Positions 1 to 32,677 of a DNA stretch of 32,677 nt are shown here, piece after piece (within the stretch, counting starts at the first letter, position 1; every line of letters starts with the position of its first letter). Source of the stretch: Deltaproteobacteria bacterium (GTDB lineage: Bacteria; Bdellovibrionota_C; UBA2361; JAFLCA01); NCBI GenBank assembly GCA_017302875.1, contig JAFLCA010000015.1:1-32677 (forward strand), read 5' to 3'. Both the position numbers and the translations under genes were made by a program. A model generated the notes under the pieces. The model ran no database searches. It saw only the letters and a list, made by a program, of their open reading frames with translations, and had not been told where the DNA came from.

Positions 1-2
1 GA

Positions 3-1895
3 CTAGACTTTAAGGAGCTGTAGAGCGAGCGCCGGAATCTGGTTAGCTTGTGCTAGAACGGCTGCGCCTGCTTGCTTCAGAATTTGAGTGCGCGCAAGCT
101 TGGCGGTCTCCGCCGCAACATCTACATCAAGGATTCGAGCACTAGCGGATTCATAGTTTTCGCCTGAGGCACTTACTACCTGAAGTGCGGCACTGACGCG
201 GCTCTGAAAGCTTCCAATCTGTCCGCGCTGCTTTGCGATATTGGAAAGAGAGGTCTGCAACTGTGACAGTGCTTGCCGTGCACCGGCAGCACTCGAAAGA
301 TCAAAATTCAGCAGCGCCGATACTCCGTCGACTGTTCCGGCAGTCAGCACCTCAAGGTAGCCGTTATTTCCGACTCCGGAGTAGCTGGGAACCAGCAGAT
401 CAAGGACACCATCATTATTGAAGTCCCCGGCACTGACACCGCTTGGGGCCTGCACTCCGTTCGGGCTACCCACAGGTAGCTGAATTGTGGAAGTCGCCCC
501 TTGCGAGAACGTCCCATCTCCATTACCCAAGAAGAAAGTCGCGTCGTCACCCACCGCAACAAAGTCTAATTTCCCGTCACCGTTGAAATCTGCTACTTCG
601 GCCGCAGCATATATGCCGCCTAAATTTTGTGATGACTTAAATCCACCGACCCCATCCCCCAGGGCTACGATTGCATTTCCCGTTGAACCATCCATGGTAA
701 CCATATCCGCAAAGCCATCACCGTTAAGGTCAGCTGTTTCTCCGTAGTTAATCACTCCCGAGGTGATTAACGTATCAACGGAAGCGCCGAAGGTTCCATT
801 GCCCTGGCCGAGCTTAACCTCAGCATGCAGGCCTCCATTGGAATAGGTAGATATGATATCAAGAACCCCATCATTGTTTGCATCGCTCAGATGAAAGAAG
901 TGCCCGCCGCCGTCATTGAACGTCTGCACTCCCTGAGCGCTAAATGAACCCTTTCCATCACCCAAATAAGCTTGGTATTCACCCAGCGACGAAGTTGCCA
1001 CGAAATCCATTTTCCCATCCCCATTGAGGTCTCCCAGCTCTAGTTGAAGCGATGCTCCAGTTGGAAAAACACTGCTGCCCACCACAGTTTCAGAACCAAA
1101 GGTACCGTTTCCCTGTCCCAGACGAGCCGTTATGATGTCCGACGCGGCAGCAGCGACCATGTCCAATATGCCGTCGCTATTAATATCGGCAAGTCGCACA
1201 GCCTGTACGATGCCCGTAGTTGCATACTCAGTGCTCGCAGTGAAGGTGCCGTCACCGTTACCCAGTTCCACGATCAGCTTGCCGTTGCCACCGGAGACCA
1301 GATCTACATTCCCATCGCCATTCAAATCCGCCGTCTGCGCACGCGTGGTCCGGTTGGTGGCAATTGAATGATAGCCTAAACTTGCGAAACTCCCCGAGCC
1401 AACAGCACCTCCCATGCTGGCACCAATTCCCCCGTCAATTCCCACTCCAGCCTGCAGACGAAGCTGCCCCTGCGTTCCATCAAAAACATTGCGCCCGTTA
1501 AAGGTGCTTGTGGAGACTAGACGCACATACTCATCTTTGAGTTTCTTCGACTCAAGATTCAAAGCTTTGCGTTCGGTGTAGCCTAAGGAACCATTGGCAG
1601 ATTGCTCGGCCAGTTCGATAAGGCGTGTCACGACGTTGTTGAGCTGTTCAAGCGTCGAGTCCGCAATGTTCAGGTAACTCAGTCCATCGTTCAGATTACG
1701 TACGCCCTGACGCAGTACTCGTGCGCCGCTCGTAAGGCCCATTCCAATAGCGAGCCCTGCCGCATCGTCGGCGGCGCGATTGATCCGTTGCCCCGAGGAA
1801 AGGCGCTCAAAGACGGTAGATAGATCACTATCGGCGCGCCCTAAGTAGCGCGTGGTACGCAGTGCCGATATGTTAAGACCCAACGTAATTGCCAA
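3..1895 (-). CDS. Flagellin with an inserted seven-repeat FG-GAP/VCBS beta-propeller
   Basis: Structural subunit of the flagellar filament, exported by the flagellar T3SS. Residues 1-150 match the flagellin D0/D1 N-terminus (SSGQRINRAADDAAGLAI at 33-50, then NLNDGLSYLNIADSTLEQLN). Residues about 525-630 match the C-terminal D1/D0 helices (AETAKLARTQILKQAGAAVL, LAQANQIP). Between them, residues about 168-520 carry seven DxNxDGxxD calcium-loop repeats beginning near residues 190, 237, 289, 338, 389, 436 and 491. The spacing of 47-55 residues is typical of FG-GAP/VCBS repeats, and seven is the number that closes a propeller. The start is TTG, chosen because MAITLGLNIS is the canonical flagellin beginning; an AGGGA ribosome-binding site lies 7 nt upstream. 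At 630 aa it is longer than a plain flagellin, and the excess is the propeller. The flagellin call is near certain; the propeller fold is inferred from repeat number and spacing. Confidence 0.95.
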   Translation of the reverse strand: MAITLGLNISALRTTRYLGRADSDLSTVFERLSSGQRINRAADDAAGLAIGMGLTSGARVLRQGVRNLNDGLSYLNIADSTLEQLNNVVTRLIELAEQSANGSLGYTERKALNLESKKLKDEYVRLVSTSTFNGRNVFDGTQGQLRLQAGVGIDGGIGASMGGAVGSGSFASLGYHSIATNRTTRAQTADLNGDGNVDLVSGGNGKLIVELGNGDGTFTASTEYATTGIVQAVRLADINSDGILDMVAAAASDIITARLGQGNGTFGSETVVGSSVFPTGASLQLELGDLNGDGKMDFVATSSLGEYQAYLGDGKGSFSAQGVQTFNDGGGHFFHLSDANNDGVLDIISTYSNGGLHAEVKLGQGNGTFGASVDTLITSGVINYGETADLNGDGFADMVTMDGSTGNAIVALGDGVGGFKSSQNLGGIYAAAEVADFNGDGKLDFVAVGDDATFFLGNGDGTFSQGATSTIQLPVGSPNGVQAPSGVSAGDFNNDGVLDLLVPSYSGVGNNGYLEVLTAGTVDGVSALLNFDLSSAAGARQALSQLQTSLSNIAKQRGQIGSFQSRVSAALQVVSASGENYESASARILDVDVAAETAKLARTQILKQAGAAVLAQANQIPALALQLLKV

Positions 1896-2081
1896 GAACC
1901 ATTCCCTAAACTTCAGGGTTTAAGCTGTGGCGATACTTCGATACACCACCCTAGGATAGTCGGCTGTTTGTGAAAATAAATTCACGCTTGTGTAAGTGCG
2001 TAAATACTTTGAATTAAAAAGGAATATTTTGCTGAGTAAAAATCTCACGGCAGCGGGAAGGTGTTTCTCACGAACAAGCAC
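1896..2081 (-). promoter_or_regulatory. Flagellin upstream region with a palindrome and a weak sigma-28-like -10
   Basis: This gap separates the flagellin start from the upstream terminator, so flagellin must have its own promoter here. Read on the minus strand, GCCGACTA (1957-1964) resembles the sigma-28 -10 element GCCGATAA, but no good TAAA -35 sits at the expected distance. A perfect inverted repeat GTGAA-N6-TTCAC spans 1970-1985 just upstream, where an activator or repressor could bind. The DNA beyond it (1990-2040) is AT-rich. The promoter assignment is tentative. Confidence 0.3.
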
Positions 2082-2133
2082 AAAAAAAGCACCACGCTTT
2101 AACTCATTCCCCAGAGTAAAAGCCGTGGTGCTT
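2082..2133 (-). terminator. Rho-independent terminator of the sigma-factor gene
   Basis: Read leftward, a long hairpin has a perfect 10-bp outer stem (2087-2096 with 2124-2133). It continues, after a one-base bulge, into a nearly perfect inner stem around a CCCC-containing loop. A run of seven T follows immediately (2082-2088 as A on the plus strand). It lies 29 bp beyond the sigma-factor stop and insulates the flagellin gene from that transcript. Confidence 0.9.
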
Positions 2134-2162
2134 GCCTGATCTTGCGCTCGTCTAGCTGCGCT

Positions 2163-3044
2163 CTATTGAGCGTGCACTTCTATTCCTATCTCCTGGTTAA
2201 CTCTTACCGCCTTGCGTGAACGCGGGCGGCGGCGATGAATCTTGCGACGCTCACCTGCTCCGTCTTCATCGTCGAAGTCCGGGCGGGCTTGCAATGCGCT
2301 TTCCTCGTCTCCCTTGTGGATAGCTGAGGACATGTCACCGTATAACGTTTCGAGAGCCTTCTTCTTTACTCGCGAAATATGGCAGCGGCTGTATCCAAGG
2401 CTGCTGGCGATATCCATGAGCTGCTGCTCTTGGATGTATATGCGATAAATAACTTCCTTTTCGAGAGAATCAAGTTTCTCGCAAGCACCGTGGCTCATCG
2501 AGACCATTTCCTTCTTGAGAAGCATTTCATCGGGCATCACATAATCATGACTGCAAAGAGCTTCCGCGATTTCAATAGCATTAACTCCGCGATAGCTAGC
2601 CTGCTCGGACTTCGCACCGGCTGAAGCGTCTTCAACCTGTGGGAGCGGCACTGCATTGGCGGTAGCAGCGGAAGCGACCGCACGAATCAAGTTTCCGCGC
2701 ATATGATAGAAGAGGAAAGTCATGAAGCTGGCGCCTTTGTTCGGGTTATAGCGGCGAACGGCTTCACACAAAGAAAGATCAACTACGGAATCGACTTCCT
2801 GCAAGTCCAAGCGCGCATGCCACTTACGAAGGATGCTGCGAGCGAGCTTGCGAGCCTTCATGCGATACGTCAGCACGAGCTCTTCTTGTTTGCGTGGCGA
2901 AAGAGTCTTAGCCTTGGCTGCCTTTTTAGGAAGGGGCAGCTCAATCACTTTGTTATTACGGTTATTTTTGCGCAAAGGAGTGATGGTCGTTGCGAACTCT
3001 TCACTTTCCTTGAACTTCAAATTACGTGCTGGCATTGCGTTCAT
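2163..3044 (-). CDS. Alternative sigma-70 family factor, FliA/WhiG-like
   Basis: Predicted RNA polymerase sigma subunit. Region 2 is visible at residues about 80-125, with the core-binding pattern DLSLCEAVRRYNPNKGASF followed by TFLFYHMRGNLIRAV. Region 4 is at about 190-235 (LDSLEKEVIYRIY, then the helix-turn-helix DIASSLGYSRCHISRVKKKAL). The middle, where region 3 should be, is poorly conserved. An unusual N-terminal basic stretch (about 23-72) and an Arg-rich tail (266-282) extend the protein to 293 aa, longer than typical FliA. The ATG at 3044 has a weak GGGGA upstream; MPAR at residue 4 is an alternative start. Its place between the flagellin and the T3SS loci suggests control of motility or secretion genes, which is inference. 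The sigma family call is strong; the regulon is unknown. Confidence 0.85.
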   Translation of the reverse strand: MNAMPARNLKFKESEEFATTITPLRKNNRNNKVIELPLPKKAAKAKTLSPRKQEELVLTYRMKARKLARSILRKWHARLDLQEVDSVVDLSLCEAVRRYNPNKGASFMTFLFYHMRGNLIRAVASAATANAVPLPQVEDASAGAKSEQASYRGVNAIEIAEALCSHDYVMPDEMLLKKEMVSMSHGACEKLDSLEKEVIYRIYIQEQQLMDIASSLGYSRCHISRVKKKALETLYGDMSSAIHKGDEESALQARPDFDDEDGAGERRKIHRRRPRSRKAVRVNQEIGIEVHAQ

Positions 3045-3091
3045 GTTTCAATCCCCGTCCGTTAACCGTTAAAAAACCAAAATCTTTTTAC

Positions 3092-3325
3092 CTACTGCAG
3101 CGTTCGATCGAGTCCGAAGCGCTGGATAACATCTTCAAGAGTGCTAATTACGTCGAGACAAGAAGCCTGAATGAGAAGGCGCGTATTCGAGTCAGAAATC
3201 TGGTCACTGTTGCTCAAAATGGCTTCTACCTTCGCGTACAAGTCATGTCTGAGCGCGTGTCCGAGATCGGGGCGGTTAAGCTGCTTTTCCGAACCCAGAT
3301 ATCCTGCTAATGCGTCACTATTCAC
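3092..3325 (-). CDS. Small protein of unknown function upstream of the sigma factor
   Basis: I do not recognise this 77-aa protein. It begins with GTG behind a good GGAG ribosome-binding site at 7-nt spacing, ends 47 bp before the sigma gene, and runs in the same direction, so the two probably share a transcript. The sequence looks helical, with no signal peptide, membrane segment or cysteine cluster. Because small genes beside alternative sigma factors often encode anti-sigma factors or secretion chaperones, such a role is possible but not shown by any motif. It is the outermost gene of a divergent pair with the sigma-like gene at 3469. Confidence 0.6.
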   Translation of the reverse strand: MNSDALAGYLGSEKQLNRPDLGHALRHDLYAKVEAILSNSDQISDSNTRLLIQASCLDVISTLEDVIQRFGLDRTLQ

Positions 3326-3468
3326 GAGCTATCTCCGACGAGCGTTGCTTACACACACTCATCCTCCGGGGGCTTAGAAACGCTTCAGTTTTTTTATAAG
3401 CATCTGGATTTACACAAAAAAATTAAGTATCATGCTAGAAACAACGACCCATAAGGGGGGCCTGTAGG

Positions 3469-4251
3469 TTGGCGACAGAGACTACCGACGTATTAACGAT
3501 TGAGGAGGCTAATGCCCTGGTTTTAGAGCACCAGGGCTGGGCTGAGTCGATTGCCCGTTCCGTAGCCCGCTCCTGGAACATGGACTGGCGCCTGGATGGC
3601 CTGGATGGGGCCGCCATGGAAGCCCTCATTTTTTGCGCCCGGCGCTTTCAGCCGGCGCGCGGGGTGCCCTTCCGCGGCTACGCCCGCAAGCGCATTCATG
3701 AAGCCTCAACAGACGCCGCGCGCCGCTCGCGTGGCTGGAAACGCGGCAGCGTCTCTAACGCCGAGCAGCGTTCGCGTGAAATTTCCGCAGAATTGTTCAA
3801 CGTCTTCCCCGAACTACGAGTCGGAGAGCTCCCCTCGGGAGACGATTACGGGGACGGCGAAGAGGGCGCACGCTCAGCGATTAGAGAATTGCTCGTTGGA
3901 GCCAGCATCATTGCCTTCAAGCAGGGCATGACCAGCGACCAGCCGGATGAGCGTATTGATTATAAACGCATGGTTGAGTACGTCGCAGAGCTTGAGCCGG
4001 TGCACCAAGTAATGGTGTGGAAGCTGTACTGGGAAGGCAGTTCTATGCGTAACTTGGCCACAGAATGGGAGACTGATGAGCTCAATGTGATTCGTGAGCA
4101 CAAGGTGCTGCTCTTATTTCTCTCCAAGAGTTTTGCGAAAGGCAAACCGACGCAGCCTCCCAAGGTGCGCCCGGGTCTTAAAGCGATCAGTATTAAGTTA
4201 CGAAAAACCGACCCGGCCGGGCCGTTTAGCAAGTTACTGGATAGGGAGTGA
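3469..4251 (+). CDS. Divergent sigma-70-like protein
   Basis: The 260-aa product has a sigma region 2-like segment at residues about 45-95 (GLDGAAMEALIFCARRFQPA, then RGVPFRGYARKRIHEA and an Arg-rich run). A region 4-like segment lies at about 165-215 (ELEPVHQVMVWKLYWEG followed by a weak helix-turn-helix). The recognition helix is poorly conserved, so it may be a highly divergent sigma factor or a sigma-derived regulator. It starts with TTG, supported by AAGGGGGG ending 8 nt upstream. It is divergently oriented from the 3092-3325/2163-3044 pair, with 143 bp between them, and is followed after 3 nt by a small gene, so it heads a plus-strand operon that leads to the FliL-like gene. Confidence 0.7.
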   Translation: MATETTDVLTIEEANALVLEHQGWAESIARSVARSWNMDWRLDGLDGAAMEALIFCARRFQPARGVPFRGYARKRIHEASTDAARRSRGWKRGSVSNAEQRSREISAELFNVFPELRVGELPSGDDYGDGEEGARSAIRELLVGASIIAFKQGMTSDQPDERIDYKRMVEYVAELEPVHQVMVWKLYWEGSSMRNLATEWETDELNVIREHKVLLLFLSKSFAKGKPTQPPKVRPGLKAISIKLRKTDPAGPFSKLLDRE

Positions 4252-4254
4252 GCC

Positions 4255-4611
4255 ATGGGCAAAAAATCTGACGATGGAAAAATCGGAGCCATCAAAGGCA
4301 CCGGCAGCACAAGTAACGTGCAAGGAGCAGATTCTGTCGGCGTCGTCGGCGGTGTAAAAGCCACCTCTTCAGTCGGTGCGGTCAAAGGCCCAGGAGCGAT
4401 CGGAAAGCGGCGCGCTACGCGCATCATGTCCACGGCCGAGCGCGAGAACTTGATGCGTCTTATCAACGAAGAAGCGGAGAAGTTATTCGAAGATTCCGCG
4501 ATGAGCCCCGAACGCAAAGAAGTCCTAAAGAGCGCGGTAAAGATGGCCGTCGATGCCGGAATCGTAACCGAAGATGACGCCAAGGAATCGGACAGCACCA
4601 AGAAAAAATAA
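4255..4611 (+). CDS. Unknown 118-aa protein with a Gly/Val-rich N-terminus
   Basis: The family is not recognised with confidence. The first 55 residues are a Gly/Val/Ala/Ser-rich, probably disordered stretch with near-repeats such as VGVVGGVKATSSVGAVKG. Residues about 58-112 are predicted helical (TAERENLMRLINEEAEKLF, then SPERKEVLKSAVKMAVDAG) with a Lys-rich end. The ATG follows the sigma-like stop codon by 3 nt, with GGGAG inside the end of that gene, indicating translational coupling. The neighbours (sigma-like gene, FliL-like gene, T3SS operon) suggest a secretion- or flagellum-associated part such as a substrate, plug or regulator. That is inference from context. Confidence 0.7.
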   Translation: MGKKSDDGKIGAIKGTGSTSNVQGADSVGVVGGVKATSSVGAVKGPGAIGKRRATRIMSTAERENLMRLINEEAEKLFEDSAMSPERKEVLKSAVKMAVDAGIVTEDDAKESDSTKKK

Positions 4612-4675
4612 GGGTTGCCCCGAGCTCGCTCCTAAACAGCCGAGATCCCTGCCCATTCAAATTTTATTCCTCTCG

Positions 4676-4772
4676 CGCTGCGGATTATCCCGCAGCGTTT
4701 CGCACCCCTGCGGTGCGCTCTCGATCGTATTAGATTGCGACAAGCTGCGAAAATTAACTGACTTCTAATACG
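4676..4772 (+). promoter_or_regulatory. Three-hairpin leader before the FliL-like gene
   Basis: The 210-bp gap before the FliL-like gene holds three perfect inverted repeats. CGCTGCGG pairs with CCGCAGCG around a 6-nt loop (4676-4697). CGCACC pairs with GGTGCG around 5 nt (4701-4717). CGTATTAGA pairs with TCTAATACG across 29 nt (4726-4734 with 4764-4772). No U-run follows the first two, so they do not form a classic terminator. They could be a Rho-dependent or attenuating leader, an mRNA-stabilising structure, or (third repeat) an operator. Confidence 0.5.
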
Positions 4773-4821
4773 GCAAAGCATTAAGAAAAACTGCCGAGCC
4801 GTCGATCCCCTTCCTCCAGGC

Positions 4822-5391
4822 ATGGCAAAGGGCGACGACAGAAAACAAATTACGCAAAAGAAAGACGCTTGGTACTCTCTTTCTCAAGAAGACACCAAGC
4901 TGGCGCTCACCCTTTTCGTGGGCATGCTGGTAGTGGCCGGATTGTGCATGTTCACGCCAGTGACGCGTCTTACCACCGACTCGATAAATGCAGTTCTCGG
5001 GAAAAACACCAAGGGCAGCAAAGGCGGACTTGGCGATGGCGTGTACTACCTCGGACAGGTCCTGATGACGTTGCGAAGTAATTCCGAATACATCGATTCG
5101 GAAATAGACTTGGAATATGACGGCGGCGCCGTTACCACTATTTCAAATGGCGAAATCACCAGCGCTTCCGGCGCTAAAAAGTTCTTACGCGGACAAGAAG
5201 GCAAGATCCGCGACGCCATCGTGATGGAATCAGCCGGCTTTACGGCGCAACAGGTAAAGCGCCCCGGCGGAATCGAACATCTAAAATCTCAGCTCGTCAT
5301 GGCCATGAACCAGTCGTTCCGCGACGAAGATTTGATTAAGAATATCTATTTTAGAAAATTACTGGTCTATACCGAAGAAGACGAGGGTTAG
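4822..5391 (+). CDS. FliL-like single-pass membrane protein
   Basis: The 189-aa product has a short cytoplasmic N-terminus, one transmembrane helix at about 26-45 and a periplasmic domain. Residues about 85-186 follow the FliL pattern: an extended acidic strand region, then KIRDAIVMESAGFTAQQVK, GIEHLKSQLVMAMNQSF and NIYFRKLLV, which match the FliL IRDAI..., LK.EL...IN and V..VYF..FV signatures. FliL surrounds the flagellar stator and basal body and stabilises motor function. The gene overlaps the convergent TPR gene by 4 bp. The ribosome-binding site is weak (AGG only). A FliL-type protein beside T3SS rather than flagellar basal-body genes is unusual; it may serve a flagellum encoded elsewhere or have been recruited to this system. 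Confidence 0.7.
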   Translation: MAKGDDRKQITQKKDAWYSLSQEDTKLALTLFVGMLVVAGLCMFTPVTRLTTDSINAVLGKNTKGSKGGLGDGVYYLGQVLMTLRSNSEYIDSEIDLEYDGGAVTTISNGEITSASGAKKFLRGQEGKIRDAIVMESAGFTAQQVKRPGGIEHLKSQLVMAMNQSFRDEDLIKNIYFRKLLVYTEEDEG

Positions 5392-5828
5392 CGATTCTGA
5401 TAACGCGCCATCTGCGTGCGATAGAAACGAACCATCCCAGGATCATCCAATCCGCCACTCTCGATTAGTTCTCCAAGCTCGCCGAGGTAGGTGCCGGCCG
5501 AGCTGTAATCTCCCGTCGTCAGCAAACACGCCACGAGATACAGCAAGGCCTCGTTGAAGTGAGGATCTATCTTAAGAGCCTGACGCGTAGCTTGCAGGGC
5601 AGCCTCAAAATCGCGATTCTGGATGTGAATATAGGCCATTCCGAGCCAGGCGCACGCGAAATCGGGAGCCACCTCGATCAGTCCGTTCATGATCGCTTCA
5701 GCGCGGCGCAGGTTTCCATTCTCCAAGGAGAGTCTACCCAGCTCATAAATATTCGCGATTTCCTCATCGGAATATCCACGCTTTAGAACTTCAGAGGGTT
5801 GACGCTTACGAACCGGTTCGTTGCTCAT
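5388..5828 (-). CDS. TPR protein, possible T3SS chaperone
   Basis: The 146-aa soluble protein has about three tetratricopeptide repeats at residues 25-58, 59-92 and 93-126 (for example GRLSLENGNLRRAEAIMNGL and AYIHIQNRDFEAALQATRQA). Its size and repeat number resemble SycD/LcrH class II chaperones, which hold translocator proteins before export by a T3SS. It is the last gene of the T3SS operon and is coupled to the gene before it by an ATGA overlap at 5825-5828. It ends tail-to-tail with the FliL-like gene with no terminator between them. TPR content is clear; the chaperone role is inferred from size and position. Confidence 0.8.
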   Translation of the reverse strand: MSNEPVRKRQPSEVLKRGYSDEEIANIYELGRLSLENGNLRRAEAIMNGLIEVAPDFACAWLGMAYIHIQNRDFEAALQATRQALKIDPHFNEALLYLVACLLTTGDYSSAGTYLGELGELIESGGLDDPGMVRFYRTQMARYQNR

Positions 5829-6091
5829 GAGCCCTCCGTAGTACCGGGCTTAACGGCCAGCCAATCAAGAACTTGCCGTAGCATGGCGGCCTCGCTGGCA
5901 GGGCGACGTGAAAGTTCCGAAGAATCGGGGTTGAGCTCCAGTTCCTTCTGCAATGCCAAAACTTTTTCAAAGCGGGCAAAGAGCGAAGAGGTAAGCGCCT
6001 CGAGCTTTCCGACTTGGCCCCTGACGGGCAAGAGCGCCAACAGCGGTGACAAGGAAAAAGGCTCGGGGTTAGAGCACAAAGATTTCTTCAT
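5825..6091 (-). CDS. Unknown 88-aa protein in the T3SS operon
   Basis: Not recognised. It starts with an ATGA overlap with the sctU stop codon and ends with an ATGA overlap with the TPR gene, so it is surely translated as part of the operon. The N-terminal third is hydrophobic and proline-containing; residues about 30-75 look like amphipathic helix. It sits exactly where the missing cytoplasmic domain of SctU would be encoded, but it has no NPTH motif and no resemblance to FlhB-C or FhlB that I can see. It could be a small chaperone or a regulatory subunit replacing that domain; this is speculation. Confidence 0.7.
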   Translation of the reverse strand: MKKSLCSNPEPFSLSPLLALLPVRGQVGKLEALTSSLFARFEKVLALQKELELNPDSSELSRRPASEAAMLRQVLDWLAVKPGTTEGS

Positions 6092-6756
6092 AGCGTTACA
6101 TCACTTTGAACAGCTTCGCCTTCCAACTCCTGACGGGTCATGCGATGTCGAGTCAGGAACAGAAATTTCGAAACAAACCAACTCAGGAGTGCCAGCACCA
6201 CGAGTAAGATACTCACAGGTATCAGAAGAGCCTGCGCAAATCCTTGCACCCATGAACTGAGATAAAGTCTATCATTGTTTAATAAATACAGCATCCCCGT
6301 CCAGCATAAACGGGCAGACAACAAGCCCCCTGCCAACATGAGCAAAACCAGCACAGCTGTCACCCACATCCTACCAAAAAGACCTAGCGGGCTAGGAAAG
6401 CGGATTTTATGCAGACGCTCGAAGCTAAGCGCCACAAGTCCAAAGCGAAAGAGGAATCGCGTCTGAAACAGGCCCCACAGAACCGACACGCTAAAGGCAG
6501 CCAACAAAGGAATGAGCACGGCGCGCGTAAGATGTGAGGCAACCGCGCTCCCTACCGAGAGGGGAAACGCTCCGGCGGTATAAGCAGTTTGCAGATCGGC
6601 TGCGATAGAGGAAAGCGAGCTCCGCACAAGCCATAAAGTACAGAGAAACGTCAGAGTGAACACGCAGCGGCAGGAGAATGGACTAATCGCGACAACGCCC
6701 TCTTCACGTAGACGCTTCAGCTTCGCTTCATTCGGCCATTCAGTTTTTTCGAGCAT
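6088..6756 (-). CDS. sctU: SctU/FlhB-family export apparatus protein lacking the autocleavage domain
   Basis: Inner-membrane export-apparatus switch protein. The N-terminus is a family hallmark (EKTEWPNEAKLKRLREEG, compare the usual EKTE.PT.K.L..AR..G). Four hydrophobic segments follow, then the juxtamembrane KFLFLTRHRMTRQELEGE that normally leads into the cytoplasmic domain. Here the chain ends 8 residues after MTRQELEGE. The roughly 100-130-residue FlhB-C domain with the NPTH self-cleavage site is absent, giving about 222 aa where 340-380 is usual. I prefer the ATG at 6756 over the upstream in-frame GTG at 6798 because it gives the canonical start and has a TAAGAG ribosome-binding site overlapping the sctT stop. 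The identity is firm; export-substrate switching must differ or depend on another protein. Confidence 0.88.
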   Translation of the reverse strand: MLEKTEWPNEAKLKRLREEGVVAISPFSCRCVFTLTFLCTLWLVRSSLSSIAADLQTAYTAGAFPLSVGSAVASHLTRAVLIPLLAAFSVSVLWGLFQTRFLFRFGLVALSFERLHKIRFPSPLGLFGRMWVTAVLVLLMLAGGLLSARLCWTGMLYLLNNDRLYLSSWVQGFAQALLIPVSILLVVLALLSWFVSKFLFLTRHRMTRQELEGEAVQSDVTL

Positions 6757-6767
6757 GCACAAATCTC

Positions 6768-7367
6768 TTATAGACGCGCTGCCAGTGCGGCCGGCCACAG
6801 CTCATGCGCACAGAGACCAATAATCAAATTAAACGCCAGAGAAAGTATTATCACCATCGAAATGGGCCGCAACGCTTCCAAGGCCAAGTGCGCCCGCGCA
6901 CGCCAGGCACCTTCAAACCACCGCACCGGCAACTCAAAGGCCAACTCTAACGCCATCGCCACGAAAGTTACCAAGCCCGCACAAAAAACTACCGCGCTAA
7001 GAACTGAAGAAAAAAGTAAGAAGAGCGAAGGCGCTGCCGTATCTCGCCCGACCGAAATCGCAGCTTCCGCAAACTGCATCCACCAACCCGAACCGAAAAG
7101 CAGAGAGCAGGCCAATACCGGTAACAGCAAAGAGAAGGATCGCAAGCGACACTTCGACCCGGCAAAAAGATCGAAGAAAATACCGGACAGCAAGGCCGCT
7201 AAGGGTAAGGAAAAAAGCAGCGCCGCTATCGCAAGCGCTTGTGCCCACGTAAGTGGAGCTCCTAGCCCAGTCAAAAATATGTCGAGCGCCAGACTAAGCC
7301 CAAGCAGCCCGAGCGCCGCTGGAATCTGAAAACTCAGTATGACGAGAACGACGAATACCGCGCTCAT
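6768..7367 (-). CDS. sctT: SctT/FliR-family export apparatus protein, shortened
   Basis: The 199-aa very hydrophobic protein has about five membrane segments (near residues 5-27, 41-63, 76-97, 113-138 and 165-188). Its assignment rests on position, since the order Q-R-S-T-U is conserved in T3SS operons, and on its FliR-like alternation of long hydrophobic helices with a helical segment near 144-160 (VRWFEGAWRARAHLALEAL). FliR/SctT proteins are usually about 250-265 aa, so this one appears to lack one helix and part of a loop. It starts 6 nt after the sctS stop and ends 11 nt before sctU. Sequence similarity is weak by eye; the identification is mainly syntenic. Confidence 0.75.
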   Translation of the reverse strand: MSAVFVVLVILSFQIPAALGLLGLSLALDIFLTGLGAPLTWAQALAIAALLFSLPLAALLSGIFFDLFAGSKCRLRSFSLLLPVLACSLLFGSGWWMQFAEAAISVGRDTAAPSLFLLFSSVLSAVVFCAGLVTFVAMALELAFELPVRWFEGAWRARAHLALEALRPISMVIILSLAFNLIIGLCAHELWPAALAARL

Positions 7368-7373
7368 CCATCC

Positions 7374-7622
7374 TCAGCGGAAAGCTAATTCGGCTAGATT
7401 GGTGCAAGTTCGAGCAAAGGCAGGGAATAGCAGATAGAGCACGATCAGGAGCGCCGCGATGCGAGCGGCATACCCGAGAGCAGGTTCCTGAATGGTCGTT
7501 GCCGCCTGCAACGAGCCGACAATTACCCCGATAAGAGTAATGCCCGCGATGAGCGGAAGGCCAATCAACAGTAACGCGCGAATACCGGCGACCAACACGT
7601 CATACTCGATTCCAGCATTCAT
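7374..7622 (-). CDS. sctS: SctS/FliQ-family export apparatus protein
   Basis: Small two-helix inner-membrane protein of the export gate base. The 82-aa product has helices at about 10-36 (GIRALLLIGLPLIAGITLIG) and 50-72, joined by the characteristic polar SLQAATTIQEPAL turn seen in FliQ/SctS (compare Q..T.I.E..L). I place the start at the ATG at 7622, where ATGA overlaps the sctR stop. The longer reading from 7664 would add 14 residues that overlap sctR and are not family-like. It lies between sctR and sctT as expected. Confidence 0.9.
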   Translation of the reverse strand: MNAGIEYDVLVAGIRALLLIGLPLIAGITLIGVIVGSLQAATTIQEPALGYAARIAALLIVLYLLFPAFARTCTNLAELAFR

Positions 7623-8266
7623 GATGCGTAGCCTCCTACCAACTTCTCTGCCACCAAAGCCCAACCATCGACGGCAAAAAAGAGAAGAATCTTTAACGGC
7701 AAAGCCACACTCATCGCCGAAATCTGAACGACCCCCAATGCCATCAACACATTCGTTACAAGAAGATCAATCACGACGAAGGGAATGAGAAAAATCAGGC
7801 CGAGCTGGAAGGCCTCTTGAAGTTGCGACACCAAAAAGGCGGAGATCAACGAGGCAAAACTTTCTTCCGCAGTTTTAGGCGCGGCAACAGGACCCGCGCT
7901 GCCGTCTTTCGACAGCGTCGGCGCTGGACTCGGAGCCGCCGCTAGTTTGGTGGCAAGCGCAGCAAAGCGCGAGCGAATATCTGGACGTGTGTGTTTTTCC
8001 AAAAATGGGCGAAAGCGCTCTTCGAGATGCTGAGTACCTTTCTGTGATCCAGAAATTAGACCCTCCACTCCCCCGAAGTCCTTAAGCTGCGGCCCCATCA
8101 CAAAAAGGGAGAGAGCGAAGGCCAAGGCAACCGTCACTACTCCAAAAGCTCCGCCCTGGATGCCAATCCCCGCACGCAAAATATGTAGGGAAGTGAAAAT
8201 CTTCACAAACGAGGTGAGCAATAAAACAGCTAGAAAGCCGCTCAGATAAGCAGGTAAAATGTCCAT
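7619..8266 (-). CDS. sctR: SctR/FliP-family export apparatus protein
   Basis: Core inner-membrane subunit of the SctRST export channel. The C-terminal third carries the FliP signature: EAFQLGLIFLIPFVVIDLL at about 151-169, followed by MALGVVQISAMSVALPLKIL and FFAVDGW ending near 202. Membrane segments lie near 8-26, 40-58, 153-172 and 185-205. A Pro/Ala-rich linker (about 108-132) enlarges the loop between the halves. The 87-bp gap before this gene is the largest in the operon and contains no obvious promoter. Family identity is certain; its partners SctS, SctT and SctU follow directly. Confidence 0.95.
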   Translation of the reverse strand: MDILPAYLSGFLAVLLLTSFVKIFTSLHILRAGIGIQGGAFGVVTVALAFALSLFVMGPQLKDFGGVEGLISGSQKGTQHLEERFRPFLEKHTRPDIRSRFAALATKLAAAPSPAPTLSKDGSAGPVAAPKTAEESFASLISAFLVSQLQEAFQLGLIFLIPFVVIDLLVTNVLMALGVVQISAMSVALPLKILLFFAVDGWALVAEKLVGGYAS

Positions 8267-8353
8267 GCCGACATGATAGGAGATGGGTTTCGGACTGGCT
8301 ATTCCCTATTTTAAGGGCCTGCGACCGCCTTAGATATGTCCGGCCGGCAGCGG

Positions 8354-9382
8354 CTACGCTACGGTGATAGCAAAGCGTCCCTGATAGCAGCACAGGGTGG
8401 CTGCTCCAACTTTTTCGCCGTTAATGATGAGCTGAACTACGTCGCTAAGCGGAATAGAACTGCCCCAGATTGCTCCGGGCTGGGCCATTTCGGCCATAGC
8501 GGCGGCATCCAGCGTCACTGTCCCGAACTGAATCGAAAGACGGGTAGTTCCTTCCGGGAGAACCGGGCTAGCGACCGGGCCGGGCAAGGTTTCAAACCCT
8601 ACCTTACCGTCGATATCGCAAAGCCGTGCGACCTGCCAGGCCTTGCCTCCCAAACGCAAGGTAACCGAATCCCCGAGCGGAACTTCGAGATCGATAATCG
8701 TGCCGGCTTTGAGGTAATCGACCAGCATCGTCGGCGGTACTGCCAATTGCGAAACTTCAATACTTACACTGGCTCCGCCCTCTTGCGGCTTAACCGTCGA
8801 CTGCACCTGTCGGCGCCATAGGCCGTCGAGTCTCTCGACCAGAGACTTCCCTAGTGCCATCCAAATGACAATCTGATCGCCATTCACAGAGCCCGTGAAC
8901 TTAACAACGCCGGCCACATCGGTTTCACGATGTTCGGCCTGAGAGTCGAACTGCACCACCGATGATTGCGGCCCGCTCCAAGACATGGCGAGGCTGGCCA
9001 TAAACCGGCGCGCCAGGTACTCAATCACGATTTCATTGCCGGCAGGATTCGAACCTGGAACAAACGCATTCAATAAAATTCGACACGAGGCAGCATCCAC
9101 AGCAACTCGAATCGGTTCCCCATCGACGGTTCCCCCGTACGAGACTTCAAGTCCTGAAGGGAATGCCAGCATCGGCTTGACCTCGATGGCCTTAAGCTCA
9201 ACACCTAAGGAATGGGCAAGCGGCAGCCAGTGAGTCGGAAATCCCGGGAACCACTTCTCAGGGCGACAACGCAAAAAGCCGCGCGAGTAACGCGATTCGC
9301 GTGGATCGAGCTTACGCACGTACCGCCCGGCTTCCCAAGGCGTCAATGCTACGGCCTCATCTGTTGTTCCCTGCTGATTCAT
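8354..9382 (-). CDS. sctQ: SctQ-family cytoplasmic ring protein with two SPOA domains
   Basis: Subunit of the cytoplasmic sorting platform (C-ring equivalent). The 342-aa protein ends in two tandem SpoA domains: residues about 205-262 (VSIEVSQLAVPPTMLVDYLK, then DLEVPLGDSVTLRLGGK) and about 281-342 (RLSIQFGTVTLDAAAMAEM, then IPLSDVVQLIINGEKVGAA). Two SpoA domains on one long chain distinguish SctQ from single-SpoA FliN. The N-terminal 200 residues are poorly conserved, as is usual. It starts 13 nt after the SctO-like gene. Two SpoA domains plus the following R-S-T-U genes make this a firm call. Confidence 0.92.
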   Translation of the reverse strand: MNQQGTTDEAVALTPWEAGRYVRKLDPRESRYSRGFLRCRPEKWFPGFPTHWLPLAHSLGVELKAIEVKPMLAFPSGLEVSYGGTVDGEPIRVAVDAASCRILLNAFVPGSNPAGNEIVIEYLARRFMASLAMSWSGPQSSVVQFDSQAEHRETDVAGVVKFTGSVNGDQIVIWMALGKSLVERLDGLWRRQVQSTVKPQEGGASVSIEVSQLAVPPTMLVDYLKAGTIIDLEVPLGDSVTLRLGGKAWQVARLCDIDGKVGFETLPGPVASPVLPEGTTRLSIQFGTVTLDAAAMAEMAQPGAIWGSSIPLSDVVQLIINGEKVGAATLCCYQGRFAITVA

Positions 9383-9395
9383 AAGCTACAAAAGT

Positions 9396-9782
9396 TTATT
9401 CCCTGTGCGTCGGATCATTCCGCAACACACTCAATTCTTCCTCTACAGCCCGTTTTCGTTCGCGGGCCTTCTCTACGTCCTGCAAGGCTTCCTGCCTTGC
9501 TTGGCGAGCTTTCGCAACTCGCTCTCGCAGCGCGCGCTTATAGGCTTCAGCGCTGCTCATTCCCGACGCATCCCCGCGATGAGCGGCCCGCGTCGAATTT
9601 AACTTTGTTAACTCAAACTCAATTTCCTGAATCTCCTGTTCAGCCTTCGCTAAGCGCTGCTCGCGACGTTTCAATTCCTGTGAGACTGTCTTTAAATATT
9701 CTTCCTGTTCTCCTACCGCTGCGACTTCCGGTTCCCCGGCGCCCGCAGTTAATACTTTTCCTTCGCCCTCGTTTCTAGCCAC
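9396..9782 (-). CDS. SctO/FliJ-like coiled-coil protein
   Basis: The 128-aa charged protein is almost entirely coiled coil in two helices (about 25-70 and 78-122) separated by a short Gly/Ser turn. This is the antiparallel hairpin architecture of FliJ/YscO, the central stalk of the T3SS ATPase. There is no sequence signature strong enough to exclude a SctL/FliH-type protein. The start is GTG with GTGAGG upstream, 7 nt after the preceding stop. Its position directly before sctQ matches SctO in canonical operons, where sctN normally precedes it; here sctN is missing. Confidence 0.6.
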   Translation of the reverse strand: MARNEGEGKVLTAGAGEPEVAAVGEQEEYLKTVSQELKRREQRLAKAEQEIQEIEFELTKLNSTRAAHRGDASGMSSAEAYKRALRERVAKARQARQEALQDVEKARERKRAVEEELSVLRNDPTHRE

Positions 9783-9789
9783 GTGGGCC

Positions 9790-10011
9790 TCACTTAATTT
9801 CCTTCAATGCTGCACGCAAGGCCGAGCCAACATAGGGCATGCGAACTTCAGGATCCTGGCCTGCCAAATCAGCAGCGGCCTTCTTGAGCCCCTCTCCATT
9901 GACGGAATCAATCTCCAAGTAGGCCTCGGCTTCACGTCCATCTAAAAGCAGAGCGACGGCAACCAAGGCACGTTGACGCGGCGCGAGAGATCGAAATCTT
10001 TGTGCGTCCAT
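9790..10011 (-). CDS. Unknown 73-aa protein between sctJ and the SctO-like gene
   Basis: Not recognised. It is a small, probably helical, soluble protein with an Arg/Ala/Leu-rich first half and no cysteines or membrane segment. Its start overlaps the sctJ stop as TAATG, showing translational coupling and arguing that it is a real component. Genes in this slot of T3SS operons often encode SctK or SctI-like accessory parts, but the size and sequence do not let me choose. Confidence 0.7.
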   Translation of the reverse strand: MDAQRFRSLAPRQRALVAVALLLDGREAEAYLEIDSVNGEGLKKAAADLAGQDPEVRMPYVGSALRAALKEIK

Positions 10012-10919
10012 TACGGTGCGCCTCCCTCTTCAATATTTTTGATTTCGCGGCGCGCCCGTTCAGCACGCGCTGCTCTTGGAACAACTTCCGGCAGTGTCGT
10101 ATCAAAATACTGCTTGGAATGCTGATAGTAGCCGTACCAGTACCCGAACACGGCTCCCACTCCTGCGACAACGGCGATGCAAGCAAACAACAGCAGCGCG
10201 ATTTGATTGTAATCGTCTTCAGGCACTCTCCAGAAGAAGAAGAACGGTGCCAAGGGAACGCGTAAGACTCTTCCATTATCGTTAAATACACCTTCACTAC
10301 CAGAGAGCTTTTCAGTCTCAGCAGCAGAAGAGACAGAAACGGTGACACGTTCCTTCTGTATTCCGGGGATAATTTGCGAAATTAAGGTAACCAAGTCTTC
10401 GGGCTTCACGACTGCCCCCGGGCGACTTTGCACGACGACTGCCACGGCTGGTTGCTGCTCGTTCTTCAAGAAATTCAGCCGCACTATGGCGCGAGCTGAA
10501 GCGATTCCCGGCGCGTTCTGCATCATCTCTTCGACTTCGGTTGCCAGGGCATGATCGAGCTTCAAGGCATCCATCTCGCGAGAATTCGGGATGAGACCGT
10601 TCTGCGAGATCAGTTCGTTAAATGAGGATTTGCGCTCGCCCGGAAGACCTTTTTCATGCAGCAACGAGACGGCCTGGGAATAGTAGCTGCGTTTTACTTC
10701 GACCGTGTATTTGGCTTTGCCTCCAGATTCGCGGGAAGCCATGGCGCTAATGCCGTGATCACTCAGAATGGCGACGATCTCGTTTGCCTGAGTCTGAGAA
10801 ACATCCTCGGCAACAGGAACGGTGTTACAGCCGCTCAGCAACAAGCAAAGCAGAAGCAATCCCAGTTTTATCATCTTGGATGCCATCGTGCGCTGTAAAA
10901 AGACCTTCCCTGTCGTCAT
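10011..10919 (-). CDS. sctJ: SctJ-family inner-membrane ring lipoprotein
   Basis: Homologue of YscJ/PrgK, which builds the inner-membrane ring of the T3SS basal body. It has a lipoprotein signal (LLLCLLLSGC, lipid-acceptor C31), then the two YscJ/FliF ring-building modules: about 35-110, with DHGISAMASRESGGKAKYTV and HEKGLPGERKSSF, and about 115-205, with REMDALKLDHALATEVEEMM and SRPGAVVKPEDL. A C-terminal transmembrane helix lies at about 238-262 with a short charged tail. The 302-aa length suits SctJ rather than full FliF. The start is uncertain: the ATG at 10919 has AAGG too close, and in-frame ATGs at residues 12 and 16 would also give a signal peptide. Confidence 0.93.
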   Translation of the reverse strand: MTTGKVFLQRTMASKMIKLGLLLLCLLLSGCNTVPVAEDVSQTQANEIVAILSDHGISAMASRESGGKAKYTVEVKRSYYSQAVSLLHEKGLPGERKSSFNELISQNGLIPNSREMDALKLDHALATEVEEMMQNAPGIASARAIVRLNFLKNEQQPAVAVVVQSRPGAVVKPEDLVTLISQIIPGIQKERVTVSVSSAAETEKLSGSEGVFNDNGRVLRVPLAPFFFFWRVPEDDYNQIALLLFACIAVVAGVGAVFGYWYGYYQHSKQYFDTTLPEVVPRAARAERARREIKNIEEGGAP

Positions 10920-10931
10920 GCCTTGGTCGTA

Positions 10932-12326
10932 TCACTTGACTCCGACGTGGGCAATCAACGAAACGAGGAATTCAACGTCCCCGAATCGCAGCCAGTCGCC
11001 ATGCTCAACGCCTACCACATCAGCCTCACGCCGATAGGTATCGTCACCGCGACGCCGCACGAATACTCCCCGGTCGCTCATGAGATCCTGCACCTGCAAA
11101 CCACCACCTAAGCCTACCGTCACGAGCGCATGCGGAGTTGAAATGCTCGGCTCATCAAGTACCAAATCCGTCTGCTTAAGGCTGCTTGCAGTTACGAAGA
11201 ACTTCCCCTCACGCAACTCAGTGGCCGCACCATCGGGATCACTGTAGCTCACGAGCCAGCCAAAGAGACGGCCCGGAGCAGCTTCTGCCTTTCGGGTGTC
11301 CTCAGACGCTCTAGCAGGCTGCATTGCCGGACGAGCCTGGCGTTCCTGTTCACGACGAGGCTCTTCACGTTGGCGCTGCTGATTCTGCTGCGGACGCTCC
11401 TGCTCACGCTGGCGCTGTTGCTGCTGCTGACGATCCTCGCGCGCAAAACTGATCGACTCGGCGCGTTCGTGACGCTCGCTGCGATCGCGCTGATCATTCT
11501 GCCGATCGTGCTTATGCTCAGATTTATGCTCTTGCTTGTGTTCATGCTTAGGTTCGTGACGCTGCTCCTGTTTGGGCTCGGGTTGAACCGGCTTGGCCTG
11601 CTGCTTTGGAGCTTCCTGTGGTTGCTCTTCGCGCGGGCGCCCAAATGACAAGCCTGAAGCTTTTCCATGGCGACGCATCCCCGATTCGACGATGACGCGC
11701 TGCGGCGCCTCTTCGACTTGCGGTTCTGCCTCCTGCACTGGCTCCTCCACAGGCGCAGCAGCTTCGACCTTGGCGACCGGAGCGACTGGCTCAGGCGTCA
11801 AAGTCGCGCGCTGGGAAATAATATGCGGCGTCGGAACGCTCTGCGGTGCAGCGCTCACCGGCTTCGGTGTCGCATGACCATTTCGATCCGCGCCTTGTTT
11901 GTCCGCGACCTTTACCGGCTCGCTTTCCTCTACTTCTTCAATATAGGCACTCAAAGGATCTTCGCTGGCCTCTTCCTCCATGACTTCGGGAGCTGCCGGA
12001 GCAACGGGAGCAGCCGCTCGCACAGGCTCAGGCGTCGGAGCGGCGCTAGGAGGAGGCGCTACCACAACCGGCGGAGCTTCAACGACCGGCGCAGCGCCTT
12101 CGGATGCGCGCAGTTTGCTAACCGCAGAATTTAGTTCGCTCTGCGCTTGCGACATCGTGCGCTGACGCACCCGTCCGGACTTCTTCTGATCTTTATCGGC
12201 TTCCTCGCCTTCACCTGAGGCGTCCAGCCCCGCGCCGCACATGCGACAGCGTGTCGACACAGCCGGGACGAGACTCCGGCAGGAAGGACAACGAACAAAG
12301 GTAAGCTCAGTGCTATCGGTAGCCAT
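10932..12326 (-). CDS. Zinc-ribbon and degenerate FHA protein with a long low-complexity linker
   Basis: The 464-aa protein has three parts. Residues 13-30 form a CxxC...CxxC zinc ribbon (C13, C16, C27, C30). Residues about 60-345 are disordered: first Ala/Pro-rich, then strongly Gln/Arg/Glu/His/Lys-rich with His-Lys clusters. Residues about 347-460 form an FHA-like domain (DLVLDEPSISTPHALVTVG, DLMSDRGVFVRR). The FHA core is degenerate: S..H is kept, but the first Arg and the NGT motif are altered, so phosphothreonine binding is doubtful. An AAGGAG site 6 nt before the ATG supports the start. It is second in the T3SS operon, just before sctJ, so it may join cytoplasmic signalling to the ring. 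Function unknown. Confidence 0.85.
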   Translation of the reverse strand: MATDSTELTFVRCPSCRSLVPAVSTRCRMCGAGLDASGEGEEADKDQKKSGRVRQRTMSQAQSELNSAVSKLRASEGAAPVVEAPPVVVAPPPSAAPTPEPVRAAAPVAPAAPEVMEEEASEDPLSAYIEEVEESEPVKVADKQGADRNGHATPKPVSAAPQSVPTPHIISQRATLTPEPVAPVAKVEAAAPVEEPVQEAEPQVEEAPQRVIVESGMRRHGKASGLSFGRPREEQPQEAPKQQAKPVQPEPKQEQRHEPKHEHKQEHKSEHKHDRQNDQRDRSERHERAESISFAREDRQQQQQRQREQERPQQNQQRQREEPRREQERQARPAMQPARASEDTRKAEAAPGRLFGWLVSYSDPDGAATELREGKFFVTASSLKQTDLVLDEPSISTPHALVTVGLGGGLQVQDLMSDRGVFVRRRGDDTYRREADVVGVEHGDWLRFGDVEFLVSLIAHVGVK

Positions 12327-12350
12327 GACGGACTCCTTACGTGTAAAAAC

Positions 12351-13691
12351 CTATCTAAAAATTGGAACGACTAAACCTATAATCATAAAAAACATCAGCA
12401 CGACCGCAAACGGGATGAACAACAGGGTCACCTTTCCAACAAAGCTGAGACTGCGATACAGGCGTACGATACGATCACGCAGCCGCAAGTTCTGGCGATC
12501 TGGATCGAGGCTTTCAGGAATACGCATGCCCGTGAGAGTGCCAACCACTTCAGCCAGCTCGCGTGCGGTATCATTGGGCGCAGATTCCTTGGCCTTATGA
12601 AATGCGTGCACCGCGCCATGAGAAGCTGCGAACGTTTTCTCATGCTCAGCTCCCAAGCAGATTGCAACGGTAAGCGAGCCGCCAAAATCCAACACCGTGG
12701 GATCTGCACCCACTTCGAGAATCTCTCCACGCTGCAAGAGGCCCTTGTCGTAAGCCGTGCCGTTGGTGGAATGATCTGTAACGGAGACCGACCCGTTGCG
12801 CGTGACCGAAACAGAGCAGTGATGCCGCGACACGTGCGGAGCTCCTAACCACATATCACTGGAAGGATCGCGTCCAATTTTGACGGTGCCGCCTGGCTGC
12901 AACACGAGGCGCGCAGGTCGGGCCACCTCTGAAACCGCAAGCAAGACTGGATAGCGGTTATCAAGCGACGGGGCAGCCTTGAGCATCTCACTTGGAGCGG
13001 CTGTGGCGCGAACAATCTGATCTTCCGAGGTAACCCCTAACACTGAAATCTCTCGACCTAAGCTGATGGGAGTTCCAGCCGGAACGGCTACGCGGCCCGA
13101 AATCTGTTGCTGGTTGATAAAGGTGCCATTCGTAGATCCGAGATCTTCAATCCAAAATTCTCCGCCCTCATACCCCATGCGAGCATGCCGCGCTGAAATA
13201 TCCGCTGAGTCCAGGCGCAGGGCGCATACTTTAGAACGGCCGATATAAATAGGCTGATCGGGCACGAAAGACATCACCAAGGGGGTATTGCCACGAACAA
13301 CGACAGCCGGAAAAAGAGGTGAAGGAGAACTACAAGCCTGCCGCAACACCCGCACGCCAGCTCGATCGGGAGTTTCGTTCTCTTTGAGGGCGAGATCGCA
13401 ATCAAGCGCCGATACCGTAATCTTGACCGGGCCTAAGTCGACCGTGGTCATCCCTTCATACGTTCCCTCAAATTTCTTTGCAGCTTGCCCTTCGTCTTTG
13501 GGAGCAACTGCGCGGCAACTGAAGCGGCGGCCGAGGTCCCGCAAAAAGCGCAGTTGATAGTGGAGATCCTTCATGTCTTCAAGAAAGACATGCGCATAGT
13601 CCGACGCTCCGACCAGCGCTTGCGGTCGACGGAGGAAAATCATCTCCGGTTGAGATACACCATCTTGGAAACTAATCTCGAGCGCGAACAT
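12351..13691 (-). CDS. Multi-FHA protein with C-terminal membrane anchor, SctD-like
   Basis: The 446-aa first gene of the T3SS operon has an N-terminal region that may be a degenerate FHA domain (about 15-100). Two intact FHA domains follow: about 135-215 (GR at 151-152, SARHA 166-170, GSTNGTF 185-191) and about 255-345 (GR 273-274, SRHH 288-291, STNGT 308-312). A single transmembrane helix lies at 419-441 and the chain stops 5 residues later. SctD proteins of T3SS also carry a cytoplasmic FHA domain and one membrane helix, but then have a periplasmic ring-forming part, which is absent here. FHA domains bind phosphothreonine peptides. The role as an SctD counterpart is inferred from domain order and from the adjacent sctJ. 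Confidence 0.85.
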   Translation of the reverse strand: MFALEISFQDGVSQPEMIFLRRPQALVGASDYAHVFLEDMKDLHYQLRFLRDLGRRFSCRAVAPKDEGQAAKKFEGTYEGMTTVDLGPVKITVSALDCDLALKENETPDRAGVRVLRQACSSPSPLFPAVVVRGNTPLVMSFVPDQPIYIGRSKVCALRLDSADISARHARMGYEGGEFWIEDLGSTNGTFINQQQISGRVAVPAGTPISLGREISVLGVTSEDQIVRATAAPSEMLKAAPSLDNRYPVLLAVSEVARPARLVLQPGGTVKIGRDPSSDMWLGAPHVSRHHCSVSVTRNGSVSVTDHSTNGTAYDKGLLQRGEILEVGADPTVLDFGGSLTVAICLGAEHEKTFAASHGAVHAFHKAKESAPNDTARELAEVVGTLTGMRIPESLDPDRQNLRLRDRIVRLYRSLSFVGKVTLLFIPFAVVLMFFMIIGLVVPIFR

Positions 13692-14090
13692 GAAGCGGCA
13701 AAAACCTCCCCAAAAAATCAGCCGAAGCCTGCTTGAAATGTCTGCCCCTTAGCGAAGGCCAGATTCCGCTTCGACACGGTATACGTCGGCAGGTCGTTGT
13801 ATTTCCTCTAGATAAAGGAACAATCTAAACGAAGAAGTTGCCCAAATTCAAATTAAGGGCCCCTCCCAGACACCAGCTCAACAAGACATGTTATTGAGGG
13901 TTATCCAAGAATTGCAACATAGGTCATTAATATCACGTTGTTTCTTAATAAAATCGCCCACCAAAGCCACCAGCAAGGCGAGCTGAATTTCAAAACACTG
14001 TCATCAAAGCAGCGGTAACGTTTGTCCTATCAGTAGCATCCACTACTATGGGGACTGTCGCATCTTGTGACGCCCTGGCATAAGGAAGGT
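13692..14090. other. Divergent intergenic region between the T3SS operon and the response regulator
   Basis: These 399 bp contain no convincing gene. They must hold the promoter of the long minus-strand T3SS operon. The best candidate I can see is TTGAAT (plus-strand 13846-13851) and TAGATT (13822-13827) with an 18-bp spacer, matching each consensus hexamer at about four of six positions. AT-rich stretches around 13920-13990 could serve either side. No clear inverted repeat or sigma-54 element was seen. Confidence 0.35.
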
Positions 14091-14450
14091 ATGAGAAAAA
14101 TTCTTATCATCGACGACGACGTCACGGCACTCGACATTGTCGATTTCCTTTTCGAAGACAAGGGCTACGAAGTCATCAGACGCGCAGATGGACTTTCTGC
14201 GTTGGAATGCGTGGAGTCCGTCAAACCCGACATCATTCTTATCGATCTCATGATGCCCAAAATGAATGGACAGGAGTGTATTCGTCAGATTCGCAAAAAG
14301 GGATTGAAGCAACCGATTGTTGCTTTTACCGCTGTTGACGATCCTGACATTCATCAGGAAGCGGTCGATGCCGGATGTAATCTTGTGCTTACGAAACCTT
14401 GCAAGCCGCAGGCACTCGTCAAGCAGATTGAAAGCTTACTCGCCAAGTAA
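14091..14450 (+). CDS. Single-domain response regulator (CheY-like receiver)
   Basis: The 119-aa product is a stand-alone receiver domain. The acidic triad is D8-D9-D10 (ILIIDDD), the phosphoacceptor is D52 (ILIDLMMPKMNG), and the conserved switch residues are T80 and K102 (LTKPCKP). There is no output domain, so it must act by protein contact, as CheY does at the flagellar motor or as Spo0F does in a relay. I start at the ATG at 14091, where TAAGGAAGG lies immediately upstream; the in-frame GTG at 14067 lacks a ribosome-binding site. No histidine kinase is in the window. It converges on the MscS-like gene, 43 bp away. Confidence 0.95.
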   Translation: MRKILIIDDDVTALDIVDFLFEDKGYEVIRRADGLSALECVESVKPDIILIDLMMPKMNGQECIRQIRKKGLKQPIVAFTAVDDPDIHQEAVDAGCNLVLTKPCKPQALVKQIESLLAK

Positions 14451-14493
14451 CAGCCCCACTTCACAGACTCAGGCTACTTTCAGCTTTCGCAAT

Positions 14494-16173
14494 TTAGAGA
14501 TCCGTCTTCTGCATGTGCAAAGTGATTTGCTGAAACGGAATGATCCAGCCATGCGCATTGCACGCGTCAACGCAGGCGCGTTGCAACATGCGGCGAATTT
14601 TATTGTAATCTGGAGCAGCGTCCCCGGCGAAGTCGGCTTGCACCGCATAATTCAGCGATGAAGCCGCGGCTTCATCAAACTCCACGGAGAGCAACTTCAA
14701 GTGCTCCGCCCACGGGCTTGAGCTAACAGCTTGCTCGATGAAGGCGCGCAACTGCTGAGGAACCTCGCTCGTGGCGATGGCCTGATGCCGGTAATCAATT
14801 CCAAAACTTATTGAATGACGAAAACCCTTCGACAAATTCGGAGCCGCCAAATCAAGGAACTGCGGAGTGGGCATGGAAACCTCAGATCCACCAAGCAGCG
14901 TCAGTTTGACGACATCAACAGACTGCATAGTTATGCAGGCAATGCCGCGATCCAGCAACATCCAGTCCCCGGCACGGGTTGGAAACCAGGGCTCCCGAGC
15001 GTCGAAATCTCGAGACCGCAACTCGGTCAAATCCCGGATCGGAACATAGATGTCCGCTCCCAGCACCTCCGGATTTACTAAATGCGTATGGAAATTCAGC
15101 GACTCCAACAGCCAGGGGATGCCCATGTAAATGACACGTTCTCCCTCTCGCGCGACGCCCATATTCAAAAGCAAGGTGGCATGCGTCCAGAATTGGTGAA
15201 CGGCCTGCTTCGAAGCCCAAATAACGCCTAATATCAGCATAAGCGCCAGGATGAGCAGCACCCAATCCCCAACGAAATAGAGCGCCATTAAAAATACAAC
15301 GACGGCTCCAAATATGGTCGACAGGGTGAAGAGAACGGAAATCAGGCGAGTATAAAAGTTGCGATCCTGCGGACGGGCCGGAAACAATCGACGCGAAAAA
15401 GCGTGGATACGTCGCGCAAGCAGCCAAAACAAAATCGCCGAGACTATGGCGAGAACCAAATTAAGTCCGCGACTACGGAAGAACAACTGGAAAATATTGT
15501 GCACCGACTCGGACAATGACTGCTGCTCAGCGAGCTTCTTATCAAGCTTCTGACGTGAAATCTCGAGCTGGGTCTGCAGTGCCTGACGATGAGACTCAAA
15601 TTCTTGCAGCGAGCGCTCGAGATGAGACTTCAGACGCTCATCCGGGGCGCTGTCTATCTGTGCCTGAAGTGCGCGGTGGGCTTGATCGATCAACCCGATT
15701 TGAGTCTCAGACTCCTCAATCGAAGTTCGTAATCTATCGAGCTCCCGAGGACGCCGCGTCAATCGCCGCACTTCATTCAGCAGCGGGCTAAGAATCTCAC
15801 GCAGATCCTTACTCCAATCGACATTCACTTCGTCAGTTTTCGAAGCTAGAACTTCTGGATCAATTCCGGATGCTATTTCATTGAAATTTCGATTTAATTG
15901 ATCGAGGCGCGTTACCAACGACTGAATTTGTTCGGTGATCTCCTGCCGACGACCCTCACCGGAAGGACTGCGGATCTCTTCCTGTTTCGCCTTTAGTTCA
16001 CGATCCAACTTCTCAATCGAGCGCAGGATGCCGATCAAGCTGGATTCACGTGCCAATGTACGCGCGCTGCGCGGGGCCGTTCCGAGTTGGTCAGGGGTAT
16101 CAGCTTGAGCGATAGGAGTAAGAAAGCCCAGCAGAACAAGTGATACGATGAATATCTTTCGTAACAGTGACAT
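14494..16173 (-). CDS. MscS-family mechanosensitive channel-like protein with periplasmic coiled coil
   Basis: The 559-aa protein has a signal peptide (1-24) and a long coiled-coil region (about 45-225) expected in the periplasm. Three membrane helices follow (about 236-254, 275-300, 303-322) and then a soluble MscS-like domain (about 335-555). The layout, a large coiled periplasmic part before the channel core, resembles MscK/KefA-type proteins, though it is shorter. The pore helix after residue 330 (HATLLLNMGVAREGERVIYM) and the beta domain (GIDYRHQAIATSEVPQQL) fit MscS but are divergent. It lies 39 bp downstream of a small FHA gene and probably shares its transcript. Gating by tension is family knowledge; here it is inferred. 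Confidence 0.85.
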   Translation of the reverse strand: MSLLRKIFIVSLVLLGFLTPIAQADTPDQLGTAPRSARTLARESSLIGILRSIEKLDRELKAKQEEIRSPSGEGRRQEITEQIQSLVTRLDQLNRNFNEIASGIDPEVLASKTDEVNVDWSKDLREILSPLLNEVRRLTRRPRELDRLRTSIEESETQIGLIDQAHRALQAQIDSAPDERLKSHLERSLQEFESHRQALQTQLEISRQKLDKKLAEQQSLSESVHNIFQLFFRSRGLNLVLAIVSAILFWLLARRIHAFSRRLFPARPQDRNFYTRLISVLFTLSTIFGAVVVFLMALYFVGDWVLLILALMLILGVIWASKQAVHQFWTHATLLLNMGVAREGERVIYMGIPWLLESLNFHTHLVNPEVLGADIYVPIRDLTELRSRDFDAREPWFPTRAGDWMLLDRGIACITMQSVDVVKLTLLGGSEVSMPTPQFLDLAAPNLSKGFRHSISFGIDYRHQAIATSEVPQQLRAFIEQAVSSSPWAEHLKLLSVEFDEAAASSLNYAVQADFAGDAAPDYNKIRRMLQRACVDACNAHGWIIPFQQITLHMQKTDL

Positions 16174-16212
16174 TGGCTCTGAGCGATCTATGAAAAAGCT
16201 TCGGGGTGGTAC

Positions 16213-16536
16213 TTAGTCATTCTCGAGACGCAGGAAGGTTTTCCCAACAATCACCTCGTCGCCGACCTTGATATCGTACTTCACACCGGTCTCAAGGCGA
16301 GGACCTCGGTTGATAAAGGTACCGTTGCGACTGCCAACATCCTCGACCGTTACCGCGCTTCCCTTACACTCGACGACCGCGTGCTTACGGGAAATCTTGG
16401 CTTCGGTGTCCTCTTTCTCAAGGTCAATTTCAGGGAAGGCGCCGGAGTCCGGATCCCAACGCCCGATTAGATTACTGCCTTGTTCGAGCTTAAACACCCG
16501 CCCCTGGCCATCTCCACGTACGATTACAAGTCGCAT
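16213..16536 (-). CDS. Stand-alone FHA-domain protein
   Basis: The 107-aa protein is essentially one FHA domain with all key residues: GR at 25-26, SRKH at 49-52 and the GSRNGTF segment with N71. These bind phosphothreonine peptides, so the protein should recognise a kinase substrate. No Ser/Thr kinase is in the window. GGGG lies 5 nt before the ATG. It heads a two-gene unit with the MscS-like gene, behind a good promoter with a palindrome over its -10, and is divergent from the RNase G/E transcript. Confidence 0.92.
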   Translation of the reverse strand: MRLVIVRGDGQGRVFKLEQGSNLIGRWDPDSGAFPEIDLEKEDTEAKISRKHAVVECKGSAVTVEDVGSRNGTFINRGPRLETGVKYDIKVGDEVIVGKTFLRLEND

Positions 16537-16552
16537 AAAAACCCCGCTGATG

Positions 16553-16587
16553 GCTCGAATAATCGAGCATTATCATAGTTTTATCAA
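16553..16587 (-). promoter_or_regulatory. Promoter of the FHA-mscS pair with overlapping operator-like palindrome
   Basis: Read on the minus strand, TTGATA (plus-strand 16582-16587, five of six consensus) and GATTAT (16559-16564, four of six) are separated by exactly 17 bp. A perfect inverted repeat, GCTCGA-ATAA-TCGAGC (16553-16568), covers the -10 element, where a bound repressor would block transcription. The start codon lies about 20 bp downstream. Confidence 0.55.
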
Positions 16588-16641
16588 TGGATGATTATTA
16601 ATAAAACGGCATCTCCGAAAAACAGGCTAAATCCATTCTCC

Positions 16642-16670
16642 TTGAACTTTAATCCTATATCTAAGATAAT
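16642..16670 (+). promoter_or_regulatory. Sigma-70-type promoter for the structured leader and RNase G/E gene
   Basis: TTGAAC (16642-16647) and GATAAT (16665-16670) are separated by exactly 17 bp, placing the transcription start near 16677. The predicted transcript starts at the 5' side of the closing stem of the structured element at 16677-16802, which supports both predictions. It leaves a 5' leader of about 374 nt before the RNase G/E start codon. Confidence 0.55.
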
Positions 16671-16676
16671 ACTCGG

Positions 16677-16802
16677 AAGTTGCAGGCGAATAGGCGCATA
16701 CCCTGAGGGGAAGCCCTAGCGCGGAATAGTCGACGAGGAAAGAGGTGGCTCTGAGGAGCACCCAGAATCCAGTCTAGCAGTCCAGCAACCCGATAAGTTT
16801 TT
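16677..16802 (+). ncRNA. Candidate structured small RNA or leader element
   Basis: From the predicted transcription start the sequence folds into a three-way arrangement. The closing stem is GTTGC-A-GG (16679-16686) with CC-A-GCAAC (16782-16789), extended by TAG/CTA (16691-16693 with 16774-16776). One arm has GCGC/GCGC (16694-16697 with 16719-16722) around AGGG-GAAG-CCCT (16706-16717). A second arm is GGT-g-GCTC-TGAG-GAGC-ACC (16744-16762). A run of five T follows at 16798-16802. I do not recognise a known family. It could be an independent small RNA ending at the T-run or the first part of the RNase G/E leader. The fold was found by eye, without covariation data. Confidence 0.4.
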
Positions 16803-17027
16803 CCAAGCCCCTAATACAAATTTTACGTGAATCAAATCGAGCCGAATTTTTCTGATTACTGCATACATGCAGCCGGTATCGGCGCGGACGTGTCCGCCCT
16901 ACCCCGCGTTGCATCGCAGTCATCCATACCGCTCTCGCCACAAGTGGAAAGTTTTCCGACCCCAACGACATCATGCTGTATTGATGTGTCTGGACAAACG
17001 GCTATCCCTGCGAAGCATGCTCGACTG

Positions 17028-17045
17028 ATTCCTTTAACAAGGAAT
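17028..17045 (+). promoter_or_regulatory. Hairpin sequestering the RNase G/E ribosome-binding site
   Basis: ATTCCTT (17028-17034) and AAGGAAT (17039-17045) form a perfect 7-bp stem around a TAAC tetraloop. The 3' strand contains AAGG, the only plausible Shine-Dalgarno sequence for the ATG at 17051. When the hairpin is formed, the site is hidden, so translation should depend on opening it. Confidence 0.65.
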
Positions 17046-17050
17046 GATCT

Positions 17051-18760
17051 ATGGACCGTCGAATGCTCATCAACGCCGTTGATGCTGAAGAATGCCGCAT
17101 TGCAATAATTGAAGGCAGCGACCTTCTCGAACTCGAAATAGAATCGAACGTAGGCGGGAAGCTTAAGGGCAATATCTATAAGGCCAAGATCTCGCGTATT
17201 GAGCCGAGCTTGCAGGCCGCCTTCCTGGACATCGGAACCCAACGCAACGGATTTCTCCAGATTAACGACATTCACCCCTCCTTCTTCCGTGGTGGCCGCC
17301 CTAACGAGCGCGCCCCGGGCCGCGTGAGAATTCAAGACGTGCTGGATGCCGGGCAGGAACTGGTAGTCCAAGTTGTAAAAGAGGAACGTGAGCTGAAGGG
17401 CGCCACGCTAACCACCTACCTCTCATTACCGGGTCGATACTTAGTGGTCATGCCGGGAAGCGACCGCGGAGGAATCTCTCGCAAGATTAATGACGCCGAA
17501 CAGCGCAAGCGCTTGAAGAAATTAGCGCGTGAGCTCGAAGTACCGACCGGCATCGGCATGATCATCCGCACGGCTGGTCTCGATCGCTCGCAAAGCGAAC
17601 TTTCACGAGATCTTTCATTGCAGCTCAAACTTTGGGAACGCATTGTAACGAATGCCCAGACGGCGCGTTGCCCGGAAATTCTTTACAAAGAAAGCGATCT
17701 CGCTACCCGCGTTATCAGAGACTATTTCACTCCTGAGATTCGAGAAATTCTTATCGATGACGTAGACACGTACAATCGCGTTCGCGAATTCGTTGGCGAG
17801 GTCATGCCGCGCTACCGCTCACGCGTTCGTCTGTACGACAGCGAACAACCGATCTTCTCGCACTTCAATATCGAGCAGCATGTTGAAGAAACGCTCAAAC
17901 GAGAAGTGAAGCTTCCGTCGGGCGGTGCAATTGTGGTCGACTCCCTTGAGGCGCTCGTAGCTATCGACGTGAACTCCGGCAAAGCGACCACCGGCGAAAG
18001 TATTGAAGAGACAGCCTATCGCACCAACCTCGAAGCCGCAGACATGATTGCTCACCAGTTGCGCCTGCGCGACCTGGGCGGCCTGATTGTAATCGACTTT
18101 ATCGACATGCTTGATAAGCGTCATCGCGCAGCCGTCGAACGCAGACTGCAAGAAGCTGTACGGACCGATAAGGCGCGCGTTGAAATCGGACGCCTGTCTC
18201 AGTTCGGCTTGCTTGAGATGTCGCGCCAAAGATTACGTGCCTCGTTGGCAAGCCAAAGCCATTCGCATTGTCCACACTGTCACGGTTCGGGCAAACTTAA
18301 GAATGCCGAATTGGTCGCGCTTGAGGTGCTTCGAAAGATTCAAGCCGCCGTGGTCGTCGGACATGTATCGCTGGTTAAGGCTCGCGTATCGCCCGGCCCT
18401 GCTCTGTTTCTGCTTAACAACAAGAAGGCAGAGCTTGCGAAGCTTGAAAGCGTTCACCGCGTCAAGATTTTCGTCCTGGCCGACGGTCGCTTACGTGCAG
18501 ATGAATACGAATTTGAAATGGAATCGGCCAAAGGCCATCACCATCATGAACCTCGAGCAGTTGCTACAGCTCCGTCCGCACCGGCGGCCGCCGCTCAAGC
18601 AGCACCAGCGACTCGAGCCCCCCAGCTCGCGCACGATGAGGACGAGGAGCCGCCCGTACGGCCCATTATCAAAAATGATGATGACAGCGATGACGAAGAA
18701 ACGGTCGTCGTAAACGCGGCCGGCGCTTCGAACACTAAGGACTCGCGTAGCGACGAATAG
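17051..18760 (+). CDS. rng: Ribonuclease G/E family endoribonuclease
   Basis: Single-strand-specific endoribonuclease for rRNA maturation and mRNA decay. An S1-like RNA-binding domain spans about 36-125 (KGNIYKAKISRIEPSLQAAF). The catalytic region contains D306 (ALVAIDVNSG) and the second metal-ligand segment D349/D352 (LIVIDFIDM). The Zn-link cysteines are C407 and C410 (CPHCHGSG), which join subunits. The core of about 490 residues matches RNase G and the catalytic half of RNase E. The last 75 residues are Ala/Pro- and Asp/Glu-rich with a HHHH cluster and are probably disordered, a short tail unlike the long degradosome scaffold of RNase E. The ATG has a ribosome-binding site 8 nt upstream inside a hairpin, and the leader is long, suggesting post-transcriptional control. 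Confidence 0.95.
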   Translation: MDRRMLINAVDAEECRIAIIEGSDLLELEIESNVGGKLKGNIYKAKISRIEPSLQAAFLDIGTQRNGFLQINDIHPSFFRGGRPNERAPGRVRIQDVLDAGQELVVQVVKEERELKGATLTTYLSLPGRYLVVMPGSDRGGISRKINDAEQRKRLKKLARELEVPTGIGMIIRTAGLDRSQSELSRDLSLQLKLWERIVTNAQTARCPEILYKESDLATRVIRDYFTPEIREILIDDVDTYNRVREFVGEVMPRYRSRVRLYDSEQPIFSHFNIEQHVEETLKREVKLPSGGAIVVDSLEALVAIDVNSGKATTGESIEETAYRTNLEAADMIAHQLRLRDLGGLIVIDFIDMLDKRHRAAVERRLQEAVRTDKARVEIGRLSQFGLLEMSRQRLRASLASQSHSHCPHCHGSGKLKNAELVALEVLRKIQAAVVVGHVSLVKARVSPGPALFLLNNKKAELAKLESVHRVKIFVLADGRLRADEYEFEMESAKGHHHHEPRAVATAPSAPAAAAQAAPATRAPQLAHDEDEEPPVRPIIKNDDDSDDEETVVVNAAGASNTKDSRSDE

Positions 18761-18787
18761 AAAGTCAGGTCTCGGCACCTCGCCGCA

Positions 18788-18880
18788 GCACTTGTCTCGC
18801 CGAAACTTTAGAGCAAGCGGAATCCCCCGATCGGGATCCACTCAGAATCCTTGTTCCACTGAGCTACATTACGATCCCTC
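18788..18880 (+). repeat. Dispersed intergenic repeat, copy near rng
   Basis: The segment 18821-18842 (core AATCCCCCGATCGGGATCC) matches 30947-30968 and 31315-31332 apart from a single base in the core. The segment 18856-18880 (from CCACTGAGCTAC) matches 30981-31005 at 23 of 25 positions. The part at 18789-18820 resembles the hairpin-forming module at 31166-31203. Mosaic intergenic copies with this composition are typical of REP/MITE-like elements. Confidence 0.75.
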
Positions 18881-19096
18881 CGAGGCGGAAAGCCGACTCA
18901 GATACCCGACCGCGATTCGGCTAGCGCTCATCCGTTCGCAGTTTGCTGAGCCCGCTTTCCTTACCTGCTCGCGCACAGCCTAATTTTCCCCTTCTCGAGT
19001 AAGCATTCGCTATCCGCCAAACGCAGGTATCCCGACATAAATCTTCGCACTCCCCCCGCAGATTCCTAATTGTGGCAATCGATCCGCTCTGTTACC

Positions 19097-19126
19097 TTGA
19101 GAGAAAGCCTTTAATTCACTTAAATT
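19097..19126 (+). promoter_or_regulatory. Putative promoter of the GAF-mreB operon
   Basis: TTGAGA (19097-19102, five of six consensus) and TAAATT (19121-19126, four of six) are separated by 18 bp, putting the transcription start about 20 nt before the GTG start codon at 19153. This position suits the only available start of the gene. Confidence 0.4.
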
Positions 19127-19152
19127 AAGTTCTCTTCGGTAGTCCGACGGCT

Positions 19153-20154
19153 GTGGAACACTCAAACCGCCTCCAAACGAATCTTCGCCAGGACTTAAGC
19201 AGACTGGCTCGCTTCGGCGCCAACGTCGTGGACGCCCATAGCTGCTTCATTCTGGCGCCTTCAGCAGTGCTGAACCAGTTCGCTGAGACCGTAAGGCTTG
19301 GATCAAGCAACGTAGATGCTTCTTACCGCACGGATGTTCTCGAGGTTGGTGGATTTCATTCCCTGAGCAATTCGATCTTGCCCGGAGCCCTCATTCCAAG
19401 CGATTCCGGTTTAATTGGATGGGTAGCCAAGCATGCCCGCGCAATTCATGTGTCGCCGTTCGAACACGATAGCCGTACCCTGGGCGTTTATTCCAGCGAT
19501 CAGAACCTCAAAAGCTTCATTGGCATCCCCGTTTCCTTCGAGCATTTGTCGGGCGACGCTCGCCTGACGGGGGTGATTGCCTGCGATAGCAAAAAGGCCT
19601 TCGCGTTTTCGAAATTACAGGGGAAGCTTTTGGAGGAGTTCTCATTCGAGGTCGCCCGCATCGTAAACCTATCCCTCGAACAAATGCGCGCCGGTGCCCA
19701 TGAGCAGACTTGGGGCAGTTTCATTCAACGCGCACATCAACTGTCCGATGCTCTTGGTATGAATTCGATTGAAGTACTGCGCGTGCGCGCCTCGAACTTC
19801 GACGATCTTGAACATCAGCTTGGAAGCGCCCATGCCATCGAAGTCGTCAATCAGGTTGAGCGACTTATACAGCAAGCCCTTCCACCGCACTTCCCCCTGC
19901 TCAAGCTGCCGAACGGCGATCTCTTGATCGTAGTCGACAACATGATGACGTCATTCTACGAAACAAAAATCAACGCCGTATGCGGGCATGTCGCGGTGAA
20001 TAAAGCAAAGTTGCAGTTTGAATTTACAAAGAGATCCTGGAAAGACAAAGGCGCGCGCAACACCAGCCTTGAAGCAATGATTGCCGGTACCGCCGCGTCC
20101 GCACGTCCGATAGAACTTCAACAGGGAATGATGTATGAGCACCGCAGGGCTTAG
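19153..20154 (+). CDS. GAF-domain protein with a degenerate GGDEF-like C-terminus
   Basis: The 333-aa soluble protein has a GAF sensor domain at about 12-178 (DSGLIGWVAKHARAIHVSPF, then LKSFIGIPVSFEH and LTGVIACDSKKAFAFSKLQG). A C-terminal domain at about 200-315 has the helix-strand layout of GGDEF enzymes (HAIEVVNQVERLIQQAL, then LPNGDLLIVVDN) but no GGDEF motif, so it is unlikely to make cyclic di-GMP. GAF domains bind small ligands or mediate dimerisation. The GTG start is the only option before an in-frame stop. Its last 20 bp overlap the mreB start, so the two are translationally coupled and this protein may report a signal to the cell-shape machinery. That link is inferred. Confidence 0.85.
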   Translation: MEHSNRLQTNLRQDLSRLARFGANVVDAHSCFILAPSAVLNQFAETVRLGSSNVDASYRTDVLEVGGFHSLSNSILPGALIPSDSGLIGWVAKHARAIHVSPFEHDSRTLGVYSSDQNLKSFIGIPVSFEHLSGDARLTGVIACDSKKAFAFSKLQGKLLEEFSFEVARIVNLSLEQMRAGAHEQTWGSFIQRAHQLSDALGMNSIEVLRVRASNFDDLEHQLGSAHAIEVVNQVERLIQQALPPHFPLLKLPNGDLLIVVDNMMTSFYETKINAVCGHVAVNKAKLQFEFTKRSWKDKGARNTSLEAMIAGTAASARPIELQQGMMYEHRRA

Positions 20155-21214
20155 TGTCCCCTTTTTAGAGCCAATCGAAGTCGCCGATAGCCGTGATTTC
20201 CTGCGTTCGCTTTGGTCTAGCGACTTGGCCATGGATTTGGGGACCGCCAACACCCTTATCTACGCCAAGAATCGCGGCATAATTCTGAACGAACCTTCCG
20301 TAGTCGCAATCGAAGAAGGTAGTGGCAAGACTTTAGCGGTCGGCCATGCTGCAAAAGACATTTTTGGCAAAACCTCTCGCTCAATACGCTGCATCCGCCC
20401 CATGAAGGACGGCGTGATCGCCGACTTCGAGATGACCTCGCTCATGATCAGCTTCATGTTAAATCAGGTGCGAAAGAAATGGAGTCTGCGCAAGCCGCGC
20501 ATCGTTATCGGCATTCCCTCCGGAATCACCCAAGTTGAGAAAAAAGCGGTGATTGATGCGGCTCTTTGCTCGGGAGCCTCGAAGGTGTTGCTCGTTGAAG
20601 AACCAATGGCGGCAGCGCTTGGAGCTGGCCTTCCGGTCGATCGCCCTGTTGGCAGCATGATTATCGATATCGGCGGCGGCACCACCGAAGTTGCAATTCT
20701 CGCCATGAACGGCACCATCTACTCTCACTCAATCCGCGTCGCCGGCGACGAAATGGATGAGGCGGTGCAACGCCAGATCCGGCGCGTATTCGGATTGCAG
20801 GTTGGAATCTTTGAAGCCGAACGCATTAAGCTTATCCTTGGGTCAGCGCTTCCATCTGGTCGACAGCGCAGCATGTCAGTGTTCGGGCGCGATATTGCCA
20901 ACGGCATTCCGCGACAGATCGAGATAAATGACGATTTCGTGCGCGAAGCCCTAAACGAGCCCCTCTCCGCAATTATCTCCTCCGTCGTTACCGCACTCGA
21001 GCAAACCACCCCTGAAGTCGCGCAAGATATAGTCGCTCAGGGCATCCATCTGGCCGGTGGTGGCGCTCTGTTACGTGGACTCACGGAGAGACTGCAACGA
21101 GAAACGGGAATCCCATTTACGCGGGCAGCCGATCCTCTAAGCTGTGTCGTGCGAGGTGTTGGCCGCGTAGTCGAGAACCTAAAGGAAATGCACGTTCTCT
21201 GTATTTCTCAGTAG
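20135..21214 (+). CDS. mreB: MreB-family actin-like protein
   Basis: Bacterial actin that organises lateral cell-wall synthesis at the inner membrane. The phosphate-1 motif is LAMDLGTANTLIYAKNRGI near residue 31, phosphate-2 is IIDIGGGTTEVAI near 177, and EEPMAAALGAGLPV, RVAGDEMDEAV and the adenosine motif LAGGGALLRGL are intact. Two features are unusual. There is an N-terminal extension of about 20 residues before the first strand, and VGIFEAERIK stands where MreB usually has IGERTAE.IK. No mreC, mreD or pbp2 gene follows; comEC converges instead. AGGGA 7 nt upstream of the ATG supports the start inside the GAF gene. It may be a secondary MreB paralogue. Confidence 0.93.
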   Translation: MSTAGLSVPFLEPIEVADSRDFLRSLWSSDLAMDLGTANTLIYAKNRGIILNEPSVVAIEEGSGKTLAVGHAAKDIFGKTSRSIRCIRPMKDGVIADFEMTSLMISFMLNQVRKKWSLRKPRIVIGIPSGITQVEKKAVIDAALCSGASKVLLVEEPMAAALGAGLPVDRPVGSMIIDIGGGTTEVAILAMNGTIYSHSIRVAGDEMDEAVQRQIRRVFGLQVGIFEAERIKLILGSALPSGRQRSMSVFGRDIANGIPRQIEINDDFVREALNEPLSAIISSVVTALEQTTPEVAQDIVAQGIHLAGGGALLRGLTERLQRETGIPFTRAADPLSCVVRGVGRVVENLKEMHVLCISQ

Positions 21215-22776
21215 ATCTGCATATCCTTTTCTGATCGAGCTACAGGCGCAATGTTGAATTCCCTGCAGTAACGCAGCGTGCTTCGAAACACCAGCCACGC
21301 CCACAACAAACCCAGCATCGAAAGAACCGCAGCCCGCGCAATGCCCTCCAGCTCAAAGCTAAACCCAGCAACATTTGCGAGCAGAAATACTGCGTCGCGA
21401 TAGTACTCCAGTAGCACGCCAAGCATTTGCAGGCCGACGCCCCATGGATCGATCCCGCAAACGTAGAATACCAAGGCAGACAGAACAGCCTTACACCCCA
21501 GCAAAGCTCCAAGCGGCGCCATGATCGGATTAAGCAAAAACGTCCACAGAGAGATGCGACCAAACCACGCCAGTGAAACGGCAGAGGTTCCGATGCATGC
21601 ATACAGGCAAGCTAAGAGGTACTGCCGCACCTTTCCAACTGCGGACGAGTCGGCCGCCATGGCGAGGCCCCACAAAGCGGCGAACGTCAGTTGAATTCCC
21701 GGCTCAAAGTAACATCCCGGCCACAACAGCGAGACCAACAAGAGCGAAATCAGAATGGAATTAGTGAAGGCGCGATTGCGCTCGAAAATCCGCCCGCTCA
21801 TGACAAAGAGAATTGCAAACATGGCGCGCACCACAGACCCTTCTATCCCGACCAAAGCAACAAAAAGAGCGCTACCGAGAAGCCCCACCAAGGTGACGAT
21901 GGTATTCCAATGCTGGAGCGCCTGCGCTGAGGGGAACCACGCCACCACTCGAGCAGCGATCCAACAAAGGGTGAAAAAGAGCAGTGTAACCTGATATCCC
22001 GAGGCGACGAGCAAGTGCGCCAAACCGGTCACCTTAAATGCATTCTCAGTTTCATCGCTAATCATGTCACGCATACCGAGACTCATCGCCAACAAGATCC
22101 CGGAGCGCTCCCCGTCGCCTAGCACCGCGAATACCCGCTTCTTTAGATAGGCACGTAATCTGGCTATGGCGGGGCGTGAAGAGGAGTTCAAGGAGGCGGT
22201 CGCGTAGATGATTTTACAAGTATGGGTAAACCCGTGCCGAAAGAGTGTCGCCTCATACGAAAGCGGATAGCTCGGAATAGAGAGGGCGTGAAAACGCGCG
22301 CGTACTACAAACTGCGCCCCTAGAAACTGAGATGCGGAATTTTTCCAAGGCAGGTCGACGGCTCGACAGAACAACCTCGGAGGTTTAGAAAACTCCCGCA
22401 CGATGCGCCCCTCCTCGCTAACCTCAGCGAGGGCCGCCAGAGCAAATCGAACTTCACCGCTGCGCGGTCTTTGCGGTTCTCGTAGTACCTCCACGAGATA
22501 CGAACGGTCTGGGCGTAGATCCACATGAGCCATTCCTAAGATCGCAAGAGCCGAGGACAGCACCCCTAAAACAAAGCTGATTACGAGAAGCCGCAGCGAG
22601 CGCATGAGATAAACGCAAACGCAAAGAGCAAGCCCGACGCAGCAAAGCAACTCAAGCTTAAGTCCCGCTAGCAGATATGCCGCAGCCTGACCGAGCATAA
22701 GCCCCGGCATAAAAAGAAGTAAGGGATATTGCCTGCGTAATCGGGCTATAAGCCTGCGCGGAACATTGAAAATCAT
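21208..22776 (-). CDS. comEC: ComEC/Rec2-family protein without the metallo-beta-lactamase domain
   Basis: Inner-membrane channel for single-stranded DNA uptake in natural transformation. The 522-aa protein has N-terminal membrane helices (about 17-82) and an OB-fold-like periplasmic part (about 90-195). The Competence domain starts with GILLAMSLGMRDMI and GLAHLLVASGYQVTLLFF (about 226-268), followed by many membrane helices to about 510. The C-terminal metallo-beta-lactamase-like domain present in long ComEC proteins is absent; the gene ends in a short tail after the last helix and overlaps mreB tail-to-tail by 7 bp. Short ComEC forms without this domain are known. No other competence gene is in the window. 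Confidence 0.9.
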   Translation of the reverse strand: MIFNVPRRLIARLRRQYPLLLFMPGLMLGQAAAYLLAGLKLELLCCVGLALCVCVYLMRSLRLLVISFVLGVLSSALAILGMAHVDLRPDRSYLVEVLREPQRPRSGEVRFALAALAEVSEEGRIVREFSKPPRLFCRAVDLPWKNSASQFLGAQFVVRARFHALSIPSYPLSYEATLFRHGFTHTCKIIYATASLNSSSRPAIARLRAYLKKRVFAVLGDGERSGILLAMSLGMRDMISDETENAFKVTGLAHLLVASGYQVTLLFFTLCWIAARVVAWFPSAQALQHWNTIVTLVGLLGSALFVALVGIEGSVVRAMFAILFVMSGRIFERNRAFTNSILISLLLVSLLWPGCYFEPGIQLTFAALWGLAMAADSSAVGKVRQYLLACLYACIGTSAVSLAWFGRISLWTFLLNPIMAPLGALLGCKAVLSALVFYVCGIDPWGVGLQMLGVLLEYYRDAVFLLANVAGFSFELEGIARAAVLSMLGLLWAWLVFRSTLRYCREFNIAPVARSEKDMQIY

Positions 22777-22832
22777 AGCTTGAGGACTTTCGGAGTAGCG
22801 TTGTGAAGCAGCCTGCTATAGCGTGAAGGCGT

Positions 22833-23507
22833 ATGAGATATTCGAACATTTGCCTTGTAAGTTTCCTGCTGATTTTGGGCGCTTGCGCGCCCAAAACAAA
22901 GCCGCAGGACGCGCAGCTGGCAACCTATCGCTCAGTGCAGAATGTAGTCGCGGAATATGGTCAAGTAACCGGACAATTTCAAAATGAGTATTTGATCTAC
23001 ATCGCGGAGCGCCTGATTCGCGCGTTGCCGCCCCAAGAGATGGGCGCCGCGCAAACCCAGATTGTCCTTTTGAACGGCGCTTATCCCATGGCGGGGACGC
23101 CGGGACCTGGCTTTTTGGTGATTTCTCGGGGCCTCGTATTACGCCTTAGCAACGAAGGAGAACTCGCCTTTGTTGTTGCGCATGAGATGTCACATCAGAT
23201 TCTCGGCCACGCGATCAGTCCCGAACAAAGCGCGGAAGAACGGCAAGAGTTGGAGCTAGAGGCGGATCGCCACGCGGTCGCCATGATTGCGGTCGCTGGA
23301 TATGATCCCCGCGTTAGCGTTGGAGCACTGCTGCACTCCGCGCAAAGCGGCGAACTCTGGGAAAAGGAACCCCGCAGCCCAGACCATCCGGCTCTACAAG
23401 AGCGCATCCAGGCTGTACGCGCTATCGTGCTCGCAAGCAAATGGCACCCCCCGGGGACCATCGATCGATACGACTTTCAAAAATTCAAGAAGTCCCTAAC
23501 CTACTGA
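22833..23507 (+). CDS. M48-family metalloprotease lipoprotein
   Basis: The 224-aa protein has a lipoprotein signal (FLLILGAC, C18) and a zinc-protease core. The HEXXH motif is H117-E118-x-x-H121 (VAHEMSHQILGH), and the third zinc ligand lies in ELEADRHAV near 141-145. This is the layout of periplasmic BepA/LoiP-like M48 proteases, which survey outer-membrane proteins, but without the BepA TPR domain. It is divergent from comEC with only 56 bp between starts, and AAGG lies just before the ATG. Confidence 0.92.
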   Translation: MRYSNICLVSFLLILGACAPKTKPQDAQLATYRSVQNVVAEYGQVTGQFQNEYLIYIAERLIRALPPQEMGAAQTQIVLLNGAYPMAGTPGPGFLVISRGLVLRLSNEGELAFVVAHEMSHQILGHAISPEQSAEERQELELEADRHAVAMIAVAGYDPRVSVGALLHSAQSGELWEKEPRSPDHPALQERIQAVRAIVLASKWHPPGTIDRYDFQKFKKSLTY

Positions 23508-23514
23508 TTCGCCA

Positions 23515-23529
23515 TAGGAAAATTTCCTA
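23515..23529. promoter_or_regulatory. Perfect 15-bp palindrome, operator-like
   Basis: TAGGAAA-A-TTTCCTA is perfectly symmetric around 23522. With a one-base centre it is better suited to binding a dimeric regulator than to forming an RNA hairpin. It lies 8 bp after the M48 protease stop and about 90 bp before the next gene. Confidence 0.4.
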
Positions 23530-23574
23530 CTTTAAGTGAAGCAAAAGCTCCCCTCGAAGCGATAAGTGTTCACA

Positions 23575-23593
23575 GAAGAGTTGGTGGCTCTTC
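23575..23593 (+). promoter_or_regulatory. Leader hairpin before the 112-aa gene
   Basis: GAAGAG (23575-23580) and CTCTTC (23588-23593) form a perfect 6-bp stem around a 7-nt loop, ending 8 nt before the AGGGGGA ribosome-binding site. It leaves the site free, so it may stabilise the message or serve as a protein-binding element. Confidence 0.3.
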
Positions 23594-23617
23594 CAGGCAT
23601 TAGGGGGACTTAGGGCA

Positions 23618-23956
23618 ATGGTCATGCGTATTTGGCAGTGGATGGTGTACAAGGAGCTCCTGCTTCTTGCACGGCTCCAAAATTTCAATCACATACAACC
23701 CGAGCGCGTTATCCGCGTGCTGCACTCATTTGCTCGCGCACGAGCCCTTGCAGGCAGAGCTAGCAGCCCGGAAGATTTCATTCGTGCCATAGAATTCCGC
23801 GAAGCCCTGCTATCAATTTGGGAATTGTCCAGAACTCGCTATCAAACTGATTTAGCCAAGCGCGCCAAGTGGCATTTAGTAATGGCAAGCTGCAACAGCC
23901 TCTATGAACAGTTCACGCGCCCCGGGGTAACCGAGCCGCAGGCCGAAGCAGCATAA
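23618..23956 (+). CDS. Unknown 112-aa helical protein
   Basis: Not recognised. The product is a basic, all-helical soluble protein rich in Trp and Arg near both ends, with no signal peptide, cysteine pair or known motif. Two starts are possible: the ATG at 23618 (AGGGGGA 9 nt upstream) and the ATG at 23624 (TTAGGG 8 nt upstream). A good ribosome-binding site and a structured leader argue that it is real. It ends 14 bp from the convergent GT87-like gene. Confidence 0.65.
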   Translation: MVMRIWQWMVYKELLLLARLQNFNHIQPERVIRVLHSFARARALAGRASSPEDFIRAIEFREALLSIWELSRTRYQTDLAKRAKWHLVMASCNSLYEQFTRPGVTEPQAEAA

Positions 23957-23970
23957 GAATTACCAGCGCC

Positions 23971-25209
23971 CTAGTCGATTCGCCTAGCAGACTTAAGCAG
24001 CAAAATCTCTAACAGCAGAAGCCCTACAGCTGTCGTCAACACATAACATGCGGTGGAGGCGGAATTCTGCGCTGGAGTTCCGTACCAGGGAAAAGGGAAA
24101 TACAAACAAAGCAAAAGCCAGCTGGCGACCAAGCCTCGAAGCCCACATACTCCGCTTCCCGACTTTCCGTACAGAAACAACAACACCGGCAACGCGATCA
24201 ACACATAATGATCCCAGGCAACAGGCGCACAGAAGAAAGCACCCAAAGCAACTGCAAAGAAACAAAAATCGAACGAAACTGCGTCGGTTTGAGTAGGTTT
24301 CCTCCGAACGAAAAACACCAGCGCAACAATTACGGAAAAAGGAATGACATAGGAAACAAGGATGAAAGGAAGCTCCACCTGCAGCAAGGATGCCAGGACA
24401 TCAAACCAGCCACCTATACTGATATTATTGGGAAGCGTTTTGGTGGAACCTTCAATCACGGGTAGAGCGAACTGATAGAACTGCCCATAGATATCCCAGC
24501 CGAGCGTGAACAGCGGCAAGACTGCCAGCAAGACGCCTGAAATGAAGGCGATACCTGCGCTTTTATATTCCCTCAGTGCTATGAGAAAGAGCAGCAATGG
24601 CCACGTGTAGAATTTCAGGGGGATCGAGAGCCCCCATAACAGAGCCGCCGTTGATTTTTCTCCTCGCCTCCAATACGACCAGCCTAAGACAATCAGGAAT
24701 ACAATGAACGGAGTAATCTGCCCGAACCAGATGCTGTGAAAAACGGGCAATGCCGAAAAGTACATCGCGGCAAGAAGAATGCGAGTCAGTCGTCCCCAAT
24801 CAGCCCCGACCTCACGAATCATGATCCAGAAAACCGCGGCACAGAAAACAAACATCAGAGAATTCCAAACAAGCCAGGCCGCTTCCGGACTCAGGACTCC
24901 CATCCAGGAGCTGATCATCAACAGGGCAGGAGGATTAGTGGGGCGTTCAAGGAGCCTCTCCCACCCCGCCCCCGTGAGCGGCGCGTCGACCGTGGCATAC
25001 GGCATTTCACCGTTCACCGCATACATTGCGGATAAATAGTAATGATTGAAATCCGGATTTCTGCACAGGCGCTGCCAATTCAGGGCAAGAATGCCGATGC
25101 GCATAAGGATCAGACTGCATAGCACCACAAAAAGAACGGCGCACCAAATCGGGAATTGAATTCTACGAGGAGAACTCGGTGCTGATGAATTAGTTTGCAA
25201 GGCGCTCAC
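23971..25209 (-). CDS. GT87-like polytopic membrane glycosyltransferase
   Basis: The 412-aa protein with about ten membrane helices has the features of the DUF2029/GT87 family: an early periplasmic acidic motif (NPDFNHYYLSAMYAVNGEMP), then RPTNPPALL, a central WFGQITPFIVFLIVLGW and the helix GLSIPLKFYTWPLLLFL. GT87 enzymes transfer mannose or a related sugar from a polyprenyl-phosphate donor on the outer face of the inner membrane. The GTG start overlaps the stop of the ABC gene (GTGA), so it belongs to the uvrC-ABC-ABC unit. Substrate unknown; glycan or lipid export by the neighbouring transporter is a reasonable guess only. Confidence 0.82.
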   Translation of the reverse strand: MSALQTNSSAPSSPRRIQFPIWCAVLFVVLCSLILMRIGILALNWQRLCRNPDFNHYYLSAMYAVNGEMPYATVDAPLTGAGWERLLERPTNPPALLMISSWMGVLSPEAAWLVWNSLMFVFCAAVFWIMIREVGADWGRLTRILLAAMYFSALPVFHSIWFGQITPFIVFLIVLGWSYWRRGEKSTAALLWGLSIPLKFYTWPLLLFLIALREYKSAGIAFISGVLLAVLPLFTLGWDIYGQFYQFALPVIEGSTKTLPNNISIGGWFDVLASLLQVELPFILVSYVIPFSVIVALVFFVRRKPTQTDAVSFDFCFFAVALGAFFCAPVAWDHYVLIALPVLLFLYGKSGSGVCGLRGLVASWLLLCLYFPFPWYGTPAQNSASTACYVLTTAVGLLLLEILLLKSARRID

Positions 25210-26975
25210 ACGTATGAAGTTGGTTGTTCAGCCTTTGTCTCGCTTAGTGCAGCCTGTAGTCGGTACATCTTTGCATAAAGACCATCGAGTTTCAGCAGCT
25301 CTTCGTGGCGTCCCCGCTCCACAATTTCCCCCTCGTGCAATACAAGAATGAGGTCCGAATTGGTGATACTGGTCAGCCGATGGGCGACCGTAATAACGGT
25401 TCGATCCTGGGCGGCACGTTGCAATTCCATCATAAGCGACTTGTCGAGGGTGGGATCAAGATAGGAGGTTGCCTCGTCGACAAGCCAAATATCGGGCGCC
25501 TTAGCCAAAGTGCGCAGGAATGCCAGATACTGCCGCTCCCCCATAGACAGATTAGCCCCGCGCTCGGCAAGCAAAGAGCTCGGCTCGAACTGCTTTGTCG
25601 AAAGTTGAGAAAGCAATGCGTCGCTGCGCGGAAAACTGAGCTGCGGATTCCACAGCGTCACGTTATCTGAAACACTGCCGGAGAAAAGAAACACATCCTG
25701 CTGGACGACCCCCAATCTTGAGCGTAGGTAGGAGCGCTCGAGATTCCGTACAGAATTCCCATCGATGAGAATCTGGCCTCTGTCAATTTCATAGAAACGC
25801 TGCAACAGGCTTAGCATGGTGCTTTTGCCTGAGCCCGTGGGGCCACAAATTGCAACTTTTTGCCCAGCCTGAACTTCAAATGAAATGCCTTTTAACACTG
25901 GCTGCAGAGGGTCGTAGCCAAACCAGACATTCTCAAAACGCACCGATCCCTTCAGGCGCTGCCGCGCGTCAGATGCTCGCTCCGCCTCAACCGGCTCCGT
26001 TGGCCATTCAAAGATTTCAAAAATTCGCTCTGCCGCAGCCATGCCACCGAGGAAACTATTCCACTCGTTGACGATCTGCATAATCGGCCAGAATAACCAC
26101 AACACATACGAAATAAGAGCGACCAGCACGCCGACTTGAATCTCGCCCTGCTCTACCATTCGCCCGCCCAACAAAATCAGCGTCAACATACTCAAGCCGA
26201 CCACGAGCGTCATGGCGCAATGCAGAGAGGCAAAAATAAGCGAGGGTCGCAGACGCGCATTGGCCAAACGCGTGCTCAACGCCGAGAACAGCTCACTTTG
26301 GCGGCGCTCTCGATTGAATAGGTGAATGGTTTTTATTCCCCCAACGTTCTCAACCAAAAAGGAATTGAGGTCGCTCAAGAAAATGCGGACATCTTGAAAT
26401 GCGCCATATAGAGAGCCACTAATGTAAGCCGCGAAAACCATGTAGAGAGCGAACAGACTAAGACAGATCAACCCGAGCTTGATGTTAAGAGCGAGAATAC
26501 TGGCGACAATAAATGCGACGGTGAGAACGCGTTCAATAATTCGCACGAATCCAGCGTTAAACAATACGCTAAGCGCTCCGATGTCATTCACGAGCCGAGT
26601 ATTAAGCGCGCCGCTCGAAGTTTTATCGAGGTGAGAAACGGTCAGACGCAAAATTCTATCGAACACGCGCACCCGCAAATCTTGCAGGAGTTTCTGCCCA
26701 AGCACTTGGAAGTAGTACGAATGAAACCCGGTCGCTACAGCGCGCACTATTTCAAGAGCAAAGTACAAGAATACCAATTGAGCGAGAAGGCGCGCATCTC
26801 GAGGCAAAATCGCAACATCGATCACATACCCAAGCAGTCGTGGACCCACAACCGTTGCGGCAGTTGCGACAATGGTAAAGGTAAGGGCCACCGCCAGTGC
26901 GCGAGGATAGAGCAGCGTCAGCGCGAAAAAGCGCAGTGCGGTGCTCGTCTTACTGGTTGACGCTGCGCTAGACAT
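25206..26975 (-). CDS. ABC exporter half-transporter with consensus Walker B and altered signature
   Basis: The 589-aa type IV (MsbA-like) exporter has six membrane helices in the first 310 residues, then a nucleotide-binding domain with Walker A GPTGSGKST (about 378-386), Walker B IWLVDE with catalytic Glu (about 496-501) and the H-loop VAHRLTS (about 531-537). Its signature is LSMGE rather than LSGGQ. I start at the ATG at 26975, overlapping the previous stop by 8 bp; the upstream in-frame TTG at 27008 lacks a ribosome-binding site. The altered signature complements the altered Walker B of the preceding ABC gene, so the two should form a heterodimer with one active site. Substrate unknown (lipid, drug or peptide). 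Confidence 0.92.
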   Translation of the reverse strand: MSSAASTSKTSTALRFFALTLLYPRALAVALTFTIVATAATVVGPRLLGYVIDVAILPRDARLLAQLVFLYFALEIVRAVATGFHSYYFQVLGQKLLQDLRVRVFDRILRLTVSHLDKTSSGALNTRLVNDIGALSVLFNAGFVRIIERVLTVAFIVASILALNIKLGLICLSLFALYMVFAAYISGSLYGAFQDVRIFLSDLNSFLVENVGGIKTIHLFNRERRQSELFSALSTRLANARLRPSLIFASLHCAMTLVVGLSMLTLILLGGRMVEQGEIQVGVLVALISYVLWLFWPIMQIVNEWNSFLGGMAAAERIFEIFEWPTEPVEAERASDARQRLKGSVRFENVWFGYDPLQPVLKGISFEVQAGQKVAICGPTGSGKSTMLSLLQRFYEIDRGQILIDGNSVRNLERSYLRSRLGVVQQDVFLFSGSVSDNVTLWNPQLSFPRSDALLSQLSTKQFEPSSLLAERGANLSMGERQYLAFLRTLAKAPDIWLVDEATSYLDPTLDKSLMMELQRAAQDRTVITVAHRLTSITNSDLILVLHEGEIVERGRHEELLKLDGLYAKMYRLQAALSETKAEQPTSYV

Positions 26976-28779
26976 GGCGACTATGCAGCTCCTGTGAATA
27001 CTGCTCAAGTTCCTCGACCAGACGCTGCTCTTGATAGAAGCGCTGGTACCAGCCGGCTTGAGAAACGAGCTCTTGATGCGTGCCGGACTGAACCAGCCTA
27101 CCCTTCTCCAGGACTAACACCCTATCTACGCGGCGGACGGTCGAAAGACGGTGCGATACGAGAATCTGCGTCTGCTCAGCGTGCTCGGCAAATAACCCTC
27201 GGCGAATAGCCGCCTCTGTGTTGGAATCTACCGAGGAGAATACGTCATCGAGAATCAAAATAGGCGCTCGCTTGGTCACTGCTCTTGCAATACTCAATCG
27301 CTGACGCTGTCCGCCCGAAAGATTTATTCCACGCTCGCCCAAGATGGTCTGATAGCCTTCCGGCAAACGCTCGACTTCGGAGTCAAGACAGGCGATCTTA
27401 CTCGCCGCACGAATCTCCTCCTCAGATATCGAACCGTCTCCACTCAGCGCGATATTTTCAGAAATGGGTCCACTCAGCACAAGGATGTCCTGCGATACGA
27501 ACCCTATGAGTGACCGCAATGCCTTTAGGTCCCACTTCGTAACGTCCACCCCGCAGACGCGAATGACGCCAGACTCAATGAGGTACAGCTTTGGGACCAG
27601 AGCCAGCAAGGAACTCTTCCCGGAACCATTGTCCCCCACCAGAGCAACCTTCTCCCCACGGCGAACGGTAAACGAAATTGAATCGAGAACCAGCTGCGCG
27701 GAGCCAGGATATCGAAACCGAACGTTTTCAAATTCCAGCAAGGGTTCTCCAAGTGCGGGAAGAGCAGGACGAGAATCTCCGCTTGCTTCGACCGGAGTAG
27801 AGAGAACGCTCTCTGTTCGCTCGCTGCTGGCAACGGCTCGTTGATAAAGCCCGATCGATATGCCAACGGCTTGCATGGGCCATAGCAACTGCTGTGTATA
27901 GCGTTGGAGCGCAACAAAAGCGCCTAAGGTAAGCGTACCCTGTATGACCCAGGACCCTCCGACCAAAAGCACCAGAAGCATAGAAACAGCCACAACTAGC
28001 TCAAGGCTTGGGGCAAATACGGATTCAGTTTTGGCAAGTTTAAGCATACTCGCCACATACGACGTTCCAAGCGCGCGATACTGCTCCGTGAGCGACTGCT
28101 CTGCGGCAAAGGATTTAATGACTCGGCTTCCCAGCACCGACTCCTGGGCGAGCGCCGAAATCGCACTCAGATTCTGCTGCGACTCGCGATAGCGCTCGCG
28201 AATGATCTTGTCATTCTTTACGACGATGAAGGGAATCAAAGGCAGCGGTAACAAGGCGATCAGCGCAAGCCTCCAATCCAAACACAACATAATGACGGGG
28301 ACCGATATGAGGTAAAAGAGCGCGTCGAACAGCGTGATAATTCCCTGATCAAAGGCGCTGCTAACAGTATCGACATCCGAAGATACTCGCGCCACCAAAT
28401 CCCCGCTCTTCTCGCGCTCAAGCCGTTCGACCGGAGCGAAGAGCAACGCGGCGCAATAGGCCGAACGCACCTCATCACCTGTGCGAACATTGGTAGAACT
28501 CAGAAAGTAGCGATACACCAGTCGTAAGACGCCCTGTATGAGGATCAGCGTCAAGTAGGCTAAGCCGCAGAAAAGCAACGAATACTGCGTATTGCTTCCG
28601 CTCACCACGTCAATTGCCAACATGACGATGAGCGGCAGGATGACGTCCAAAGAGTCGACCAGAACAAGAGAAGTTCCACCGATCGCTAGCTGCCGTCGGT
28701 ACTTCCGCAGGAAACGCCCCACCGTTGAACTAGGACGAAACAGACGAGGAATTAAGCGGCCAAACACAGCAGAACTCAA
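26968..28779 (-). CDS. ABC exporter half-transporter with degenerate Walker B
   Basis: The 603-aa exporter subunit has six membrane helices (about 32-310) and a nucleotide-binding domain with Walker A GDNGSGKSS (382-390), a canonical LSGGQ signature (487-491), Walker B ILILDD (507-512) and the H-loop VSHRLST (541-547). The residue after the Walker B Asp is Asp512 instead of the catalytic Glu, the hallmark of the non-hydrolysing site in heterodimeric exporters such as TM287/288. The TTG start overlaps the uvrC stop (TTGA) and has AAGGAGG just upstream, supporting this start and translational coupling. It pairs with the next gene. Confidence 0.92.
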   Translation of the reverse strand: MSSAVFGRLIPRLFRPSSTVGRFLRKYRRQLAIGGTSLVLVDSLDVILPLIVMLAIDVVSGSNTQYSLLFCGLAYLTLILIQGVLRLVYRYFLSSTNVRTGDEVRSAYCAALLFAPVERLEREKSGDLVARVSSDVDTVSSAFDQGIITLFDALFYLISVPVIMLCLDWRLALIALLPLPLIPFIVVKNDKIIRERYRESQQNLSAISALAQESVLGSRVIKSFAAEQSLTEQYRALGTSYVASMLKLAKTESVFAPSLELVVAVSMLLVLLVGGSWVIQGTLTLGAFVALQRYTQQLLWPMQAVGISIGLYQRAVASSERTESVLSTPVEASGDSRPALPALGEPLLEFENVRFRYPGSAQLVLDSISFTVRRGEKVALVGDNGSGKSSLLALVPKLYLIESGVIRVCGVDVTKWDLKALRSLIGFVSQDILVLSGPISENIALSGDGSISEEEIRAASKIACLDSEVERLPEGYQTILGERGINLSGGQRQRLSIARAVTKRAPILILDDVFSSVDSNTEAAIRRGLFAEHAEQTQILVSHRLSTVRRVDRVLVLEKGRLVQSGTHQELVSQAGWYQRFYQEQRLVEELEQYSQELHSRHV

Positions 28780-30641
28780 CGCGCCTCCTTCGGGTCAGCG
28801 CTATTAAGAACTCGCAGAATCTTCTCCGCAAGCGGCAGCGGCATGCGTCCCGCTTTCGCAAGTTCGTGCGGATCAGCGCGCCGCATCGCTTCGACGCTAC
28901 CGTAAGTTCGAAGTAGACGGGAGCGTCGCTCGGGGCCAACTCCCGCAATAGTATCGAGAGCAGACTTAAAGACTCTCTTTGAGCGGGTCGTCCGATGAAA
29001 AGTGATTACGAATCGATGCGCCTCATCCCTGATTCTTTGGATCAAATGAGTCACCTCGGAATCAGGCTCAAACGCTACCGGTTCTGCATCTGGATCTGTA
29101 TAGATGCGCTCTTGCGATCTCTCCACCTGCTTCGAGGTTACATCGCTCTTGGTGCGCTCCTTCGCTAAAGCAACAATGTCGATATTCGCTCCTGTCTCCT
29201 CGCGCGCGAGCAAAGCACGACGCAGCTGCCCCGGCCCTCCATCGATGATAAGTAAATCCGGAAGCGTGTTCTCCTCCAGACCTCGTTGTAACCGGCGCCG
29301 CACCACCTCCTCGATGGAGGCAAAGTCATCGGGCTTGTCCTGACGGGAAATCTTATATTTGCGGTAGCGTTCTTTATCGGGAGTACCATCAAAAAAGGAA
29401 ACCAAGGCACCAACGATATCGGATCCTTGGAAGTTCGATATATCGACACACTCGATACGACGCGGCATTTGCCGCAGACCCAAAAGCTTTGCAAGAGCTT
29501 TCGAATTCTCAGTGAAACGCGCTTCAGCATCGAAGCGCGCCAAGAAATGTTGTTTGGCGTTGAGCGCGGCTAAGTTAAGTAGCCGACGCTTCACTCCCCT
29601 TTCAGGCACCACAAACTCCACCGCGCGACCGGCACGTTCTTCCACAGCCTGCTTAATCAACGACAGGTTCTGAAGCTCGATCGGAAGCAGCACTTCATCT
29701 GGAATTTCACGCTTTCCGTCGTAGTACTGACTGACCGCGCCCTCAAGCACCTCTTCATCTGAAACGCCGACATCGGTGAACACGAAGTTTTGGTTATCGG
29801 AGACTCGACCGGCACGAGATTTCAACACCGAGAGCGCCACCAGACTTTCCTCGCGATACAACGCAAAGCAGTCTCGATCTTCGCCGCTCGAGGATATAAT
29901 TCGCTGGCCGCTGCGCAGATTCTGCAAAACCGAGAGGCGATCGCGATACAGCGCCGCATCTTCGAAGCGCAGTTCCTCAGAAGCACGCTGCATATGAGCC
30001 TCCAAGTCCTTCACGAGCGCATCGGTTTTGCCGGTCAGAATCGCCTTTGCTTGCTTTATCCATCCAGCGTATTGAGCGCGATCGACAGGCAAAGTGCAGG
30101 GCCCAGCACAGCGCTTGATCTGATACTCGAGACACGGTCGCTGCCGATTGTAGAAAACCGTATTGGTACACGAACGCAGCGGAACGACGCGCTTTACGAT
30201 ATCGAGCAAGGTGCGTAGCTCGTAACTAAAACTAAATGGACCAAAGTATTGCGCCCCATCATTCTCGACTTTGCGCACTAACTCAAGACGCGGCCACTCC
30301 GCATTTTCGTCGATTCGAATACTGAGATAGGCCTTATCGTCCTTCAGGCGAACATTGTAACGCGGCTTATACTTCGTAATCAGGTCTCGTTCGAGAATAA
30401 AGGCCTGATGTTCGCTTTCGGTTACGATGTTTTCTACATCGCGCATCCGTTGCAGTAAGTATTCGATTTGGATGCGATCATCGTGGCCTGTTAAATAAGA
30501 ACGCACGCGATCACGCAAACTCTTTGCTTTCCCAACGTAGATCACTTCACCCGTTGCATCGCGCATTAGATAGACCCCCGGATGCTTGGGGAATGCATCA
30601 ATTTTCTTCTTGAGGGGAATGAGGTGTGGCAGAAGTTCCAT
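28776..30641 (-). CDS. uvrC: Excinuclease ABC subunit C
   Basis: Dual-incision nuclease of nucleotide excision repair, recruited by UvrB. In order the protein has a GIY-YIG domain (HPGVYLMRD and VIYVGKAKSLRDRVRSYL near residues 20-50). A four-cysteine cluster (C158, C170, C178, C182) follows, then a UVR motif binding UvrB (about 208-240), an RNase H-like nuclease (CVDISNFQGSDIVGALVSFF and LLIIDGGPGQLRRAL), and a helix-hairpin-helix end (IAGVGPERRSRLLRTYGS). The ATG at 30641 gives 621 aa and a standard N-terminus; an in-frame GTG at 30677 would add 12 residues without a ribosome-binding site. uvrB lies upstream on the same strand beyond the repeat region. Confidence 0.97.
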   Translation of the reverse strand: MELLPHLIPLKKKIDAFPKHPGVYLMRDATGEVIYVGKAKSLRDRVRSYLTGHDDRIQIEYLLQRMRDVENIVTESEHQAFILERDLITKYKPRYNVRLKDDKAYLSIRIDENAEWPRLELVRKVENDGAQYFGPFSFSYELRTLLDIVKRVVPLRSCTNTVFYNRQRPCLEYQIKRCAGPCTLPVDRAQYAGWIKQAKAILTGKTDALVKDLEAHMQRASEELRFEDAALYRDRLSVLQNLRSGQRIISSSGEDRDCFALYREESLVALSVLKSRAGRVSDNQNFVFTDVGVSDEEVLEGAVSQYYDGKREIPDEVLLPIELQNLSLIKQAVEERAGRAVEFVVPERGVKRRLLNLAALNAKQHFLARFDAEARFTENSKALAKLLGLRQMPRRIECVDISNFQGSDIVGALVSFFDGTPDKERYRKYKISRQDKPDDFASIEEVVRRRLQRGLEENTLPDLLIIDGGPGQLRRALLAREETGANIDIVALAKERTKSDVTSKQVERSQERIYTDPDAEPVAFEPDSEVTHLIQRIRDEAHRFVITFHRTTRSKRVFKSALDTIAGVGPERRSRLLRTYGSVEAMRRADPHELAKAGRMPLPLAEKILRVLNSADPKEAR

Positions 30642-30885
30642 GGGCACGTCGTAGGGACATTTTTCCACGTTGCGCACAAAAGAGGTAGCGCCCTGCCGTA
30701 GTAGGTAAAAAAATAATCAAGGCATTCAGGCTGTTAGACTTAGAGACCGGCAAAACTTTATATCGCATGGATTGGGGCGTTAAAGATCGAACCAAACCTG
30801 CGCAGAAAGGAGGCAGCTCGACAGCAACTCTCGAAGAAAGGATCGCAACCAATAGCAGTAGCAACCAACGCCTCAATGCCCCGAC

Positions 30886-30965
30886 CCTGTCATTGCGAGC
30901 GGAAAATCAGCACCTCACTTCGCCCGGCCACAACTACAGCGCGGCAATCCCCCGATCAGGATCCA
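30886..30965 (+). repeat. Dispersed repeat unit, direct copy 1
   Basis: This 80-bp unit has conserved ends. The first 23 bp (starting CCTGTCATTGCGAGCGG) and the last 30 bp (containing GGCAATCCCCCGATCAGG) are identical to the unit at 31254-31333. The 27-bp middle differs, so the ends are maintained or recently exchanged. CATTGCGAGC...GCAATCC is a wording common in REP-like elements of many bacteria. Confidence 0.85.
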
Positions 30966-31057
30966 CTGATAGTCCTCGCTCCACTGAGCTACGTTACGCT
31001 CCCTCTTAGGAGGGAAGACGCGTCGCAACGAATAGCAGTGGCAAAAGAGGCGGCTAA

Positions 31058-31111
31058 GGATCCTTATCGGGGGATTGCTTCGGGCATGAGCCCTCGCAAT
31101 GACAGGGGCGA
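31058..31111 (-). repeat. Dispersed repeat unit, inverted copy
   Basis: Shorter copy in the opposite direction: reading the minus strand gives the CCTGTCATTGCGAGG end and the GCAATCCCCCGATAAGGATCC end. Its 31081-31111 part is identical over 31 bp to 31204-31234. Facing copies 1 and this one could fold into a long transcript stem. Confidence 0.85.
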
Positions 31112-31137
31112 CAATCCGAAGTTGAAACCGACATCTC

Positions 31138-31234
31138 CTTCGCCTGGCCACAACCGCAGCGCGGCACTTGTCCCGTCGTAGCTTTAGCGAAGGCGGGACA
31201 AGTCGGGCATGAGCCCTCGCAATGACAGGGGCGA
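31138..31234 (-). repeat. Dispersed repeat unit with internal hairpin
   Basis: Another inverted copy with the shared 31-bp end at 31204-31234. It contains a perfect 10-bp inverted repeat, ACTTGTCCCG (31166-31175) with CGGGACAAGT (31194-31203), around an 18-nt loop. A decayed version of this hairpin module appears at 18789-18820. Confidence 0.8.
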
Positions 31235-31253
31235 AGCTTCAAGGCAAGCCGAT

Positions 31254-31333
31254 CCTGTCATTGCGAGCGGAAAATCTGCACATCCCTAAACCTCGCCACG
31301 GCGACAGCGCGGCAATCCCCCGATCAGGATCCA
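31254..31333 (+). repeat. Dispersed repeat unit, direct copy 2
   Basis: Same 80-bp length and orientation as the unit at 30886-30965, with identical 23-bp and 30-bp ends. It ends 50 bp before the uvrB stop codon, so it lies in the 3' part of the uvrB transcript. Confidence 0.85.
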
Positions 31334-31382
31334 GTGACGTCACTGACCCCACCGCTATGCGTTGCGATTTCTTTGCGACCGC

Positions 31383-32677
31383 TCAAACTTTCAGCAATTC
31401 CTGCTCGATCTTATTTACTGCGTCCCGCAACGAAGCTGCACGTTCAAACTCGCGCTTGGCAGCCGCGTCGAACATTTCCTTTCGCAATTTAGCGACAAGC
31501 TTCTTCTGATCGCTCGGATCGCGGGGAATCTCAAACTTCTGCTCGCCTACCACCACATCCGTGACCAATTCAAATTCCCTCGTATTGCCAATCGACGCCT
31601 GAATCGAGCTACGCGCGCTCGCCGGGACAATCCCATGCTCGGCGTTAAATGCCGCCTGAATCTTTCGACGTCGGTCCGTTTCAGCAATCGCATCATTCAT
31701 GGAACCGGTCATGCGATCGGCATACAAGATCACCCGACCATTGATATTACGGGCTGCACGCCCCATGATCTGAATAAGAGAGCGCGCCGACCGCAGAAAT
31801 CCTTCTTTGTCGGCATCCAGAATCGCGACCAAGCTGACCTCGACCAAATCAAGTCCTTCTCGCAGCAGATTTATGCCGATCAGAACGTCAAAATCCCCCT
31901 TACGAAGCCCGCGCAATATTTCAACGCGCTCAATCGCATTGATATCAGAGTGCAAGTAGCGACAGCGAATGGAGATCTCTCGCAAGTATTCAGCGAGGTT
32001 CTCCGCCATTTTTTTGGTCAAGGTCAGCGCCAGTACGCGCTCATTTTTTGCCACTGTGGTTTTGATTTCTTCGAGCAAGTCATCGACCTGATTGGTGGCG
32101 GGACGGACGAAAACCGGGGGATCAAGCAATCCAGTCGGGCGATTTACGAGCTCCACAACGGCCGATCCGCTTAGCTTTCGCTCATAGTCTCCCGGGGTAG
32201 CCGAGACGAAAATAGTTTGCCCCATGCGCGCCCAGAACTCGTCCATATTCAGGGGCCGATTGTCGAGCGCTGAGGGCAACCGGAAACCATAGTCGACAAG
32301 ACTTTGCTTGCGGGACTGATCGCCGCGATACATTCCTCCAATTTGAGAAACAGTGACGTGGCTCTCGTCGAGAATTAGCAGAAAATCGTCGGGGAAATAG
32401 TCTATCAGCGTGGTCGGCGGAGTGCCCGGAGCGCGACCCGCCAAGTGCCGACTGTAATTCTCGATCCCTGGACAGAAGCCAATCTCATTCATCAATTCGA
32501 TATCATAGAGCGTGCGCTGCTCTAAACGTTGGGCCTCAAGGAGCTTACCGTCGATTTCAAGCTCGCGCAGGCGATCGCCTAGCTCTTCTCGAATAGACGC
32601 GCAGGCTTTTTTGATTGTCTCTTTACCTGTAACGAAATGACTGACCGGATAGAAAGCTGCCTTATCGAGACGGCGTA
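31383..32677 (-). CDS. uvrB: Excinuclease ABC subunit B, C-terminal part (5' end beyond the window)
   Basis: DNA-damage-verifying helicase-like subunit of nucleotide excision repair. The frame stays open to the right edge, so the start lies outside the window; about 430 residues are visible. They begin with [17 protein letters not shown] and include the conserved [38 protein letters not shown] and [13 protein letters not shown]. The C-terminal helicase domain follows with [20 protein letters not shown] and ends in the UVR motif ([20 protein letters not shown]), which binds UvrC. The N-terminal Walker A and damage-binding hairpin are outside. Family identity is certain. Confidence 0.98.

Follow-up and report, generated by a model that had tools for sequence, protein, structure and literature searches.

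In the window, the 32,677-nucleotide stretch of bacterial DNA analysed here, we find a gene for a flagellin that carries a predicted seven-bladed FG-GAP/VCBS propeller between its two terminal regions; this architecture is a lineage-wide, many-copy family, not a single gene. We give about even chances to the reading that the propeller, closed and calcium-stabilised, is the surface domain of this flagellin, and that a shared filament chassis displays diversified binding heads.

The reading frame (Table 1) runs over positions 3..1895 without an internal stop codon, as the preliminary description had reported, and profile matches place flagellin sequence on both sides of the repeats: Flagellin_N, FG-GAP_3 (six scored stretches), FG-GAP (E 4e-20) and Flagellin_C all occur in the one protein, each above its curated Pfam cut-off, and the propeller runs straight into Flagellin_C. 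The same layout of Flagellin_N, FG-GAP and Flagellin_C was found in all ten (10/10) family members scanned against Pfam. The extent first proposed for the propeller, 336-1394, holds for its core but misses the outermost closing strands. By its profile scores the protein is classed as a flagellin rather than as the hook-associated protein FlgL: the best flagellin models match it at 176-186 bits, whereas the FlgL model gives 87 bits against a cut-off of 127. It stays below every equivalog cut-off for full-length flagellins, as is expected given the foreign middle. The contig starts 2 bases past the flagellin stop codon; the 3' flank lies outside the sequence.

Table 1. The FG-GAP flagellin gene, its parts and its candidate promoter element, in window coordinates
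Feature	Position	Strand	Basis or remark
FG-GAP flagellin gene	3..1895	-	ORF, 630 aa, TTG start, stop codon present; Pfam; homologues in many genomes
N-terminal flagellin D0/D1 region, residues 1-161	1413..1895	-	Flagellin_N 8-142, E 1e-28; model helices
Seven-bladed FG-GAP/VCBS propeller (predicted), residues 162-526	318..1412	-	FG-GAP_3 E 8e-49; 28-strand model; Foldseek
C-terminal flagellin D1/D0 region, residues 529-630	6..311	-	Flagellin_C 546-628, E 7e-17
Blade 1 calcium-loop motif DLNGDGNVD	1302..1328	-	Motif scan; conserved across family
Blade 2 calcium-loop motif DINSDGILD	1161..1187	-	Motif scan
Blade 3 calcium-loop motif DLNGDGKMD	1005..1031	-	Motif scan
Blade 4 calcium-loop motif DANNDGVLD	858..884	-	Motif scan
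Blade 5 calcium-loop motif DLNGDGFAD	705..731	-	Motif scan
Blade 6 calcium-loop motif DFNGDGKLD	564..590	-	Motif scan
Blade 7 calcium-loop motif DFNNDGVLD	399..425	-	Motif scan
Candidate sigma-28 (FliA-type) -10 element GCCGACTAT	1956..1964	-	61 bases before the TTG; without a clear -35

Exactly seven DxNxDGxxD motifs occur in the window protein, at residues 190, 237, 289, 338, 389, 436 and 491, with spacings of 47, 52, 49, 51, 47 and 55 residues and a DNA span of 399..1328, in agreement with the seven repeats 47-55 residues apart described earlier. Motif spacing implies seven blades in 114/114 distinct full-length FG-GAP flagellins; because all of these relatives imply the same number, the seven blades of the window protein go beyond chance. 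A relaxed motif pattern, applied to the 117 proteins first collected, gave seven motifs in 68 and six in 34, one motif being degenerate in each of the latter. A calcium-binding DxDxDG motif is predicted in the A-B loop of all seven blades: the putative calcium ligands anticipated in the preliminary description are kept in all seven loops of the window protein, and the aspartates at motif positions 1, 5 and 9 are conserved to at least 97% in each of the seven blades (n=114). Cysteine is absent from 111/114 propellers.

An AlphaFold2 model of the full window protein, built with nine relatives, has terminal flagellin helices with 28 strands between them (mean pLDDT 74), and its propeller blocks lie mostly at pLDDT 80-90. 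Modelled alone, the propeller reached pLDDT 84.4 and pTM 0.83, with 28 strands arranged as seven blades of four. The closed seven-bladed propeller of four-stranded blades that had been expected is thus what the models predict; the strand order, from which the closure was read instead of from coordinates, implies that the outer strand of blade 7 is supplied by the first strand, just past the N-terminal D1 helix. A Foldseek search against solved structures returned the AAL2 and PVL lectins as its top three matches (E 2e-11 to 6e-11; 22-23% identity; TM about 0.58), followed by chain B of 9v6e (TM 0.68), which we take to be ITFG2 of KICSTOR, and by CRTAC1 and integrin alpha-V. PVL is also the best solved relative of the propeller by sequence alone (phmmer E 6.5e-10), and the full-length model matches both flagellar filaments and FG-GAP-type propellers. 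Viral fold matches of the propeller were set aside as generic propellers. The proposed likeness to integrin propellers stands in so far as integrin FG-GAP folds match, but the VCBS/FG-GAP type of the PVL lectins is an equally apt comparison.

To judge by sequence, the window protein belongs to a known kind, the flagellins with a domain insert; its type of insert was not found described, and the scale is unusual. Flagellinolysins are alike in carrying a functional domain in the flagellin hypervariable region, between intact D0/D1 ends and, for the window protein presumably, displayed on the filament; their domain is a gluzincin peptidase that lateral transfer has carried into many phyla (PMC5595980), whereas here a putative seven-bladed calcium propeller occurs in two related groups with many copies per genome, and the window protein has no HExxH in its translation and no peptidase family in its Pfam scan. 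The PVL-type fungal lectins (PVL, AAL2), its closest solved relatives by sequence and fold, share the seven FG-GAP/VCBS blades and the calcium loops but are free-standing; two calcium ions were seen in AAL2 (PMC4483166), compared with seven complete motifs in the window protein. The PVL-type sugar pocket is formed by an Asn/Asp, the Trp of a GW and a His in the connecting segment (PMC4483166), and its GW, and apparently its His, is not conserved in the flagellins: 106/114 propellers have no GW, 72/114 have no Trp at all, and that of the window protein has none. We rejected an identity as a PVL-type GlcNAc lectin because the GW Trp of the pocket is not conserved, and accordingly assign no sugar. 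Integrin alpha chains and bacterial FG-GAP proteins share the seven FG-GAP repeats, the DxNxDG calcium loops and the propeller fold; the window protein is without the stalk domains or beta partner of integrin alpha, which is more distant from it by sequence than is PVL. The lectin domains of UmbA, from Streptomyces umbrella toxin particles (PDB 9oee), are FG-GAP-like propellers by profile and fold, but they belong to a secreted particle that has no relation to flagella.

Descriptions of flagellin inserts that probably have a molecular function are rare, the peptidases being the best studied. In 2017 Eckhard and colleagues distinguished 61 types of domain among the hypervariable regions of 26,587 flagellins, and FG-GAP/VCBS is not among the ten commonest domains given there (PMC5595980); Pereira and Lupas, surveying VCBS, do not mention flagella. 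No published flagellin-FG-GAP/VCBS fusion was found by title, abstract and open-access full-text search, and to that extent we agree with the earlier remark that the architecture was not known to have been described. In this lineage-specific family of flagellins, multiplied within genomes and constant at exactly seven blades, a predicted calcium propeller of integrin or lectin type is the standard outer domain.

The preliminary description had raised the worry that a flagellin and an FG-GAP protein had been joined in assembly. The window gene does stop where its contig stops, and assemblies can break at flagellin ends that are nearly identical; however, an independent copy, 92% identical to the window protein, lies on another contig (C145) of the same genome, 114 distinct full-length relatives with the same layout are spread over many genomes, and purifying selection extends across the whole gene, and we therefore reject a chimera. 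The C145 copy may be paralogous, or it may be the ortholog of a co-binned strain, the estimated contamination of the genome being 8.28%. Flagellin_N is matched 24 times in this genome, and about ten of these matches belong to FG-GAP flagellins. The survey of relatives proposed earlier found the fusion by profile search, with strong matches, in 20/46 genomes and 18/31 genera of the window's phylum-level group (one class), a few weaker matches in the genome count being partial or other flagellins, and in 5/369 genomes from the phylum to which a Bdellovibrio MAG belongs, presumed to be Bdellovibrionota. Uncultured MAGs with the fusion include 'bacterium Co_bin.265', 'bacterium 6_bin.32', 'Bdellovibrionales HKST-UBA25', 'HKST-UBA28' and 'Oligoflexia SSF28'; the Co_bin.265 genome holds at least 17 distinct full-length FG-GAP flagellins, and some copies form head-to-tail arrays of four. 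Samples of three other phyla, those of a Myxococcales MAG (379 genomes), a gammaproteobacterial MAG (399 genomes) and 'bacterium bin.15' (392 genomes), gave free-standing FG-GAP proteins or nothing among the best three candidates per genome; absence from these phyla is provisional because three candidates per genome were scored. Apparent double-flagellin fusions in 'open frames' of about 600 aa (e.g. G026:C775, G024:C378) were rejected, as stop codons separate the genes.

Conservation and change are divided between the two faces of the predicted propeller, the top face being made up of the DA and BC loops and the bottom (calcium) face of the AB and CD loops. Across the 114 proteins, mean column entropy is 1.54 and 1.75 bits in the flagellin ends, 1.37 in the calcium (AB) loops and 1.41 in the CD loops; it is 2.4-3.1 in the strands, 3.14 in the BC loops and 3.36 bits in the DA loops. 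Between the window gene and its C145 copy (dS 0.35, overall dN/dS 0.11), dN/dS is 0.04-0.05 in the ends, 0.05 in the bottom loops, 0.12 in the strands and 0.57 in the top loops. The protein is under purifying selection, and its amino-acid changes fall mainly in loops on a single face; this pattern holds whether the C145 copy is a paralogue or a co-binned-strain ortholog; as the top-loop dN/dS of 0.57 is below 1, relaxed constraint suffices to explain it. Part of the high top-loop variability is a general property of FG-GAP propellers. In a small control of 63 blades from non-flagellin FG-GAP proteins, few in number and with recently amplified repeats, the canonical G of the DA loop is found in 44/63 blades vs. 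198/541 in flagellins, and the canonical P in 50/63 vs. 101/541; the comparison suggests that DA loops are more diverse in flagellins than in other FG-GAP propellers, although a control of this size is not decisive.

The flagellin ends resemble each other more within genomes than between them, at 0.63 vs. 0.51 (N-terminal) and 0.58 vs. 0.45 (C-terminal), while the propellers are nearly as unlike within genomes as between them (0.34 vs. 0.31). Genome clustering is stronger for the ends than for the propellers (37 vs. 52 label changes), a weak difference, since the propeller tree is probably less well resolved. Two copies in one genome (G007, contigs C386 and C245; L126 and L011), both cut at contig edges, have ends at dS 0.13-0.20 and propellers at dS >1.3, a pattern that we take to signal either exchange of heads or conversion of ends. 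No other pair of copies shows this clearly, and in most pairs dS at the ends is saturated; we rejected gene conversion of the flagellin ends on a wholesale scale, since it is clear in the G007 pair only.

We infer from these patterns a course of export, assembly, folding, exposure and binding. The D0/D1 ends would build an ordinary filament core after export through the flagellar channel, a narrow passage that the propeller, with its seven calcium loops and usually no cysteines, could pass unfolded; it would then fold outside the cell, where calcium is high. RTX proteins fold outside the cell, where calcium is plentiful. Along the filament the propeller would be displayed many times, its calcium (bottom) face fixed and its top face diversified among copies, so that on a single chassis the lineage would maintain an array of distinct heads able to bind surfaces or glycans. 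A part in display or binding is consistent with variability on one side of the propeller and with the size and diversity of the families; by analogy, the variable top face would be the side on which AAL2 binds sugar (PMC4483166), and it is this pattern that suggests binding. A more ambitious version, in which one chassis carries up to ~20 calcium-gated heads with faces diversified partly by head exchange, so as to form a combinatorial recognition surface, is offered tentatively, as possible but less than probable. Bdellovibrio flagella are membrane-sheathed, and the heads would be hidden if the carrier flagella were sheathed in the same way. If the heads do bind surfaces, the flagellum would be an adhesion or recognition organelle with very many heads per filament, and the natural variants would be ready-made, export-compatible display scaffolds. 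FG-GAP flagellins would also offer a clear-cut way to test how a fold that depends on calcium stays competent for export until it is outside.

The restriction of variability to loops on a single face, the high copy number within genomes and the one pair with head exchange are also what would be seen if the propeller were a stable outer shell, locked by calcium, with a top face that changes so as to evade phages targeting the flagellum, grazing protists or recognition of other kinds, with copies switched or mixed and no particular ligand bound; flagellin hypervariable regions of other bacteria diversify likewise, according to work cited in PMC5595980. However, seven blades and seven calcium loops in all 114 copies are seemingly more constraint than a decoy shell needs, and we consider evasion rather unlikely. 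A mechanical role, in which propellers pack together and stiffen or thicken the filament for viscous swimming while different copies serve different segments, is more doubtful again. A motility role of outer domains is established in other flagellins (PMC8931119, PMC10256154), including the dimerising outer domains of enterobacterial flagellins, which are linked to swimming in viscous surroundings (PMC8931119); six flagellins make one Bdellovibrio filament (PMC2791853), and the bottom and rim, being conserved, might serve for packing. But the calcium motifs already account for the conservation of the bottom face, and propellers nearly as unlike within as between genomes do not suggest mutual packing of their tops.

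It is very improbable that the protein works away from the filament shaft, whether as an adhesin or effector-like product that leaves the cell by the flagellar exporter, or as a cap- or junction-associated subunit. The weak FlgL match of its ends (87 bits) and the presence in the window, at a distance of 4 kb, of a divergent cluster resembling type III secretion would suit such a role, but the match falls below the cut-off of 127, flagellin families reach 186 bits, and both ends are conserved as expected of a polymerising flagellin (dN/dS 0.04-0.05).

Next to the reading of a filament flagellin with displayed propellers, we set its promoter and export context. When hexamers are counted de novo in the upstream regions of 105 family members, GCCGAT, the -10 element of FliA-type promoters, ranks first (30 occurrences vs. 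about 6 expected), and many of its copies sit 58-140 bases before the matched coding start. The window's genome holds a full-length FlhA homologue.

Several neighbouring and related genes may be recorded. Two sigma-70-like proteins with weak FliA/WhiG similarity adjoin the flagellin, at 2163-3044 (-) and 3469-4251 (+), the latter just under the Pfam cut-off, and a FliL-like protein lies beyond them at 4822-5391. The divergent type III secretion-like cluster, at 6088-13691 (-) and 16213-16536 (-), about 4 kb from the flagellin, contains FlhB/SctU-like, FliP/SctR (E 8e-40), FliN-like, FliF/SctJ-like and several FHA/YscD-like proteins. In most of the genomes examined from the order (G000, G003, G004, G008, G011, G014-G016 and others), FlhA/SctV has three distinct homologues, of which one matches at full strength and the other two diverge further, which points to additional type III export systems beside the flagellum. 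Flagellins of intermediate length (420-530 aa; G000 contigs C39, C255, C224:15579-16208 and C12, and similar frames in relatives) gave no FG-GAP calcium motifs, and because of these the lineage may hold further unusual flagellin outer domains. Very large or free-standing multi-FG-GAP proteins resemble the flagellin propellers (G003:C14, a 3898-aa frame; G032:C60, a 4585-aa frame; L015, L197 and L262), and such proteins are a possible source of the inserted domain.
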